A stretch of 64,000 bases of DNA from an uncultured Spirochaetaceae bacterium. Its GTDB lineage: Bacteria > Spirochaetota > Spirochaetia > Sphaerochaetales > Sphaerochaetaceae. The notes under the pieces are model-generated. The model was not told the origin of the DNA. It made no database searches and saw nothing but the letters and a program-made list of their open reading frames with translations. Within the stretch, counting starts at the first letter, position 1. Every line of letters starts with the position of its first letter. The position numbers were made by a program, and so were the translations under genes. Location of the stretch: NCBI GenBank assembly GCA_944389505.1, contig CALXMP010000007.1, forward strand, positions 1 through 64,000. Direction: 5' to 3'. This document shows positions 1-64,000 of the stretch, in pieces.

Positions 1-110
1 TGCTGCCTCAGCTACAGATTATTTCCCTTTTTCCAACTAGCTAAGAGGGAATGTCCACAAAACGAATTACACTCCCCTCCCTGCCCTGCTTTCCATCATA
101 TGCCGGATCT

Positions 111-1244
111 TCAGGATCCAAGCCTCTTCATGAATCTGAGGAGATTATCCATTGTAAGCTTCATATCGCTTTCTGCCCTGGGTCTTGCTTCCTTATAAGG
201 AACGGCAACACGGTTCGTTGAGAATATACCTACAACGCCTTCACCATATGCAGGCTCAATGTTATCGCCGATATCGCCAACAACAGCAATGACAGGAATA
301 CCCATGGCCTTTGCCTTCCTTGCGACTCCGATTACAACCTTGCCGCGGAGAGACTGGCCATCGATCTTGCCCTCTCCTGTGAAGATGAAATCCGCATCGC
401 CCGCAATCTCATCGAACTTGGTCACATCGAGAACCGTCTCGATACCCATCTGAAGCTCGCCATTGAAGAAGGCCTTCATACCGCCTCCCATACCGCCAGC
501 AGCACCGCTTCCAGGAATGGACTGCAGATCTACTCCGATATCCTTCTTGACAAGCTCGGCAAGCTTGACCATCTTTTCATCGAGGTCCTTGACCATCTTT
601 TCATCAGCACCCTTCTGAGGGCCATAGACAGCTGCAGCACCGTTAGGACCATAGAACGGATTGTCGATATCGCACATGATAGTGATTGGAAGAGCCTTAA
701 CGCTTGCATCGAGCGTTGAGACATCAATCCTCGCAATCTCATCAAGAGTTCCGCCTACCGGAACGAATGTCTTGCCATCCTTGTCGAAGAAGCTGACTCC
801 GCATGCAGCGGCAGCACCACAGCCTGCATCGTTGGTAGCGCTTCCGCCAAGTCCGATGACAAGCTTCTTCGCCCCCTTCCTTGCAGCATCGAGGATAAGC
901 TCACCGACGCCGTAAGTCGTTGTCTTCGACGGATCCTTCCTATCCCCAACCTGCGGGAGACCAGCAGAGGCCGCCATCTCTATAACAGCTGTCCCATCGG
1001 GAAGCATACCATAGAAGCTCTCGATCTCCTCATTCCATGGACCATGTGTCTTCAGGGTTATCTTTTCGCCTCCAAGGGCTGTAAGGAAAGAGTCGACACT
1101 GCCCTCGCCGCCATCGGCAACAGGGATCTGCACAACCTTGCAGTCAGGATAGTAGAAGAGAATCCTCTCCTTCATAATCGAGATGATCTTCTCACTGGAC
1201 ATTGTCCCCTTGAATGAATCCGGAATAAGTACAGCTTTCTTCAT
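111..1244 (-). CDS. glxK: Glycerate kinase (GarK/GlxK type)
   Basis: Phosphorylates D-glycerate with ATP, feeding glycerate into lower glycolysis; cytoplasmic. The 377-residue protein has the usual length of glycerate kinase type 1. It carries the N-terminal PDSFKGT motif (about residues 8-14), PVADGGEGSVD (41-51) and the glycine-rich GLGGSATNDAG loop (131-141), all typical of the family. The reading frame stays open to 1277, but homologues begin at MKKAVLIPDS, so the ATG at 1244 is chosen. An AAGGAGG lies about 25 bases upstream of it, with a GGCTGG/CCAGCC inverted repeat in between, which may bring the two closer. The gene is monocistronic and follows the metal ATPase gene on the same strand. 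Whether the product is 2- or 3-phosphoglycerate cannot be read from the sequence. Confidence 0.93.
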   Translation of the reverse strand: MKKAVLIPDSFKGTMSSEKIISIMKERILFYYPDCKVVQIPVADGGEGSVDSFLTALGGEKITLKTHGPWNEEIESFYGMLPDGTAVIEMAASAGLPQVGDRKDPSKTTTYGVGELILDAARKGAKKLVIGLGGSATNDAGCGAAAACGVSFFDKDGKTFVPVGGTLDEIARIDVSTLDASVKALPITIMCDIDNPFYGPNGAAAVYGPQKGADEKMVKDLDEKMVKLAELVKKDIGVDLQSIPGSGAAGGMGGGMKAFFNGELQMGIETVLDVTKFDEIAGDADFIFTGEGKIDGQSLRGKVVIGVARKAKAMGIPVIAVVGDIGDNIEPAYGEGVVGIFSTNRVAVPYKEARPRAESDMKLTMDNLLRFMKRLGS

Positions 1245-1436
1245 AATACAAAAACACGGCTGGAGCCAGCCTCGCATCCTCCTTTACTGGTTACTGTATA
1301 TGATACATCATCAGGAATCGATAAGGGAAGCATAATGAATGCGGGCAGAATGCAATTAGCATGTTCAGAACTTCCTGTCATAAAGCAGTGCGGCAATAAG
1401 CACGACAAAGACCGATCCTGCGTTATGCACCAAGGC

Positions 1437-3224
1437 TCATGTAGTCGGAGTCAGAAGACCAAGAACGGAAAGCGTCACAGCAATGGCATTTATGCAGAGG
1501 GAGAGCGAAATGCTGAGCTTTATCGTATTCACCGTAGCCACCGAAAGCTTTTTGAGGTACGGGATACGGACAAGATCATCGCTCATCAGTGCTATATCAG
1601 CACTATCCACCGCTATATCGCTGCCCATGACCCCCATGGCGATGCCAATATCGGCACTTTTAAGAGCTGGGGCATCATTGACACCATCACCTACCATCGC
1701 AACAACAGCCCCTGCCTTCTGCATATCATTGATCCTGTCAACCTTCTGGGAAGGAAGAAGATCAGAATAGACAGATCCTATTTCAAGTCCCGATGCGATG
1801 AATGATGCAGCTCTTGCATTATCACCGGTGAGAAGCACTGTCCTCACCCCTGTCTTCCTCAGCTCCGAGAGCACCTCAGAGCTCTCTGCCCTGAGGCTGT
1901 CAGAGAATGCAATCACACCCGAGCATATGCCATCGACTGCGACTATCATGATAGCTTTGCCCTGCTGACCTGCTTCCTCTATGAATCCTTCCGCCATCTC
2001 TGATGATATCCCCTGCTCCGAAAGCATCCTCTGATTACCGCATATGACATCATGGCCCGAGACCGATGCGATGATTCCCCTCCCTGCCACCATTGTGGAT
2101 TGCTGCGGCGTTTCCAGCCTGATTCCCTCCGATTCAGCATAGGCTGTCAGGGCTGCAGCAAGCGGATGTCCGCTGCTTCTCTCCGCCGATGCTGCAATGG
2201 AAAGGAATTCCTCCCTGCTGATTCCATCTCCGAGAATGATGACATCGGAGACAGATGGACTGCCGAAGGTAAGGGTACCAGTCTTATCGAATGCAATGAC
2301 ATCCGCCTTCCCCATCCTCTCAAGTGCCTCTCCCGATTTTATGATCACACCGTTCTTCGTAGCCTGTCCGATTGCCGCCATGATCGCAGTCGGAGTAGCA
2401 AGGACAAGCGCGCATGGGCAGAATACGACAAGCACAGTAACCGCCCTCACGATATCCCCGGTGATGAAATAGGCAATGATCGCGATAAGAAGCGCGGCAG
2501 GAACAAGCCAGCTTGCCCAGGTATCGGCAATCCTCTGGATCGGAGCCTTCTTCCTCTCCGCCTCCTCCACAAGCCTTATCAGCTTCTCCAGAGAGCTGTC
2601 GCTGCATGTCTTCTCCGCTTCTATATCTATCGCCCCATAGAGATTGATTGTGCCTGCGAAGACCTCATCACCTTCTTCCTTGTCAATGGGAAGCGATTCA
2701 CCCGTCATTATTGTCTGATCTACCGATGTCGTTCCCGATATGATCCGGCCATCAACAGGTATGCTCTCTCCTGGAAGGATCCTGACAGTATCGCCTATCG
2801 CAATCTCTTCAGGAGGCACAAGCTCATCATGCCCGCCGACAACTCTTCTGGCTGTCTTCGGAGCTATATCCACGAGCTTCTTCAGCCCTTTCCTGGCTCT
2901 ATTTGTCGTCATGTCCTCTAGAATGGCACCGATAGCCATTATGAATGCAACCTCTCCCGATGCGAAGAGATCCCCTATGGCGATTGCGGCAATCATCGCT
3001 ATGGATATCAGCAGCGCAGAGGAGATCTTGGCTATCCCTTTATTGTATATGATGCGCCAGATTGCAAGATATAGCAGTGGAATTCCTGATATAATGACGC
3101 TTATCCACGCTGGATCAAAGATGGGACTGATCCCGTTTATTGACAAGATAAGGCTTATGATGAGGAATACTCCGCTCACTATTGTCATAGGAATGCCGGC
3201 AAGGAAATCATTCAGTTTCTTCAT
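1437..3224 (-). CDS. Heavy-metal P1B-type ATPase, 3' end cut by in-frame TGA
   Basis: Predicted to pump a transition metal (Zn/Cd/Co class or Cu) across the inner membrane. The protein has TGES (about 174-177, actuator domain), the membrane metal site CPC (269-271), the phosphorylated Asp in DKTGTLT (from 313) and the GDGVNDAPAL hinge. It lacks an N-terminal HMA metal-binding domain. Start: the frame opens at 3284, but the ATG at 3224 (MKKLNDF) fits a protein beginning just before its first membrane helix. The last helix is missing. The frame reaches TGA at 1437-1439 right after LLTPTT, and the same frame continues as ALVHNAGSVFVVLIAALLYD to a TGA at 1365. HN..GS is the conserved motif of the final helix in this family. 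TGA ends many other genes here, so this looks like a nonsense mutation (GGA to TGA) or a sequencing error. It is divergent from a TetR regulator. Confidence 0.85.
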   Translation of the reverse strand: MKKLNDFLAGIPMTIVSGVFLIISLILSINGISPIFDPAWISVIISGIPLLYLAIWRIIYNKGIAKISSALLISIAMIAAIAIGDLFASGEVAFIMAIGAILEDMTTNRARKGLKKLVDIAPKTARRVVGGHDELVPPEEIAIGDTVRILPGESIPVDGRIISGTTSVDQTIMTGESLPIDKEEGDEVFAGTINLYGAIDIEAEKTCSDSSLEKLIRLVEEAERKKAPIQRIADTWASWLVPAALLIAIIAYFITGDIVRAVTVLVVFCPCALVLATPTAIMAAIGQATKNGVIIKSGEALERMGKADVIAFDKTGTLTFGSPSVSDVIILGDGISREEFLSIAASAERSSGHPLAAALTAYAESEGIRLETPQQSTMVAGRGIIASVSGHDVICGNQRMLSEQGISSEMAEGFIEEAGQQGKAIMIVAVDGICSGVIAFSDSLRAESSEVLSELRKTGVRTVLLTGDNARAASFIASGLEIGSVYSDLLPSQKVDRINDMQKAGAVVAMVGDGVNDAPALKSADIGIAMGVMGSDIAVDSADIALMSDDLVRIPYLKKLSVATVNTIKLSISLSLCINAIAVTLSVLGLLTPTT

Positions 3225-3267
3225 TGTTTTCTCACTCTGCGCTGTTCTTTCAATCAATACAGTACAA

Positions 3268-3355
3268 TATGTTCTATAATGCATATTATGTTCACTGTGA
3301 ATAATCAGTTCCCGCTATACGTTCACTACCGTACAAAACGGATAGTATGTTCTGG
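3268..3355. promoter_or_regulatory. Four TA(T/C)GTTC repeats between metal ATPase and TetR genes
   Basis: The divergent intergenic region holds TATGTTC at 3268, 3287 and 3346 and TACGTTC at 3318, all in the same orientation. The second is followed by TTCACTGTGAA, a 5-bp inverted repeat with a one-base centre (3291-3301). A perfect TATAAT lies at 3275-3280 on the plus strand. Repeated elements between a TetR regulator and its divergent transporter are usually operators. That role is inferred here. Confidence 0.4.
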
Positions 3356-3363
3356 AGAATGAT

Positions 3364-3921
3364 ATGGATAGACGGCAGAGAAAGAGCAGAAAGGCGATAC
3401 TATCTGCATTCAGCAGATTACTGGAGAGGAAGAGCTACTCACGCATAACAGTTCAGGAGATCATCGATGAGGCAGATGTTGGGAGGACTACGTTCTATGC
3501 CCATTTCCCTACGAAGGATGATCTCCTTTCAGAGCTCTGCCGGGAGATATTCGACCATGTGCTTTCACCGGTGCTGGAAAAGGAGAGCACCCATGATTTC
3601 AGAGGGAAGGAAGGTGATGCGGAGAAGGAGCTTGTGCACATTCTCTACCATATAAGGGAGAACGAGATACCGAGAATACTGAAAGGAGAGAGCGGAGAGC
3701 TCTTCTTCCGGTATTTCCGCTCGAGGATAGCTCCATTCCTGAAGGGCTTGATAAGTATTGAGGATATGTCTGGGATTCCAGAGGAATACATACTCCATCA
3801 GCTATCGGGAAGCCTTGTGTCGACTATCGAATGGTGGCTGTCTGAAAAGCCGGAGGAAAGTCCAGAGAAGATAGCCTATTACTATCTGAAGTCAAACAGC
3901 CAGTTTATACCGGAAAGATAA
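3364..3921 (+). CDS. TetR/AcrR family transcriptional regulator
   Basis: A 185-residue DNA-binding repressor-type protein. The N-terminal TetR helix-turn-helix is clear (ITVQEIIDEADVGRTTFYAHF, about residues 26-46, with the family's TFY.HF recognition-helix ending). The C-terminal ligand-binding part has no recognisable signature. The start ATG at 3364 has GGAG six bases upstream. It is divergent from the metal ATPase gene across a region of repeated TA(T/C)GTTC elements, so control of that ATPase and of itself is the simplest role. The inducer is unknown. It could be a multidrug-type rather than a metal regulator. Confidence 0.88.
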   Translation: MDRRQRKSRKAILSAFSRLLERKSYSRITVQEIIDEADVGRTTFYAHFPTKDDLLSELCREIFDHVLSPVLEKESTHDFRGKEGDAEKELVHILYHIRENEIPRILKGESGELFFRYFRSRIAPFLKGLISIEDMSGIPEEYILHQLSGSLVSTIEWWLSEKPEESPEKIAYYYLKSNSQFIPER

Positions 3922-3945
3922 GGCCGATAGCTTATGCTACCGGCC
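3922..3945. terminator. Hairpin between converging tetR and ilvB
   Basis: GGCCGATAGC and GCTACCGGCC form a 10-bp stem with one mismatch around a TTAT loop, just past the tetR stop and 8 bases before the ilvB stop. On the minus strand it is followed by TTATCTTT, so it most likely ends the long ilv-leu transcript. Confidence 0.55.
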
Positions 3946-3952
3946 CAGACTG

Positions 3953-5638
3953 TCAGTTTCTGGAATCCATATCGATGAATCCCATCATATCGGATATCGA
4001 GGCGCCGGGAGCGACCATCGGATAGACCTTGTCATCGATTGGTATCTGCACATCAATGACGACAGGACGGCCAAGGGCCACCGCGCTCTTGAGCACAGCC
4101 TCCGGATCATCATCGACTCCGATCCTCATACCCTCAACGCCATACGCATTGGCCAGCATCACCCAGTCAAGCGGCGTATCGAGCGTCGTCTCCGAGTAGT
4201 GCTTGTCGTAGAAGAGTGTCTGCCACTGCCTTACCATACCAAGAGCATGGTTGTTCATCACGACGATTATCACAGGAAGACGGTAGCGTGCGATTGTAGC
4301 AAGCTCATTCGCATTCATCCTAAACGATCCATCCCCCGCGATATTCACTACCCTGGCCTCAGGATGAGCGATCTGCGCACCGATTGCAGCACCGGTACCA
4401 TAGCCCATCGTTCCAAGTCCACCGGATGTGAGGAAGCGGCGAGGACGATGCGTATGAAGGAACTGCGCAGCCCACATCTGGTGCTGACCAACCTCTGTCG
4501 AGATATAGCTGTCCTCAGGAAGAACCTTCTCCAATGCCTCGATGACCTGCTTTGCCCTCTTTGAATCCGATGTTACCTTCATCGGATAGCGCCTGCGGTT
4601 GTCCTCAAGCTTGTCCATCCATACATGGTGATCAAGCGGCTTCTCGATAAGCTTCATAAGACGCTCGAGCGCAATCTTTATATCGCCAACGACATGGACC
4701 TCGGTCATGATGTTCTTGTTGAACTCAGCAGGATCGACATCAATCTGCACAATCCTTGCCTGCGAAGCGAAATCGCTCGCCTTGGATATGACACGGTCAG
4801 AGAACCTTGCACCGATGACTATCAGAAGATCGCAGTCATTGATTGTCATATTCGACAGCTTTGTCCCATGCATTCCAATCATGCCGGTAAAGCGTGGTGA
4901 ATCGGCATCAACGGCACCAAGCCCCATGAGCGATGATCCGCATGGAGCATCAATAAGGTTGAGGAACTCATTGAGAACAGAGGATGCATCGGACCTTATT
5001 ACGCCTCCGCCGATATAGCACATCGGGCGCTTTGCGGCCTTGATCATCTCGGCAGCCTTCTCCAGATCCTTGTCCCTGAGATGCACAGTGACAGGCTCTA
5101 CCTTCTTCGGTTCGAATGGCTCGAAGTCATACTCGCCTACCTGTATATCCTTAGGAACATCGATGAGAACAGGTCCTGGTCTTCCTTCCTTTGCGATGTA
5201 GAAGGCTTCCCTGATTGTGTCCGAGAGCTCCGCGATATCCTTCACGATGTAGTTGTGCTTTGTGATATTCATCGTGATTCCCGTGATATCAACCTCCTGG
5301 AAGCTATCGCGGCCAAGCAGGGAGAGCGGTACATTGCCAGTGATCGCAACAACAGGGACGGAATCCATATATGCCGTTGCAAGCCCTGTCACCAGATTCG
5401 TCGCACCGGGACCGGATGTCGCAATGCATACCCCGATCCTGCCCGTCGACCTTGCATATCCATCGGCTGCATGGCTTGCACCCTGCTCATGGGCTGTGAG
5501 AATATGGCGAAGCTTTCCCTTACGCTTGTAGATTGCGTCATAGAGAGGTATCACCTGCCCTCCGGGATAGCCGAAGACGGTATCGACGCCCTCCTCGAGA
5601 AGGCATTCCACGATAATGTCAGCACCTGTTATCTTCAT
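3953..5638 (-). CDS. ilvB: Acetolactate synthase large (catalytic) subunit
   Basis: Thiamine-diphosphate enzyme that condenses two pyruvates to acetolactate, or pyruvate with 2-ketobutyrate, the first step of valine/leucine and of isoleucine synthesis. The 561-residue protein has the catalytic Glu context (AHEQGASHAADGYAR, near residue 50), SGPGATNL and the ThDP/Mg motif GDGSF...NN near the C-terminus. The ATG at 5638 overlaps the ilvD stop (TGATG) with AAGGAGG just upstream; the preceding TTG is too close to the Shine-Dalgarno to be used. It is the last gene of the operon, while its regulatory subunit IlvN is encoded at the opposite end. The holoenzyme must therefore assemble from the first and last cistrons. 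Confidence 0.96.
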   Translation of the reverse strand: MKITGADIIVECLLEEGVDTVFGYPGGQVIPLYDAIYKRKGKLRHILTAHEQGASHAADGYARSTGRIGVCIATSGPGATNLVTGLATAYMDSVPVVAITGNVPLSLLGRDSFQEVDITGITMNITKHNYIVKDIAELSDTIREAFYIAKEGRPGPVLIDVPKDIQVGEYDFEPFEPKKVEPVTVHLRDKDLEKAAEMIKAAKRPMCYIGGGVIRSDASSVLNEFLNLIDAPCGSSLMGLGAVDADSPRFTGMIGMHGTKLSNMTINDCDLLIVIGARFSDRVISKASDFASQARIVQIDVDPAEFNKNIMTEVHVVGDIKIALERLMKLIEKPLDHHVWMDKLEDNRRRYPMKVTSDSKRAKQVIEALEKVLPEDSYISTEVGQHQMWAAQFLHTHRPRRFLTSGGLGTMGYGTGAAIGAQIAHPEARVVNIAGDGSFRMNANELATIARYRLPVIIVVMNNHALGMVRQWQTLFYDKHYSETTLDTPLDWVMLANAYGVEGMRIGVDDDPEAVLKSAVALGRPVVIDVQIPIDDKVYPMVAPGASISDMMGFIDMDSRN

Positions 5639-7311
5639 CAATCCTCCTTCAGCACAGCACCATAGCGGGCGCTTGTCACATGCTTGGAATATCTGTAGAG
5701 ATACCCTGTCTTAATCGGGCACTCATGCTCCTTCAGATTCTTCCTGCGCTCTTCAAGAACCTTCTCATCTACAAGGATGTCAAGCTTTCCTGCAGGGATA
5801 TCGATGGAGATCATATCCCCTTCCTCGATAAGAGCAATCGGACCACCGGAAGCAGCTTCAGGAGAGACATGCCCGATCGAAGCGCCCCTTGTAGCTCCTG
5901 AGAACCTGCCATCCGTTATGAGCGCGACTTCCTTATCAAGTCCCATTCCGGCAATGACCGATGTAGGGCTGAGCATCTCCCTCATGCCCGGTCCGCCCTT
6001 CGGACCTTCATAACGGATTATAACGACATCGCCGGGCTTGATAGCATTGGCGAATATCGCTGCGCTTGCCTCCTCCTCGCTGTCGAACACCCTTGCAGGG
6101 CCTTTGTGGACATACATCTCAGGAGCAACAGCACTCTTCTTGACCACAGCACCCTCCGGAGCAAGAGACCCATACAGCACGGCAATCCCTCCAGTCTCCA
6201 TATACGGATTGTCGATTGGACGGATGACCTCGGGATCTGTATTCCTTGCAGCCTCAACAGACTCCCCTATCGGACGGCCGGTGACAGTCATCAGCGAGAG
6301 ATCGAGGATATCCTTCTTCGCAAGCTCCTTCATGACTGCCATGACACCGCCTGCCTGATAGAGATCCTCCATATGATGCGGGCCTGCAGGTGCAAGGTGG
6401 CAGATATTAGGAACTCTCGCGCTTATATCGTTTGCTATCGAGATATCAATATCGATGCCAGCCTCATGAGCGATTGCAGGAAGATGGAGCATTGTATTCG
6501 TCGAGCAGCCAAGCGCCATATCGACAGAGAGCGCATTGATGAACGCCTTCTCTGTCAGGATATCCCTGGCCGTTATTCCCTTCCTCACAAGCTCCATGAC
6601 CTGGTATCCGGCATCCTTGGCAAGCCTTATGCGCTCAGAGTAGACAGCGGGAATCGTTCCATTTCCAGGAAGTCCCATGCCAATGGCCTCGGTAAGGCAG
6701 TTCATGGAATTGGCAGTGTACATGCCAGAGCATGAGCCGCATGTAGGGCAGGCGCTGTTCTCCCAGTCAAGAAGCTCCGATTCAGACATCTTGCCTGAAG
6801 CATGCCTGCCGACAGCCTCGAACATCTGGGAAAGCGACATTCCGCGCTTATCCCCACCCTTGATATGGCCGGCAAGCATCGGACCGCCTGATACGAATAT
6901 CGAAGGGATGTCCAGACGGGCAGCCGCCATGAGCATGCCAGGAACAATCTTGTCGCAGTTCGGAATGAACACAAGAGCATCAAACGGGTGGGCCGTTGCC
7001 ATGACCTCGATTGAATCGGCAATAAGCTCACGGGAGCAGAGCGAGTACTTCATGCCCTTATGTCCCATAGCTATTCCATCGCAGACGCCGATTACAGGGA
7101 ATACAACAGGATTTCCGCCATTCTCACGCACTCCGGCTTTGACAGCCTCAGCTATCCTATCAAGCTCCATATGCCCCGGAATGATCTCATTCTGTGCGGA
7201 CACAATGCCGACAATAGGCATATTTATCTCCCTGTCGGTCCAGCCCAGGGCCTTCATAAGCGATCTGTTCGGAGCCCTTGAGACTCCATTCTTCATATCA
7301 TCGGATCTCAT
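5638..7311 (-). CDS. ilvD: Dihydroxy-acid dehydratase
   Basis: Iron-sulfur dehydratase converting dihydroxy-isovalerate and dihydroxy-methylvalerate to the 2-keto acids, the penultimate step of valine and isoleucine synthesis. The 557-residue length is standard. The cluster and active-site signatures [24 protein letters not shown] and GCSTNT are intact, as is GRFSGATRG near the C-terminus. The ATG at 7311 overlaps the leuB stop (ATGA) behind GAGGAGAGG. It sits seventh in the ilv-leu operon. Its cluster is probably oxygen-sensitive, in keeping with an anaerobe. Confidence 0.97.
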
Positions 7312-8375
7312 GATATCCTCTCCTCTATAATGCGTCCGGCCTCATCCGTTCCGACCCACTCTCCACCTGATGCGATGTCCTTCGTCCTGTATCCTTCGGA
7401 AAGGAAGGAAGCGACAGCCCTATCAACAGCATCGGCCTCCTTATCGAGAGAGAATGTATACCTGAGCATCATCCCGGCAGAAAGAATCGTAGCTATGGGA
7501 TTGGCGATGTTCTTGCCCGCGATATCCGGAGCAGAGCCGTGGATGGGCTCATACATGCCGAATCTGTCCTCCCTGAGCGATGCCGATGCGAGCATGCCGA
7601 TTGAACCTGTTATCATGGAAGCTTCATCGGAGAGTATGTCACCGAACATATTCTCGGTGAGAAGCACATCGAATGCCTTAGGATTCCTCACAAGCTGCAT
7701 CGAGGCGTTGTCTACATACATGAAGTCAAGCTCTACATCGCTGTATTCCTTCTCCGCGAGGGCAGAGACAGTCTCCCTCCAGAGGCGCGATGTCTCAAGG
7801 ACATTGGCCTTATCAACAAGGGTGACATGGTTCCTGCGCTTCCTGGCGCTATCGAAGGCCTTCCTTGCGATGCGCTCAATCTCGCTCTTGGAGTAGCGCA
7901 TCGTATCATATGCCTCAGAGCCATCGTCATTCCTTCCCTTCTCCCCGAAGTAGATGCCTCCTGTGAGCTCACGAACAACAAGCAGATCGACACCATCGCT
8001 GATGATCTCCCTCTTGAGAGGGGATGCATCGGCCAACTCAGGATATATGACAGCAGGGCGGAAATTGCAGAACAGCCCAAGACCGCTTCTGAGGCCGAGG
8101 AGAGCACGCTCCGGGCGCTTATTTCCCGGGCATGAATCCCATTTCGGCCCGCCTACGGCACCAAGAAGGACCGCATCGGCCTCCTTTGCGCTCTCAAGTG
8201 CATCCTCTGTAAGTGGAATACCATACTTATCGATAGATACCCCGCCTGCATCGATTGTCCTGTAGCTGATGTTATGGCCATAGACAGATGCGACTTTATC
8301 AAGGACCCTGACAGCCTCTCTGACGATATCAGGTCCGATGCCATCACCCGGCACCAGGGCGATCTTCATTTCCAT
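7308..8375 (-). CDS. leuB: 3-Isopropylmalate dehydrogenase
   Basis: NAD-dependent oxidative decarboxylation of 3-isopropylmalate in leucine synthesis. The 355-residue protein has the GDGIGP start motif, the LGAVGGPKW segment and the C-terminal [20 protein letters not shown] signature of the isocitrate/isopropylmalate dehydrogenase family. The leucine branch rather than isocitrate dehydrogenase is supported by length and by the adjacent leuD/leuC. The ATG at 8375 overlaps the leuD stop (TGATG) with AAGGAG eight bases upstream. Confidence 0.96.
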
Positions 8376-8863
8376 CAGTAGTTCTCCTTGATATACTCGG
8401 CAAGCCCGCCTGCCTCGATCAGCTTCTGCATGAAAGGAGGAAATGGCTCAGCCTTGTACTCCTTTCCCGTTGTCTTATCGACTATCGTTCCCGTGGAGAT
8501 ATCGACAGAGACGACATCACCGGACTGGATCTCCCTTGATGCCTCGGGGCACTCAAGTATCGGAAGCCCGATATTTATCGAATTGCGGAAGAAGATGCGG
8601 GCGAATGTCGCAGCGATGACGCAGCTTATGCCTGACGCCTTGATAGCAATCGGTGCATGCTCACGTGAGGAGCCGCAGCCGAAATTCTTGCCGCCGACGA
8701 TGATATCCCCTTCCTTAACGTTCTTAACGAAGTCCTTATCGATATCCTCCATGCAATGCGATGCAAGTTCCTTATGCTCCGATGTATTGAGATAACGTGC
8801 GGGGATTATGACATCGGTATCGATATTGTCCCCATAGCGGAATGCTCTTCCTTCCCTGTTCAT
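8375..8863 (-). CDS. leuD: 3-Isopropylmalate dehydratase small subunit
   Basis: Small (swivel) subunit of isopropylmalate isomerase, partner of LeuC. The 162-residue protein has the [18 protein letters not shown] and [11 protein letters not shown] motifs of the short, archaeal/anaerobe-type LeuD. The frame is open to 8992, but that extension lies inside leuC. The ATG at 8863 overlaps the leuC stop as ATGA and has CGGAGG six bases upstream, so it is taken as the start. Short LeuD subunits pair with roughly 420-residue LeuC proteins, as seen here. Confidence 0.95.
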
Positions 8864-10119
8864 AGTGCCTCCGGTGCGGCAATGAAGCCTTTGACAGCCG
8901 ATGCGGCTGCAGTATATGGAGATGCAAGGTAGACCTCGCTCTCCGTGTGTCCCATGCGTCCGACAAAGTTGCGGTTGGTTGTCGATACGCATCTCTCACC
9001 CTTTGCAAGGATACCCATATAGCCTCCAAGGCATGGTCCGCATGTAGGGGTGGATACGACGCAGCCTGAATCGATGAAGATATCGAAAAGCCCTTCATGC
9101 ATCGCTTCCTTCCATATCTTCTGCGTAGCCGGGATCACGATGCACCTTACACCATCAGCAACCTTCCTTCCCTTAAGTATGGAGGCCGCAGCCCTCAGAT
9201 CGGAAAGACGGCCATTGGTACAGCTTCCGATGACAACCTGATCGATCTTTATGCCGGCACCATCAGATGCTGGATGGGTGTTCTCCGGGAGATGGGGATA
9301 TGATACAGTCGGAACGATCGAGCCGAGATCGATATCGATGATCCTGTCATACACAGCATCGGGATCGGACTGGTAAATCCTTGGCTCCTTAGCTCCGCTC
9401 TCCTTAAGATATGCGAGAGTCTTGTCATCAACGGGGAATATACCGTTCTTGGCACCTGCCTCAACCGCCATATTGCTGACTGTGAACCTGTCATCCATTG
9501 AAAGGGAAGAGACACCCTCCCCTGCAAACTCCATAGCCTCGTAGAGAGCACCATCCACTCCTATCATCCCTATGATATGAAGAATGAGATCCTTTCCGGT
9601 TACATAAGGCCTGAATGATCCGTGAAGGCGGAAGAGGATTGTCTGCGGAACCTTGAACCAGGCTTTGCCGATTGCCATTCCCGCAGCCATGTCCGTCGAG
9701 CCGACTCCTGTCGAGAATGCACCGACCGCTCCATATGTGCATGTATGGCTATCTGCTCCGATGATTACATCACCAGCTGTGACAAGTCCCTGCTCCGGAA
9801 GAAGCGCATGCTCAACGCCCGCCTGCCCTACTTCAAAGTAATTCTTTATAGATTCGCTCTTTGCGAAAGCACGCACACATGCGCACTGCTCTGCGGCCTT
9901 TATATCCTTATTAGGCGTGAAATGATCAGGCACAAGGGCAATCCTGTCCTTGTCAAAGACATTCTTCTTGCCGAATTTCGGAAATTCCTTTATCGCCACA
10001 GGGCTTGTTATATCATTGCCAAGGACCATATCGAGATTGGCCATGATAAGCTGCCCTGGATGGACCTCTTTCTCCCCGGCTGCTGCAGCGAGGATCTTCT
10101 CTGTCATTGTCATAGGCAT
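8860..10119 (-). CDS. leuC: 3-Isopropylmalate dehydratase large subunit
   Basis: Aconitase-family 4Fe-4S large subunit that isomerises 2- to 3-isopropylmalate. The 419-residue length marks the short LeuC type found in archaea and many anaerobes, rather than the 466-residue E. coli type. Cluster-binding cysteines lie in [18 protein letters not shown] and CGPCLGG. The ATG at 10119 has AAGGAGG seven bases upstream and follows the leuA stop by one base. Encoded fourth in the ilv-leu operon. Confidence 0.95.
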
Positions 10120-10120
10120 T

Positions 10121-11713
10121 TCAGACCTCCTTATCCGTATGCCCTACAAGCATGTCATTATCGAAGGACATGCTGATTGCGCTCTCTCCGCCTGAGATGG
10201 ATGAAGCCTCTCCTTCAAGCATCCTGTTCACAGCTGAAAGACATGCAAGTATCGAAGCCTCGATAACATCTGTCGATACACCGCGTCCGCGGTACATATG
10301 CTCACCATCTGATATCTTCACGATAGCCTCTCCAAGAGCATCCCTGTGCTCGGTAACAGCCGAAAGCTGGTAATCCTCAAGGGAGAACGGATGGTGGATT
10401 ATCTTCTCAACCGCTCTGAGGGACGCATATACAGGACCGGTGCCTGCTGCGATGCCCTCATAGATCTTATCGCCCTTCTTCAGGGAGATGCATGCAGTGC
10501 TCGTCATCTTATTGCCGCTATTCACGACATAGGAGGAGAGGGACCATATCTTCTTCTCAGGCTGCTCCGTCGATTCAACGAGCGCCACAATATCGCGGTC
10601 GGTGACATTCTTCTTCCTGTCGCAGAGCTTCTTGAATTCAGCAAAGAGATTCGATATCTCCTCATCAGGGAGTATGTATCCCATATCCTCAAGCTTGCGG
10701 CGGAAGGCATGCTGTCCGGAATGCTTGCCAAGAACGTAGTTTGTCTTGACAACACCGACGCTCTCCGGGGTCATGATCTCATATGTCAGTGAGTTTGCCA
10801 TCATGCCATGCTGATGGATCCCTGACTCATGCGCGAAGGCATTATCTCCGACAATAGCCTTTGACGGGAAGATCTTGACTCCCGTAGTGGAGGAAAGGAG
10901 GCGTGCCGACCTGTAGAGCTCCTCCGTCTTGATATTCATCTCGAGATCATAGAGATCGGGGCGAGTCTTTATCGCCATAACAATCTCCTCGAGCGCTGCA
11001 TTGCCAGCTCTCTCTCCTATTCCGCAGAGCGTGCACTCCACCTGCCTAGCCCCTGCTCTTACGCCTGCCAGCGTATTCGCGACTCCAAGTCCGAGATCAT
11101 CGTGGCAATGCATCGATATGATGGCCTTATCGATATTGGGAACACGGTTCACGACATCGTTTACCATCTTAGATATATCATCTGTGGATGCATAGCCTAC
11201 GGTATCAGGGAGGTTTATCGTCGTTGCACCTGCATTGATTGCAGCCTCGACGACACGGCACATATAATCGTGGTCCGTACGTGTAGCATCCTCGAGTGAG
11301 AACTCGATATCAGGACAGAAGGAACGCGCATAAGCGACATTTTCCTTCACCCTTTCGAGAGCCTCTTCCCTTGACATGCGGAGCTTATACTCCAGATGGA
11401 GATCCGAAGTTGCAAGGAATACATGTATACGCGGTCTCTTGGCGACCTTCACTGCATTCCAGGCAGCATCGATATCCTTTCTGACGCAGCGCGCGAGCGA
11501 AGCGACTGTGACATCGCTTACTGAACGCGCAATCGCCTCAACGCTCTCCGCATCTCCCGGGGAGGAGATGGCAAAGCCTGCTTCGATTATGTCGACCCCT
11601 AGGGCCTCAAGCTGCTTCGCGATCCTGATTTTCTCCTCCAGGTTCATACTGTATCCCGGAGCCTGCTCACCGTCCCTGAGTGTTGTATCGAATATATAAA
11701 GACGCTCTGCCAT
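10121..11713 (-). CDS. leuA: 2-Isopropylmalate synthase
   Basis: Condenses acetyl-CoA with 2-ketoisovalerate, the committed step to leucine. Residues 1-270 form the HMGL-like barrel with [10 protein letters not shown] near the N-terminus and the metal-binding [13 protein letters not shown]. The C-terminal 150 residues match the LeuA allosteric dimer domain that binds leucine, so product feedback is likely. The 530-residue length is typical for LeuA and longer than homocitrate synthase. The ATG at 11713 has AGGAG nine bases upstream. A 19-base gap separates it from ilvC. Confidence 0.95.
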
Positions 11714-11732
11714 CTTCTCTTCTCCTGTATTG

Positions 11733-13276
<1,544 letters not shown>

Positions 13277-13290
13277 TCCGCCTCCTTACG

Positions 13291-13322
13291 AAAAAAGCCC
13301 GGGCATCTAACTACCACGGGCC
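13291..13322 (-). terminator. Attenuator terminator of the ilv-leu operon
   Basis: On the minus strand GCCCG and CGGGC pair across a 15-base loop, followed directly by TTTTTT, 15 bases before the ilvN start. The 5' arm and loop overlap the sequence that can pair with ACCACGG further upstream, so this terminator and the antiterminator exclude each other. Confidence 0.85.
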
Positions 13323-13355
13323 TCTGGACATCATCAGAACTCTGAAACCGTGGTT
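13313..13355 (-). promoter_or_regulatory. Antiterminator arms of the ilv-leu attenuator
   Basis: ACCACGG (minus strand, 13348-13354), immediately after the leader stop codon, is complementary over 7 bases to CCGTGGT (13313-13319), which lies in the terminator loop next to its 5' arm. A ribosome finishing the leader would mask the first arm and let the terminator form. A ribosome stalled on Ile, Val or Leu codons would leave it free to form the antiterminator. Between the arms TCAGA and TCTGA form a small hairpin (13334-13345). Confidence 0.7.
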
Positions 13356-13420
13356 CAGCATGTAATGACGATGAGAGATAGAAGGAGAGCTGAAGAAACA
13401 GAATTGATGATTGTATTCAT
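13355..13420 (-). CDS. ilvL: ilv-leu operon leader peptide
   Basis: A 21-codon open frame in the transcribed leader, read MNTIINSVSSALLLSLIVIT followed by Cys and TGA. Eleven of its residues are the regulated amino acids: four Ile, two Val and four Leu, plus the clustered LIVI run just before the stop. The ATG at 13420 has AAGGAGG eight bases upstream, a strong ribosome site for such a short frame. It lies between the promoter and an attenuator whose alternative pairings begin at the leader stop. The peptide itself probably has no function. The mechanism matches transcription attenuation as known for ilvGMEDA, ilvBN and leuABCD. Confidence 0.88.
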   Translation of the reverse strand: MNTIINSVSSALLLSLIVITC

Positions 13421-13452
13421 TTCCTAGCCTCCTTTTGTTCTGGATTTACCTT

Positions 13453-13482
13453 CTTATACGGCAATGGAAGGGTGATTGTCAA
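13453..13482 (-). promoter_or_regulatory. Promoter of the ilv-leu operon
   Basis: Minus strand: consensus -35 TTGACA (13477-13482), 18-base spacer and -10 TATAAG (13453-13458). Transcription would start near 13446, about 25 bases before the leader ATG. Confidence 0.8.
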
Positions 13483-13589
13483 CAAATCATGGATAGAAAT
13501 TGCATGATTATCCACAGAAATGAATATGCTATTTCTTTTTCCTGGTCAGCGACCATACGATGATACCAGAAAGAAGGAATATGATGAGA

Positions 13590-14183
13590 CTATCCATTTA
13601 CGATTTCTCCTATGAAAGCCTGGAGGCGCGGGAGCCTGTCTTCTCCAGTGTAGATAAATGGGACAAGCCCTATAGATTCCGCTGCTCTGCAGTTCTCCTC
13701 AAGATCATCGATGAAAACCGCATCCGAAGGAGAGACGCCCTCGTTACTGCATATATGCATCCAGAAAGCAGGATCAGGCTTTGCGAGATGGATCAGATGG
13801 GATGCATACAGCGAATCGAAATGGGACAATGGATCCGATGGCATTTCCTTGACGTACTCCCAATGCGGAGCGAACGTGTTGGAACCGACTGCGCACCTGA
13901 AGCCATGGCTTCTGAGACCATCACAGACAGAGAGGACCTTCTCATCGGAAGATGGACGGAAGAATTCCAGAAATGGATTGCCCTTCACCTTGATCCCGAA
14001 CCTGTCCTCAAGGTGCCTGTAGTACTCTTCCGGAAGCATGCTCCCATCCATAAGCGCATGCTCATGCTCCGCGTAATCGGAGCGCAGAGCCTCCTCCGGA
14101 ATGCCTATCGATTCCGCCATATTGCGTATTATTGCTATGCCTGTAAGGAATACATTCCCCATATCGAATATGAAAAGCTTCAT
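13590..14183 (-). CDS. HAD-superfamily hydrolase, YihX-like
   Basis: Predicted cytoplasmic phosphatase of the HAD subfamily IA (197 residues). The nucleophile Asp is in FIFDMGNVF (Asp7). The second position is Gly rather than the usual Asp, as also in the FDLGNV motif of YihX-type sugar phosphatases. Motif II is VGSNTF, motif III Lys is in HLAKPDPAFW and motif IV is AVFIDDLEENC. The substrate is unknown; a sugar phosphate is a guess from YihX. The gene stands alone, upstream of the ilv promoter on the same strand and divergent from an amino acid ABC operon. No clear Shine-Dalgarno precedes the ATG. Confidence 0.85.
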   Translation of the reverse strand: MKLFIFDMGNVFLTGIAIIRNMAESIGIPEEALRSDYAEHEHALMDGSMLPEEYYRHLEDRFGIKVKGNPFLEFFRPSSDEKVLSVCDGLRSHGFRCAVGSNTFAPHWEYVKEMPSDPLSHFDSLYASHLIHLAKPDPAFWMHICSNEGVSPSDAVFIDDLEENCRAAESIGLVPFIYTGEDRLPRLQAFIGEIVNG

Positions 14184-14278
14184 ACCGGAATGTTAGCACA
14201 AATATCGTATTGCGGTCTCCTCTGCCCTTTTCCAGACCTGCCCTCTGGTGATATTCTTCACCCAAACCGGAGGAAAAT

Positions 14279-15088
14279 ATGAAGAAATTCTTTGCTCTTG
14301 CTCTAGTATCCATTCTCCTCATCTCTGCAGCTGCAGCTAGCGGCCAGAAGGAATCGGGAAAGGATCTCTCACTGCAGAACGTTGTCGATAAAGGCACATT
14401 CGTGCTTGGCCTCGATGATTCATTCCCGCCCATGGGCTTCAGGGATGAGAACGGAGAGATCGTCGGTTTCGATATCGATGTAGCCCGTGAGGTTGCATCA
14501 CGCCTCGGCACAGAGCTTGTTCCCCAGCCTATCGACTGGAACGCAAAGGAGCAGGAACTCGCAACAGGAAACATCGACTGCATCTGGAACGGATTCACGG
14601 TAACACCTGAAAGAGAGGCTGTGATGAGCTTCTCCGAGCCATATGTCAAGAATGCCCAGGTCGTCGTTGTCAGAAGCGATTCTCCAGTGCAGACGCTTGC
14701 AGATCTCGCAGGAGGCTCGGTAGGCGTACAGGCCGGCTCATCAGCACAGATAGCAATCGATGATACAGAGGGATTCAGGGAGAGCCTCGATGAGGTTGTC
14801 GAATTCAAGGAGAACCTCACTGCGCTCATGGATCTTGAGATCGGCGGTGTAGATGCCGTTGTCATGGATCTTCTTGTAGCCAATGATAATATCAACAGAT
14901 CGGGAAAGGACTTCAGGATCCTCGACGAGACTCTTACAGAAGAGGAGTACGCAATCGGATTCAGAAAGAACGATATCGCTCTCCGCAATGCTGTCAACGC
15001 CCAGCTCGAGGCGATGGCTGCAGATGGCTCACTTGCTGAAATCGCAGTCAAGTGGTTCGGCGCTGATATCACGATCGTAGGAAAGTAA
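14279..15088 (+). CDS. Amino acid ABC transporter substrate-binding protein
   Basis: Periplasmic receptor of a polar amino acid importer (SBP_bac_3 family, 269 residues). A signal peptide spans about residues 1-21 (MKKFFALALVSILLISAAAA). There is no lipobox cysteine, so the protein is probably secreted or held by its signal helix. FVLGLDDSFPPMGF and FDIDVAREVASRLG are family landmarks, and the Arg/Asp pattern TPEREAVMSFSEPY is usual for amino acid binders. ATG at 14279 follows CGGAGG. First of three genes with a permease and an ATPase. Specificity is not deducible. Confidence 0.92.
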   Translation: MKKFFALALVSILLISAAAASGQKESGKDLSLQNVVDKGTFVLGLDDSFPPMGFRDENGEIVGFDIDVAREVASRLGTELVPQPIDWNAKEQELATGNIDCIWNGFTVTPEREAVMSFSEPYVKNAQVVVVRSDSPVQTLADLAGGSVGVQAGSSAQIAIDDTEGFRESLDEVVEFKENLTALMDLEIGGVDAVVMDLLVANDNINRSGKDFRILDETLTEEEYAIGFRKNDIALRNAVNAQLEAMAADGSLAEIAVKWFGADITIVGK

Positions 15089-15091
15089 GCG

Positions 15092-15727
15092 ATGCAGGGG
15101 CTCCTCATGCAGATGCTGGAGGGAACAATCGTCTCCCTCCGGATATTCTTCCTTACAATACTGTTCTCCCTTCCCCTTGGATTTGTCGTAGCCAAGGGAA
15201 GGATGACTAAGATAAGCATCATACGCTGGATAACAGACCTGTATATCCAGATCATGAGGGGCACTCCGCTTATCCTGCAGCTGATATTCGTCTACTTTGC
15301 CCCGTACTACATCTTCGGGGCCTCATATGACAGATTCACAGCCTGCATAATCGCATTCGTAATCAACTACAGTGCATATTTCGCTGAGATATACCGCTCA
15401 GGGCTCCAGTCCATCGACAAGGGGCAGTACGAAGCGGCGAAAGTGCTTGGCTTCAGCCGCAGCTATACATTCTTCCACATAGTGCTTCCGCAGGTGATCA
15501 AAAGGATACTGCCAGCGCTTGGGAATGAGGTCATAACGCTTGTCAAGGATACGGCGCTTGCCCAGACAATAGGCGTCTCAGAGCTCTTCAGGGTGGCACA
15601 GACCGCATCATCGAGGGTCTTCTCAACGGTGCCTATCTTCATCGCGGGCGTATTCTACTTCGTGATGAACTACATTGTCTCACGTCTCTTCTCCGCTTTC
15701 GAGAAGAAGCTCAGCTACTACAGGTGA
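15092..15727 (+). CDS. Amino acid ABC transporter permease
   Basis: Inner-membrane subunit of the polar amino acid importer (211 residues, HisM/GlnP family) with about five membrane helices. The coupling EAA-like loop is GQYEAAKVLGFSRSYTFFHIVLPQ and the N-terminal family motif is QIMRGTPLILQL. It begins three bases after the binding-protein stop and is followed four bases later by the ATPase gene, so the three form one operon. A single permease gene implies a homodimeric channel. Confidence 0.92.
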   Translation: MQGLLMQMLEGTIVSLRIFFLTILFSLPLGFVVAKGRMTKISIIRWITDLYIQIMRGTPLILQLIFVYFAPYYIFGASYDRFTACIIAFVINYSAYFAEIYRSGLQSIDKGQYEAAKVLGFSRSYTFFHIVLPQVIKRILPALGNEVITLVKDTALAQTIGVSELFRVAQTASSRVFSTVPIFIAGVFYFVMNYIVSRLFSAFEKKLSYYR

Positions 15728-15731
15728 TTCT

Positions 15732-16493
15732 ATGAGGGAAATGATCAAACTGGAGAATCTATCCAAATCCTTTGCTGGCCTTGAGGTCATAAAGAACATC
15801 TCATTCACGCTGTCCGAGGGCGAGGTCCTCTCGATAATCGGTCCATCCGGGTCAGGGAAGTCCACTATGCTCAGGATAATCACCCAGCTGGAGAGGGCGG
15901 ACAACGGGACACTCTCCGTAGATGGCATGACGATGTTCAGATCAGTAGACGGTAAGGCTGTGTACTCAAAGCCGGAAGAGCTCAGGAAGATCGGACTCAA
16001 GATGGGCCTCGTCTTCCAGTCCTTCAACCTCTTTCCCCACTTCTCCGTGCTCAGGAACATAACAGAAGCCCAGAGAGCCGTGCTGAAAAGGGACAAGGCG
16101 GAGGCTGAGGATAAAGCCATGAACCTCCTGAAGAAGATGGGAATCGCAGACAAGGCAAACCAGTATCCATTCCAGCTGTCAGGAGGCCAGCAGCAGAGGG
16201 TATCGATCGCGAGGGCCCTTGCACTTGATCCAGAGATGCTCTTCTTCGATGAGCCTACATCTGCCCTCGACCCCGAGCTCACACGCGAGATACTCAAGGT
16301 AATCAGGGAGCTTGCTGAGGAGAAGATGACAATGGCCGTAGTCACACATGAGATGCACTTTGCGAGGGCAATCTCCGACTATGCCATATTCATGGACAAA
16401 GGCGTCATCGCAGAGGAAGGTGCGCCAGATGAGCTCTTCGGCAACCCCAAGGAAGAGAGGACAAGGAAGTTCATAGCATCATTCGAGGAATGA
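15732..16493 (+). CDS. Amino acid ABC transporter ATP-binding protein
   Basis: ATPase of the polar amino acid importer (253 residues, GlnQ/HisP class). Walker A GPSGSGKST, Q-loop FQSFNLFPH, signature LSGGQQQR, Walker [14 protein letters not shown] and switch histidine VVTHEMHFA are all present. The ATG at 15732 (MREMIKLENL) fits family starts; the longer frame from 15675 lies inside the permease gene. The stop abuts the converging deacylase stop with no gap. Confidence 0.93.
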   Translation: MREMIKLENLSKSFAGLEVIKNISFTLSEGEVLSIIGPSGSGKSTMLRIITQLERADNGTLSVDGMTMFRSVDGKAVYSKPEELRKIGLKMGLVFQSFNLFPHFSVLRNITEAQRAVLKRDKAEAEDKAMNLLKKMGIADKANQYPFQLSGGQQQRVSIARALALDPEMLFFDEPTSALDPELTREILKVIRELAEEKMTMAVVTHEMHFARAISDYAIFMDKGVIAEEGAPDELFGNPKEERTRKFIASFEE

Positions 16494-18038
16494 TCAGAGC
16501 ACTTCCCCTGCCCTTGCTCCTGTGAATCTGCCACCATCGACAGCAAGACGTCCATTGACGAGGATTTCGTCGAATCCTGTATTGCTATCGCCATCCTCGC
16601 CTATTCTGGGGATATCAGCGACGATGATATCGGCCTTCATTCCCTCACGTATATACCCACGGTCTCTAAATCCCATCCTGTCGGCATTCTCTCCTGTCAT
16701 CCGTCGTATGCCCTCCTCAAAAGGCATTACGTGCATATCGCGTACATAATGGGAAAGGAAGCGCACAGCAGCATGGATTGATCTAGGATGCGGGACAGGA
16801 GATGAATAAAGACTATCCGACCCGAAGCTCATCAGAGGGTGCTTCATTATCTTTATGAGATTCTCCTCGCTCTGGGTTATATCGCTCATGACGGCAAGCC
16901 CCGGCTCCTCTGCAAGAAGATCGAACAGGGCGTATATCGGCAGTCTGCCCTTCGCCTCCCCTATCTCAGCCAGCGTCATGCCATTGTATTCAGGATGGCT
17001 TTCTAGGTAGAGAACCGAGATATCCTCAGGACCTGCCATGGCATATATACTGTCCCATCCATCCGGATCCTCCATCTCTCGCCTTATCTCATCCCTCTCA
17101 TTCTCCAGCGAGAGCGCAAGTCGCTGCTCCAGCCTCGAGAGCGCAAGAATATGCGGAGGAAGGAGGGAGAAAAGACTTGTCGAACCGAATGTATAGGGAT
17201 ACTGGTCGAACTTCACATCCGTTCCATGATCTCTGTAATCCTCAATCATCTCCAGCATCGCAGGAACCTTGTCCTGGTTCCGCCTCCCGATTGCCTTCAG
17301 ATGCGATATCTCTATCCTGACACCTGTCTCGGAAGCAAGGGAGAGCACCTCCTCCAGGGATTCAAGGACATCGTCTCCCTCGCACCTGTGATGCACGGAA
17401 AAGATCTTCCCATGCTCCCTGACAACCTCCAGAAGGCGTCTAAGCTCCTTGCGGGATGCGAAGACGCATGGAGCATAGTAAAGCCCTGAAGAGAATCCCC
17501 AGGCTCCTTCATCAAGTATGGATGAAAGAAGCGCTGCCATCTTCTCTATATCCTCATCAGAGGCCTCGGAGGAAGCATTCCTTCCAAGGACAGCAAGCCT
17601 TATCGCGGTATGGGAAACAAGGAAAGCCTCGTTTATACCGATGCCTCCGCCACCGAGGAGGGTGCTTCTGTATCCCCTGTAATCCTTCCAGCTCCATCCC
17701 TCATACTCCCCGAGTACATCCTCCACCGCCGTATCGAGGCCGGATGATACGGGAAATACACCGATACCGCAGTTACCAGAGACATCGGTTGTTATGCCCT
17801 GGGAAAGCCTTACAGTCATATCTCTGTCGCGGAGGGCAAGAAGATCTGTATGGGTATGTATATCGATGAAGCCGGGGAAGACAGCGCGCCCGGATGCATC
17901 TATCACGCGCTTTGCACGTGTTATGCCATTCTTTCCGATAAGCGCAATCCTGTCCCCGAAGACAGCTATATCGCTCGTGAACGGCTCGTTGACTGTTCCA
18001 TCATATATAAGTCCGTTCCTGATAAGAACGTCATACAT
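16494..18038 (-). CDS. N-acyl-D-amino-acid deacylase (D-aminoacylase)
   Basis: Amidohydrolase that removes the acyl group from N-acyl-D-amino acids; cytoplasmic, 514 residues. The metal site is visible as HTHTD (about residue 67), the bridging Cys in GNCGIG, VHHRCEG, ISHLKAIG and the catalytic Asp in FGSDS. The C-terminal ADIIV...VNG strand is typical of amidohydrolases. Start ATG at 18038 follows GGGAGG and lies within the last codons of the upstream HTH/Fic-like gene (8-base overlap), so the two are coupled. The D-amino acid source could be peptidoglycan or diet-derived; the sequence does not say. Dihydroorotase-like amidohydrolases are less likely. Confidence 0.88.
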   Translation of the reverse strand: MYDVLIRNGLIYDGTVNEPFTSDIAVFGDRIALIGKNGITRAKRVIDASGRAVFPGFIDIHTHTDLLALRDRDMTVRLSQGITTDVSGNCGIGVFPVSSGLDTAVEDVLGEYEGWSWKDYRGYRSTLLGGGGIGINEAFLVSHTAIRLAVLGRNASSEASDEDIEKMAALLSSILDEGAWGFSSGLYYAPCVFASRKELRRLLEVVREHGKIFSVHHRCEGDDVLESLEEVLSLASETGVRIEISHLKAIGRRNQDKVPAMLEMIEDYRDHGTDVKFDQYPYTFGSTSLFSLLPPHILALSRLEQRLALSLENERDEIRREMEDPDGWDSIYAMAGPEDISVLYLESHPEYNGMTLAEIGEAKGRLPIYALFDLLAEEPGLAVMSDITQSEENLIKIMKHPLMSFGSDSLYSSPVPHPRSIHAAVRFLSHYVRDMHVMPFEEGIRRMTGENADRMGFRDRGYIREGMKADIIVADIPRIGEDGDSNTGFDEILVNGRLAVDGGRFTGARAGEVL

Positions 18039-18924
18039 GCCCTGCCTCCCTGTATGATGACTCAACAGCTCTCTCTATGAATGCGGTGAAATCGGCATAA
18101 TTGCCACGTCCGATTGCCAGCGAGAATGCGGCTTTCTCCTCGTCTGCCATATCCTTCTCGAGAAGCGGAGGAAGGATACCATGCCGCATCAGCTCACCTG
18201 AGAGCATGAGATAGCTGAAGAGCTCGGTATAGTCCTCATAGGGCTCTATCCTGAGCATCTCCGCATAGAGTATGGATGCGGCTATGAGCCCATGCAGATG
18301 CCTCCATGAAAGCTCGTACTGCATCAGCGTAGCCTCCATCTGGGCCGCAACGCGGATATGCTCCTCACCACGGACAGTGAAACGGGTGAACCCTTCACGG
18401 AACTCCCCTGCTCCATCATCGATACCCTGCATCAGCCTTGAATATACAGCTTTCATATCCTTGATGACCCAGGGCTCCTTATGGGAAGCGAAGGAACGCA
18501 TTATGGAACGGAAATTCACAATGATAAGATGCATCTCAAGGGACAGGGATGGCACGATCTTCCCGGCACATACTGTTTTGATATCACTATCGCGAACAGA
18601 GTATCCCGATATGGAAAGCAATGCGGAAAGCGATTTCCTGACTATGTTTTCGAACTCCTTGCGCTCTACGAACTCTTTTGTTATCGGGAGCTCCGATGAA
18701 AGACGAGAGAGCTTATCGACATCAACCGTACCCGGTCTTATGTTTAGATTCTTATAGCGCCTGAGCTCGCGGCCATCGCGAGGCTTCGGCGTATCGGACG
18801 GAATTGTCCATGACCAGCCAAGCTTGATAGCACCTTCTATCCTTCCCTCAGAGCACATAAGCCTGACACGTCTCTCCGAAACGCCCCATTTGGCAGCGGC
18901 TTCTTTTATTCCAATATATTTCAT
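18031..18924 (-). CDS. HTH protein with degenerate Fic-like domain
   Basis: 297 residues. The N-terminus (YIGIKEAAAKWGVSERRVRL then GWSWTIPSDTPKPRD) is the MerR/excisionase-type winged helix found fused to Fic domains. The C-terminal 90 residues follow the layout of the end of a Fic domain (a helix, then LSGELMRHGILPPLL, then FTAFIERA). Where Fic enzymes have HPFxxGNGR, this protein reads IEPYEDYTEL, so the catalytic His and the phosphate-binding residues are absent. I infer a regulator or binding protein without AMP-transferase activity. ATG at 18924 is chosen by homology; no good Shine-Dalgarno is seen. It overlaps and precedes the D-aminoacylase gene. Confidence 0.65.
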   Translation of the reverse strand: MKYIGIKEAAAKWGVSERRVRLMCSEGRIEGAIKLGWSWTIPSDTPKPRDGRELRRYKNLNIRPGTVDVDKLSRLSSELPITKEFVERKEFENIVRKSLSALLSISGYSVRDSDIKTVCAGKIVPSLSLEMHLIIVNFRSIMRSFASHKEPWVIKDMKAVYSRLMQGIDDGAGEFREGFTRFTVRGEEHIRVAAQMEATLMQYELSWRHLHGLIAASILYAEMLRIEPYEDYTELFSYLMLSGELMRHGILPPLLEKDMADEEKAAFSLAIGRGNYADFTAFIERAVESSYREAGHV

Positions 18925-18987
18925 AGGAATTATAATAATCCGGAATTGGAATGATTGCAACGATTTTCTATTAATCTAGTTAGGATC

Positions 18988-19002
18988 TATCCAATATGGA
19001 TA
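18988..19002. promoter_or_regulatory. Palindrome TATCCA-ATA-TGGATA
   Basis: A perfect 6-bp inverted repeat in the divergent region between the HTH/Fic-like gene and the FAD dehydrogenase gene. It could be an operator, perhaps for the HTH protein. Confidence 0.35.
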
Positions 19003-19047
19003 ATATCGCACAAAATCATGATTAGCAAGGAATTCTGCAGAATATCA

Positions 19048-19076
19048 TTGCCCTCATCGATCTTTCAGTGCATAAT
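19048..19076 (+). promoter_or_regulatory. Promoter of the FAD-dependent dehydrogenase gene
   Basis: TTGCCC (19048-19053), 17-base spacer, CATAAT (19071-19076), placed about 34 bases before the ATG. Confidence 0.55.
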
Positions 19077-19116
19077 ACGTAAGGTTTGATGCCAGCAATT
19101 ATTTAAGGAAGAGCTG

Positions 19117-20400
19117 ATGGAAAAATATGATGTGATCATCGTCGGAACAGGTCCGGCAGGAATGGGTGCGGCATTCTCGCTTCTTGAGATGAAGAAGGAC
19201 ATATCGATCCTCATGATCGACAAGGCTCCTGTATCGACAGGAGGAATGCGCAATGACTGCAAGATGAACTTCACCTATCCGATAGGTTTTCCATTCGAGT
19301 ACTGGGATGAGGCAACGGCTGATAGATACCTTGAGAAGGTAAAGGCATTCCTCAAGCCGGATATCCTTCCTAAGAGCAATATCGGGATATACCAGATGAG
19401 GGCAGAGAAGCTTGGCTGCTCTCTTCTTGAGATACAGCAGACACACTTGGGAACAGATGGAGGACTCCGCCTCATACAGAAGCTCATGACAGAGCTTCAG
19501 GACAGGGGCGTGACAATCTCGCTCAGGGAGGAGATGCTCTCCATCAACAATGAGCAGAAGTTCATCACGACCGACATGAGGGAGATCGGCTACAAGACAA
19601 TACTCATTGCCCCTGGCCGTCATGGCTTCCACTTCCTGCAGGACGTCATGCATCAGCTCGATGTCAGGTACATGGACAATATCCTAGATGTCGGCATAAG
19701 AGTAGAGACAAGAATCGAGCACTATCCGATCGTGAAGGACTATTACGATCCCAAGTTCTACTTCCCAGAGAAGGTAAGGACTTTCTGCACGAACAGCGGC
19801 AACGCCCATGTCGTCAAGGAGAAGTACGTCACGGAGCGTGGTGATATCTGGTACTCGGTGAATGGTCATGCATATGCTGCCGATGCTGCAAAGAACAATG
19901 GGCTTGTGAACTTCGCCATTCTAAAGACTGTCAGATTCACGCAGCCGCTCGCTTCCGGACAGGAGTTTGCGGAGCACCTTGGTGTAATGGCCGCACTGAT
20001 GGGAGGCGGAAAGCCGCTGATGCAGCGCGTAGGTGACTTCAGGCTCGGAAAGAGATCAAAGGTCGCGACATTCAATAACGACCTCTATGACTTCGAGCCT
20101 TCGCTCAAGGACTGCTGTCCTTCGGATATATCGCTTGCAATGCCTTCAAAGATCCTCAGGTACATATGGTCTGGCATGAAGAAGCTCGACACCATCATTC
20201 CGGGCATTCTCCATCCATCGACAATCATGTACTATCCTGAGATAAAGCTCTACGCGAATAAGCCTGAATACAAGGATGACAAGTTCCAGGTCGTGCCTTC
20301 CGTATTCTTCGCTGGCGATGGGGCAGGCACAAGCAGGGGAATCACGGGAGCATGGGCTTCAGGAATAAGAGCTTCTGAAGGAATGGCAGAGTATCTTTAA
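19117..20400 (+). CDS. FAD-dependent dehydrogenase (COG2509-like)
   Basis: 427-residue flavoprotein. The N-terminal dinucleotide fold YDVIIVGTGPAGMGAAFSL (residues 4-22) binds FAD. The C-terminal VFFAGDGAGTSRGITGAWASG is the second FAD contact of this family. The middle resembles proteins annotated as NAD(P)/FAD-dependent or uncharacterised FAD-dependent dehydrogenases. No disulfide CxxC or quinone motif is seen, so thioredoxin-reductase or geranylgeranyl-reductase roles are unlikely. ATG at 19117 follows AAGGAAGAG. A single gene with its own promoter. Substrate unknown. Confidence 0.82.
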   Translation: MEKYDVIIVGTGPAGMGAAFSLLEMKKDISILMIDKAPVSTGGMRNDCKMNFTYPIGFPFEYWDEATADRYLEKVKAFLKPDILPKSNIGIYQMRAEKLGCSLLEIQQTHLGTDGGLRLIQKLMTELQDRGVTISLREEMLSINNEQKFITTDMREIGYKTILIAPGRHGFHFLQDVMHQLDVRYMDNILDVGIRVETRIEHYPIVKDYYDPKFYFPEKVRTFCTNSGNAHVVKEKYVTERGDIWYSVNGHAYAADAAKNNGLVNFAILKTVRFTQPLASGQEFAEHLGVMAALMGGGKPLMQRVGDFRLGKRSKVATFNNDLYDFEPSLKDCCPSDISLAMPSKILRYIWSGMKKLDTIIPGILHPSTIMYYPEIKLYANKPEYKDDKFQVVPSVFFAGDGAGTSRGITGAWASGIRASEGMAEYL

Positions 20401-20432
20401 AGATTTCCGATGATAATGTAGAATATCATCAG

Positions 20433-20516
20433 CCCCAGATGGTGAAATCGGTAGACACAAAGGACTTAAAATCCTTTGACCGCAAGGTCGTACGAGTTCA
20501 AGTCTCGTTCTGGGGA
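20433..20516 (+). tRNA. tRNA-Leu (anticodon UAA)
   Basis: 84 bases: acceptor stem CCCCAGA/TCTGGGG, D-arm, anticodon stem AAGGA/TCCTT around CTTAAAA (anticodon TAA), a variable arm (TTTGACCGCAAGGTCG region) and T-arm with GTTCAAGTC. The discriminator base is A and CCA is not encoded. A GATGATA/TATCATC hairpin (20409-20430) lies just upstream, after the dehydrogenase gene. The tRNA is intact although its 3' half is duplicated 972 bp downstream, as is usual when an element has integrated in a tRNA gene. Confidence 0.93.
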
Positions 20517-20650
20517 TTATCTCATCCAGAAAGCCAAAATAGCTTTCCCTGTGTTCCTTTTCATGCTATATTATAGACAGGTCGGACACCAAGCCGAACA
20601 GGGGCATGTCCCCGCCATAGAGCCAGAGGCTGACCTCTGGCAATTTTTAT
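20465..20650 (+). repeat. Direct repeat copy A: tRNA-Leu 3' half plus structured trailer
   Basis: Runs from the tRNA anticodon loop through the tRNA end and about 130 bases of trailer. Copy B lies at 21437-21620 (offset 972). The tRNA part differs at 2 of 52 bases. The trailer holds a 39-base identical core (20578-20616 against 21550-21588) and more variable flanks. Visible hairpins are GAAAGC/GCTTTC, TCGG/CCGA (20582-20597), GGGG/CCCC (20601-20613) and the terminator at 20622. Confidence 0.85.
20622..20648 (+). terminator. Terminator after tRNA-Leu trailer, upstream of DUF3800 gene
   Basis: GCCAGAGG-CTGA-CCTCTGGC stem-loop followed by AATTTTT. The putative DUF3800 Shine-Dalgarno starts a few bases later, so the gene may depend on read-through from tRNA-Leu. 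Confidence 0.8.
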
Positions 20651-20664
20651 GTAAGGGGCTTGTC

Positions 20665-21273
20665 TTGTCTATACTATCTATCCATATAGATGAAAGCGGC
20701 AATCTAAATCTTTCAAACAGACAGAACCCTACTTATTGTCTTGCTATGGTTTTCCACAATCAGGATGATGATATTTCAACAGAACTCCAATTCCTGAATA
20801 AAAGACTTTCAGATATAAACTGTGATGTGCCTTTCATTCATACATCGCCCCTTATAAGGCAGGATGAACCTTTCGCACATTTATCTGGGTATGAAAGGAA
20901 GAAGATATTCAGAGCATTTGCCAGATTCGTAGAACTACTTCCAATTACTTACACGACTTTCCAAGTAACCAAAACTTTCTATCAGGACAACAAACAAATA
21001 GAAGTAGCCTTTGAACATCAGATAAGGAATTTCATAGAGGAAAGGCTTGAATACTTTCAGGGATTCGAGAAGATTGTTGTGTATTATGACTGCGGTCAGT
21101 CCTTCATAAGCCGTATTCTAAGAGATACATTAGGAAAGATATTCGGTAGCAGAATGGATTTCCGTACAGCTTATCAGAAAGACTACAGACTCCTGCAAGT
21201 TGCTGATTATATCTGCACATTGGAGCAGTCAAAAATCAGATGGGATAATGATAATCCAACTAAGTCAGAGTAG
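20665..21273 (+). CDS. DUF3800 protein, 3' end interrupted by TAG
   Basis: About 202 residues. IHIDESGN at the N-terminus, VVYYDCGQS in the middle and LLQVADYIC near the end are DUF3800 hallmarks. Their spaced acidic residues resemble an RNase H-fold active site, which is an inference. The frame is open back into the tRNA, but the TTG at 20665 (giving MSILSIHIDESG) has AAGGGG six bases upstream and fits family starts. TAG at 21271 is followed in frame by VFFLSRQKFLQNYYRKM and a TGA at 21340. That is the usual DUF3800 C-terminal motif, so the gene is probably nonsense-mutated or needs suppression. Lower G+C than its neighbours and tRNA-linked repeats on both sides point to horizontal arrival. 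Confidence 0.75.
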   Translation: MSILSIHIDESGNLNLSNRQNPTYCLAMVFHNQDDDISTELQFLNKRLSDINCDVPFIHTSPLIRQDEPFAHLSGYERKKIFRAFARFVELLPITYTTFQVTKTFYQDNKQIEVAFEHQIRNFIEERLEYFQGFEKIVVYYDCGQSFISRILRDTLGKIFGSRMDFRTAYQKDYRLLQVADYICTLEQSKIRWDNDNPTKSE

Positions 21274-21403
21274 GTGTTCTTCCTCTCAAGACAGAAGTTC
21301 TTGCAGAACTATTATCGTAAGATGATCAAGAAACACCTCTGAAGTTACTTCACAGCCTGTTTTTGTTACCAAAAAACTATCAATTCCTGATAACAGATAT
21401 TAA

Positions 21404-21419
21404 CAGCTGACATCAGCTG
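21404..21419. repeat. Inverted repeat CAGCTGA-CA-TCAGCTG
   Basis: Perfect 7-bp arms 17 bases before repeat copy B, just inside the right end of the tRNA-Leu element. It may be a recombinase or regulator site; no partner protein is seen. Confidence 0.4.
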
Positions 21420-21436
21420 ATACTCAAAATGAGGCT

Positions 21437-21620
21437 CTTAAGATCCTTTGACCGCAAGATCGTACGAGTTCAAGTCTCGTTCTGGGGATTATCCCATCCA
21501 GAAAGCCAGAATAGCTTTTCCCGGGTCTGCTTTCATGCTATTTTATAGTCAGGTCGGACACCAAGCCGAACAGGGGCATGTCCCCGCCGTGAAGCCGGAG
21601 GAACCTCCGGCAATTTCTTT
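21437..21620 (+). repeat. Direct repeat copy B: tRNA-Leu 3' fragment plus trailer
   Basis: The tRNA fragment covers anticodon loop to discriminator base (21437-21488) and lacks the 5' half, so it is not a tRNA gene. The trailer follows as in copy A. In the terminal stem a base pair has changed on both sides (A-T in copy A, G-C here) and the loop is two bases shorter, which suggests selection for RNA structure in the trailer. Confidence 0.85.
21594..21620. terminator. Terminator hairpin in repeat copy B
   Basis: GCCGGAGG-AA-CCTCCGGC followed by AATTTCTTT on the plus strand. It sits just past the converging M20 peptidase stop and could serve both strands. Confidence 0.65.
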
Positions 21621-21626
21621 GCAATG

Positions 21627-22865
21627 CTACAGCTCTGAGATAAGCGTCCTGAAAAATATTACTAGCTCTTCTAGTCTCTCTACTGTTATATTCTCATCGA
21701 TTCCATGCACCCTTCTCTGCTGATCAGGGTCGACTATCATAGGAAGGAATCTGAAGATATCATCAGAGACCTCTGAATAGTTTCTTGAATCCGTTCCTCC
21801 TCCGAGAATGAACGGAACAGGAATCGCTTCTGGATATACCTTCGCTACAATCTTCTCAAGGAACCTGAAAGATTCAGATTCGTATGATGATACAGGGCTT
21901 GCATTTCTTCCGCTCTCAAGAACAACCTCTATACCGTAATCGGAAGCAAGTGATGCTATCTTCGCGCAAAGAGTTTCAGGTGTATATGCATCAGGGAACC
22001 TCGCATTGATGATTACATAAGCTTCTTCTGGAACCTTCGAAGGACTATCAGAACCATGAACCATCGTATATGAGACAGATACTCCATCATCGGCATTCTC
22101 TGGAGATCTCCCCGTAAATGCGGCAATACGCCTCTGCATCTCTTCAGCAGTAGGACTTCTGAAAGATCCCAGCACAGATCCCGTATCGAGATATGAAATA
22201 AATTTCGCAAGACGCAGCACAGGGTTATCAGAAGAGGCATTCGCAGCATGGCCACCTATGCTTCTTGCAGTAAGACGCAATGTTGCACTCCCCTTCTCCC
22301 CACAGCCTATAGCCGCGAAGAGCAGATTGCAATCGGGAATGAGATTTCGCTTAAGGCATCCACCCTCATCCAGGATCAGAGAGAAACGGATTCCCCTCTC
22401 TTTCAGATAATCAGCAATGGTGTGGGCACCTGTTCCTCCAATCTCCTCATCGCATGATGATGTTATGTAGACATCGCGGGCAGGAACAAAGTTCTTTGAG
22501 ATAAGTTCCTCCGCAGCCTGGAATATCGCATAGAGAGAGCATTTGGTATCAAGAGAGCCGCGGCCCCAGACACGTCCATCTGCGACCTCGCCACTGAACG
22601 GAGCATGGCTCCATCCATCTCCTGCATCGACAACATCCTGATGTGCCATGAGCATCACAGGTGAGGAACTATCCCTTCCCTTCCATTTCAGCATCATCGA
22701 TCCAGAGAAGTCGAGATACTCAAGCGTGGAGAAAACAGAAGGAAACAACGACATCATCACGGACTTCATCTCATAGAATGCAGGTCCTGCGCTCTTACCC
22801 TTCTCGCTTATCGTCCTGCACCTCACCATTCTGGCAAGGCCCTCTGCATAATATTCACTGTTCAT
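21627..22865 (-). CDS. M20 family metallopeptidase
   Basis: Di-zinc exopeptidase or deacylase of the carboxypeptidase S/ArgE/DapE type; 412 residues, cytoplasmic. Metal and catalytic residues are in MLMAHQDVVDAG (first His and Asp), WGRGSLDTK (bridging Asp), SCDEEIGG (general base and ligand Glu), ILDEGG and the C-terminal VHGIDEN His. A dimerisation domain is inserted around GKVxGGHAAN-like SIGGHAANAS. It most resembles CPS1-type dipeptidases acting on small peptides or N-acyl amino acids. The ATG at 22865 follows AGGA. It sits downstream of an amino acid ABC operon on the same strand, beyond a terminator. Confidence 0.87.
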   Translation of the reverse strand: MNSEYYAEGLARMVRCRTISEKGKSAGPAFYEMKSVMMSLFPSVFSTLEYLDFSGSMMLKWKGRDSSSPVMLMAHQDVVDAGDGWSHAPFSGEVADGRVWGRGSLDTKCSLYAIFQAAEELISKNFVPARDVYITSSCDEEIGGTGAHTIADYLKERGIRFSLILDEGGCLKRNLIPDCNLLFAAIGCGEKGSATLRLTARSIGGHAANASSDNPVLRLAKFISYLDTGSVLGSFRSPTAEEMQRRIAAFTGRSPENADDGVSVSYTMVHGSDSPSKVPEEAYVIINARFPDAYTPETLCAKIASLASDYGIEVVLESGRNASPVSSYESESFRFLEKIVAKVYPEAIPVPFILGGGTDSRNYSEVSDDIFRFLPMIVDPDQQRRVHGIDENITVERLEELVIFFRTLISEL

Positions 22866-22911
22866 ATTCCTGGATTATACATCGCAAAGGGCAGGTTCGC
22901 TCAGCTCACAA

Positions 22912-22957
22912 AATAAATTCGCTTCCTGCAAGCAATCAGTACTGCCTGGAGGAAGCG
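22912..22957 (-). terminator. Terminator of the second amino acid ABC operon
   Basis: CGCTTCCT (22950-22957 on the minus strand) pairs with AGGAAGCG (22920-22927), followed on the minus strand by AATTTATTTTG. It lies 40 bases after the ATPase stop. Confidence 0.65.
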
Positions 22958-22996
22958 TTTTCTCAAGAGTATCAGACCTGGTGAAAGGCCTGAATG

Positions 22997-23740
22997 TCAC
23001 TTTACGGATTCAGTGAATCTTGACAGGAAATCCTTTGTCCTCTGGCTCTTCGGATTGTAGAAGACATCCCTTGGGGATCCATCTTCCTCTATCCTGCCAT
23101 CTGCCATGTAAATGACTCTTGTGGAGATATCCCTGGCAAATGCCATCTCATGGGTCACGACAAGCATCGTCATACCGCTCTGGGCAAGATCCTTCATTAC
23201 ATCAAGAACCTCTCCAACCATCTCAGGGTCAAGCGCGGATGTGGGCTCATCGAAAAGGAGGATCTCCGGATCCATCGCAAGAGCACGCGCTATAGCAACT
23301 CTCTGCTTCTGACCGCCTGAGAGCTGGCGTGGCTTTGCCTTGATGTACTGCTCCATTCCGACCTTAGAAAGGTACTCAAGGGCCTTTGTCCTTGCCGCAT
23401 CCTTCGATCTTTTCAGAACTTTGACCTGTCCGATCATGCAGTTATCGAGGACATCCATATTGCTGAAGAGGTTGAATGACTGGAATACCATTCCAACCTT
23501 TGTCCTGTACTGGTCCTCATCGATTGCTCCACCGAGGACATCCTGGCCATGGAAATAGATTGAGCCACCTGTAGCTTCCTCAAGGAGATTGATGCATCTC
23601 AGAAGCGTTGACTTACCCGATCCGGATGAACCGATGATGCTTATCACATCACCTGTATCGACGGAGAAATCTATATCCCTGAGAACCTCATTGGTTCCGA
23701 ATGTCTTGACAAGATGCTCGACTTTCAGGATTCCATCCAT
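22997..23740 (-). CDS. Amino acid ABC transporter ATP-binding protein
   Basis: 247-residue GlnQ/HisP-class ATPase. Walker [11 protein letters not shown]-loop FQSFNLFSN, signature LSGGQKQR, Walker [14 protein letters not shown] and VVTHEMAFA are intact. The ATG at 23740 overlaps the permease stop as TGATG behind AGGAGG. It powers the permease encoded upstream. A paralogue of the ATPase at 15732, not a recent copy. Confidence 0.93.
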
Positions 23741-24540
23741 CAGTATGTACCTCCTGTCTTGTGATTGTAGCGTGTAAGACCACTTGTGAATGCCAGCGTA
23801 TCATTGGTGGCAAGATCGAATGATGCAGGCCCATCCATCTTGGATTCAACAGCCCTGAGGATACGTGAGCATGCGAATGTGAGTACGAAGTAGATGATCA
23901 TCGTAACCGTCGCAGCCTCGAAATACGTATAGAGCGCACCCGAGATGCTCTTGAATGTGAAGAAGAGCTCAACGGTACCGATGATGGAAAGAACGCATGT
24001 ATCCTTGATGTTTATGATCAGGTTGTTGCCTATCTGGGGCATTATATTCCTAAGAGCCTGCGGAAGAATAACAAAGAGCATCGTCTGGAAATGGGACATT
24101 CCGATTGCTCTTGCGCCCTCTCTCTGCCCTGGATCGACTGAAAGGATACCACCTCTCACAGTCTCTGCCATATATGCGCCTGTGTTGACCGATACGATGA
24201 TTATCGCAGCGCTCCACATACCGAGGTTGATGCCGAAAAGCTGACTTGCTCCATAGTATATGAAAGCAGCCTGAAGCATCATCGGTGTTCCTCTGAACAC
24301 CTCAACATAAGCTGTGAGGACAAGCTTCACGGCCTTAAGCAGGCCGCGCTTCACCGCACCATCCTTCTTATGCGGCTCTGTTGTCTGGACAAGACCTACC
24401 GCGAAACCGATAACACAGCCAAGAAGCGTACAGATTATCGCGATAGCCATCGTAGTAGCGGCCCCTTTCACAAGGGACCCGCCATAACGCTCGAGGATGT
24501 AGAGCATCCTCTGGAAGAAATTCATCTCAGCGATTGTCAT
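23740..24540 (-). CDS. Amino acid ABC transporter permease
   Basis: 266-residue inner-membrane subunit (HisM/GlnP family) with about five to six helices. It contains [18 protein letters not shown] and the ATPase-contact loop [24 protein letters not shown]. The ATG at 24540 (MTIAEMNFF) has GGAG five bases upstream; an in-frame GTG at 24555 has none. Between the first helix and the family motif it has a charged insert ([14 protein letters not shown]). Its C-terminal tail of about 40 residues after the last helix is longer than usual. Confidence 0.92.
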
Positions 24541-24551
24541 TTCGTCTCCAA

Positions 24552-25397
24552 TCACTGTGCAAGAGGCTGTACGGAGATGGCTTCATCCATCATTCTGTTG
24601 AAGTCATCGACTGTAAGAGTCTCAAGGACGCTGTTCATGGCATCAAGAAGCTCGGTATTGCCCTTCCTTACGGAGATTCCGATATTGATCTCCTCCTGGC
24701 TGACCTGGAAATCATCATCGGAGCCAGAGAAATCAAGGAGCCTCATCTGAGGATAAGCAACAAGGGCCGCCTGTCCTGTAGGCATATCGGTGCATACAAG
24801 ATCGACTCTTCCACTCGAAAGCGCAACGAGCATTGCAGGAGCGCTTTCCTGAGCAGGGAGGATATTGGCATCGGGAATCTGAGGCAGACAGACATCATAC
24901 CAGACTGTTCCGAGCTGGCTTGTGCATGTAGCACCTGCAAGATCGCTCACACCCTGTGCGCTCTCATACTTGCTGCCCTCATTAACGAGACAGATGATTG
25001 AGGCATAGTAATAAGGAGAAGTGAAATCAACCATCTGGAGTCTGTCGGATGTGATGGACTGTCCTGCGATAGCGCAGTCAACCGTTCCTGAAAGAACTGC
25101 AGGGACAAGGGAGTCCCAGTCAAGCTTCACAATCTGAAGATCATATCCAAGGCGCTCTGCGATGAGCTTTGCCATCATGACATCATAGCCATATGCATAA
25201 TCATTGGAATCGGCAATTGGAACAGCACCATTGGCATCTGTCGGCTGTGTCCAGTTATAAGGAGCATAGCCGCACTCCATTGCTACACGGAGCACAGGAC
25301 GGCCCGAATCGGATGCAGACTGCTCATTGCTTCCGCCTGCGAAGAGCATAGCGGAGATGGAAAGTATCATAAGGACTGTAAAAGCAATTCTTCTCAT
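24552..25397 (-). CDS. Amino acid ABC transporter substrate-binding protein
   Basis: 281-residue periplasmic receptor (SBP_bac_3). The signal peptide ends near LFAGGSNEQ and has no lipobox cysteine, as in the binding protein at 14279. Family landmarks are LRVAMECGYAPYNWTQ, YGYDVMMAKLIAERLG and QSITSDRLQMVDFTSPYY. The ATG at 25397 follows GAGGGGTG. First gene of the operon with a recognisable promoter at 25432-25460. The aromatic residues in the YAPYNW segment hint at a ligand different from that of the first system. Confidence 0.92.
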   Translation of the reverse strand: MRRIAFTVLMILSISAMLFAGGSNEQSASDSGRPVLRVAMECGYAPYNWTQPTDANGAVPIADSNDYAYGYDVMMAKLIAERLGYDLQIVKLDWDSLVPAVLSGTVDCAIAGQSITSDRLQMVDFTSPYYYASIICLVNEGSKYESAQGVSDLAGATCTSQLGTVWYDVCLPQIPDANILPAQESAPAMLVALSSGRVDLVCTDMPTGQAALVAYPQMRLLDFSGSDDDFQVSQEEINIGISVRKGNTELLDAMNSVLETLTVDDFNRMMDEAISVQPLAQ

Positions 25398-25431
25398 ATA
25401 ATCACCCCTCTGGATATCTAGTGATGTCTGG

Positions 25432-25460
25432 ATGATAGCCAGAGGTTAAAATAAGGTCAA
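25432..25460 (-). promoter_or_regulatory. Promoter of the second amino acid ABC operon
   Basis: Minus strand TTGACC (25455-25460), 17-base spacer, TATCAT (25432-25437). An ATGTTTT-AATA-AAAACAT inverted repeat (25462-25479) abuts the -35 and may bind a regulator or end the upstream DUF2130 transcript. Confidence 0.65.
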
Positions 25461-25499
25461 TATGTTTTAATAAAAACATTATGTTATTATTATAACAAA

Positions 25500-26807
25500 T
25501 CACTCCTTCAGTTCATCGAATTTGGCCTTCATCGTAGGATTGTTGCGTGTAAGACGCCGTATCGTAAGCTCCTCAGCCTTGCTGTTCGCAAGCCGCAGGT
25601 TGTTGTCTGAAGCCAGAAGGTTATCCTTGATCTTCTGAAGGTGCTGTATCGACTTGTCGATCTCCTCGATGGCGGTACGGAACCTTTCGCTTGCAATCCT
25701 ATAGTTCCTTCCGAACTTCTCCCGGAAGTCATCGAGAGCCTCCTCAAAGTGCGTTATATCTATATTCTGGTTCTGGATCGTCTGGAGCTGCTTCCTGTAT
25801 CCGAGAGAGCTTCTGGCAGCATTCCTAAGCAGTGTTATCATCGGAATGAAGAACTGCGGCCGTATCACGTACATCTTTTCATACCTGTAGGAAACATCAA
25901 CGATTCCCGAATTATACAGATCGCTGTCACTCTCCAGCATCGAGACAAGCACTGCATACTCACAGTCCTTCTCGCGCCTGTCCTTATCGAGTTCCCTGAA
26001 GAAGTCCTCATTGCGATGCTTTTTGCCGGTCCCATCCGCCTCATTCTTCATTTCGAACATTATCGAAATGTATTCGACGCCATCATCATAATCACGGAAG
26101 ATGAAATCACCCTTGCTCCCCGTCCTCGCATCATTATCCTTCTCGAAATATGCAGATGGAAAAGCTGCCTGGCGCATCCTGTTGAACTCATCCATGCAGT
26201 GCGTTTCCAGCGACTCGCCGATCATCTTAGTCGAGAGCCTTGCGCGGAAATCCTTATACCGCTCTATCTCCTCATCCTTGAGGCGCAGCAGCGCTTCATA
26301 CTTCTCCTTCTCCGTATGCACACGCAGCGCCGACTCGCTCTCAGAAGCCTTCAGGACTCCATTGAGCCTGAGAATCTCTGCATCCTTCTCTGCCAGAACC
26401 TTCTCAGCCTCGGCAGCAGCTTCCTTCCTGCCTATCTCCGCCTCTTTCCTTGCCAGATCCAAAGCACTATCCGCAGCAGCAAGCCTTGCCTCAAGCTTTG
26501 AGAGATTCTCCTGTGCCTTCATGCGCTCAGCAAGGACTGCGCTTCCGATCTCGCTCTCCTTCTTTGAAAGGAGGAGCTCCATCTCTCCGATCTTGCGGTC
26601 CTTCTCAGAAGCCGATTCAGCATAGCTTCTCTCCGCATTCCTCAGAGCCTCTGCTACGGCCGCATCCTTTTCTGCAGTGAACTGCTTCTCCTTTGATGCG
26701 ATATCCTTCTCATACTCCTTATCACGTATCTGGCGCCTTATTGACTCATAATATGATTCACTGACCTGGAAGACCGTTCCGCAGTTCGGGCATCTGATAT
26801 TCTCCAA
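25500..26807 (-). CDS. DUF2130 coiled-coil protein
   Basis: 435 residues. The N-terminus has a CPNC knuckle ([12 protein letters not shown]). Residues about 30-200 are charged heptad-like coiled coil (Glu, Lys and Ala rich). The C-terminal half is the DUF2130 domain. There [11 protein letters not shown]...[10 protein letters not shown] has the spacing of a PD-(D/E)xK nuclease core (Asp, then ExK); this is an inference. The start is TTG at 26807 with AAGGAGG seven bases upstream, giving MENIRCPNC; the longer frame from 26846 has no support. It is divergent from a deoxyinosine glycosylase gene 37 bases away, so a DNA-repair link is possible but unproven. Confidence 0.8.
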
Positions 26808-26844
26808 AACCCTGCCTCCTTGTATTATCAGGAAAGAGGTTAAC

Positions 26845-27336
26845 ATGAGAAATGCTGAAAGGACAGTGCATCCTATCCCTCCTGAATATGACAGCCAGTC
26901 GCGGATTCTGATACTTGGATCATTCCCTTCCGTAAGATCCAGAGCGGATGGATTCTTCTATGCCCATCCTGGCAACAGGTTCTGGAGGATAATGGAGGCG
27001 CTCTATTCCGCATCGCTGCCGGATATACCTTCAAGGAAGCTTTTCCTGCATGATAACCACATCGCGCTCTGGGATACTGTCGCCTCCTGCATGATAAGAG
27101 CTTCCGATGATTCATCGATCTCGGAAGTAATCCCAAACGATCTTTCTCCGATACTCAGCACGGCGCAGATCCAGCGCATATTCACCAATGGCAGGAAGTC
27201 CTATGACCTCTATATGAAGCTCACATATCATAAGACGGGCATCGAACCGGTCCTGCTGCCATCAACCTCACCTGCGAATGCTGCATGGAAGCTCGATGCT
27301 CTTATTGAGGAATGGAAGAGGATAAAGCTGGACTAG
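26845..27336 (+). CDS. DNA-deoxyinosine glycosylase (UDG family 6)
   Basis: Removes hypoxanthine arising from adenine deamination. The 163-residue length and motifs fit the hypoxanthine-DNA glycosylase branch of the uracil-DNA glycosylase superfamily: [13 protein letters not shown] (about 24-36), [23 protein letters not shown] and the late LPSTSPANA. The MUG-like active-site Asn is in GNRFW. A weak Shine-Dalgarno (AGAGG) precedes the ATG at 26845. It is divergent from the DUF2130 gene. Confidence 0.88.
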
Positions 27337-27365
27337 GCAGATTGGGAAAGCGATACTGCCAGCCA

Positions 27366-27395
27366 TTGACGACTGCCGTTGCGTTTGTTTATAGT
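27366..27395 (+). promoter_or_regulatory. Promoter of the CorC-type transporter gene
   Basis: TTGACG (27366-27371), 18-base spacer, TATAGT (27390-27395). It predicts a 5' untranslated region of about 175 bases. Confidence 0.6.
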
Positions 27396-27476
27396 TAAAG
27401 GTAATTCTAATTCAGCGCAGATGCGCAAAGGAAACTAAATTGGACGAAGGCCCTGGCAGTAGTAGGACAATAGTTA

Positions 27477-27496
27477 AGGATCAGGATCCTGATCCT
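27477..27496. promoter_or_regulatory. 20-bp perfect palindrome in the CorC-gene leader
   Basis: AGGATCAGGATCCTGATCCT reads the same on both strands. It lies about 80 bases upstream of the GTG start and has no T-run, so an operator or RNA hairpin is more likely than a terminator. A 9-base inverted repeat (TACTGCCAG at 27354, CTGGCAGTA at 27453) also flanks the promoter and early leader. Confidence 0.5.
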
Positions 27497-27576
27497 CTGC
27501 ATTTATGCTCACGGTGCCGCATTCTCCGCCTCTGATAAGGAAATCATGAAGAGGAAAAAGTTCAAAGGAGAGAAAT

Positions 27577-28938
27577 GTGACACTTTTACAGCAGATTTTA
27601 TTACAGGTAGTACTTATACTTCTTAATGCGTTCTTCGCGGCGACCGAGATTGCCGTGATATCACTGAACAGGAATAAGCTTGAGAAAATGGCGGAAGATG
27701 GTGACAGGAAAGCACCGAAGCTGCTCAAGCTCACAGAGAACCAATCGGCATTCCTGTCGACAATCCAGATAGGCATAACACTTGCAGGCTTCCTCGGATC
27801 GGCTTTCGCTGCGGATAATATCGCAGGATACTTCATCCCGATCTTCAGAAGCTGGGGAATAACGCTCCCTGAGAATGTCCTCAGGACGATAGCAGTTGTG
27901 CTTACAACCCTGATCATCTCGTTCTTCACGCTTATCTTCGGCGAGCTGGTTCCGAAGCGCATTGCCCAGCATATTCCATATGGATATGCGAAGTTCGCAT
28001 CCCCGGTCGTCATTGTGCTTGCTAAGATCATGAGACCGGTCATCTGGCTTCTCTCATCCTCAACGGAGCTTGTCCTCAAGATCATAAGGATGAGTGACAA
28101 TGGCGAGAATGACGAGGTTACCGAGGACGATATCCGCCTCATGGTCGATGCAGGTGGCAAGTCCGGATCGATTGAGGAGGATGAGAAGGAATGGATACAG
28201 AACGTATTCGAGTTCAATGACATTTCCGTCACCGATGTTATGACGCGTGAACCGGATGTCGTCTCATTCCAGGTCGATACACCGGAGTATGAGATACTCG
28301 ATACGATAAAGGATTCCGGTCTTTCGCGCTTCCCTGTCTATGGCGAGGACATCAACGATATACTCGGAATACTCAATGCACGTGACTTCCTTATCAACAG
28401 GAACGAGAGCGAGCATAAGAAGGTCCGCGACCTTCTCAGACCAGCATATATGGTCCCTGAGTCAATCCATGCCGATAAGCTTTTCGCCAATATGCAGGCG
28501 AAGAAGACGCATATCGCAATTGTCGTCGATGAATATGGGCAGACAGTCGGTATCATAACACTTGAGGATCTTCTCGAGGAGATCGTCGGTAATATCTATG
28601 ATGAGTTCGATCCGCAGGAGGAAGCGGAAATCCAGAAGATCAGCGATGATACGTGGAAGGTATCAGGTGCCCTCTCGCTCGATGACTTCACCGATGAGAC
28701 TGGAATAGCGATCGAGGAGAATGAGGCATACGATACGATCGGAGGCATGGTGCTCTCCACGCTTGAGCAGATTCCGGAGGATGGAACAGAGCTCAATGTA
28801 AAGATCAACGGCCTCGACATCCATGTCACCAAGATAGAGGACAGAAGGATTGAGGAAGCTATCGTAAGGAAGATGCCTCCGGAGGAGATTGCCGAAGGAG
28901 AGAAGGACGATAGCGGCAAGGATAAGGACGAGGAGTAA
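27577..28938 (+). CDS. HlyC/CorC (CNNM) family transporter
   Basis: 453-residue membrane protein. Residues 1-200 are the DUF21 domain with about four helices (LLNAFFAATEIAVISLNRNKLE, NQSAFLSTIQIGITLAGFLGSAF). Two CBS domains follow (VMTREPDVVSF; GIITLEDLLEEIVGNIYDEFD) and then the CorC/HlyC C-terminal domain (DDTWKVSGALSLDDF). Proteins of this family are linked to Mg2+ or Co2+ efflux; older hemolysin names are misleading. The start is GTG at 27577 behind AAAGGAGAG. Transcribed from a promoter with a long leader. Its stop abuts the converging tetR stop. Confidence 0.9.
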   Translation: MTLLQQILLQVVLILLNAFFAATEIAVISLNRNKLEKMAEDGDRKAPKLLKLTENQSAFLSTIQIGITLAGFLGSAFAADNIAGYFIPIFRSWGITLPENVLRTIAVVLTTLIISFFTLIFGELVPKRIAQHIPYGYAKFASPVVIVLAKIMRPVIWLLSSSTELVLKIIRMSDNGENDEVTEDDIRLMVDAGGKSGSIEEDEKEWIQNVFEFNDISVTDVMTREPDVVSFQVDTPEYEILDTIKDSGLSRFPVYGEDINDILGILNARDFLINRNESEHKKVRDLLRPAYMVPESIHADKLFANMQAKKTHIAIVVDEYGQTVGIITLEDLLEEIVGNIYDEFDPQEEAEIQKISDDTWKVSGALSLDDFTDETGIAIEENEAYDTIGGMVLSTLEQIPEDGTELNVKINGLDIHVTKIEDRRIEEAIVRKMPPEEIAEGEKDDSGKDKDEE

Positions 28939-29523
28939 TCACTCAACCATCTGAAGCACAAGCCCCCGGATGAGGAATCTGAGGGCTTTTTCCTTGTCAT
29001 GAAGCCTATCATATGACAGAAGCATATACAGCAGGGCTTCATACCCCGCCCTGAATGATCTTATATCTTCCTCATCCTCTATGGCGAAATAGGAGAAGAG
29101 TCCATGGAGCATCGTATCCATACGCTTCCCTATATCCACCTTCTCTTCATCGCCATATTTCCTCAGAACCACATCGAGCTCGGCGTTATCAAGGAAGCGG
29201 TACAGCCCACGCTCATAGAACATCATCGTGATACGCATGAAAACATCGGTAAGCGACGTGACGATATGGTTCTCATCAAGCTCAGCAAGCATCGCAGGAT
29301 AGAGTGTATCGACATCATCCTGATAACTCCGGATCATATCCAGGAACAGAGCTTCCTTATGTGGATAGAAGAGGTAGAAAGTCCCCTTCGGTATATCCGC
29401 AAGATGTACAAGCTCATCGACTGTAGTTCTTCTTACACCATAGCGCAGCAGACAGTCTCCCCCTGCCTTCATCAATGCCAGCCTTATGTTTCTACGCTCT
29501 TCTTCGGTATATTTCTTAGGCAT
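28939..29523 (-). CDS. TetR family transcriptional regulator
   Basis: 194 residues. The N-terminal helix-turn-helix is TTVDELVHLADIPKGTFYLFYP (about residues 33-54). The C-terminal region is a typical helical ligand domain without known signature. An inverted repeat TGACTA/TAGTCA (29536-29559) lies 13 bases before its start, fitting autoregulation and control of the divergent sugar-ATPase gene. The 3' end of the gene carries, on the other strand, the terminator of the CorC-type gene. Confidence 0.87.
   Translation of the reverse strand: MPKKYTEEERRNIRLALMKAGGDCLLRYGVRRTTVDELVHLADIPKGTFYLFYPHKEALFLDMIRSYQDDVDTLYPAMLAELDENHIVTSLTDVFMRITMMFYERGLYRFLDNAELDVVLRKYGDEEKVDIGKRMDTMLHGLFSYFAIEDEEDIRSFRAGYEALLYMLLSYDRLHDKEKALRFLIRGLVLQMVE
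28960..28991 (+). terminator. Terminator for the CorC-type gene inside tetR
   Basis: AAGCCC/GGGCTT stem with an inner GAT/ATC pairing, followed by TTTT on the plus strand. It starts 22 bases past the transporter stop and lies entirely within the antisense tetR coding end. Confidence 0.65.
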
Positions 29524-29535
29524 ATTTCCTCTTTT

Positions 29536-29559
29536 TGACTAATTTAGATTATATAGTCA
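29536..29559. promoter_or_regulatory. TGACTA-N12-TAGTCA inverted repeat
   Basis: Perfect 6-bp arms in the divergent tetR/MsmK-type region. The size fits a TetR operator. Confidence 0.45.
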
Positions 29560-29581
29560 GCAAAACGGCTTTTCCAGCCAT

Positions 29582-29649
29582 TTTTCATGCAATTTTCATG
29601 TTTTGAACGCTATTTTTTCCTTTACCTGGGGATTTTCATGTCATAGCAT
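29582..29649 (+). promoter_or_regulatory. TTTTCATG repeats and probable promoter of the sugar ATPase gene
   Basis: TTTTCATG occurs at 29582, 29593 and 29633. The third lies in the spacer of a plausible promoter, TTTACC (29621-29626), 17 bases, TAGCAT (29644-29649), about 33 bases before the ATG. Confidence 0.4.
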
Positions 29650-29681
29650 TGAGGTATCGTTAAAAACAAAGGAGCAATTGA

Positions 29682-30776
29682 ATGGCTGCAGTTGTACTTA
29701 AGAATATCTGCAAGATCTACGATGGCGGTGTAAAGGCTGTTGATAACGTAAACATCGATATCGAAGATCAGGAATTCGTTGTTCTCGTCGGCCCTTCCGG
29801 ATGCGGTAAGTCAACAACGCTCAGGATGGTAGCTGGCCTTGAGGATATCTCCTCTGGCGAGCTCTACATCGACGGAAAGCTGATGAACGACGTTCCTCCA
29901 AAGGACAGGGATATAGCGATGGTATTCCAGAACTATGCTCTCTATCCTCATATGACCGTATACGATAACATGGCATTCGGTCTTAAGATCAGAAAGTTCC
30001 CGAAGGATCAGATCGACCAGCGCGTAAAGGAAGCTGCGAAGATCCTCGACATCGAGTCCCTCCTCGACAGAAAGCCGAAGGCTCTTTCCGGTGGTCAGAG
30101 ACAGCGTGTTGCTGTAGGAAGAGCAATCGTCAGAAAGCCAAAGGTATTCCTCTTCGATGAGCCTCTTTCAAACCTCGATGCTAAGCTCAGAGTCCAGATG
30201 AGAGCTGAGATTTCAGGTCTCCACAACAGGCTCAAGGCTACAATGATCTACGTTACGCACGATCAGGTTGAGGCTCTCACAATGGCTGACAAGATCGTCG
30301 TCATGAAGCTTGGTGTCATCCAGCAGATCGGCGGACCGATGGAGCTCTACAACAATCCTGACAACAAGTTTGTCGCAGGATTCATCGGATCACCACCCAT
30401 GAACTTCCTTGTAACAACCATCAAGAAGGAAGGCGACAAGGTCTATGCAGACGAGGGCACATTCCGCCTCGAAGTCACACCAGCACAGGCCAAGTTCCTC
30501 CAGCCATATATCGGCAAGGATGTTACATTCGGAATCAGACCTGAGGATGTTGAGTTCTCCCATACTCCTATCGATGGCAAGACAATCAACGGACATGTAT
30601 CCGTCGTTGAGCCACTCGGTTCTGAGACTCAGGTATACGTATCCACATCAAAGGCCAAGGTTGTCGGAAAGATCGATCCGACCGTCATTCCTCAGCCGGA
30701 CGAGAAGGTTGCGCTCATTGTCAACATGGAGAAGGCAAAGTTCTTCGACCTCGACACAGAGCTTGCAATCCGCTAA
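29682..30776 (+). CDS. Sugar ABC transporter ATPase (UgpC/MsmK/MalK family)
   Basis: 364 residues. Walker A GPSGCGKST (about 38-46), Q-loop FQNYALYPH, signature LSGGQRQR, Walker B VFLFDEPLSNLDAKLR and YVTHDQVEA form the ATPase part. The C-terminal 120 residues are the TOBE/MalK regulatory fold. No permease or binding-protein gene is adjacent, so it probably energises several carbohydrate importers encoded elsewhere, as MsmK does in other bacteria. Its codon use (frequent CTC, ATC, GTT and AAG) suggests strong expression. ATG at 29682 follows AAAGGAG. A strong terminator follows. Confidence 0.93.
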   Translation: MAAVVLKNICKIYDGGVKAVDNVNIDIEDQEFVVLVGPSGCGKSTTLRMVAGLEDISSGELYIDGKLMNDVPPKDRDIAMVFQNYALYPHMTVYDNMAFGLKIRKFPKDQIDQRVKEAAKILDIESLLDRKPKALSGGQRQRVAVGRAIVRKPKVFLFDEPLSNLDAKLRVQMRAEISGLHNRLKATMIYVTHDQVEALTMADKIVVMKLGVIQQIGGPMELYNNPDNKFVAGFIGSPPMNFLVTTIKKEGDKVYADEGTFRLEVTPAQAKFLQPYIGKDVTFGIRPEDVEFSHTPIDGKTINGHVSVVEPLGSETQVYVSTSKAKVVGKIDPTVIPQPDEKVALIVNMEKAKFFDLDTELAIR

Positions 30777-30792
30777 AGGATACATGATCAGG

Positions 30793-30818
30793 CTGCCGCA
30801 GCGATGCGGCAGTTTTTT
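30793..30818 (+). terminator. Rho-independent terminator of the sugar ATPase gene
   Basis: CTGCCGCA-GCGA-TGCGGCAG followed by TTTTTT: an 8-bp perfect stem. Confidence 0.9.
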
Positions 30819-30821
30819 CTA

Positions 30822-30847
30822 TAAGAAATCCCCGGCGAACCAGGGAT
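30822..30847 (-). terminator. Terminator of the aspartokinase gene
   Basis: Minus strand ATCCCTGG-TTCG-CCGGGGAT (8 pairs including one G-U) then TTCTTAT, 27 bases past the aspartokinase stop. Confidence 0.7.
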
Positions 30848-30873
30848 TATGCATTTCATAATTTGAATCTGGA

Positions 30874-32172
30874 TCAGGCGAAGAGCTTATTGTATATTGC
30901 TCTCACTGCATCATCGGCACTGCTCTCCTTCACACCGATAAGCACGGTTGTATCTGACGAGCCTGCGTTGATGAAGACGGACTCAATGCCAGCATCCCTG
31001 AGAGCGACAACCGCATCAGATGCTACTACACCCTCATCCATATTCTGACCGGCGATGCCAACTATTGCATAGCCATGATCAACGGTGATCCTGTCGAGTC
31101 CGAAATCCTTCAGAAGGCGCTCACACATCGCCTGGCATACGCTCTCAGAGGCCTGCTTAGTCTCAAAGAACCATACTATCGAATCAATGCCGAAGAGCGA
31201 GAAGCATGGGCGGATGCCGAAGATATGGAGCATGGTCAGGAGAGAATGCCTCATACCAGATTTCTTGAAGAGCATGAGCTTTCTCAGGCTTATGCGGGAA
31301 AGTCCTTTGCGGGCTGAAACACCAGAAAGACCTCTGTACTCAGCCTCCGGAAGAATCATCGTACCAGGATCATCGGGCTTGTTCGTATTCTTCACATTGA
31401 TAGGGATACCTGCATGGTAGATAGGAGCTATGGCCTCCTCATGGAACACAGAAGCACCGACATCAGAGAGCTCCCTAACCTCTTTGTAGGACATCGAAGG
31501 GATAACAGCCGCATTCTCCACGACGCGGGGATCTGCCCTGTATATCCCAGAGACATCCGTCCAGTTCTCATAGAGATCGGCATTGAGCGCCCTTGCTATT
31601 ATCGCTCCAGTGATATCAGAGCCACCGCGGGAGAATGTCTTCAGTACACCCTGCTCCGTCTCACCATAGAAACCGGGGATGACATAGCGCTTTCCGCTGA
31701 CAAGCCTTTCCGCAAGCTTCTGGTATGTCGCATCATTGACCGTTGAATCGGAGTTCAGGACGATGACATCTGCCGCATCGACAAATTCCCATCCAAGATA
31801 CCTGCTCATTATGAAAGCCGAGAGATACTCTCCTCTCGAAGCCGTGTAATCAGCACCATGCCCGGCATCGATTGCGACCCTTATATCATCGAGCATCGCA
31901 GAGAGCTCCTTCTCATCGATCTTCAGGTCATTTGCGATACTGCTGAAACGCTTCACGATCTCATTGAAGACAGGGCGGCATGACTGCCCTTTCTGCGCAA
32001 GCGCATTGCACTGGTACAGGAGATCCGTGACCTTCTCATCGTCTTTATTTCTCTTTCCCGGAGCGGAGACAACAACCGCCATACGCTCAGGATTGCTCTC
32101 AAGTATAGCCTTTACTTTCTTCATCTGGGCAGCATCGGCCAGGCTGCTTCCTCCGAACTTGCATACTATCAT
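30874..32172 (-). CDS. lysC: Aspartate kinase
   Basis: Phosphorylates aspartate, the first step to lysine, threonine, methionine and diaminopimelate. 432 residues. KFGGSSLADA (5-14) and TFSRGGSDITGAI form the kinase site; the last 140 residues hold two ACT domains for end-product feedback. It is monofunctional, with no homoserine dehydrogenase part. The ATG at 32172 has GGAGG eight bases upstream. No pathway neighbours. Which end product inhibits it cannot be read, so the symbol lysC is by family only. Confidence 0.92.
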   Translation of the reverse strand: MIVCKFGGSSLADAAQMKKVKAILESNPERMAVVVSAPGKRNKDDEKVTDLLYQCNALAQKGQSCRPVFNEIVKRFSSIANDLKIDEKELSAMLDDIRVAIDAGHGADYTASRGEYLSAFIMSRYLGWEFVDAADVIVLNSDSTVNDATYQKLAERLVSGKRYVIPGFYGETEQGVLKTFSRGGSDITGAIIARALNADLYENWTDVSGIYRADPRVVENAAVIPSMSYKEVRELSDVGASVFHEEAIAPIYHAGIPINVKNTNKPDDPGTMILPEAEYRGLSGVSARKGLSRISLRKLMLFKKSGMRHSLLTMLHIFGIRPCFSLFGIDSIVWFFETKQASESVCQAMCERLLKDFGLDRITVDHGYAIVGIAGQNMDEGVVASDAVVALRDAGIESVFINAGSSDTTVLIGVKESSADDAVRAIYNKLFA

Positions 32173-32244
32173 AGTCGGCCTCCGGGACAGATTTTATTTG
32201 GAATCTGCTGCGATATGCAAGCACTGCAGAGAAATGAAACGTTG

Positions 32245-32273
32245 TTGCAATTAATTTTCCTTTTAAATATAAA
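32245..32273 (+). promoter_or_regulatory. Promoter of the MATE gene, possibly leaderless
   Basis: TTGCAA (32245-32250), 17-base spacer, TATAAA (32268-32273). The usual start point would fall at or within a base or two of the ATG at 32280. Confidence 0.55.
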
Positions 32274-32279
32274 GAAAGC

Positions 32280-33629
32280 ATGGCTACAGAAAACAAGCAG
32301 AACATTATGGGATACGAGCCCATCGGAAAGCTCATCATGAAGCTATCGCTTCCTCTGATGCTCTCCATGCTTATACAGGCTCTGTACAATGTCGTTGACA
32401 GTATCTTCGTATCGCGCGTCTCAGAGCTTGCGCTCACGGCTGTCTCACTGGCCTTCCCGCTCCAGAACCTGATGATAGCATTCAGCATCGGAACAGCCGT
32501 CGGTGTGAACTCCTATCTTGCCAGAAAGCTCGGTGAAGGAAATACAGAGCAGGCAGAGAAGGCTGCTGATACCGGAATCTTCCTTGCGATCATCACATGG
32601 GTGGTATTCGCTCTCTTCGGCATATTCGGCACCAAGCCGTTCCTGTCCATGTATACAGATGATCCACTGCTGCTTGAGATGTCTGCAGAGTACATATGGA
32701 TCTGTCTTGTATTCTCATTCGGTATCTTCATCGATATAACAGCAGAGCGCATTATGCAGGCTACAGGAGACTCAATCCACCCGATGATCACGCAGACTGC
32801 AGGAGCCATAACGAACATAATCCTCGATCCTGTCTTCATCTTCGCATTCGGAATGGGTGTCGCAGGTGCCGCTATTGCTACTGTCATCGGACAGATAGTA
32901 TCAATGGTGCTGGCACTGTACTTCGTCCAGAAGAACAGGTACGTAAAGCTCCATCTCTCAAAGGACTTCAGACCATCACTGAGGGTAATAAAGGAAATCT
33001 ACGCAGTCGGCGTCCCGACTATAATCATGAACAGCGTGGGAACAATCATGGTCAGCACGCTGAACTCGATACTCATCGCATTCAGCACAACGGCTGTATC
33101 GGTATTCGGCGTATACTTCAAGCTCCAGTCCTTCGTATTCATGCCTGTATTCGGTCTGCAGAGCGGTATGATACCGATTATCGCCTATAACTATGGGGCA
33201 AGGAACAAGAAGAGGATGACAAAGACCGTCAAGCTCGGCGGGTGCATCGCAATATGCATAATGGTTGTAGGTTTCATGATCTTCCAGTTCTGCCCTGATC
33301 TTCTGCTCTCATTCTTTGCTGCCTCGGAGGAGATGCTTGTCATAGGCAGACCAGCGCTCCGCATCATATCAATCTGCTTCATCCCTGCAGCCATTTCGAT
33401 AAGCCTCACATCCGTATTCCAGGCAACAGGTGTCGGATACGCCTCGATGATTGTCTCAATCGTCCGTCAGCTTGCGATCCTCCTTCCCGTCTCAAAGCTT
33501 CTCTCCATGACGGGAGTGCTCAACAATGTCTGGTTCGCATTCACAATAGCGGAGGCAGTCGGACTTACGCTCTCGATACTGTTCTACATACGCATATACA
33601 GAACAAAGATAAAACCGATCGAAGCATGA
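32280..33629 (+). CDS. MATE family efflux transporter
   Basis: 449-residue inner-membrane protein with about 12 helices in two MATE halves (N-terminal GKLIMKLSLPLMLSMLIQALYNVVDSIFVSRVSE; second half from about residue 235). MATE proteins export cationic drugs or metabolites against Na+ or H+. Substrate unknown. The ATG at 32280 has no Shine-Dalgarno and lies about 7 bases past a -10 box, suggesting a leaderless transcript. A terminator follows at 33636. Confidence 0.92.
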   Translation: MATENKQNIMGYEPIGKLIMKLSLPLMLSMLIQALYNVVDSIFVSRVSELALTAVSLAFPLQNLMIAFSIGTAVGVNSYLARKLGEGNTEQAEKAADTGIFLAIITWVVFALFGIFGTKPFLSMYTDDPLLLEMSAEYIWICLVFSFGIFIDITAERIMQATGDSIHPMITQTAGAITNIILDPVFIFAFGMGVAGAAIATVIGQIVSMVLALYFVQKNRYVKLHLSKDFRPSLRVIKEIYAVGVPTIIMNSVGTIMVSTLNSILIAFSTTAVSVFGVYFKLQSFVFMPVFGLQSGMIPIIAYNYGARNKKRMTKTVKLGGCIAICIMVVGFMIFQFCPDLLLSFFAASEEMLVIGRPALRIISICFIPAAISISLTSVFQATGVGYASMIVSIVRQLAILLPVSKLLSMTGVLNNVWFAFTIAEAVGLTLSILFYIRIYRTKIKPIEA

Positions 33630-33635
33630 TGCATG

Positions 33636-33659
33636 AGGGCTGGGCACACCAGCCCTTTT
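33636..33659 (+). terminator. Terminator of the MATE gene
   Basis: AGGGCTGG-GCACA-CCAGCCCT with TTTT overlapping the stem end. Confidence 0.85.
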
Positions 33660-33778
33660 CATTGAACTCTCATAATTCTTTTTGCACAGAAACCTGATCC
33701 TGCATCTACGCTCCTGGAAGGATGCATGATTCCCGCATATCATAAACCTCTGAGCTCTCGTCTTTCATCATTGCTTTG

Positions 33779-33807
33779 TTGACACAAGATTATGCTATAC
33801 ATATACT
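33779..33807 (+). promoter_or_regulatory. Promoter of infA
   Basis: Consensus -35 TTGACA (33779-33784), 17-base spacer, -10 TATACT (33802-33807). Strong promoter about 22 bases before the ATG. Confidence 0.85.
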
Positions 33808-33829
33808 TTTCACGGTTTTAGGAGAAAAA

Positions 33830-34048
33830 ATGGCAAAGGAAGAAGCTATCGAGGTAGAGGGAGTCGTAAAGGAAGCCCTCCCCAACACAATGTTCCGCGT
33901 CGAGCTTACCAACAAGCTCGTTATTCTTGCACACCTTTCGGGAAAGATGAGAAAGCATTACATCAGGATTGTCCCTGGTGATACAGTCAAGGTTGAGCTT
34001 TCCCCGTATGATCTGACAAAGGGCAGAATCGTTTACCGCGAGCGTTAA
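33830..34048 (+). CDS. infA: Translation initiation factor IF-1
   Basis: 72-residue S1/OB-fold protein that binds the ribosomal A site with IF-2 and IF-3. It matches the family nearly end to end: [34 protein letters not shown] and LTKGRIVYR. The frame is open from 33776, but the promoter -10 lies inside that extension; the ATG at 33830 follows AGGAG. It is transcribed alone from a strong promoter, not in a ribosomal protein operon. Its TAA overlaps the converging Smr gene's TAA in one TTAA. Confidence 0.97.
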
Positions 34049-35418
34049 GCTTTAAGGATTATCCAGAGCGCTCCCGACCCGCCTGCGGACAGTGGAGCGT
34101 TTGCTCTCTCGCTTACAAGAGCGCTGTCGTCAAGGACTTTCAGGACAGTCTCCCTCAGCACACCGACTCCATCCTCGCTATGGAGCCCTTTTCCGGTTAT
34201 TATCGAAATCTTCCTCAGCCCATTGGCTGAACACTCGGAGAGGAATCGTCTGACCTCCTCCTCTGCCTCCTTGGCTGTATCGCCATGAAGATCCAGAGTT
34301 GCCTGCGGAGGCATTGTACGCAGCTTCGAGATAGTCAGCATGCTGCGCTTCCGGTCATCGCTCTCCTCTTTCTCCCTGATATATTCCTCAAATGTCTTCT
34401 CTTTATTATCCGAACCCTCATACTCGCTGAGTATTGATGAGAAGGGCTTCTGGCCTTTGTACGCTGAATGATGCTCTGCACTGTTCTTCACGACAGGAGG
34501 CAGGGACGCATCATCTGCCTTCCTGTCCTCTCTTGGGCGTCCTGAATTGCCCCCGAACACAGACCAGGCAACGCCTTCTGCCCTCTTCTCCCCTTCCTGG
34601 GGTGTTCTGAATAGAGAAGTCTCTGGGACAGCCTCAGCCGAGGGGTTATCTGCTTTGACCGGCCCAGCCTCCTCTCTCACCTCAGGCTTTCTTGCCCCCT
34701 CGAATTCAGAGAGGATATCGGCAAAGGATTTCGATGGAGCGTACTCCGGGCTGCGCCTGAGAGGAGCTTTCTCCTGAGGCTGCTCCTCTTTCGCCGGCCC
34801 AGGTTCCGGGGTAGAGCGCTGGAATTTATCATTCCTTCCGCCGAAGATCGTCCATGAAACCGATGAGGATACACTGTCATCCTCCTCCATCTTCCTGAAG
34901 AGCGTATCGGAGACAGTTTCCTCTGCTTTGGATTGCTCTTTGGAAATGACAGCATGAGCATTATGCTCTGTGCTGGATGAAGGAGTCTTACCTTCAAAGC
35001 TGTCAAGGATATCAGCGAAGGAACGCGTAGGCTTGTATTCGCTCTTCTTTACGGACGAGGAGCCGGATTGAGTCTGCTTTGATGGCTTCTTCTTTCCCTT
35101 GCCTTCCCACTGGTCGAGAATCGCACCGAAATCCGTCTTTTTCTCAGCTATGTTGCGGCCTTTGGGAGCAGGCATCGAATATGGATTGCCCGTATGCTCG
35201 AATGAGTAGAGGATATCTGCGAAGGATGATGATGGATTATAGCCCTGCACGATCTCGGAGGGCTTCTTTGCCTTCAAAGGAGGTACAGCCTTAGGCTTTG
35301 CCGGCTTCTCCGGCTCCTTCTTCTCAACAAGCTTTATGCCTGCGAACGGCGATGGATCCTTATCATCAATAAGGCGGCGCTTTATATCCGCCGCCCTGGT
35401 CTTCTTCTTTCCCTTCAC
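34045..35418 (-). CDS. Smr-domain protein with SFADIL repeats
   Basis: 457 residues. The C-terminal 100 residues are an Smr domain ([35 protein letters not shown], then [15 protein letters not shown]). Such domains occur in MutS2 and in stand-alone nuclease-like proteins acting on DNA or mRNA. The N-terminal 330 residues look disordered and carry five copies of a short motif: [10 protein letters not shown] (65-74), [11 protein letters not shown] (96-106), [11 protein letters not shown] (123-133), [11 protein letters not shown] (221-231) and [11 protein letters not shown] (315-325). Two SW(T/S)(I/V)FGG-like blocks (178-184, 274-280) each follow an LFR motif. These look like protein-binding short linear motifs. 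The start is GTG at 35418, two bases after the CBS-ACT stop. Confidence 0.82.
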
Positions 35419-35420
35419 TC

Positions 35421-36068
35421 TTATGCTTCCCTGATATCAAGAACCTCTGCGACGAGTGGCTTCATGAGACCGAGAAGCTCTGTCTTTGTGCATCCCTGCA
35501 CCTTTATCGTGCAGATGGCATTCGTCGGGTCGGTTCCTGTGAATGTACCAAAGGATACGATATCAAGGCCCTTATCTGCAAGGACCGCGCTTATACGCGC
35601 TATCGTACCGGGCTTATCCTCGACAAGGAATGAGAGTCTGACACCATAATGCCTTGCACCGAAGAGCTCGAGGAGGATGCGGAACATATCGCTCTTGGAA
35701 ACTATTCCGACAAGCTTGTTGCCACCCTGGACAACAGGAAGGCAGGAGAGATCCTGATCCACCATCAGCCTTGCCGCTTCCTCAACGGTCGTATCCTCGC
35801 TTATCGTCACGACATCGCGGGTCATGAGATCCTTCACCTTGAGCTTCGAGAGCAGATACGCCATCTCATGGATGGAAAGACTTGATGCTGGAGATGGGGA
35901 TGCATGCAGGACATCCTTCTCGGTGATGACACCGACAAGATTCTTATCTTTATCAAGAACAGGGAGCCTGTGGACCTTCTCCCTCTTCATCAGCTCCGAA
36001 GCTTCTCCTACCGACATCTCCGGAGTAGCTGTCACGGGATTGCGGGTCATGCGCCTTGAAATGATCAT
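35421..36068 (-). CDS. CBS-ACT domain protein
   Basis: 215 residues. Two CBS domains (MTRNPVTATPEMSVGEASELM and LMTRDVVTISEDTTVEEAARLM) followed by an ACT domain (FLVEDKPGTIARISAVLADKG). CBS pairs bind adenine nucleotides and ACT domains bind small ligands such as amino acids, so a sensor role is likely; it is related to AcuB-type proteins. The ATG at 36068 has AGGAGG four bases upstream, and the longer frame to 36173 would run into the MFS gene, so the short start is chosen. Probably co-transcribed with the Smr gene. Confidence 0.87.
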   Translation of the reverse strand: MIISRRMTRNPVTATPEMSVGEASELMKREKVHRLPVLDKDKNLVGVITEKDVLHASPSPASSLSIHEMAYLLSKLKVKDLMTRDVVTISEDTTVEEAARLMVDQDLSCLPVVQGGNKLVGIVSKSDMFRILLELFGARHYGVRLSFLVEDKPGTIARISAVLADKGLDIVSFGTFTGTDPTNAICTIKVQGCTKTELLGLMKPLVAEVLDIREA

Positions 36069-36144
36069 ATTGCCTCCTATACGAATGATAACCCCAACCG
36101 GGTCCTTTTCAAAGATGTTTGGACCCAAAAGAGGAGAATTATCC

Positions 36145-37428
36145 TCAGTCTTCTGCCTCTCCTCTTGTGACATGGCCCATCAGGAAGAACGCTATGAGCA
36201 TGAATACAAGACCGAAGATGAAGAGTGCCGGATACCCGAAAAGATCAATTGAACCTCCTGCAAGAGGGGGTGCTACAATCGAAGCCATCTGCGAGAAGAA
36301 GTAGTACGCGCCGGTGTATATTCCCATTGTGGTGTAGTCAGCCATCTGCCAGAGCATCGGGAAGGAGTTGGTGACAACGGTTACCCAGAAGATGCCGAAT
36401 AGGAACAGGAGCACCCAGAATGAAGCAAGACGGAACGTAGGATCAAGGCTCTTTGTCATCGTACCATGGAGGAAGACAAGCAGAAGGACTATCACAATGG
36501 CAGCGAGAGCCATCCTTATCGTCTTCTTCCGTCCATGCTTATGGGCGAATCTGCCGGAAGGAACAGCGAAGATAGCATATGCGATTCCAACCATTCCAGA
36601 TGAGAGAGCGGCTGTACCAGCGCTCGTCCCGAGCTCGGTGACGGTATAGATTCCGATGAATGGAAGTATTCCCTGGTATGCGATGAACCAGGAAAGGAGC
36701 GAGAGGAGTATGAAGAGCGCACTCTTATCACCCTCTCCGAAGATTGCCTTCAGGCTCTTCAGCACTGGCTCCCTCTCCTCCTTCTTCTCTCCGCTTCCCT
36801 CCCCCTTGCGCTCCTTGACGAAGATGAAGAGGAGAACGACAGCAAGGATGACGAAGAGAGAGGCGACAGGGAATGCAAGGACCTTGTCCACTGGACCGAA
36901 TCCAGGGACATTCACGACCGTATCCATAAGCCTTGCCAGGACAACGGTGCCGAGGATTGTGGCTAGTCCTCCCATGGTGTTTATCACGCCATTCGCCTCG
37001 CTCCTGAGATCTGCGGGAACCATATCGGGCATAAGGGCGACAACGGGCCCTCTTACCGCCTGCTTGAATATGTTGAGCAGGAATACCGTGATGATGAGGA
37101 ATGCAAGCGATTCCAGAGCGGAGAATGGAACAAGCGCAAAGAAGATTGCTGTAAGCGGCAGCAGCGTGATGATGTACGGCATTCTGCGCCCTATCCTCGT
37201 CTCGGTCCTGTCAGAGAGCGCTGAGAAGATAGGAATAAGGAAGACTGCAAGGATATTGTCCAGAGTCATCACAGCCCCGACAAGCGCTGATGAGCTTATG
37301 TACTTGCCGAGGAACATTGGGACGTAGTTGTCATACAGCGGATCCATCAGCCCCATAGTAAAGAAGCCGAGTCCGATAAGGAATGTTGTAGCATAATAGC
37401 CTGATAGGCTCTTCTTTTCATTTGGCAT
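36145..37428 (-). CDS. MFS transporter (GPH/SLC45-like sugar transporter)
   Basis: 427-residue inner-membrane carrier with 12 predicted helices. Motif A-like FSALSDRTETRIGRRMPYI after helix 2 and a central charged loop (KERKGEGSGEKKEEREP) are visible. The N-terminal GFFTMGLMDPLYDNYVP and the RRMPYI motif resemble the glycoside-pentoside-hexuronide/SUC-type branch, so a sugar is a likely substrate. The ATG at 37428 (MPNEKKSL) is taken; the frame opens 12 codons earlier without a ribosome site. It is divergent from the KamA-family gene and heads a run with CBS-ACT and Smr genes. Confidence 0.85.
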   Translation of the reverse strand: MPNEKKSLSGYYATTFLIGLGFFTMGLMDPLYDNYVPMFLGKYISSSALVGAVMTLDNILAVFLIPIFSALSDRTETRIGRRMPYIITLLPLTAIFFALVPFSALESLAFLIITVFLLNIFKQAVRGPVVALMPDMVPADLRSEANGVINTMGGLATILGTVVLARLMDTVVNVPGFGPVDKVLAFPVASLFVILAVVLLFIFVKERKGEGSGEKKEEREPVLKSLKAIFGEGDKSALFILLSLLSWFIAYQGILPFIGIYTVTELGTSAGTAALSSGMVGIAYAIFAVPSGRFAHKHGRKKTIRMALAAIVIVLLLVFLHGTMTKSLDPTFRLASFWVLLFLFGIFWVTVVTNSFPMLWQMADYTTMGIYTGAYYFFSQMASIVAPPLAGGSIDLFGYPALFIFGLVFMLIAFFLMGHVTRGEAED

Positions 37429-37494
37429 GTCCTGAGTATAGCAGAAAGGAAGATGCCCTTGCACCTTTCAGCCCGCTGGTGATATAAAATCGGC

Positions 37495-38526
37495 ATGCCA
37501 ATTACATCAAAAGAGGCGCTTTCCAAGGCAATAAGGCTTACTGAAAGCGAGGAGAACTGGGAAGAGAACGGCAGCAGCACCCTCCCCCTGCTCATATCCG
37601 ACCACATTGCATCGATGCTCTCAATACCGGAGATCAGAAGGCAGTTCGTGCCGTCATGCGAGGAGAATAAGGATGAAGAAGGGAATCTCGACCCGCTCGA
37701 GGAGGAAGCCCATGAGAAGGCAGGAAGGCTTATCCACCGCTATCATAACAGAGCCGCATTCCTTGTAACGGACAGATGCTTCTCTTACTGCAGGCACTGC
37801 TTCAGAAGAAGGTTCACAGGCTCGCTTACAGGGCCGGCCTCCGAAGAGGAGATCCGCGACGCCGCAGATTATATCAGCAGCCACAGCGAGATAAAGGAAA
37901 TCCTCCTTACCGGAGGTGACATGTTCACCCTCTCTGATGACCATATAGACACCCTCCTGGGCATATTCAAAGACAGCTGCCCCGATGTTATATTCCGGCT
38001 CTGCACAAGAGCTGCTGCAGTCTATCCTGAGCGCTTCACGGATAGGCTCTTCTCCATTATAAAGAAGCACCAGACAGGAGCGCCGTTCTATCTCATGACA
38101 CAGTTCAATCACCCCGCTGAACTGACGGATGAGGCTATTAAGGCAGTCAATGGCTTTCTCGATCTCGGTATTCCGGCAATGAACCAGAGCGTGCTTCTCA
38201 GGGGTGTCAATGATGATTCCGATACTCTCATAGAGCTATGCAACAAGCTCCTGTACTACAGGATAAAGCCCTACTACCTATTCCAGGGAGATCTGGTACG
38301 CGGCACGCACCACCTCAGGGTGCCTATAGAGAAAGGTCTGGAGATTGAGAAGAGGATGAGGATAGAGCTGTCAGGGCTCGGCATGCCCCAATACACGATC
38401 GATCTTCCGGATGGCGGCGGGAAGGTAATACTCACGGAAAACCATCTCGTAACGAAAAAGGGCCATGAATATATCTTCACGGCCCCTGAAGGTGGGACTA
38501 GAGCTTATCCAGACCCGGTCAGTTGA
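37495..38526 (+). CDS. KamA family radical SAM aminomutase
   Basis: 343 residues. The radical SAM cluster motif CFSYCRHC (CxxxCxxC, about residue 95) lies in TDRCFSYCRHCFRRRF, and the LTGGD SAM motif follows. Near the C-terminus YTIDLPDGGGK holds the Lys that binds pyridoxal phosphate in lysine 2,3-aminomutases. The reaction is probably migration of an amino group on lysine or a related residue, either free (beta-lysine) or for EF-P modification as EpmB does. It is shorter than clostridial KamA (about 416) and keeps the PLP site. No partner EpmA or lysine-fermentation genes are seen nearby. Confidence 0.85.
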   Translation: MPITSKEALSKAIRLTESEENWEENGSSTLPLLISDHIASMLSIPEIRRQFVPSCEENKDEEGNLDPLEEEAHEKAGRLIHRYHNRAAFLVTDRCFSYCRHCFRRRFTGSLTGPASEEEIRDAADYISSHSEIKEILLTGGDMFTLSDDHIDTLLGIFKDSCPDVIFRLCTRAAAVYPERFTDRLFSIIKKHQTGAPFYLMTQFNHPAELTDEAIKAVNGFLDLGIPAMNQSVLLRGVNDDSDTLIELCNKLLYYRIKPYYLFQGDLVRGTHHLRVPIEKGLEIEKRMRIELSGLGMPQYTIDLPDGGGKVILTENHLVTKKGHEYIFTAPEGGTRAYPDPVS

Positions 38527-39892
38527 TGAAGGCTGAGAGTCGATCAAGCTCTCTCTGCCTCATCTCCTCCCTCGCTCTGTTGTAGTCCTCCTGCGAGGCA
38601 TCCTTTGAAACTGCAGGCTCTCCGGAGAATACCGGAGCTGATATCCGCTCCTTCGCAGGCGTCACGCCAGCAGGAATCTCTTCCTCCTCAGCAGGAACTG
38701 ATGCAGGAGCAGGAGCTCCATAGTGCGAGAGATAGTAGCTTATGACATCCTCAGCGATATAATCGCGGTACTTATCGTAAAGTGCTGTGGCGACGGCCTC
38801 CGCATCGATCTCCTCCGTCTCAGGAAGGGCTGCCATTATCTCATTTGAGATATCCTCGATGATGTATCCGCGGTTTGCTTCATAAAGAGCTGCGAGAATG
38901 CTATCCATCCTCAGGAGAGCAGCCTGCTCTCCACTGTCCATTGCATTGTATCTCTCTATTGCCTCTCCGATGACATCCTCTGCGATAACACCCTTATTCT
39001 CTTCATACAGCGAAGAGAAGATAGCATCGTAATCAACAGGCTCTTCATCAGGGATTGATGACAGGATATCTGCAGCTACTGCATCCCTGTTCTCTGCGTA
39101 GATCATAGCAGCAAGAGCCCTGACTCCAAGAAGCTCAGCCTTATCCTCATCGCTGAGGGATCCATACTCAGAGACAGCCTTCCTTATGACATCATCGGCA
39201 AGAGCATCTCCGTATTCATCATAGAGCAGAAGGATTATATCCTCGGCGCCAAGGAGAGCAGACTTCTCCTCAGCAGAGAGCGCTGAATATTCAGCGACAG
39301 CCTTGTCGATTGCATCGGACGCAATCTGCTCCTTATTGCTCTCATAGAATGCCAGGATAGCATTCTCGATAGCGCTCTTCTGCACAGCAGGGATTGTAAG
39401 CGAACTGCTGATTATCGAGACAATTCTGTCGGTTGCATCGGCAAATGCGCCAGGATCTGAAGTTCCGAGCCTTGAAGCCACTGTCTCCGCAATCCTGTCT
39501 ATGTTCTCATCGGTGACAATCCTTGAAACAGCTTCCTCGACCCCGCGCTCCTGAAGCTCTGCGAGAATCGATGCGGCTTCCTCTCCATTTACCCATTCGG
39601 TAACATACTCAGGAACCACGGACTCAATCGACGATGAGACAGAACCGATGAACTCCTCATCAGAAAGAAGGAGCTCCTTGACTTTCTCAGCCATCCTCTC
39701 CTCTTCGGTCAGTGTCCTGACATCTGTCTCAAGCGGTTCAGCGACAGAAAGCAGTGGCTCCTGCTGCCTGGCTCTGGCTGCTGCAAGCACCTCGCTCTCC
39801 GTTCCTGGTCTAACAGCCAGCATAGCTATGAATGTGACAACCGCCAGAACTGCGGTAATCGAAAGCAATATGATACGCGTTTTTCTGCCCAT
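38519..39892 (-). CDS. Membrane-anchored protein with six ~40-residue repeats
   Basis: 457 residues, function unknown. One N-terminal membrane helix (IILLSITAVLAVVTFIAMLAV) suggests an anchored, mostly extracytoplasmic protein. From about residue 190 it has six repeats of about 30-45 residues with the pattern LY(D/E).N...IA.DVI..A...Y..L..E.KA.LL; examples are AFYESNKEQIASDAI, LLYDEYGDALADDVI, SLYEENKGVIAEDVI and ALYDKYRDYIAEDVI. The protein is very acidic. ATG at 39892 follows GAGGCGG. Its 3' end overlaps the converging KamA-family gene by 8 bases. I recognise no family. Confidence 0.75.
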   Translation of the reverse strand: MGRKTRIILLSITAVLAVVTFIAMLAVRPGTESEVLAAARARQQEPLLSVAEPLETDVRTLTEEERMAEKVKELLLSDEEFIGSVSSSIESVVPEYVTEWVNGEEAASILAELQERGVEEAVSRIVTDENIDRIAETVASRLGTSDPGAFADATDRIVSIISSSLTIPAVQKSAIENAILAFYESNKEQIASDAIDKAVAEYSALSAEEKSALLGAEDIILLLYDEYGDALADDVIRKAVSEYGSLSDEDKAELLGVRALAAMIYAENRDAVAADILSSIPDEEPVDYDAIFSSLYEENKGVIAEDVIGEAIERYNAMDSGEQAALLRMDSILAALYEANRGYIIEDISNEIMAALPETEEIDAEAVATALYDKYRDYIAEDVISYYLSHYGAPAPASVPAEEEEIPAGVTPAKERISAPVFSGEPAVSKDASQEDYNRAREEMRQRELDRLSAFIN

Positions 39893-39911
39893 TATTCCGC
39901 CTCTTTGAAAA

Positions 39912-39940
39912 GAATAACACAGCATTTGCTCACTTGTCGA
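39912..39940 (-). promoter_or_regulatory. Possible promoter of the repeat protein gene
   Basis: Minus strand TCGACA (39935-39940), 17-base spacer, TTATTC (39912-39917), ending 20 bases before the ATG. Confidence 0.4.
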
Positions 39941-39969
39941 CGGAAAAGACAGGGACTAATTCCAAAGAC

Positions 39970-40036
39970 GGGCCATAGCCGCACAGGCTAAGCTATGACC
40001 CAGCATTGATATCAGGAAAGGAACGCAAGTTCCCTT
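39970..40036 (-). terminator. Two hairpins after coaE
   Basis: Minus strand AAGGGAAC-TTGC-GTTCCTTT (40017-40036), then GGGTCATAGC pairing with GCTATGGCCC (39970-40001) followed by GTCTTT. Probably ends the nadE-polA-coaE transcript. Confidence 0.55.
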
Positions 40037-40081
40037 CTCTGGCAGAGATTATACAGGCAATGGCCTACCGGGGGGAAGGGT

Positions 40082-40663
40082 TCAGAGAGAGGAAGCGAAG
40101 AACAATGACTGCTGCCTAAGATTATCCTCATCCCCGTCATTGAGTATCGTCACCATCCTGCGTCCGCATGAGAACAGGCTCTCCCCGATCTCCTTCTGAG
40201 CATCCGACCGCGCCCTGAAAGCTTCCGGGGTCATACCATCCCTCTGGAGCGCACGCTCAAGCCTCTTCTCATATGGAGCGATGACGAGCACAACGATATC
40301 GCAATGGGGAACGAACCCCATGCTCTCAAGAAGTGCAGCGTTGATCACAGCATGAAGTCCTTCAGCAGAGGCCTTCTCCGCCTCGGAAAGAGCCTTTTCC
40401 TTCATCCATGGATGGGTTATAGAATTGAGAATGGCGAGTTTATCAGAATCGGAGAAGACAATCGGACCGAGAATCTTCCTGTCCACGCTGCCATCATCCT
40501 TCAGTATCCTGTCACCGAAAGCCTTTACGAGAGCATCTCTGTTCATTGCTAGCGCCTCATGTCCAAGCTTATCCACATCAATGATGAAGAAACGCTCAGA
40601 AGGTAGGAGCGACGCGAATAGATCCTTCCCCGCGCATGATTTCCCTGTAAGCCCTATGACCAT
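40082..40663 (-). CDS. coaE: Dephospho-CoA kinase
   Basis: Last step of coenzyme A synthesis. 193 residues. The P-loop GLTGKSCAGKD starts at residue 4. DVDKLGHEAL, the HP segment ITHPWMKEKAL and the VVLVIAPYEKRLERALQRDG lid region are typical. The ATG at 40663 overlaps the polA stop (TGATG). polA-coaE pairing is common in bacteria and supports the call. Confidence 0.92.
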   Translation of the reverse strand: MVIGLTGKSCAGKDLFASLLPSERFFIIDVDKLGHEALAMNRDALVKAFGDRILKDDGSVDRKILGPIVFSDSDKLAILNSITHPWMKEKALSEAEKASAEGLHAVINAALLESMGFVPHCDIVVLVIAPYEKRLERALQRDGMTPEAFRARSDAQKEIGESLFSCGRRMVTILNDGDEDNLRQQSLFFASSL

Positions 40664-43374
40664 CAGTGCATATCCCCCCAGGAGGAACCGAATTCAAGCG
40701 AAGCCCTGAGCGGGACGGAAAGCTGAACAGCTCCCTCCATCTCATGCTTCACAAGCGCTTCCATCTCCTCTTTCTCATCAACAGGAACCTCGAATATGAG
40801 CTCATCATGGACCTGCAGGAGCATACGGGATTCAAGACCTTTCTCCCTTATAGCTCTGTCTATCCCGATCATAGCCTTCTTCATTATCTCCGCGGCCGTA
40901 CCCTGGATCACTGTATTCACTGCAACGCGCTCTGCCCCAGCCTTCTCCACTTTATTGGAGCTGTTGATGCCGAGCACTTCCCTTATATGCCCCGATGCAG
41001 TCTTCACATAGCCATGCTCAGAAGCGTAGGCATTGACCTTATCCACGAATGTCCTGACACCTGAATACCTGTCGAAGTACTTCTTTATGAACTCCGAAGC
41101 CTCGCTGCGAGATATCCCAAGCTCATTTGAGAGCCTGAATGCAGACATACCGTACATGATTCCGAAGTTTATCGTTTTCGCAATACGCCTCTCCGTTGCA
41201 TCGATGGCATCAAGATCCTTGGAGAATATCATTGAAGCGGTATACCGGTGGACATCGGTACCGCTGATGAAAGCGTTCCTGAGCCCTTCATCCCCGCTCA
41301 TATGGGCAAGCACAACAAGTTCGACCTGGGAATAATCTGCAGAGAGGAATACCGTTCCTTCGGCAGGTGTGAATGCGCTTCTGATCATGCGTCCTTCATC
41401 GGTGCGGACAGGAATATTCTGCAGATTCGGATTGCGCGACGAGAGACGGCCTGTGGCAGTTCCTGTCTGCAGGAATGATGTATGGATCCTTCCATCGGCA
41501 TCGGCAAGCGATGGGAGCACATCGATATAAGTGCTCATCAGCTTAGAGAGCTGTCTGTACTCCAGAATATGCTCAATGAACTTTCCGCCAGTGCTTCTCA
41601 GTCCTTCAAGTGTTGCCGTATCGGTGGAATAGCCATACTGCGTCTTCTTCCCGGCAGGAAGCGACATCTCCTCGAAAAGGACCTTGGAAAGCTGTCTGGT
41701 ACTATTGAGATTGAACTCATGGCCAGCCATCCTGTAGATCTCATTGACAAGATCGTCCACGCGCTTCCCGCATTCCTCGCTCAGTGCCCTGATGCGCTCA
41801 TCGGAAAGATGTATTCCACGCCTTTCCATTCCTGCAAGTATGCGGATCAAAGGCAGCTCGTACTCATTGAATACACCCATGAGCGACCGCTCCTCAAGCT
41901 TTGCTGAAAGCAGGAGATAGAGCCTGTATGCCATATCGCTGTCCTCGGCAGCATACGCGGTTGCCTTATCGAGAGGCACGGACGAGAATGGCATACCCTT
42001 CTCCACAACATCCTCATAGCGTATTGTCTGGTGCGCAAGGTATCTGGAGGAGAGCTCATCGAGATTATAGACATTGGCATTCGAATCCAGAAGCCATGCC
42101 GCAATCATCGTATCAAAGTGTATGCGCTTTATATCCGACCCAAGATTCCATATAGCCTTGAGATCATACTTCACATTCTGGTTTATTACCGCAAGGCGGC
42201 CAGAGGCAAGGAACTCATCGAAAAGCTCTCTCACGCTCTCTGCAGAGAGATACGGCTCTCCCCCCGCAATCAGCGGAGCATAGTATGCGACACCCTCCTC
42301 GAAGGAGAAGGAGAATCCGACTATCGAGGCATCTTCCTCAAGCCCTGTCGTCTCCGTGTCGAGGGCAATAAGCCCACCTGCGCTTTCAGCCTTTTCGAAG
42401 AGAGTCCTGACATCATCGATTGCCGTGATGGCTTTGTAGACACCCTTCTTGTCCTCAGGGATAGCATCATCGGAGGGAACGGAAGGAATCCTTCCATCCT
42501 GCTTTATCCTCTTCAGGAGAGTACGGCATCCGTAGCGCTCGAAATCGGGAGCCGCTGCCGCCGTATCGATTCTCTCAGAGCTTATCGACGAGAAGGTGAA
42601 CCCATCAGGGAGAGCATCCGACCTGAGCACGATAAGACGCTTCGAGAGCTCTGCATCGCTCCTTCCTTCCTCCAGCTTCTTCCGCATGCCTGCCGGGAGC
42701 ATATCAAGATGCCTGTAGATACCATCAAGCGTCTCATACTCCGAAAGAAGCTTCACAGCTCCCTTCTCACCCAGCCCCTTTATACCAGGGATATTATCGG
42801 CTTTATCACCTATTATCGTGAGGTAGTCCACGATCTGGTCAGGCCTGACACCATACTCCTTCCTGACCTCCTCTGCATCATACAACCTGTACTCCTTCCC
42901 TCCCTTCTGCGGTGGACGCAGAGCGGAGACAGTGGGAGAGACTAGCTGCATCAGATCCTTATCGGCAGTGACCATCACGGAGTGCATCCCTTCTTCAGTT
43001 GCCAAGGCAACAAGCGATGCGATCATATCATCGGCCTCGAATCCCTCTCTTGAGACAACGGGAACGCCCATCCTGCAAAGCGTCTCCTTTATCATCGGGA
43101 CCTGTGCATGGAGATCCTCAGGAGCCTTATCCCTGTTCGCTTTGTACTCTGGGTACATCTCATGCCTGAATGTAGGCTTCCGCTCATCCATGACGACAGC
43201 AAGATAATCGGCATTATGCTGTCCCATCAAGGAGAACAGCGTCGAGAAGAAGCCGAAATACGCACTTATGTTGGTTCCGTCCGGCGCTGTCAGCGGATTG
43301 GACAGATGAGCGAAATAATTCCTGTAGATAACAGAGTATCCATCGATTATGTAAAGCTTAGAACAGTTTTCCAT
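40663..43374 (-). CDS. polA: DNA polymerase I
   Basis: 903 residues. N-terminal 5'-3' exonuclease (IIDGYSVIYRNYFAH, VMVTADKDLMQLV, DYLTIIGDKADNIPGIKGLGEKGAVKLL). The central 3'-5' exonuclease keeps its catalytic acids (ALDTETTGLEEDASIVGFSF), so proofreading is likely. The C-terminal polymerase has LSADYSQVELVVLAHMSGD, RRIAKTINFGIMYGMS and LLQVHDELIFEVP. Repairs gaps and removes Okazaki primers. The ATG at 43374 overlaps the metallo-hydrolase stop. Full length. Confidence 0.97.
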   Translation of the reverse strand: MENCSKLYIIDGYSVIYRNYFAHLSNPLTAPDGTNISAYFGFFSTLFSLMGQHNADYLAVVMDERKPTFRHEMYPEYKANRDKAPEDLHAQVPMIKETLCRMGVPVVSREGFEADDMIASLVALATEEGMHSVMVTADKDLMQLVSPTVSALRPPQKGGKEYRLYDAEEVRKEYGVRPDQIVDYLTIIGDKADNIPGIKGLGEKGAVKLLSEYETLDGIYRHLDMLPAGMRKKLEEGRSDAELSKRLIVLRSDALPDGFTFSSISSERIDTAAAAPDFERYGCRTLLKRIKQDGRIPSVPSDDAIPEDKKGVYKAITAIDDVRTLFEKAESAGGLIALDTETTGLEEDASIVGFSFSFEEGVAYYAPLIAGGEPYLSAESVRELFDEFLASGRLAVINQNVKYDLKAIWNLGSDIKRIHFDTMIAAWLLDSNANVYNLDELSSRYLAHQTIRYEDVVEKGMPFSSVPLDKATAYAAEDSDMAYRLYLLLSAKLEERSLMGVFNEYELPLIRILAGMERRGIHLSDERIRALSEECGKRVDDLVNEIYRMAGHEFNLNSTRQLSKVLFEEMSLPAGKKTQYGYSTDTATLEGLRSTGGKFIEHILEYRQLSKLMSTYIDVLPSLADADGRIHTSFLQTGTATGRLSSRNPNLQNIPVRTDEGRMIRSAFTPAEGTVFLSADYSQVELVVLAHMSGDEGLRNAFISGTDVHRYTASMIFSKDLDAIDATERRIAKTINFGIMYGMSAFRLSNELGISRSEASEFIKKYFDRYSGVRTFVDKVNAYASEHGYVKTASGHIREVLGINSSNKVEKAGAERVAVNTVIQGTAAEIMKKAMIGIDRAIREKGLESRMLLQVHDELIFEVPVDEKEEMEALVKHEMEGAVQLSVPLRASLEFGSSWGDMH

Positions 43375-44135
43375 CAGTCAACCTCGATCTCAAGACCATC
43401 ATAAGCGCTCTCGGCATATGGAGCAAACCGCCTCTGGATATCGCTATAGCTGGTCTCATGGTTAATATGCGTGAAATATACCTTCTCCGCACCTATGGTC
43501 CTTGCCGCCTCAGCTGCCTGCTGGAATGTGAAATGGCTCCAGTGGGGCCTGTCCCTCAGCGCTCCTATTATAAGGGTGCGGACGCCTTCAAGCCTTTCTC
43601 TGTTCTCATCCCACAGAATATCCGAGACATCGGTAAGGTATGCGGCGCTTCCGAATCTGTAGCCAGCGATGCGCATCATGCCATGCATGACCGGGATGGC
43701 GGTGAAGACAATGCTTCCTACGCTGAACTGCTCTCCTTCTCCTACGGTATTGCGCTCAAGCTGCGGGGCACCTTTGTAAGGAAGAGTCTGGAATGCATAC
43801 GGGAAAATCCTGGAGATGGTATCGAGCACGCTCTGGAATCCATATATCGGGAAACGCCCAGATGAGGAGAACACCCTCAGATCATCCAGCCCCATCAAGT
43901 GGTCTGCGTGCGCATGGGTATACAGCACACCATCAAGATGGGTTATACCGGCACCAAGCGCCTGGAGCCTGAACTCGCACCCTGTATCGATGACAACTGC
44001 GGTATCGCCATCCTCTATGAGAATCGAAGAGCGCATACGTCTGTCATGGGGATCGGAAGATGTGCATACAGGGCAACTGCAGCCAATGACAGGCACGCCA
44101 TGGCTCGTCCCCGTTCCGAGGAAGAGAATCCTCAT
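43374..44135 (-). CDS. MBL-fold metallo-hydrolase, PhnP-like
   Basis: 253 residues. LFLGTGTSHGVPVIGCSCPVC at the N-terminus carries the CxCxxC group of PhnP-type phosphodiesterases. The di-metal motif is THAHADHLMGLDDL, with further ligands in IPVMHG, YLTDVS and TRINHE-like THINHE. It probably cleaves a cyclic or other phosphodiester, but the substrate is not known. It overlaps both neighbours (ATGA with the small membrane protein gene, TGATG with polA), so it is tightly coupled in the nadE-polA operon. Confidence 0.87.
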   Translation of the reverse strand: MRILFLGTGTSHGVPVIGCSCPVCTSSDPHDRRMRSSILIEDGDTAVVIDTGCEFRLQALGAGITHLDGVLYTHAHADHLMGLDDLRVFSSSGRFPIYGFQSVLDTISRIFPYAFQTLPYKGAPQLERNTVGEGEQFSVGSIVFTAIPVMHGMMRIAGYRFGSAAYLTDVSDILWDENRERLEGVRTLIIGALRDRPHWSHFTFQQAAEAARTIGAEKVYFTHINHETSYSDIQRRFAPYAESAYDGLEIEVD

Positions 44136-44494
44136 TCAGCCTCCTGAAGCTCTCCGGCAAGCACCTCTTCGAATGATGCGGCACCTGACCTGGCAGCTTC
44201 AGCAGCAGTCTCTATACTGCTCAGTCCCTCCTCCGAGGTGATGAATGCCCAGAGCTCGCCAGCATTGTCGCCAAGAGCCTCCAGAAGAGCAGGAACGCTA
44301 TCAGAGAGCTCATGCTTCGTCTCGGATGAGACAGGAAGGCTGTCAATCGCAGTCTCTATCACCGTCTCCTGGCTGAAAGCAATCCCGAAGAACTTCATTG
44401 AGACCTCGGGAACAAAGAAATAGATTATGAAGTAAACGGCTATCGAAAGAAAGAAAAGCCCGATGAAGCCGCCTATGTATTTTCTTATCGCCAT
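44132..44494 (-). CDS. Small membrane protein of unknown function
   Basis: 120 residues. One or two N-terminal helices (YIGGFIGLFFLSIAVYFIIYFFVP) precede an acidic, helix-rich tail (SLPVSSETKHELSDSVPALLEALGDN...). No family recognised. It lies 23 bases after nadE and overlaps the metallo-hydrolase start, so it is a genuine operon member. Confidence 0.7.
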   Translation of the reverse strand: MAIRKYIGGFIGLFFLSIAVYFIIYFFVPEVSMKFFGIAFSQETVIETAIDSLPVSSETKHELSDSVPALLEALGDNAGELWAFITSEEGLSSIETAAEAARSGAASFEEVLAGELQEAE

Positions 44495-44517
44495 AGCTCA
44501 ATCATACCTTAAACAGA

Positions 44518-46428
44518 CTATATCTGTAAGGCCTCTGCCTCCTCTATCCATGCTGACGCCGATGCGTCGGAAGGCATTCTCCAGTCCGATCTCGGCGACA
44601 GCGTCACTGTTCCAACCTTAGGCCCATCGGGCAGGCAGCTCCTCTTGAACTGCTGCGCGAAGAAACGGCGGATGAAGATAACGAGCCACTTCTTTATAAC
44701 ATCCCTGCCATATACATCCTTGAACGCAACCGATGCAAGGCGGAAGATCTTCCCTGGGGCGAAGCCGAAACGGACCAGATAGTAGAGGAAGAAGTCATGG
44801 AGCTCATACGGTCCAACTATGTCCTCTGTTCTCTGCGAGATGACACCATCCTTGGCAGGAAGCAGCTCAGGAGAGACTGGGGTATCGAGGATATCATAGA
44901 GAACAGCAGATGAGCCGTCGGAGGCTGTATCGGCAGCATAGCGCACAAGATAACGTACGAGTGTCTTGGGTATCGAGGCATTGACACCATACATGCTCAT
45001 ATGATCCCCGTTGTATGTCGCCCAGCCGAGAGCGAGCTCTGAGAGATCGCCGGTGCCTATTACCATTCCACCGTTCTTGTTCGCGATATCCATAAGGACC
45101 TGAGTCCTCTCCCTTGCCTGTGCATTCTCATATGTTACGCTGTGGTCATCCTCGCTGTGCCCGATATCCCTGAAATGGGACAGCACGCTCTCCTTTATAT
45201 CGATCTCCATGAACGAAGTGCCCAGTGCTCTGGCAAGGAGCTCTGCATTGTTGCGTGTCCTCTTCGTCGTACCGAAGCATGGCATCGTAACAGCGATTAT
45301 GTCCTCCTGAGGCCTACCCATCATCGAGAACGATCTCGAAGCTACAAGAAGTGCAAGCGTCGAATCGAGGCCACCGGAGAGACCGATAACGGCCTTTGCA
45401 GAATGAGAGGCCTCAAAACGCCTCATAAGGCCTATTGCCTGAAGGGTGAGTATCTTCCGGCAACGCTCATCCCTCTCCTTTCCATCCGCAGGAACGAACG
45501 GATGCATGGGGATATTCCTTGTCAGCACGCATTCCCTTTCCCCGTTATCGATATCAACAAACTCATATTCAGAAGCGGATAATGGGAATGTATTCATCCT
45601 TGTGCGCTCATATGAGAGCCTATCTGTATCTATTTCTGAGATGATATATGTCCCTGAAGAGAATGAGGAGGATGCGAGCACCGTCCCGTTCTCAGCAATC
45701 ATATTGCTCCCTGTGAAGACCATATCGGTGGTGCTCTCTCCAAAGGATGCATCCGCATAGACATAGCCAGCGGCAAGCTTCGCGGACTGCATTGCGACAA
45801 GACTGCGCCTGTACTCCTCCTTCCCTATGATCTCATCGGAGGCCGAAGGATTGAGTATGACAGTCGCTCCTGCTCCTGCCAGTCCAATAGAAGGGCTGTC
45901 CGGAACCCAGAGATCCTCACAGATCTCGCAACCCACAAGAAGGGTGGAAGGATGGGCAAAGCGCAGAATGGTGAAACGGCCGAATGGAACCATCTCTCCT
46001 CTGAAGATGACATTCTCATTCCTCTCCGGTGCAGGAGCGAACCAGCGTCCCTCGTAGAACTCCCCATACATCGGAATATTCTTCTTAGGGATGATGGCCA
46101 TGACCCTCCCTTTATGCATTGCGACAGCTGTATTGTACAGCTTGCCGTCCTTAATATACGGATAGCCTACCACCACAAGCGCATCCATTGAGGATGTCGC
46201 GGCAAGAATGCTGTCCAGGGCACTGTCCGAAGCTCTCTGGAGAGTCTTCTGGAAGAAGAGATCCGCCGAGGTATACCCGGGGATTGAGAGCTCTGGGAAG
46301 AGTATGATCGTAGCACCATCATCATAGGCTCTGCAGGCAAGCTTTATGATGCCATCGGCATTGAAAGCAGGATCTGCCGGTCTGAGATCCGGAGAAGCTG
46401 CGGCAATCTTAACGAATCCATCACGCAT
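44518..46428 (-). CDS. nadE: Glutamine-dependent NAD+ synthetase
   Basis: Converts nicotinate adenine dinucleotide to NAD+ using glutamine. 636 residues. The N-terminal nitrilase-type glutaminase has the Glu in LFPELSIPGYT, Lys in IPKKNIPMYGEFYE and Cys in LLVGCEICEDLWV. The C-terminal synthetase has the ATP pyrophosphatase loop IGLSGGLDSTLALLV and GTGDLSELALGWATYNGDHMSMYG. This is the bacterial two-domain type close to the Mycobacterium form. No clear Shine-Dalgarno precedes ATG 46428. First gene of the operon ending in coaE, which joins two cofactor genes with polA. Confidence 0.95.
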   Translation of the reverse strand: MRDGFVKIAAASPDLRPADPAFNADGIIKLACRAYDDGATIILFPELSIPGYTSADLFFQKTLQRASDSALDSILAATSSMDALVVVGYPYIKDGKLYNTAVAMHKGRVMAIIPKKNIPMYGEFYEGRWFAPAPERNENVIFRGEMVPFGRFTILRFAHPSTLLVGCEICEDLWVPDSPSIGLAGAGATVILNPSASDEIIGKEEYRRSLVAMQSAKLAAGYVYADASFGESTTDMVFTGSNMIAENGTVLASSSFSSGTYIISEIDTDRLSYERTRMNTFPLSASEYEFVDIDNGERECVLTRNIPMHPFVPADGKERDERCRKILTLQAIGLMRRFEASHSAKAVIGLSGGLDSTLALLVASRSFSMMGRPQEDIIAVTMPCFGTTKRTRNNAELLARALGTSFMEIDIKESVLSHFRDIGHSEDDHSVTYENAQARERTQVLMDIANKNGGMVIGTGDLSELALGWATYNGDHMSMYGVNASIPKTLVRYLVRYAADTASDGSSAVLYDILDTPVSPELLPAKDGVISQRTEDIVGPYELHDFFLYYLVRFGFAPGKIFRLASVAFKDVYGRDVIKKWLVIFIRRFFAQQFKRSCLPDGPKVGTVTLSPRSDWRMPSDASASAWIEEAEALQI

Positions 46429-46464
46429 GGCATAATGTTAGCACATCCGACGGGCAAGTCATAT

Positions 46465-46472
46465 GCTATAAT
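46465..46472 (+). promoter_or_regulatory. Extended -10 promoter of the GH2-like gene
   Basis: TGCTATAAT, an extended -10 without a good -35, 22 bases before the ATG. Confidence 0.5.
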
Positions 46473-46494
46473 GACAGGAAGATCCGGAGGAGCA

Positions 46495-47952
46495 ATGAGC
46501 GAGGACAATTCAATCAAGGTAATATCATTCAGGGCGATTCCCTTGGAAATAGATGGCAGATGGTCCGTGAGGATGGAGGCTGATGCCGATGTGGCTGCAG
46601 ATGGCGAATACATTGTCGAGGGTGAGATCCATAACGAAGCATCCTCCATGTCCGTCAAACTCAGCAAAGGCAGGCAGAGGATATCACTGGATGTAACGCC
46701 TGGGAGCGTTGAGCTGTGGTATCCGAAAGGCTATGGCTATCCCCATATATATCCATGCTCGATGAAAATCGGTGCCTGGATTGGCAATGCCATAATCGGG
46801 TTCAGGACCGCATCGTGGGATGATGGCTGGCTTTTGGTCAATGGACGGCGGATATATCTGAAATCCGCATACTGGAAGAATACCGATGACATAGAGCGCA
46901 CTGTAAGGAGCGCTGCCGATGCGAACATGAATGCGCTATATGCCGACAACCCCCCTGAAGAGCTCTGTAGAGCCGCAGACAGGCTTGGCATAATCGTGCT
47001 CAGCAGCAGGCCCGACCCGCTCCACCCTTCAGCTGTCGAAAGCGTCATGATGCTGCCCCATCCCGATATATCCCCTTCAATCCAGCCTTACCACCTCTTC
47101 CGTGATGGCAATGATGAGAAGGCATGCATTGAGAAGCTCAATGAACCTGGAAGCGGGAGGAAAGCGCTTTTCGGGATTGAGAAGACATTCAGGCGTCCAT
47201 CATCTTTCGACAAGCTGGTCTACCTCACAGAGCTTAAGTCTGCTTTCGATGCCATAAACGCCGTCACGGCGGAAAGGATTGCGACGGGAAGTTCAAAGGG
47301 AGCTTCAATCGGCACTCTCCGTGACAGCTCTGCCCTTTCGGAATCATCGCTTGCCTCCGATGGAAGCTGGAAGATCCTCCACTATGCGGCAAGGCTTCTA
47401 TATGCACCTCTCTGTCCTCTTATGGAGATCGATGGCACAAAGCTCAGGATCTACGCAGTGAACAGCGGAGAGAAGGAGGAGAACATAGAGCTGTCGGTAA
47501 AGATCCGCGATTTCCATGGCGTGAAGAAGGATGCGAGGGAGTATGCCGCAACGCTTATGCCGATGGAGGCGAAGCTCTTCGATGAGATAGAGCTTGGACG
47601 TGTAATGCGCAACGAGTATTTCTGCTATGCAAAGCTTGCGACCAAGAACTCGCTGAGGGAAAGGAACATACTGCTCGATTCCCCTGCCCACCTCAAGCTT
47701 CAGCCGCCGCACATCAAGGCTGAATGCAAAAAGACAGGCCCGAGATCCATATCGATAAAGCTGACGGCGGAGAAGCCTGCATTCTATGTGGTAATCGACT
47801 CCGGCTCCATGCGCGGAACATTCTCTGACAACATGATCTCCGTACGCCCCTCGGCAGAGAAGAACATTGTCTTCATGACGGAGGAAGAGGCAGATCTCGA
47901 CAGATTCAGGGAGAATATGAGGATTATGGATCTCTACACAGCGATGTGCTAG
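46495..47952 (+). CDS. GH2 beta-mannosidase-like protein lacking a catalytic barrel
   Basis: 485 residues. PGSVELWYPKGYGYPHIY, IIGFRTASWDDGWLLVNGRRIYLKSAYW and ANMNALY match the second beta-sandwich and the first strand of the barrel in GH2 beta-mannosidases. DGSWKILHYAARLLYAPLCPLM matches their segment just after the barrel, followed by a beta-rich C-terminal part. Family members have 750-900 residues. Here only about 150 residues lie between these landmarks, and the NE acid/base motif is not seen. So the (beta/alpha)8 barrel is collapsed and glycosidase activity is unlikely. It may be a carbohydrate-binding relic. The ATG at 46495 follows GGAGG. The TAG overlaps the converging dehydrogenase stop in CTAG. 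Confidence 0.7.
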   Translation: MSEDNSIKVISFRAIPLEIDGRWSVRMEADADVAADGEYIVEGEIHNEASSMSVKLSKGRQRISLDVTPGSVELWYPKGYGYPHIYPCSMKIGAWIGNAIIGFRTASWDDGWLLVNGRRIYLKSAYWKNTDDIERTVRSAADANMNALYADNPPEELCRAADRLGIIVLSSRPDPLHPSAVESVMMLPHPDISPSIQPYHLFRDGNDEKACIEKLNEPGSGRKALFGIEKTFRRPSSFDKLVYLTELKSAFDAINAVTAERIATGSSKGASIGTLRDSSALSESSLASDGSWKILHYAARLLYAPLCPLMEIDGTKLRIYAVNSGEKEENIELSVKIRDFHGVKKDAREYAATLMPMEAKLFDEIELGRVMRNEYFCYAKLATKNSLRERNILLDSPAHLKLQPPHIKAECKKTGPRSISIKLTAEKPAFYVVIDSGSMRGTFSDNMISVRPSAEKNIVFMTEEEADLDRFRENMRIMDLYTAMC

Positions 47953-48950
47953 AGGCTCTTGACTCTCTCCCACACCTCATCGATCACAGGGATTCCATTC
48001 TGGAGGTTATCCTGACGGATCATGTATGAATGCTCTCCAGGATAGAGGACCTTGCCGTCCTCTTCCACGGGAGCCGAGGACTGTGTGAAATCGATGATCC
48101 TTGAGATGATGCTATCCTCATCATCCATGCTCCCGGTCATGCGTGGATCGAATGCCATCATAATCTGAGTCACACCCGATTCTGCTCCGGATGATGTTAT
48201 ATCTCCGACAGTATTGCCAAGTGCTAGCATCGAGCCAAGAAGATCAAGCGCCAGCGAGAGTCCGCTTCCCTTATGATAGCCTATCGGGAGGCTTCTTCTT
48301 GTCTTCTCGATCGCTGCGGGATCATCTGTAAGCTTTCCATCCTCATCGTATCCTCCTGGGAACGGAAGCTTTTTACCATTGAGACGATAGAGCTCAAGCT
48401 TGCCATATGAGAACTGTGACATCGCAATATCCAGGACGAAATGGACTCCATTCCTCCTTGGAACAGATATCACAAGCGGATTATTCCCGAGCTTTGGATC
48501 CCTTCCTCCCCAAGGAGGGAGGTTGGCTATTGTATTTGTCCAACAGATAGAGGCATACCCCTTTCCTGCTGCCCTGAGGCCATATGTACCACCGCGGAGC
48601 CAGTGGTTGTTGTTTCCGAGCGCTACTATGCCGACGGCATGTTCTGAAGCGAGCTCCATAGCCCTGTCGATGGCAAGAGCAGCATTCACGGGTCCGAAGC
48701 CCCTATGCCCATTCCAGCGCTCGAATGCACCAGCACGAAAGACGGTCTCAGCCCTTGCCGATGGATTTATTAAGCCTTTGTCCGTATCCTCGATAATCTT
48801 CGGAAACCGATTCAGGCCATGGGTGTATACGCCATCAAGGCTATTGTCAGCGAATATGGATGCGGCAATCTCCGCCTCCTCATTGCCGAAGCCGTGCCTC
48901 AGAAGTATTGAACGGAAAGTCTCCTTCATAGTCTCATATGGAACTCTCAT
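47949..48950 (-). CDS. dlgD: Ldh-family oxidoreductase, 2,3-diketo-L-gulonate reductase-like
   Basis: 333-residue NAD(P)H-dependent enzyme of the malate/L-lactate dehydrogenase (YlbC/YjmC/YiaK) family. It aligns well with E. coli YiaK/DlgD in GVYTHGLNRFPKII, ALGNNNHWLRGGTYG, ICWTNTIANLPPWGG, GNNPLVISVP and GYHKGSGLSLALDLL, so a sugar-acid substrate is likely. The catalytic His is in NNNHWLRGG or THGLNRF. No other L-gulonate or ascorbate pathway genes lie nearby. It is eight bases downstream of the RNA methyltransferase gene. Confidence 0.85.
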   Translation of the reverse strand: MRVPYETMKETFRSILLRHGFGNEEAEIAASIFADNSLDGVYTHGLNRFPKIIEDTDKGLINPSARAETVFRAGAFERWNGHRGFGPVNAALAIDRAMELASEHAVGIVALGNNNHWLRGGTYGLRAAGKGYASICWTNTIANLPPWGGRDPKLGNNPLVISVPRRNGVHFVLDIAMSQFSYGKLELYRLNGKKLPFPGGYDEDGKLTDDPAAIEKTRRSLPIGYHKGSGLSLALDLLGSMLALGNTVGDITSSGAESGVTQIMMAFDPRMTGSMDDEDSIISRIIDFTQSSAPVEEDGKVLYPGEHSYMIRQDNLQNGIPVIDEVWERVKSL

Positions 48951-48958
48951 GTACCCTC

Positions 48959-50095
48959 CTATATGCGCTCAAGAAGATATGCGCTCTCCTCATGTCCTGA
49001 GCCAGGATAGAAATCGAAGACGCGTGCTTTGGTTATCCTGTATCCATCGATATACTGCATATCCCTCGCCGCGGTCACGCTATTGCATGATACATAGATG
49101 ATCCTCTCCGGCTTCCATGATGAGATAAGCTGGCAGGTATCCTTGCCCAATCCTGTACGCGGAGGATCGACAATCACGGTATCAGCACGCCTGCCGCTCT
49201 TCCTGCCCCATGACAGCGCATCGGAGGCGAATGAGTGGGCAGATGGAGCGTTCTTCTTCGACAGCGTCAGGCAGCGTTTGTCACGTTCGACAGCGTACAC
49301 GGTCTTCCCTCTTCCTTCAAAGAGCGCAGAGAATGTACCCACCCCGCTATACAGATCCATGATGGATGTGCCCACGGCATTTGAACGCACGAAATCGAAA
49401 AGAGGAGGAAGAAGTGATGGATTGGACTGGAAAAACACATCGCCAGCAACATAGTACCGTATACCGTCCACGGTCATGATTACAGACCTGTCGGAGAATG
49501 TGACCTCATCATCACCATCGAATGCACGGACTTCGGCAATCCCTGTCTCCCTGTCTATCTCACCTCTGAACATGGAGGCTCTGCCTTCCTCGATGATCTT
49601 CTTCCCATCAGAAAGGAGGGAAGAAAGCCTAGGCGTGAGCATCGGACAGCTTTCTGCATGGATAATCGATGAGGACCTTCTGGCGAGGAATCCCCACTCC
49701 TTGCTGCGTATATCCACATGGAAGCGGGCACGGTGGCGGTATCCGCTGAAGCTGCCATAGACAGGTGAATCGAACGGTGGAAGCTCATTCAGCCCAGCTA
49801 TGCGGCGGAGATTGTCCTTTACGATCTCCTCCTTCAGCTCAGCGCTGCTCTTCTCATCGACTATCTGGAACGAACAGCCCCCGCATCTGCCATAGTACGG
49901 ACAGACAGGAACACGCCGCATCGGCGATGGTTCAATGACTGCAGTGCAGTCAGCTGCTATATATCCATTGCGCTCTTCCCTGATGCTGTATTCGACAAGC
50001 TCTCCGGGAAGCGCTCCATCTACGAAAACAGCCTTGCTGCCATCATGGGCAAGACCAAGGGCATCCGATACGATCTTCTCAATCCTTACAGCCAT
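48959..50095 (-). CDS. RNA (uracil-5-)-methyltransferase, TrmA/RlmD family
   Basis: 378 residues. An N-terminal TRAM-like part is followed by the iron-sulfur motif CPYYGRCGGC (about 65-74, with a further Cys in HAESCPML). The SAM domain has MDLYSGVGTFSALF, VIVDPPRTGLGKD (catalytic site for uracil) and IIYVSCNSVTAARD with the nucleophilic Cys. It forms 5-methyluridine in 23S rRNA or tRNA. The iron-sulfur cysteines favour an RlmD/RlmC-type enzyme. The start overlaps the M3 peptidase stop by 10 bases. Confidence 0.9.
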   Translation of the reverse strand: MAVRIEKIVSDALGLAHDGSKAVFVDGALPGELVEYSIREERNGYIAADCTAVIEPSPMRRVPVCPYYGRCGGCSFQIVDEKSSAELKEEIVKDNLRRIAGLNELPPFDSPVYGSFSGYRHRARFHVDIRSKEWGFLARRSSSIIHAESCPMLTPRLSSLLSDGKKIIEEGRASMFRGEIDRETGIAEVRAFDGDDEVTFSDRSVIMTVDGIRYYVAGDVFFQSNPSLLPPLFDFVRSNAVGTSIMDLYSGVGTFSALFEGRGKTVYAVERDKRCLTLSKKNAPSAHSFASDALSWGRKSGRRADTVIVDPPRTGLGKDTCQLISSWKPERIIYVSCNSVTAARDMQYIDGYRITKARVFDFYPGSGHEESAYLLERI

Positions 50096-51774
50096 TTTCC
50101 CAGCCTCTCTACATATGATGAGATCAGGTTGATTCCTGCCTGCCAGAATGACCTGTCCGTTATATCAGCACCGACAGCCGAAGCAGCATCCTCCGCACTC
50201 ATGGAGCCTGTGCGCCGTAGAAGATCCCTGTACTGAGAGGGAAAATCCGGCTCATCGCGCTTCATCAGCAATGATAGCGCGAAAAGCTCCCCAAATGCAT
50301 ACGGATAGTTGTAATAGGAGAAATCCGCGGAGTAGTAATGCGACTTCACTGCCCACATATACGGATGCCATTCAGAAAGCGTATCGCCATATGCCCTCTT
50401 CTGTGCATCAAGCATCATCGAAGCACAGTCATCCGCTGTCACGGCCCCATCCGCAACCCGCTCGAATGCAGCTCTTTCGAAAAGATATCTTGAGTAGATG
50501 TCCACAATCGTCTGCGATGCAGCCTGCAGGAACTGCTCTATGGCAAAGAGCTCCCCTTCCCCGCCCCTCTCCTCTTCGAGGATATGCATGAAGACAAGCT
50601 TCTCAGAGAATGTGGAGGCTGTCTCCGCAAGCGTCATCGGGTATGACGAGAGAGACATCGGCAGCTTCGATAGCAGATGGTCATGATAAGCATGCCCAAG
50701 CTCATGGCTCAAGGTCAGGACGCTGTCATATGAACCATCGAAGTTCATGAACACGCGGCTTTCGCCTGTAAGCGGGAAATAGGTATCATAGGCACCGCCT
50801 GCCTTGCCCTCATGCATGACGGCATCGACCCACCCTGATCCGATAGCCATCTCTGCAAAATTCCCCACATCAGGAGAGAAAGCACTGAATGATGATACAA
50901 CGATATCGCGGGCAGAGGAGAATGTGTACTTCCTATCAGAACCACCGACAGGTGCAAAGAGATCAAAGAATGAGAAATCATCTATGCTCAGGAGCCTTGC
51001 CTTGATCCTGAAATACTCATGGAAGATCGGAAGTGAGTCCTCAATCACGGAGATAAGGGCATCAAATGTCCTCTTTGATATCCTCGATTCAGAGAGCGAA
51101 CGGTCAAGCGGATCTTCCCATCCCCGCTTCGCATCGAGCGTCAGCACACTGCCTTTGATGCCTGAAAGGGCATAGGCGAAGGAAGATGAATGGCGCTTTA
51201 GGAGAGCAAGCTCTTCGCCGAAGGCTTTCTTCCTAACATCCCTGCTTCCAGAAGAAGCAAGTGCACGAAGCTCCGTAAGCGTCCTCCCCTCAGATATCGA
51301 GGAGGCAAGGTTCTCCTGTAAGTGCTCCCATAGAGAAGATCCAGAGATTGATAGATCCGCAGCTAGAGCCTCCTCGTCAGGAGTCATCAGATGCTTCTTC
51401 ATCTGTCTTATCTCTGAGACTATATACCGGTATTCATCGGGAACATCGCCCTCATCAGGGAATGCCCTGAGAAATGCATCCTCTGCCTTGCTGAACTCCG
51501 CCTCGGCCCTCTCTGCCGCGGCCACTGCCTTGAGATACTGGGCAGATGAGGAATCGGTTGAAAGGAGCGCAGATGCATAGGCTGTAAGATTCACAGCTAT
51601 GGCAAGTCCCTCATCCCTTATCCCGACAAGCTCCATGCAGGATGCACCATTGCTGGCTGCTTTCCTGAGATCCTCTCCTATTCTGCCAAGGCGGAGGATA
51701 TCATCATTGAAGGCGTCAGATGATGGCGAAGGATATATGCTGCAGAGATTCCACTGGGGTATTCGGTCATCCAT
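50086..51774 (-). CDS. M3 family oligoendopeptidase (PepF-like)
   Basis: 562-residue cytoplasmic zinc peptidase cleaving short peptides. The zinc site LSHELGHAYHDH lies in the C-terminal catalytic domain, with the third ligand Glu in MTLAETASTFSEKL. KSHYYSADFSYYNYPYAFGELFAL is the conserved substrate-binding end of PepF proteins. The length is slightly shorter than typical PepF (about 600). The ATG at 51774 has no clear Shine-Dalgarno, 15 bases after the ABC ATPase stop. Confidence 0.92.
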   Translation of the reverse strand: MDDRIPQWNLCSIYPSPSSDAFNDDILRLGRIGEDLRKAASNGASCMELVGIRDEGLAIAVNLTAYASALLSTDSSSAQYLKAVAAAERAEAEFSKAEDAFLRAFPDEGDVPDEYRYIVSEIRQMKKHLMTPDEEALAADLSISGSSLWEHLQENLASSISEGRTLTELRALASSGSRDVRKKAFGEELALLKRHSSSFAYALSGIKGSVLTLDAKRGWEDPLDRSLSESRISKRTFDALISVIEDSLPIFHEYFRIKARLLSIDDFSFFDLFAPVGGSDRKYTFSSARDIVVSSFSAFSPDVGNFAEMAIGSGWVDAVMHEGKAGGAYDTYFPLTGESRVFMNFDGSYDSVLTLSHELGHAYHDHLLSKLPMSLSSYPMTLAETASTFSEKLVFMHILEEERGGEGELFAIEQFLQAASQTIVDIYSRYLFERAAFERVADGAVTADDCASMMLDAQKRAYGDTLSEWHPYMWAVKSHYYSADFSYYNYPYAFGELFALSLLMKRDEPDFPSQYRDLLRRTGSMSAEDAASAVGADITDRSFWQAGINLISSYVERLGKWL

Positions 51775-51789
51775 AGGGGCATGATAGCA

Positions 51790-52350
51790 TCATGGAAGAC
51801 AGATAGTGAAGTCCGCTCCAAGGAGTGAGATATCCTCCTCATCATGCGAGATAAATACCATTGTCCTGCCAGCCCTGAACGAAGAGAGCCTGCGAGCTGC
51901 CCCGCGCCTTGAAACATCATCAAGCGCCCGGAAAGGCTCATCAAGGAAGAGTGCATCCCCATCGAGCAGCATGAAGCGCGCTATCGCAAGCTTCCTTCTC
52001 ATCCCTCCGGAAAGCTCCAAGACCTTTTTTTCACCATCCTCAGCCAGGCCTGCATCGGAAAGCGCCCGTTCAGCACTCTCCTTGTCAGGAGCGACAGCCA
52101 GGAGATTGGAAATAGCTGAGATATTCTCCACAAGCCTGTCCTCCTGGAAGAGGATCAGTGGACGCTCAGGAAGATTCTCCACGCTCCCCTCGAACTCTCT
52201 GTCGAGTCCTGAAAGGATGCGCATAAGCGTCGTCTTTCCCGATCCTGAGGGACCGATTATGGCCGTGCATTTCCCTTCGGGGATATCAAAGACAGCATCG
52301 CTGATTACAACCTCGCTGCCGAATACCTTCTTCCTGATTACAGCTCTCAT
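51790..52350 (-). CDS. ABC transporter ATPase (NMT1/nitrate-sulfonate type), short
   Basis: 186 residues. Walker A GPSGSGKTT, Q-loop LFQEDRLVENISA, signature LSGGMRRK, Walker B ALFLDEPFRALDD and HDEED with the switch His are all present. It ends soon after the switch, about 50-60 residues short of typical TauB/SsuB ATPases, but no motif is lost. The ATG overlaps the permease stop (ATGA). It powers the permease and binding protein encoded just upstream. Confidence 0.88.
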   Translation of the reverse strand: MRAVIRKKVFGSEVVISDAVFDIPEGKCTAIIGPSGSGKTTLMRILSGLDREFEGSVENLPERPLILFQEDRLVENISAISNLLAVAPDKESAERALSDAGLAEDGEKKVLELSGGMRRKLAIARFMLLDGDALFLDEPFRALDDVSRRGAARRLSSFRAGRTMVFISHDEEDISLLGADFTICLP

Positions 52351-53102
52351 CTCATCAACCTCCCCGCAAGCTTTGAAGACAGAAGAAGGAATAGCCTCTC
52401 AAACAGGAATGCAAGGATGACGATGGTTACAGTCCAGGCAAAGAGATCGGGAGTCGAGAGATAGATCTTGGCCTCATAGACCCTCTCTCCGATTGACCCA
52501 TCAGGCAGTCCTATTACTTCAGCCGCAATCCCGCTCTTCCATGCAAGCCCCAATGCAATCGAGAGAGACGAGAGGAAATATGGAAGGACGGACGGGATAT
52601 AGATATAACGTAAGCGCTTCATAAGACGGACATGGTATGCATCGGCCATCTCGATAAGCTCCTTCGGCGTCTCGTCGATGCCCTTCAGCACATTCGTATA
52701 GACAATCGGAAAGACCATCAGCGCGGAGATGAGGGCGGAAAGATTCCTTGATGATACCCATACAAGCGCAAGTATGACGATGGAAGCCACCGGAGTCGCC
52801 CTCACTATCCTTACAAGCGGATCCATAAGTATGCGGAACCAGACGAAGGATGACGAGAGCCACGCTGCAGCAAGGGCTATTGCCAGCGACAGTATGAACC
52901 CGATCAGGATTCTCGAGAGCGTGAAAGCCGCCGACATCCAGAACTGGGATTCCTGCACAAGCGCAGCAAGCCTTTCAGCGACACTGAAAGGCGAAGGGAG
53001 GAAGAGATCCTCCCCTATCATGATGGAAGCTATCCACCAGATAGCAATCCAGAATACTATAGCTGCTGCCTTATACTTCCTGCTGAACAAAGTAGAAATC
53101 AT
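52347..53102 (-). CDS. ABC transporter permease (TauC/SsuC type)
   Basis: 251-residue inner-membrane protein with about six helices. The ATPase-contact loop is ADAYHVRLMKRLRYIYIPSVLPYFLSSLSI, and APVASI-like RATPVASIVILALVWV is conserved. GLAWKSGIAAEVIG is the C-terminal signature. ATG at 53102 lies 32 bases inside the end of the binding-protein gene, so translation is coupled; the preceding TTG (53105) is less likely. Confidence 0.9.
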   Translation of the reverse strand: MISTLFSRKYKAAAIVFWIAIWWIASIMIGEDLFLPSPFSVAERLAALVQESQFWMSAAFTLSRILIGFILSLAIALAAAWLSSSFVWFRILMDPLVRIVRATPVASIVILALVWVSSRNLSALISALMVFPIVYTNVLKGIDETPKELIEMADAYHVRLMKRLRYIYIPSVLPYFLSSLSIALGLAWKSGIAAEVIGLPDGSIGERVYEAKIYLSTPDLFAWTVTIVILAFLFERLFLLLSSKLAGRLMR

Positions 53103-54024
53103 CAAGAGGGGCCTTGCCTCCTACTGCCTGCGGATTCTGGGTCTCAAGGACAGAGAGATAGAATGAGAGCGCTTCATGCATCTCCTCCCCATCAATCATC
53201 ACTATATTGCAGTACGGAATCGCAGCCTCAGCGGCCTTCTCAGGCACTATACCGAGCGATGCGACGACGGAAGCCGCTCTGGAATCGCTCGTCACAAAGC
53301 TGACGGAATCACTGTAATCAGAGAGGAATGCCTTTATTGCATCAGGATGCTCTGCCGCGAAATCGCGGTTGACTATCGTTACTCCTGTGATAAGTCCCAG
53401 TCCAGTGGCATCCTGCCAGAGCTGATTGAGATCCAGCGCTATCCTTATCGAGCTATCTGAGAGCACTGCAGTAGCCGCAAATGGCTGCGGAAGCATCGCA
53501 ACACCATTGGTATCGCTCTTGAGCGCCGCAACGCATTCGGCATGCTCGCTCTTCCATTCGATGAAGACATCCTTACCTACCTCAAGACCATTGGCAGAAA
53601 GAACATATTCTAGCGCATACTCAGGTGTTGCACCCTTTCCCGCTGAATAGATAGTACGACCTCTCAGATCATCGATGGACTGTACTGTATTTCCTTTCTC
53701 TGCAATATAGAGCACACCCAGTGTATTGATTGCCAGAGCCTGTATCTTTCCATTTGTCCTGTTGTACAGAACGGATGCAAGATTTGCAGGGATAGCCGCT
53801 ATATCGACATCGCCGCGCACGACAAGAGGAACGACAGCATCGGGAGAACCTTCGAGCGTGAACTCATAGCTATTGCCGCTGACAGGACCCTCAGCTGCCT
53901 TCTCCATAAGACCGCAGAGCCCCATGGCTGTCGGTCCGCGCATGGCCGCGATGCGGATATTCTCCGCAGAAGCGGGTATAACTAGGAGAACCATTACCAG
54001 AATAGAAAGACAGATCTTCTTCAT
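53071..54024 (-). CDS. NMT1/THI5-like substrate-binding protein
   Basis: 317 residues with a signal peptide (MKKICLSILVMVLLVIPASA). The mature part begins ENIRIAAMRGPTAMGL, and LRGRTIYSAGKGATPEYALEYVL plus VAMLPQPFAATAVL follow the NMT1/TauA layout. Related systems carry thiamine precursors, sulfonates or nitrate. The RGPTA start resembles proteins listed only as ABC solute-binding, so the ligand is open. First gene of the transporter, 50 bases downstream of an NtrC-type regulator gene that might control it. Confidence 0.88.
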   Translation of the reverse strand: MKKICLSILVMVLLVIPASAENIRIAAMRGPTAMGLCGLMEKAAEGPVSGNSYEFTLEGSPDAVVPLVVRGDVDIAAIPANLASVLYNRTNGKIQALAINTLGVLYIAEKGNTVQSIDDLRGRTIYSAGKGATPEYALEYVLSANGLEVGKDVFIEWKSEHAECVAALKSDTNGVAMLPQPFAATAVLSDSSIRIALDLNQLWQDATGLGLITGVTIVNRDFAAEHPDAIKAFLSDYSDSVSFVTSDSRAASVVASLGIVPEKAAEAAIPYCNIVMIDGEEMHEALSFYLSVLETQNPQAVGGKAPLDDFYFVQQEV

Positions 54025-54074
54025 AGAAGCCTCCGTCCCTGATTATAACCACGGGAAAAAGCATGGTCTATGGC

Positions 54075-55403
54075 TCACAGATCGATGCCATACTCCTGAA
54101 TCTTCGTTATCAGCGTACGTCTCGAAATCCCGAGCTCCTCTGCGCTCCTTGTCCTGTTGCCTTCCCAGCGATGGAGCGACCGGATTATCGCATTGCGCTC
54201 GATATCCTTCAGCGACTGCGCATCCTGAACGGGTATGGTATCCTTGCCATCACCACGGCCAAGGGCCTGCCTGAGATCGAGATCACGGACTTCGATCACA
54301 TCGGAATCGGCGAATATCATCGCACGCTCGATCACATTCTCAAGCTCCCTGACATTGCCGTAGAACGGATGCTGGGACAATGCGGCAAGAGCATCTGGGG
54401 AGAATCCCTTTATCCTCATTCCCATTGATTCAGCGTATTTCGCAAGGATTGCCTGGGCAAGCACCGGGATATCATCAGGGCGCTCTCTAAGAGGCGGTAT
54501 GCGGATTCTGACGACGTTCAGCCTGTAGAAGAGATCCTCCCTGAATGTCCCTTCCCTGACCATATCCTCAAGATTCCTGTTTGTGGCAGCCACAATCCTG
54601 GCGTTGATAGGGATTTCAGAGGTACCGCCGAGCCTGGTTATCTTCTTCTCCTGAAGCACACGCAGTATCTTGACCTGAAGAGCTGCAGGCATATCACCGA
54701 TCTCATCCAGGAACAATGTCCCGCCTGACGCGAGCTCGAAAAGACCAGGCTTGCGTCCATCGGCACCGGTGAATGCCCCCTTCTCATAGCCAAAGAGCTC
54801 GGACTCGATGAGATTTTCCGGGACTCCGCCGATATTTATAGCCATGAATGGCCCTGATGATACGGAGGAAAGGGCATGAATCTGCCGTGCCGCGACCTCC
54901 TTTCCCGTACCGGACTCTCCTGTTATCAGGACAGTTGCGGATGATGGTGCGATGCGCTCTATGATCCTTCGGATCTGCTCGACAGAGCTGCTTGCTCCCA
55001 AAAATCCAGAGCTCTTCTTCTCGCCCTCTGCCGCATTCATAAGGTTCTGGGCCTTCACCAGTCCCTTGAGCTTTATCAGCAGCTCATCGGGATCGAAAGG
55101 CTTAACGAGATAGTCGTCTGCCCCCTCCTTCAGCGCCGTCACAGCATCGTTGATATCCCCATGGGCACTGATCATCATGACAGGAACACGGAATCCCTCA
55201 GCACGTATCCACCTCAGCAGTCCCAGTCCATCGAGGCCGGGCATCCTGAGATCCGCCACGATAGCATCATAGCGCTCCGAAGCAATCATACGCTGGGCAG
55301 AGAGCCCATTCTCGGCGCAATCGGCATCGATACCTTCAAGATTCAGCAGCCTCTTAAGCAGCTTCCTGATATTCTCCTCATCATCGCAGACCAGAACTTT
55401 CAA
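54075..55403 (-). CDS. Sigma-54-dependent response regulator (NtrC family)
   Basis: 442 residues. Receiver domain ([14 protein letters not shown]; phospho-acceptor Asp in [12 protein letters not shown]), AAA+ domain ([16 protein letters not shown] loop that contacts sigma-54, [12 protein letters not shown]) and Fis-type helix-turn-helix ([23 protein letters not shown]). It activates promoters read by RpoN. The start is TTG at 55403 with GGGAG six bases upstream, overlapping the kinase stop (TTGA). Its target genes are not evident; no convincing sigma-54 promoter was found by eye. Confidence 0.94.
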
Positions 55404-56674
55404 ATCACTCTCCCGGAGACAGGAACGGTGAATTCGGCAGATGTCCCTCCTCCATCTCTCTTATACAGCGCGATACTGCCTCCGGCTGCAGCAAGGAACT
55501 GGCTTGCTATTGAAAGCCCTATCCCAGAGCCGTTTATCTTTGTCGTATAGAACGGATCGAAAATCTTCGACTTATCTACATCGCGCATGCCGACGCCCCT
55601 GTCGCGTACCGCGACACGGTACATATTCCTCTCTTCCATTATAGAGCATTCGACAGGGGCATCTCCCTCTGTCGCCTCTATGGCATTCTTGAGCAGGTTC
55701 TCTACCACGGACCTCAGCCTCGCAGGATCGAACATCACATAAAGCGGTCTGGACGGTGGAGGAAGGAGGATTATCTTATGGCTGAACAGCGGTATGAGAT
55801 TCTCGATAGTGGATACTAGATCGACCTTCTCCGGAGTTCCGAGCGGATTGCGGATGAAATCCGAGACCCTGTCCGTGAGCTCGGTAAGCCTTGCTGTCTC
55901 CTGATCGATCACCATGATATCATCAAGGAGCGATGGATCGGCCTCCCTCTTTAACAGCGCAAGCTGGAGACGTATCGCAGACAGAGGGTTCTTTATCTCA
56001 TGGGTGAGCGTCCTCGCTGCCTCTCCAAGGCTTACAAGATTCTGCTGGCGCTGAAGCTTCATTCTGTATTCCCTGTTCTGTGCGGATATCTGGAGAACAA
56101 TTATATAAAGAAGCAGGATTGCAGCGACAGATATTATCGCAACAATCGTCACAAGCCGTATCCGTGACACCACAGGAACGGCATTGAATGCAAGATAGAG
56201 GATATCGGGATACTCGAGGACTCCTCCCCCGTTCCTGAAGAGATTCTCCGGAACCAGCACAGTATCGGAGACGTACCGCACGCTCTCTATCATTCCCCTT
56301 GCCTCATCATATGATGTCACATAGGAATCTGAAGCATCGGGGAATCTGGTTATGGGAAGACGCTGATACGCATCGCCCCAGGTATATAGGGCATTGCCTG
56401 TGGAGGAATAGTATCCGAAACCAAGGACATCGGGACCAAGAACTGCACTGTCAATACTCCCCTGGCTCAGGGCGAGGAACACAGAGCTGTATGCTCTTTC
56501 TACGGAGTTCTCAAGCCTTAGCCGCTCCGATGTAATGATTACGAACGAAAGGACAATCGCAAGCAGAAGCAGCGCTATAAAGCACAGCGTTATCACGGCA
56601 TTCGTCGCCAGTGTCTCATGCCGCCCTGTCAGGACATGGCTGAATCCTCTTCCTCTTCTGCCGTCTTTCTCCAA
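55400..56674 (-). CDS. Sensor histidine kinase
   Basis: 424 residues. Helices near 20-45 (LATNAVITLCFIALLLLAIVLSF region) and 170-195 (LVTIVAIISVAAILLLYIIVL) flank an extracytoplasmic sensor region of about 120 residues. The phospho-acceptor His is in TLTHEIKNPLSAIRLQL. N, G1 and G2 boxes are LLKNAIEATEG, VRDRGVGMRD and GSGIGLSIASQF. The start is TTG at 56674 behind AAGGAGG. Cognate of the overlapping NtrC-type regulator. The stimulus is unknown. Confidence 0.93.
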   Translation of the reverse strand: MEKDGRRGRGFSHVLTGRHETLATNAVITLCFIALLLLAIVLSFVIITSERLRLENSVERAYSSVFLALSQGSIDSAVLGPDVLGFGYYSSTGNALYTWGDAYQRLPITRFPDASDSYVTSYDEARGMIESVRYVSDTVLVPENLFRNGGGVLEYPDILYLAFNAVPVVSRIRLVTIVAIISVAAILLLYIIVLQISAQNREYRMKLQRQQNLVSLGEAARTLTHEIKNPLSAIRLQLALLKREADPSLLDDIMVIDQETARLTELTDRVSDFIRNPLGTPEKVDLVSTIENLIPLFSHKIILLPPPSRPLYVMFDPARLRSVVENLLKNAIEATEGDAPVECSIMEERNMYRVAVRDRGVGMRDVDKSKIFDPFYTTKINGSGIGLSIASQFLAAAGGSIALYKRDGGGTSAEFTVPVSGRVI

Positions 56675-56772
56675 ACACTTCCTCCTTCTGATGTATTATA
56701 TTGCAAAGACCAGATTGAAGGAAGAATATTAGAGAAAGGATGCCTGAACAGGTTCACCAGGCTCTCTGCAAC

Positions 56773-56788
56773 TACTTGCAAGCAAGTA
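56773..56788. promoter_or_regulatory. Palindrome TACTTGC-AA-GCAAGTA
   Basis: Perfect 7-bp inverted repeat 25 bases before the hslO start, in the divergent region with the kinase gene. Possible operator. Confidence 0.35.
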
Positions 56789-56813
56789 CGTTGTCAGATA
56801 AGCTACACACATA

Positions 56814-57743
56814 ATGATACTCCAGCCTATCACAGACAATGAACTGAAAGAGCATATAGCCTCCCTGCCTATCGATGGAAGGGAGGTTTTCCTCATGGCT
56901 GACAGCACTGTCAGGGTATCTGCGGTGCAGGCTACGGGGATGATAAACCAGATGAGGGCAAACCATGGACTCGGCATCATGGAGACCTATATCCTTGGCC
57001 AGGCATATATTGCAGGCGCGCTTCTTGCATCCACAGTCAAAGGCAATGACAGGGTGCAGCTCCAGGTCGAGTGCGGAGGGCCGGTAAAGGGACTCTCTGT
57101 CGAATCATGGGCCTCAGGTGCAGTCAGGGGCTATCTTGTAAACAACCCCATACCTATCACTAAGCCAGTGGAATCATTCGACACATCGATGCTCTATGGA
57201 CCGGGATTCCTGTCCATCACAAAGATACTCGAAGGGAGCAAGACACCGTTCACAGGCCAGATCATGATGGAATACGGGAATCTGGCGAACGACCTTGCGC
57301 TGTATTTCAGGCAGTCGGAGCAGACACCTACCCTGTTCTGCCTCTCGATAAAGTTCGATAGGCAGGGAAGAGTCTGGGGAGCTGGCGGGCTCTTCATACA
57401 GGCACTTCCGGGATGTGCCGATAGCACGCTCTCAGCACTGCAAGACAGAGCATCCTCTCTGAAGGGACTTGGAAGCGCAATCGCAGAGGGAGGAAGCATC
57501 AGGGAGTATGCAGAAGCGATGTTCGCCGATTACGGCATAAAGCATGAGGCGCACTTCCCTGTCGGATTCTCCTGTCCATGCTCAAGGGAGAACTTCAGGA
57601 CCTATCTGGCCAATATGCCGGAGAATGAGAAGGAAGCCATATCGGAAGGAAGCTTTCCGCTCGTGCTTGAGTGCTTCAACTGCGGTACGGACTACAGCTT
57701 TGAGAAACAGGAAATCGATGAAATATTCCAGGAGGGAAAATGA
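56814..57743 (+). CDS. hslO: Hsp33 redox-regulated chaperone
   Basis: 309 residues. Chaperone active when oxidised. The zinc-binding switch is intact: CPCSREN (CxC, about residue 255) and CFNCG (CxxC, about 287). GGGP..., VKGNDRVQLQVECGGPVKGLSVE and YFRQSEQTPTLFCLSIKF are family segments. No Shine-Dalgarno is seen before ATG 56814. It overlaps rlmKL by 4 bases (ATGA), so the two are co-expressed. Confidence 0.93.
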   Translation: MILQPITDNELKEHIASLPIDGREVFLMADSTVRVSAVQATGMINQMRANHGLGIMETYILGQAYIAGALLASTVKGNDRVQLQVECGGPVKGLSVESWASGAVRGYLVNNPIPITKPVESFDTSMLYGPGFLSITKILEGSKTPFTGQIMMEYGNLANDLALYFRQSEQTPTLFCLSIKFDRQGRVWGAGGLFIQALPGCADSTLSALQDRASSLKGLGSAIAEGGSIREYAEAMFADYGIKHEAHFPVGFSCPCSRENFRTYLANMPENEKEAISEGSFPLVLECFNCGTDYSFEKQEIDEIFQEGK

Positions 57744-59962
57744 TATTCTTCGCAGCATGCGCAGCCAACCAAGGAGATCTGGTAGCTGAGGAAGCAAGGA
57801 ACGCAGGATCAGAAGATGTGAGGATGACAGCATCGGGCGTAGAGTTCGAGGGGTCATTCCGGACAGGCATGAGCTTCTGCCTCAATGCACGTGTTGCATC
57901 GAGACTTCTCATGGCTCTCTACATCGACGAGGATACAAGAAGCGATGAGGAGCTCTATGAGTCCACACTCTCCCTCCCCTGGGAGGAATGGATCACTCCT
58001 GAGAAGACGCTCAAAGTCACATGCACGACACAGAGCTGTCCATGGATCAACAACAGCCATTATGCCGCACTCCGTGTAAAGGACGGAATCTGCGACAGGA
58101 TGAAGGAGAAGTTCGACGGTGTAAGACCCGATGTGGATACGGAGAATCCGGATATAACATTCCATGTCCATGTGCATGGCAATGAGGTAAGGTGGTACGC
58201 GGATTTCTCAGGAGAAGCCCTTCATATGAGAGGATACAGGCTCCCAGATCAGACAGATGCGCTTCTCAAGGAGCACCTTGCAGCAGCGCTCATTCTCCGT
58301 AGCGAATGGAAGAAGACTCTCAAGGACGACAACCCCGGTGTATTCATGGATCCGTTCTGCGGTTCCGGCACGATTGCCATCGAAGCAGCTCTCATGGCAT
58401 CCTGCACAGCACCCGGACTCATAAGAAAAAGGCCATACGCCTTCGAGCGCCTGCCAGGGTTCGATCAGGCAGAATGGGATGCGCTGAAAGCGGAAGCTGC
58501 CGCAGCAAGGCAGAAGGCTATCGATGAGAGGGATATAAGGATATATGCATCCGATGTCTCAAAGAGAGCTGTGAGGATCGCAGAGGAAGCGGCAAGGAAT
58601 GCTGGCGTTGATGGCCTTATTGATTTCTCCGTCAAGGATTTCACGAAATTCACCGAAGCAGACTGCCCTTCTGCTGTCGGATACATCGTCACCGATCCTC
58701 CATACGGCGAGCGCATGAAGGTAGATGACCTTGACAGGCTCTATTCCGGAATCGGAATAGTGCTCCAGAATGTCTTCAAAGGCTGGAGGGCAACAATCCT
58801 CACTGGGGCAAGCGACCAGCTCTCGAATATCGATATGAAGCCGGACAGGACGAACAGCCTCTACAATGGAGGGATTCTCTGCCAGGCAGCGCACTACATC
58901 ATCTATACAGATGAGGAACGCAATGCGCTTATCGAGAGGGCAAAGGAGAAGAAGAGACAGCGCCTTGAAGCTCCGCTATCAGCTGGTGCACAGATTGTCT
59001 ATGACAAGCTCATGAAGAACCTCTCAGAGCTCAGACCAAAGATGGAAGCAGAGGGTGTAACATGCTACCGCATATACGATGCGGAGATTCCTGAATATGC
59101 TGCATCAATTGATCTCTATGAGAACAAATGGATCAACCTCTCGGAGTATGCCGCTCCTGATACAGTCGATCCAAAGGTTGCAGAGGAGCATCTGAACGAG
59201 CTTGTTTACGCTACCGAGCGCGCTACCGGCGTTGATATCGAGAATATCTTCATCAAGGAAAGAAAGAGCCAGAAAGGCAAGAACCAGTACACAAGGCTTG
59301 CCACGAAGAACAGGTTCAATATCGTGAGAGAGAATGGATTGAGACTTCTTGTCAACTTCCAGGATTATCTCGATACAGGACTCTTCCTTGATCACAGACC
59401 TGTAAGGATGATGATACAGAAGATGGCAGAGGGCAAGAGATTCCTCAACCTCTTCTGCTATACAGGAAGCGCTACGCTCAATGCGATAAAGGGCGGAGCT
59501 GTATCGACTGTTTCGGTCGATGCCTCCTCGACATATCTCGATTGGGCAATCGAAAATCTGAGGATCAATGAGTACCCGACGGATATCGAGAACTTCTTCT
59601 ACAGAGATGATGTGATTGACTGGCTATGGGCAACCTATGACAGGTACGATCTGATCTTCTGCGATCCTCCGACATTCTCAAACGGCAAGGGAAGGTCATC
59701 ATCCTTCGATGTCCAGCGCGATCAGTATCAGCTGATAAGAGCTGCGGCGATGCACCTTGCACCGGGTGGAATCCTCATATTCTCCACCAATTTCCGCCGG
59801 TTCAAGCTGGATGATGAGATAAGGGAGAAGTATATCGTCGAGGACATAACAGAGGAGACCATCGGCGATGATTTCCTCGCATCGGGGAATATACACAAGT
59901 GCTATCTTATCAGGAACAAGGTTAAGGTAAGCCTTAACAAGAACAGGAAACCCAGAAGATAG
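57740..59962 (+). CDS. rlmL: Bifunctional 23S rRNA methyltransferase RlmKL
   Basis: 740 residues. Residues 1-160 contain a THUMP domain. Residues 160-390 are the RlmL N2-guanine methyltransferase (MDPFCGSGTIAIEAALMA, TDPPYGER; modifies G2445 in E. coli). The C-terminal half is RlmK (FLNLFCYTGSATLNAIKGGA, FCDPPTFSNGKG; forms m7G2069). Both active-site motifs are present, so it is bifunctional as in gammaproteobacteria. The ATG overlaps the hslO stop. A clear terminator follows. Confidence 0.94.
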   Translation: MIFFAACAANQGDLVAEEARNAGSEDVRMTASGVEFEGSFRTGMSFCLNARVASRLLMALYIDEDTRSDEELYESTLSLPWEEWITPEKTLKVTCTTQSCPWINNSHYAALRVKDGICDRMKEKFDGVRPDVDTENPDITFHVHVHGNEVRWYADFSGEALHMRGYRLPDQTDALLKEHLAAALILRSEWKKTLKDDNPGVFMDPFCGSGTIAIEAALMASCTAPGLIRKRPYAFERLPGFDQAEWDALKAEAAAARQKAIDERDIRIYASDVSKRAVRIAEEAARNAGVDGLIDFSVKDFTKFTEADCPSAVGYIVTDPPYGERMKVDDLDRLYSGIGIVLQNVFKGWRATILTGASDQLSNIDMKPDRTNSLYNGGILCQAAHYIIYTDEERNALIERAKEKKRQRLEAPLSAGAQIVYDKLMKNLSELRPKMEAEGVTCYRIYDAEIPEYAASIDLYENKWINLSEYAAPDTVDPKVAEEHLNELVYATERATGVDIENIFIKERKSQKGKNQYTRLATKNRFNIVRENGLRLLVNFQDYLDTGLFLDHRPVRMMIQKMAEGKRFLNLFCYTGSATLNAIKGGAVSTVSVDASSTYLDWAIENLRINEYPTDIENFFYRDDVIDWLWATYDRYDLIFCDPPTFSNGKGRSSSFDVQRDQYQLIRAAAMHLAPGGILIFSTNFRRFKLDDEIREKYIVEDITEETIGDDFLASGNIHKCYLIRNKVKVSLNKNRKPRR

Positions 59963-59970
59963 GAAGAATC

Positions 59971-60004
59971 GGGCATCATCTGAAAACGGTGATGCCCTTC
60001 TTTT
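59971..60004 (+). terminator. Terminator of hslO-rlmKL
   Basis: GGGCATCA/TGATGCCC 8-bp stem, extendable by two pairs, followed by TTCTTTT. It ends where the converging brnA coding sequence ends. Confidence 0.85.
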
Positions 60005-60280
60005 CTACATCTCTTTTCCGAATACAGCCTCCCTGAGGATGGAGTTGATTCTTGTCTGATATCCTCTGCCTTCGCTCTTAAGAGTTTCAAGGATATCCAC
60101 ATCTATGAGTATAGAAATCCTCTTTTTCTTGGGTACCACATCAAACCATTCGGGATGCATCTCACGTGCAGGCCTGAACTTCTGCAATTCCTCTTCGGAA
60201 AGCTGTGGCGAATCATCGTCGTAAATGATCGGCGCAGCCTCGATTTCCCTGATTCTTTTATCTGATAATCTTCTGGACAT
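60005..60280 (-). CDS. brnA: BrnA-family antitoxin, module 1
   Basis: 91 residues. The C-terminal ISILIDVDILETLKSEGRGYQTRINSILREAVFG is the ribbon-helix-helix of BrnA antitoxins, preceded by the conserved REMHPEWFDV segment. It neutralises the BrnT RNase and represses the operon. ATG at 60280 gives a 23-base overlap with brnT, matching module 2; the frame stays open to 60325 and an earlier ATG is possible. About 45% similar to the module 2 antitoxin by eye. Confidence 0.88.
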   Translation of the reverse strand: MSRRLSDKRIREIEAAPIIYDDDSPQLSEEELQKFRPAREMHPEWFDVVPKKKRISILIDVDILETLKSEGRGYQTRINSILREAVFGKEM

Positions 60281-60569
60281 TCTTTCTGTATATCTCCTTT
60301 TCCTTACCATTGCATCTTCTGGCACTTATTATCCGTATACGATCATCCCTTAGGACAAAACAGACAAAAACCAGAAGCCCTTCTCCCGTAGATCCGATAG
60401 CCAGATACCTATCCTCCTCCGAAGAATGCAGGGAATCGTAGTATGCAAGCAGGAATGGATCATCAAAGACGCTGGTAATCTCACTGAATCTGATCCGGTG
60501 TTTCCTCATGTTCTCAATGCTTTTCCTGCTGTCCCATTCGAATCTACCATCAAGTGTGGCTATCCTCAC
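60258..60569 (-). CDS. brnT: BrnT-family toxin, module 1
   Basis: 103 residues. BrnT is a RelE-fold ribonuclease. FEWDSRKSIENMRKHRIRFSEITSVFDDP and RYLAIGSTGEGLLVFVCFVLRDDRIRIISARRCNGKEKEIY match the family from end to end, including the catalytic RIISAR and Tyr region. The start is GTG at 60569 behind AGGAGGGAAGC. First gene of the module, with a promoter/operator at 60583-60619. Apparently intact. Confidence 0.9.
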   Translation of the reverse strand: MRIATLDGRFEWDSRKSIENMRKHRIRFSEITSVFDDPFLLAYYDSLHSSEEDRYLAIGSTGEGLLVFVCFVLRDDRIRIISARRCNGKEKEIYRKNVQKIIR

Positions 60570-60582
60570 GCTTCCCTCCTAA

Positions 60583-60619
60583 AATATATCACAGAATATA
60601 TATATTTCAAGATATATTC
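60583..60619 (-). promoter_or_regulatory. Promoter/operator of brnTA module 1
   Basis: Minus strand -35 TTGAAA (60605-60610), 16-base spacer, -10 TATATT (60583-60588). A perfect inverted repeat GAATATAT/ATATATTC (60594-60601, 60612-60619) is centred on the -35. BrnA binding there would block RNA polymerase. Confidence 0.6.
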
Positions 60620-60696
60620 AACTGGATATCAACCAGGATTGAATCGTCATTGAAATAATGTTCCGCATTGCTATGAATGCCTGTAAGTCTGCATGA

Positions 60697-60978
60697 AGCA
60701 TACACGGAAAATCATTTAAACAAATAGTAAGAAAAAATCTTCCAATAACAAAAGACGGAGGATTGGATTCTGGTCCGTCATACCAGTATGTCGTTGATAT
60801 TCTGAGCATATATATTATACGCTCCAAATACCCATTATTGCCAATAAAGACAGAAAATCAGTTCTACGGATTTAGGTTTCCAAAGTATGAAAATGGTGTA
60901 CCGATATGCCCTATTTCAGTGAATCCATTTGAGATTCACGGTGGGTGTAGCCAGAATTACCGAATACAGCCTCCCTGA
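60697..60978 (+). pseudogene. Possible gene remnant between the brnTA modules
   Basis: An open stretch after a TGA at 60694, reading SIHGKSFKQIVRKNLPITK and later SYQYVVDILSIYIIRSKYPL and FYGFRFPKYENGVPI. It looks like part of a real protein but has no plausible start or ribosome site. The frame continues upstream past the TGA to an ATG near 60658. Its last 68 bases overlap brnA of module 2. I recognise no family. Apart from this, the 341-base gap 60570-60910 holds only the module 1 promoter. Confidence 0.25.
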
Positions 60979-61228
60979 GAATAGTGTTTATTCTTGTCTG
61001 ATAGCCTTTTCCATCAGCACGCAGAGCTTCAAGGATATCCTTATCAATCTTTATTGTAATCTGCTGCTTAATCGGCTTGACACGAAACCATTCAGGATGA
61101 GACTCCCTGGCTAATCTTAGTTTCTTTGCCTGCTCCTCTATGATTTCAGGATTCTCATCATCTGGAACAGCATTTATTCTTGCTAGTTCTTCCAATCTTT
61201 CAGCCGATAATTTCTTTGATGCGATCAT
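60911..61228 (-). CDS. brnA: BrnA-family antitoxin, module 2
   Basis: 105 residues. ITIKIDKDILEALRADGKGYQTRINTILREAVFG is the ribbon-helix-helix and RESHPEWFRV the conserved segment before it. Compared with module 1 it has about 13 extra C-terminal residues (NSGYTHRESQMDSLK), which could be a stop lost at the junction with the remnant DNA. ATG at 61228 overlaps brnT by 29 bases; an AAGGAG lies 13 bases upstream as in module 1. Confidence 0.87.
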   Translation of the reverse strand: MIASKKLSAERLEELARINAVPDDENPEIIEEQAKKLRLARESHPEWFRVKPIKQQITIKIDKDILEALRADGKGYQTRINTILREAVFGNSGYTHRESQMDSLK

Positions 61229-61508
61229 TGTATCTTTCAATCTCCTTCTGCTGTACCAATCTGGCACTTATAATCCGGAATCTGTCATTTCGAATTGTGA
61301 ATATCACAACTATGACGATACCTGATAAACATCCAATGCCTGCATATCTATCTTCATACAACGAATGGGTGCTATCAAAAGATTCCAGCAAGCATGGATC
61401 ATCGAATACCTCCAGAATCTCTTCAAATGCAATATCATGCTTCCTCTGGTTAAGCCAGTTTTTACCATCATCCCATTCAAACCTTCCATCCTCAGATATG
61501 ATGGTCAT
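61200..61508 (-). CDS. brnT: BrnT-family toxin, module 2
   Basis: 102 residues. RFEWDDGKNWLNQRKHDIAFEEILEVFDDP, RYAGIGCLSGIVIVVIFTIRNDRFRIISARLVQQKEIERY match BrnT. The catalytic RIISAR and Glu-Tyr ending are kept. ATG at 61508 follows AAGGAGG. Diverged from module 1 (roughly half the residues differ), so the tandem is an old duplication or two separate acquisitions. Confidence 0.9.
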   Translation of the reverse strand: MTIISEDGRFEWDDGKNWLNQRKHDIAFEEILEVFDDPCLLESFDSTHSLYEDRYAGIGCLSGIVIVVIFTIRNDRFRIISARLVQQKEIERYNDRIKEIIG

Positions 61509-61521
61509 CTATTCCTCCTTT

Positions 61522-61561
61522 AGGATACATTTATAAATAATTATTAGCAAGTAATTATTTA
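61522..61561 (-). promoter_or_regulatory. Promoter/operator of brnTA module 2
   Basis: Minus strand -35 TTGCTA (61545-61550), 17-base spacer, -10 TATCCT (61522-61527). A perfect 10-bp inverted repeat TAAATAATTA/TAATTATTTA (61534-61543, 61552-61561) has the -35 as its centre. Half-site centres are 18 bases apart, as in module 1. The rest of 61562-61808 holds no recognisable gene. Confidence 0.65.
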
Positions 61562-61808
61562 CCAGTATTGATTCATTGCGCTGAATAAATAGAACTCAGA
61601 AATTGATCGACAAGAAAAGGAAGTGCCTACTGTGACGAGCAGAAACATAGAAAACAGATTGTTCTATCTGTACAGGCCTATGCAGACAGTAAAGACAACA
61701 CACATGAACACTGAAAGCTCTATTAGCTACGATTATGTTTTCCATACATAATATACGCGCTGAAGAGCCTTCTCTGCCAACTTATGGACTAAAAAAATAC
61801 GGAAATCA

Positions 61809-64000
61809 CTATCTGAGATCGATTACAAGAGAAAATTCATCCTGTATAGGAGCAAGAAGCTGCTCAGGACCTGCATAGAATATGAAGCTATTGCTATCGA
61901 AAGCGCTCTCCAGAGCTTCGATAACCTCATTCTTCTCACCAAGCGAAGCTTCCTTGGCCCCATTGAGGATATCCTCTCCACGCTCCTTCCCGTAGAGGTA
62001 TTCAAGCTCATGGATGCTCTCCTCTCTTCCAATAGCCCCCGAGGAAGCCATATTCATTGTCGCAAGAGAGGAAAGAGCATAGGAATTCAGATCGCTCTCA
62101 CTAAGCAAAGCATCACGCATTACATCCCAGCCTGAATCCATGGCGGAATAGCTTACAGCAGGAGCTGAGTCCATGGCAGTATACATGGCTATGCTGTCAT
62201 TTCCTGCTTTGATGGATATTCCTGAGGAATATGTCCCTCCCTGTGTACGGAGAGGAAGCATCACTTCATCTGAGTATGCAGAGAACCATGGCAGGTATGA
62301 ACCTTTGATACCTTCATTTCCAGATAGAGATATACCTTTATAGAGAATAGCCGTGGATGAATTGCTGATGACAGCAATACCAGATGGGAGATCAATGAAT
62401 TCATAGCTATTGCCATTGCTTCTCTCTGGAAGGGCTCCGACAAGACCGGAAAGAATATGCTCAGCCTCTTCCGCCCCCTTCTCAGTCCCGATGATTTCTA
62501 TCCTTACACCACCCTTGTCGAGAACCTTATTCTGAATACGTTCCAGATCAGATATCAATAGAGAGGCGTAATCAGGATCATCGATTGAATCAAGAACGCT
62601 TCCAAGGTAATCATAGAACCCTGTGAAATATAAATCGATATCATACAGGGAGCTTTCATTCCATATTCCATCTGCAAGCCTGAGCATCGCGCTCGGATTC
62701 TCAGCCAGTCTCTGCATGTTGTAGTTCTCCATATCCTGCGATACGACCCTTTCGATGCCATCTGCAGTGAAAACCGAATCAGATACGAACTCCATGAATA
62801 CTGCAATGGCCTCTTCAAGGTCATCCTCTGCAGCAAGTCCCGATAGCACCATATAAGGCGTGGAGTTGTGGACATCAAAGCCAAGCTCTGCAGAGATCAG
62901 CACTCTGCTTATCTTCATCTTCAGATCAGCATAGGATGTAGAGGAAGTATCAAGATTCGAAGCAAGCATCCTATACAGCGCAAGGATGTTCATATCATCC
63001 CCAGTGATATCACCAACAGGGAAATAGACGGAGAAGCTCACAAGTCCATTCGTATCAGGAAGCACCGACTTCCGTATCACAGCACCATCTGATTCCTTCT
63101 CCGTTATATCATAATCAAGATAGACATCCTCAACAGAACCTCTACTTATCGCGATATCATCATTGTGATAGGAGATGGACGACCAGTCATAGTAAGCCTT
63201 TGTCTCTTCAATAAGTGCAGTCTTCTCCTCATCGGACATGCTGTCCTTCATATCCTGAAGATATCTATTGATACCTTCGATGATTTCCTCATATAACCCA
63301 GGTTCAGGCGTTGCTGTCACAGCAGCACGAGGCCTCTCCTCTTCAGATACCTTCGAAATAATGGAAGAAGCAATGTCTTCACCATTCTTCTCAAGGTCAG
63401 CAAGAACATTCTCATAGATCTCAATTGCATCAATACCACCTGTGAGAGCAAAGAGATTCCTGTATATATCGGCGTTGGAAACAGAAAGAGAACCATCTTC
63501 TGTACTGCCAAGAATACTATTCTTTATGATACCTGCCATGCCAGCAATCTCATCGCCGCTGATCTCACCAGAAGCAGCCCTAGAAAGAGCTGTATCTACA
63601 GCCTCACAGAAACCATCCTTCTCCTCTGGAGATGTATAGAAAAGAAGGAACTCAAGCACGGGACGGAGCGTTGAGAGATCGAGTTCAACAACATCGACGC
63701 CATCAACTGAGCGCTTCTCAAGCTCTTCGTCGAGTATACCGCCATCCTTCGTGAGAATCTGAATAATTGGATCAAGCTTCAGAAGCTCATCAAACTCCAG
63801 ATCTCCGAGATCAAATGCATAAATGATATACGACGAGGAATCGGTAACGACTTTATCAGATGAAGCAGGGATAGGACCATCGAGCTCACGGTATCCTGGC
63901 ACTGGCTCTTCTGAATAGAACTCTGAAAGATTCGTTGTAGGTTTATCCGAAACTGAAAGATATTCCCTGGCTATGTCATCCAGCACCCTATCTATATTGA
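61809..64000 (-). CDS. M16C (PreP-like) metallopeptidase, N-terminus outside window
   Basis: At least 730 residues of a large peptidase; the frame is open to the right edge with no start needed inside the window. LRPVLEFLLFYTSPEEKDG, VSFSVYFPVGDITGDDMNILALYRMLASNL, LISAELGFDVHNSTPYMVLSGLAAEDDLEEA and the DLERIQNKVLD segment follow the layout of presequence-protease family proteins, which are about 970-1000 residues long. The zinc site (HxxEH) would be in the missing first 250 residues. Such enzymes degrade unstructured peptides; in bacteria they are cytoplasmic or exported. The acidic, Ser-rich sequence is well diverged, so confidence in the precise family is moderate. Confidence 0.7.
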   Translation of the reverse strand, partial: NIDRVLDDIAREYLSVSDKPTTNLSEFYSEEPVPGYRELDGPIPASSDKVVTDSSSYIIYAFDLGDLEFDELLKLDPIIQILTKDGGILDEELEKRSVDGVDVVELDLSTLRPVLEFLLFYTSPEEKDGFCEAVDTALSRAASGEISGDEIAGMAGIIKNSILGSTEDGSLSVSNADIYRNLFALTGGIDAIEIYENVLADLEKNGEDIASSIISKVSEEERPRAAVTATPEPGLYEEIIEGINRYLQDMKDSMSDEEKTALIEETKAYYDWSSISYHNDDIAISRGSVEDVYLDYDITEKESDGAVIRKSVLPDTNGLVSFSVYFPVGDITGDDMNILALYRMLASNLDTSSTSYADLKMKISRVLISAELGFDVHNSTPYMVLSGLAAEDDLEEAIAVFMEFVSDSVFTADGIERVVSQDMENYNMQRLAENPSAMLRLADGIWNESSLYDIDLYFTGFYDYLGSVLDSIDDPDYASLLISDLERIQNKVLDKGGVRIEIIGTEKGAEEAEHILSGLVGALPERSNGNSYEFIDLPSGIAVISNSSTAILYKGISLSGNEGIKGSYLPWFSAYSDEVMLPLRTQGGTYSSGISIKAGNDSIAMYTAMDSAPAVSYSAMDSGWDVMRDALLSESDLNSYALSSLATMNMASSGAIGREESIHELEYLYGKERGEDILNGAKEASLGEKNEVIEALESAFDSNSFIFYAGPEQLLAPIQDEFSLVIDLR

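What the first reader, a model, noticed from the sequence alone, without database searches (positions are those of the whole stretch)
20433..21620. 972-bp element bounded by tRNA-Leu 3' half repeats, carrying a lone DUF3800 gene
The intact tRNA-Leu(UAA) at 20433 is followed 972 bp later by a copy running from the anticodon loop to the discriminator base. This is the segment integrases commonly duplicate on insertion into tRNA genes. The enclosed DNA holds only a DUF3800 gene, with no integrase, and the homology continues about 130 bp past the tRNA end, which normal att sites do not do. It could be a satellite mobilised in trans, or a degraded island. The protein has spaced acidic residues (IHIDESG, YYDCG, VADY) as in RNase H-fold nucleases. 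A nuclease-like protein beside two structured RNA segments is a pairing worth testing.
Basis: partly seen in the sequence, partly recalled or inferred. Interest (0 to 1): 0.72.

Follow-up and report, generated by a model that had tools for sequence, protein, structure and literature searches.

The report
Integrase-less mini-island with RNA–nuclease pair
A piece of DNA under 1,000 bases long has inserted into the end of a tRNA gene of a gut spirochaete; it carries only a small structured RNA and a gene for an RNase-H-like enzyme, with the landing marks of a family of larger mobile islands but no machinery to move itself.

Summary
The 972-bp unit (20465-21436) lies between an intact tRNA-Leu(UAA) and a displaced tRNA 3' half, and a congener (G019) has the same locus without it. 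The ~130 bp of homology beyond the tRNA is not odd att sequence: it is a trailer plus a ~70-nt sRNA-like element (promoter-like box, two hairpins, terminator) that also sits directly upstream of DUF3800. In the genus (Candidatus Ornithospirochaeta) this RNA-DUF3800 cassette sits at tRNA-Leu, -Met and -Phe genes sharing one anticodon stem. The same three tRNAs host islands of one tyrosine-integrase clade, whose arm sequences match the unit's right end. The window genome lacks that integrase, and its DUF3800 has an in-frame stop, so this copy is probably stranded. Relatives in several phyla have the same layout with Rfam RNA DUF3800-XI; the window RNA matches no Rfam family. DUF3800 models as an RNase HII-like fold with invariant D, E, D, D and is under purifying selection (median dN/dS 0.11). 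Best reading: integrase-less derivative of a tRNA-integrating island carrying a new subtype of DUF3800 RNA-nuclease pair. Trans-mobilisation and the RNA's action are unproven.

The parts
20433..20516 (+). tRNA-Leu(UAA), intact; its 3' half is the attL side of the unit
   Evidence: ARAGORN, Rfam tRNA 58.2 bits
20517..20577 (+). trailer with hairpin GAAAGCCAAAATAGCTTTC and extended -10 box TGCTATATT; resembles the 3' end of the resolvase gene that precedes the RNA in an integrase-bearing island of G033
   Evidence: Sequence; L066/L043 upstream sequence; homology judged by eye, inferred
20578..20649 (+). structured sRNA-like element (type A DUF3800 leader RNA): hairpin 20582-20597, hairpin 20601-20613, terminator hairpin 20622-20641 plus T run
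   Evidence: RNAalifold and pair counts on 26 homologues, 99.3% of cells paired, 4 pairs with two-sided changes; 32 of 48 genus genomes match the model
20665..21342 (+). DUF3800 gene (PF12686), TTG start, AAGGGG at 20653-20658; in-frame TAG at 21271-21273 truncates it; conserved D, E, D, D all lie before the stop
   Evidence: Pfam, frame analysis, conservation
21343..21436 (+). right end of the unit (P' arm type): GTTACCAA at 21365 and ...AGCTGATACTCAAAATGAGG, shared with the integrase-bearing island and with units at tRNA-Met and tRNA-Phe
   Evidence: Alignment of right ends
21437..21488 (+). displaced tRNA-Leu 3' half (attR), 2 differences in 52 nt
21489..21619 (+). second trailer and solo copy of the RNA (core 1 difference in 40, trailer 11 in 61); joined directly to tRNA-Leu in congener G019

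Best explanation
The 972-bp unit is an integrase-less, att-flanked mini-island. It descends from islands whose tyrosine integrase (called IntO here) recombines in the shared anticodon stem AAGGACTNNNAATCCTT of tRNA-Leu(UAA), tRNA-Met(CAU) and tRNA-Phe(GAA). Integration rebuilt the tRNA from the 3' half carried by the element and displaced the old half to the right. The island's integrase and left arm were lost; its right end was kept, with its cargo: promoter, small structured RNA, terminator, RNase HII-like nuclease (DUF3800). Inferred working: most transcripts stop at the terminator and give free RNA, some read through and make the nuclease, and the RNA restrains or equips the nuclease, as the RNA does in ToxIN-type pairs. 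Shown: att anatomy, a congener locus lacking the unit, shared right arms, the integrase clade at the same three tRNAs, RNA structure, fold, purifying selection, transfer between species. Inferred: excision or insertion by IntO, nuclease activity, RNA control. The window copy is probably no longer mobile.
For: Congener G019 has tRNA-Leu-trailer-RNA joined to the same right flank without the 972 bp. The same unit is at tRNA-Leu in L045/L046 and at tRNA-Met in L048/L069 and L076; tRNA-Phe halves lie beside it in L051 and L068. In L043/L066 (G033) the cassette is at the attR end of an 11.4-kb island whose integrase adjoins tRNA-Met. Integrases 56-62% identical to that one adjoin exactly tRNA-Met, -Phe and -Leu(UAA), while relatives at 42% or less adjoin tRNA-Cys or -Val. 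Right ends with GTTACCAA arms are alike across Leu, Met and Phe units and the integrase island, and the same motif lies in the integrases' left arms. Of 27 RNA loci read in the genus, 14 have a full tRNA within ~410 bp upstream on the same strand and 3 more a tRNA half downstream. DUF3800 of G000 and G015 is 95.1% identical while the neighbouring oxidoreductase gene is 81.9%, so the cassette moves between species. Median dN/dS is 0.11. The AF2 model has pLDDT 93.3; best VIA hit RNase HII 1eke, Z 9.3 over 165 residues. D9, E10, D142, D181 are invariant in 57 sequences. The upstream RNA covaries and is replaced by Rfam DUF3800-XI in relatives from other phyla.
Against: No circular form or excision has been seen. 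G019's state could be a loss as well as a pre-insertion site, since it keeps a solo RNA. The unit's left side has no GTTACCAA site, so the integrase may not act on it. Some cassettes (L070, L071, L072, L080) have no tRNA nearby. Outside the genus only 2 of 38 loci have a recombinase match within 3 kb (few queries), so the cassette is not tied to integrases in general. The toxin-antitoxin-like working rests on layout alone.
Confidence: 0.72

Rival explanations
1. A still-active satellite: the mini-island is excised and integrated in trans by IntO from a co-resident island.
For: The same minimal layout recurs at tRNA-Leu and tRNA-Met, with tRNA-Phe halves beside the cassette elsewhere, its right end matches the integrase island, and G000/G015 cassettes were exchanged recently. 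G019 contigs C58 and C31 overlap by exactly 127 nt and part just after the tRNA, which looks like an assembly branch between occupied and empty alleles (inference).
Against: No IntO relative at E<=1e-30 in the window genome; no left arm site; DUF3800 truncated.
Confidence: 0.3
2. The RNA is a cis-acting attenuator of DUF3800 and has no action on the protein.
For: A terminator lies directly upstream of the gene in the members read, which often start with TTG or GTG.
Against: Eight of 27 RNA loci have no DUF3800 within 1.5 kb, yet the RNA still matches the model well; the solo copy in the window keeps its core (1/40) while its trailer drifts (11/61). Rfam types DUF3800-XI as an sRNA gene.
Confidence: 0.3
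3. DUF3800 is itself an RNA-guided recombinase, like IS110 with its bridge RNA, that inserts the unit beside tRNAs.
For: RNase H fold, RNA upstream of the gene, ends next to tRNAs.
Against: The RNA is nearly the same at Leu, Met and Phe sites, so it does not specify the target; a tyrosine integrase clade explains the sites; relatives elsewhere have no tRNA halves.
Confidence: 0.06
4. A local tandem duplication of tRNA-trailer-RNA with no mobile history.
For: Repeats are direct and adjacent.
Against: Same arrangement at other tRNAs, island with integrase at the same core, congener locus without the unit, transfer between species.
Confidence: 0.03

Closest known systems
tRNA-integrated genomic islands (Islander definition, PMC4383910)
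   Same: Intact tRNA gene plus displaced 3' fragment in the same orientation; crossover in the anticodon region, one of the two classes listed there
   Different: 972 bp and no integrase; Islander rejects candidates under 2 kb or without an integrase, so units like this are passed over by design
DUF3800-XI RNA (Rfam RF02975) with its DUF3800 gene
   Same: RNA with promoter-like box, hairpin and terminator directly upstream of a DUF3800 gene; the proteins are homologous (about 33-40% identity)
   Different: Window RNA has two short hairpins before the terminator, another sequence, and no DUF3800 RNA match in Rfam even at E 5; it is tied to tRNA integration sites
Type III toxin-antitoxin pairs (ToxIN; PMC5772629)
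   Same: RNA gene, then a terminator that sets the ratio, then a nuclease gene
   Different: No tandem RNA repeats; RNase HII-like fold instead of ToxN; no toxicity data
RNase HII and PIWI domains
   Same: Fold (Z 9.3 and 8.5) and a D-E...D...D set of invariant residues; DESG resembles the DEAG motif of RNase HII (own knowledge)
   Different: Sequence identity 12-14%; no guide-binding domains; extra invariant H31, H59, K103

Membership tests
tRNA-integrated genomic island (Islander) | intact tRNA gene and displaced 3' fragment, same orientation | tested here: met
tRNA-integrated genomic island (Islander) | integrase inside the island | tested here: not met
   no integrase ORF in 20465-21436; related islands do have one
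tRNA-integrated genomic island (Islander) | locus without the element in a relative | tested here: met
   L013/L176 of G019; direction of change not settled
PF12686 DUF3800 | score above the curated cut-off | tested here: met
   37.6 vs 21 bits
Rfam DUF3800-XI (RF02975) | covariance-model match at gathering score | tested here: not met
   no DUF3800 RNA family up to E 5 in the window; 15 related loci do match
DUF3800-associated RNAs as a class | structured RNA next to a DUF3800 gene, kept across lineages | tested here: met
Type III toxin-antitoxin | RNA, terminator, nuclease gene in that order | tested here: met
   that the protein is a nuclease is inferred from the fold
Type III toxin-antitoxin | tandem repeats in the RNA gene | tested here: not met
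   single unit
Type III toxin-antitoxin | nuclease toxic alone, neutralised by the RNA | not testable with these tools
   needs expression tests
IS110-type bridge-RNA element | RNA segment that varies with and matches the target | tested here: not met
   RNA near-invariant across Leu, Met and Phe sites
RNase HII | fold and DE..D..D residues | tested here: inconclusive
   fold match Z 9.3 and invariant residues, but superposition of the residues was not inspected and no sequence match was found

The most novel reading that the evidence does not exclude
A sub-kilobase satellite whose only gene content is an RNA-controlled RNase HII-like nuclease, moved in trans between tRNA genes by the integrases of full-size islands and kept as an addiction or defence cargo, with solo RNAs left behind as antidote-bearing scars.
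Probability: 0.2. Interest if true: 0.78.

Novelty: new variant of a known kind. Interest (0 to 1): 0.52.

Why it matters
DUF3800-RNA pairs are widespread (Lachnospiraceae, Treponema, Fibrobacter, Eggerthellaceae, Gastranaerophilales) and the function of both partners is unknown. Here the pair is stripped to a unit under 1 kb and recurs at several tRNA genes, with intact relatives, broken copies and solo RNAs in one genus. That makes two questions directly testable: does the RNA control the nuclease, and can a unit of this size be moved by another element's integrase? Island finders that require an integrase and at least 2 kb (Islander, PMC4383910) pass over such units.

Tried and rejected
RNA-guided targeting by the leader RNA: rejected, the RNA does not vary with the tRNA. 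Alternative fold pairing GGU/GGAC with GUCC/GCC: no two-sided change in that helix, whereas the two-hairpin fold has them. Defence or phage family membership: no PADLOC, NCBIfam or PHROGs match for DUF3800 apart from one weak PHROG at E 0.054 for a relative. A solved homologue by sequence: none. General link of DUF3800 to tRNA halves: not seen outside the genus. General link to integrases outside the genus: 2 of 38 loci (few query integrases, low sensitivity). Plasmid and phage collections: one partial phage and one plasmid-record match. A slow regex scan failed on time and was replaced by BLAST. The Weinberg 2017 paper on the DUF3800 RNA families is not in the library. VIA/Foldseek did not list ToxN-type folds among the best rows; absence there proves nothing.

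Full report
What is there. The window lies in a genome grouped with Candidatus Ornithospirochaeta (named congeners). tRNA-Leu(UAA) is at 20433-20516. A 165-nt direct repeat at 90% (20465-20629 and 21437-21601, spacing 972) holds the tRNA 3' half from the anticodon loop, a ~60-bp trailer and a ~70-nt RNA element. Between the copies lie the first RNA, DUF3800 (Pfam 4.7e-9) and ~95 bp of right-end sequence. A probe from the repeat occurs twice in 64 kb and not in 100 shuffles.

Occupied and unoccupied sites. Congener G019 has the same left part (127 identical bp) and the same right flank (M20 peptidase, 96% protein identity) with only tRNA-trailer-RNA between them. So the 972 bp are gained or lost as a unit. 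The oxidoreductase/tRNA-Leu locus is a hotspot: several congeners have no recognisable insert (L179, L182, L184, L188), others integrase genes directly after the tRNA (L177, L186, L187), one the solo RNA. G019 contigs C58 and C31 overlap by exactly 127 nt and end at the point where G019 and the window part, which suggests an assembly branch, hence both alleles in that sample. This is inference.

Same unit elsewhere. RNA-DUF3800 follows tRNA-Leu(UAA) in L045 and L046, and tRNA-Met(CAU) in L048/L069 and L076. tRNA-Phe(GAA) halves lie beside it in L051 and L068, and in G015 the RNA and the start of a DUF3800 gene follow tRNA-Leu(CAG). In the genus 32 of 48 genomes hold the RNA. Of 27 RNA loci read, 14 have a full tRNA within ~410 bp upstream on the same strand and 3 more a tRNA half downstream. 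With roughly 45 tRNA genes in a 2.1-Mb genome, about 1% would be expected by chance (own estimate).

Who moves it. In G033 (L043/L066, Ca. O. stercoripullorum) the cassette is at the attR end of an 11.4-kb island running from tRNA-Met to a tRNA-Met half, with a tyrosine integrase next to the tRNA and a resolvase next to the RNA. Integrases 56-62% identical to it adjoin tRNA-Phe (G012) and tRNA-Leu(UAA) (G015); relatives at 42% or less adjoin other tRNAs where one was found. The three target tRNAs share AAGGACTNNNAATCCTT. The right ends of Leu, Met and Phe units and of the island align, with GTTACCAA sites that recur in the integrases' left arms. The window genome has no such integrase and the unit has no left arm site. 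The trailer resembles the 3' end of the resolvase gene of L066, which suggests an internal deletion of an island. At tRNA-Met the trailer with its terminator recurs downstream in many genomes, so att repeats that reach past the tRNA are usual here.

The RNA. In 26 homologues RNAalifold gives a UCGG/CCGA hairpin, a GGGG/CCCC hairpin and a terminator; 99.3% of cells pair, 4 pairs have two-sided changes, and no slid version comes near. The loops hardly vary and do not change with the target tRNA. Rfam has no match for it, while relatives in other phyla carry DUF3800-XI in the same place (15 loci over the gathering score). A longer second type is in L082-L084. In the window the two RNA cores differ at 1 of 40 positions and the trailers at 11 of 61; the second copy has no DUF3800 of its own, which suggests that the solo RNA is under selection.

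The protein. The AF2 model has mean pLDDT 93.3. The closest solved folds are RNase HII/H2 (Z 9.3 over 165 residues for 1eke) and PIWI (Z 8.5); Foldseek gives RNase H2 3puf at E 2.7e-3, probability 1.00. Z near 9 is moderate, but RNase H2-type and PIWI chains fill the top rows. D9, E10, D142 and D181 are invariant in 57 sequences, as expected for a type 2 RNase H site. PMC10910872 reported an RNase H fold with a catalytic rearrangement for DUF3800 and its link to ncRNAs. Median dN/dS is 0.11. The window copy keeps these residues but stops at 21271.

Transfer. DUF3800 of the window and of G015 differ by dS 0.11 (95.1% identity) while the oxidoreductase gene of the same genomes is 81.9% identical, so the cassette moved between species recently.

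Mechanism. Promoter, RNA, terminator and nuclease gene is the layout of ToxIN, where the terminator sets the ratio of RNA to nuclease (PMC5772629). I take RNA control of the nuclease as the likeliest working, with no direct proof. Solo RNAs after tRNA genes (6 loci) are best read as scars left when the repeats recombine.

Verdict. It is a new variant: a new subtype of a known RNA-protein pair, carried by an integrase-less island under 1 kb.

Noticed in passing
G000:C3:208366-208440 (L003): Third, solo copy of the RNA in the window's genome, with no tRNA found within 1.5 kb and no DUF3800 match in the congener-style search beside it.
   Followed up: partly
L082 5150-5270, L083, L084: A longer RNA type (extra internal hairpin CATTCAGATAACTGGATG) upstream of DUF3800 genes about 40% identical; no Rfam match at the gathering score in L082 and L083.
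   Followed up: partly
L011/L052 (G007:C46), downstream of the broken DUF3800: A second, different DUF3800-like gene (YYFFDEAGSPE...) follows the remnant directly.
   Followed up: no
L070, L072, L077, L080 and L016 flanks: Cassettes without tRNA share another right end (TTCAGCTTAGATAATATCTTA) and/or a GGCAGTGGGGTTTTTTATT-like sequence nearby: perhaps a second kind of attachment site.
   Followed up: no
L272 2017-2164 and 4741-4809; L273 2739-2814 (window genome, reversed orientation): The tRNA-Met trailer with terminator recurs downstream of tRNA-Met and after tRNA-Val(CAC): perhaps footprints of further inserts.
   Followed up: partly
L065 2392-3450 and L043 6444-7541: Proteins with a similar motif (IEFRIYSR / IRFEVRVH), perhaps replication initiators, next to different tyrosine integrases; no Pfam match for the L043 protein.
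   Followed up: no
L097 1593-1715 (-): An azaaromatic (yjdF) riboswitch lies under 1 kb from a DUF3800-XI cassette.
   Followed up: no
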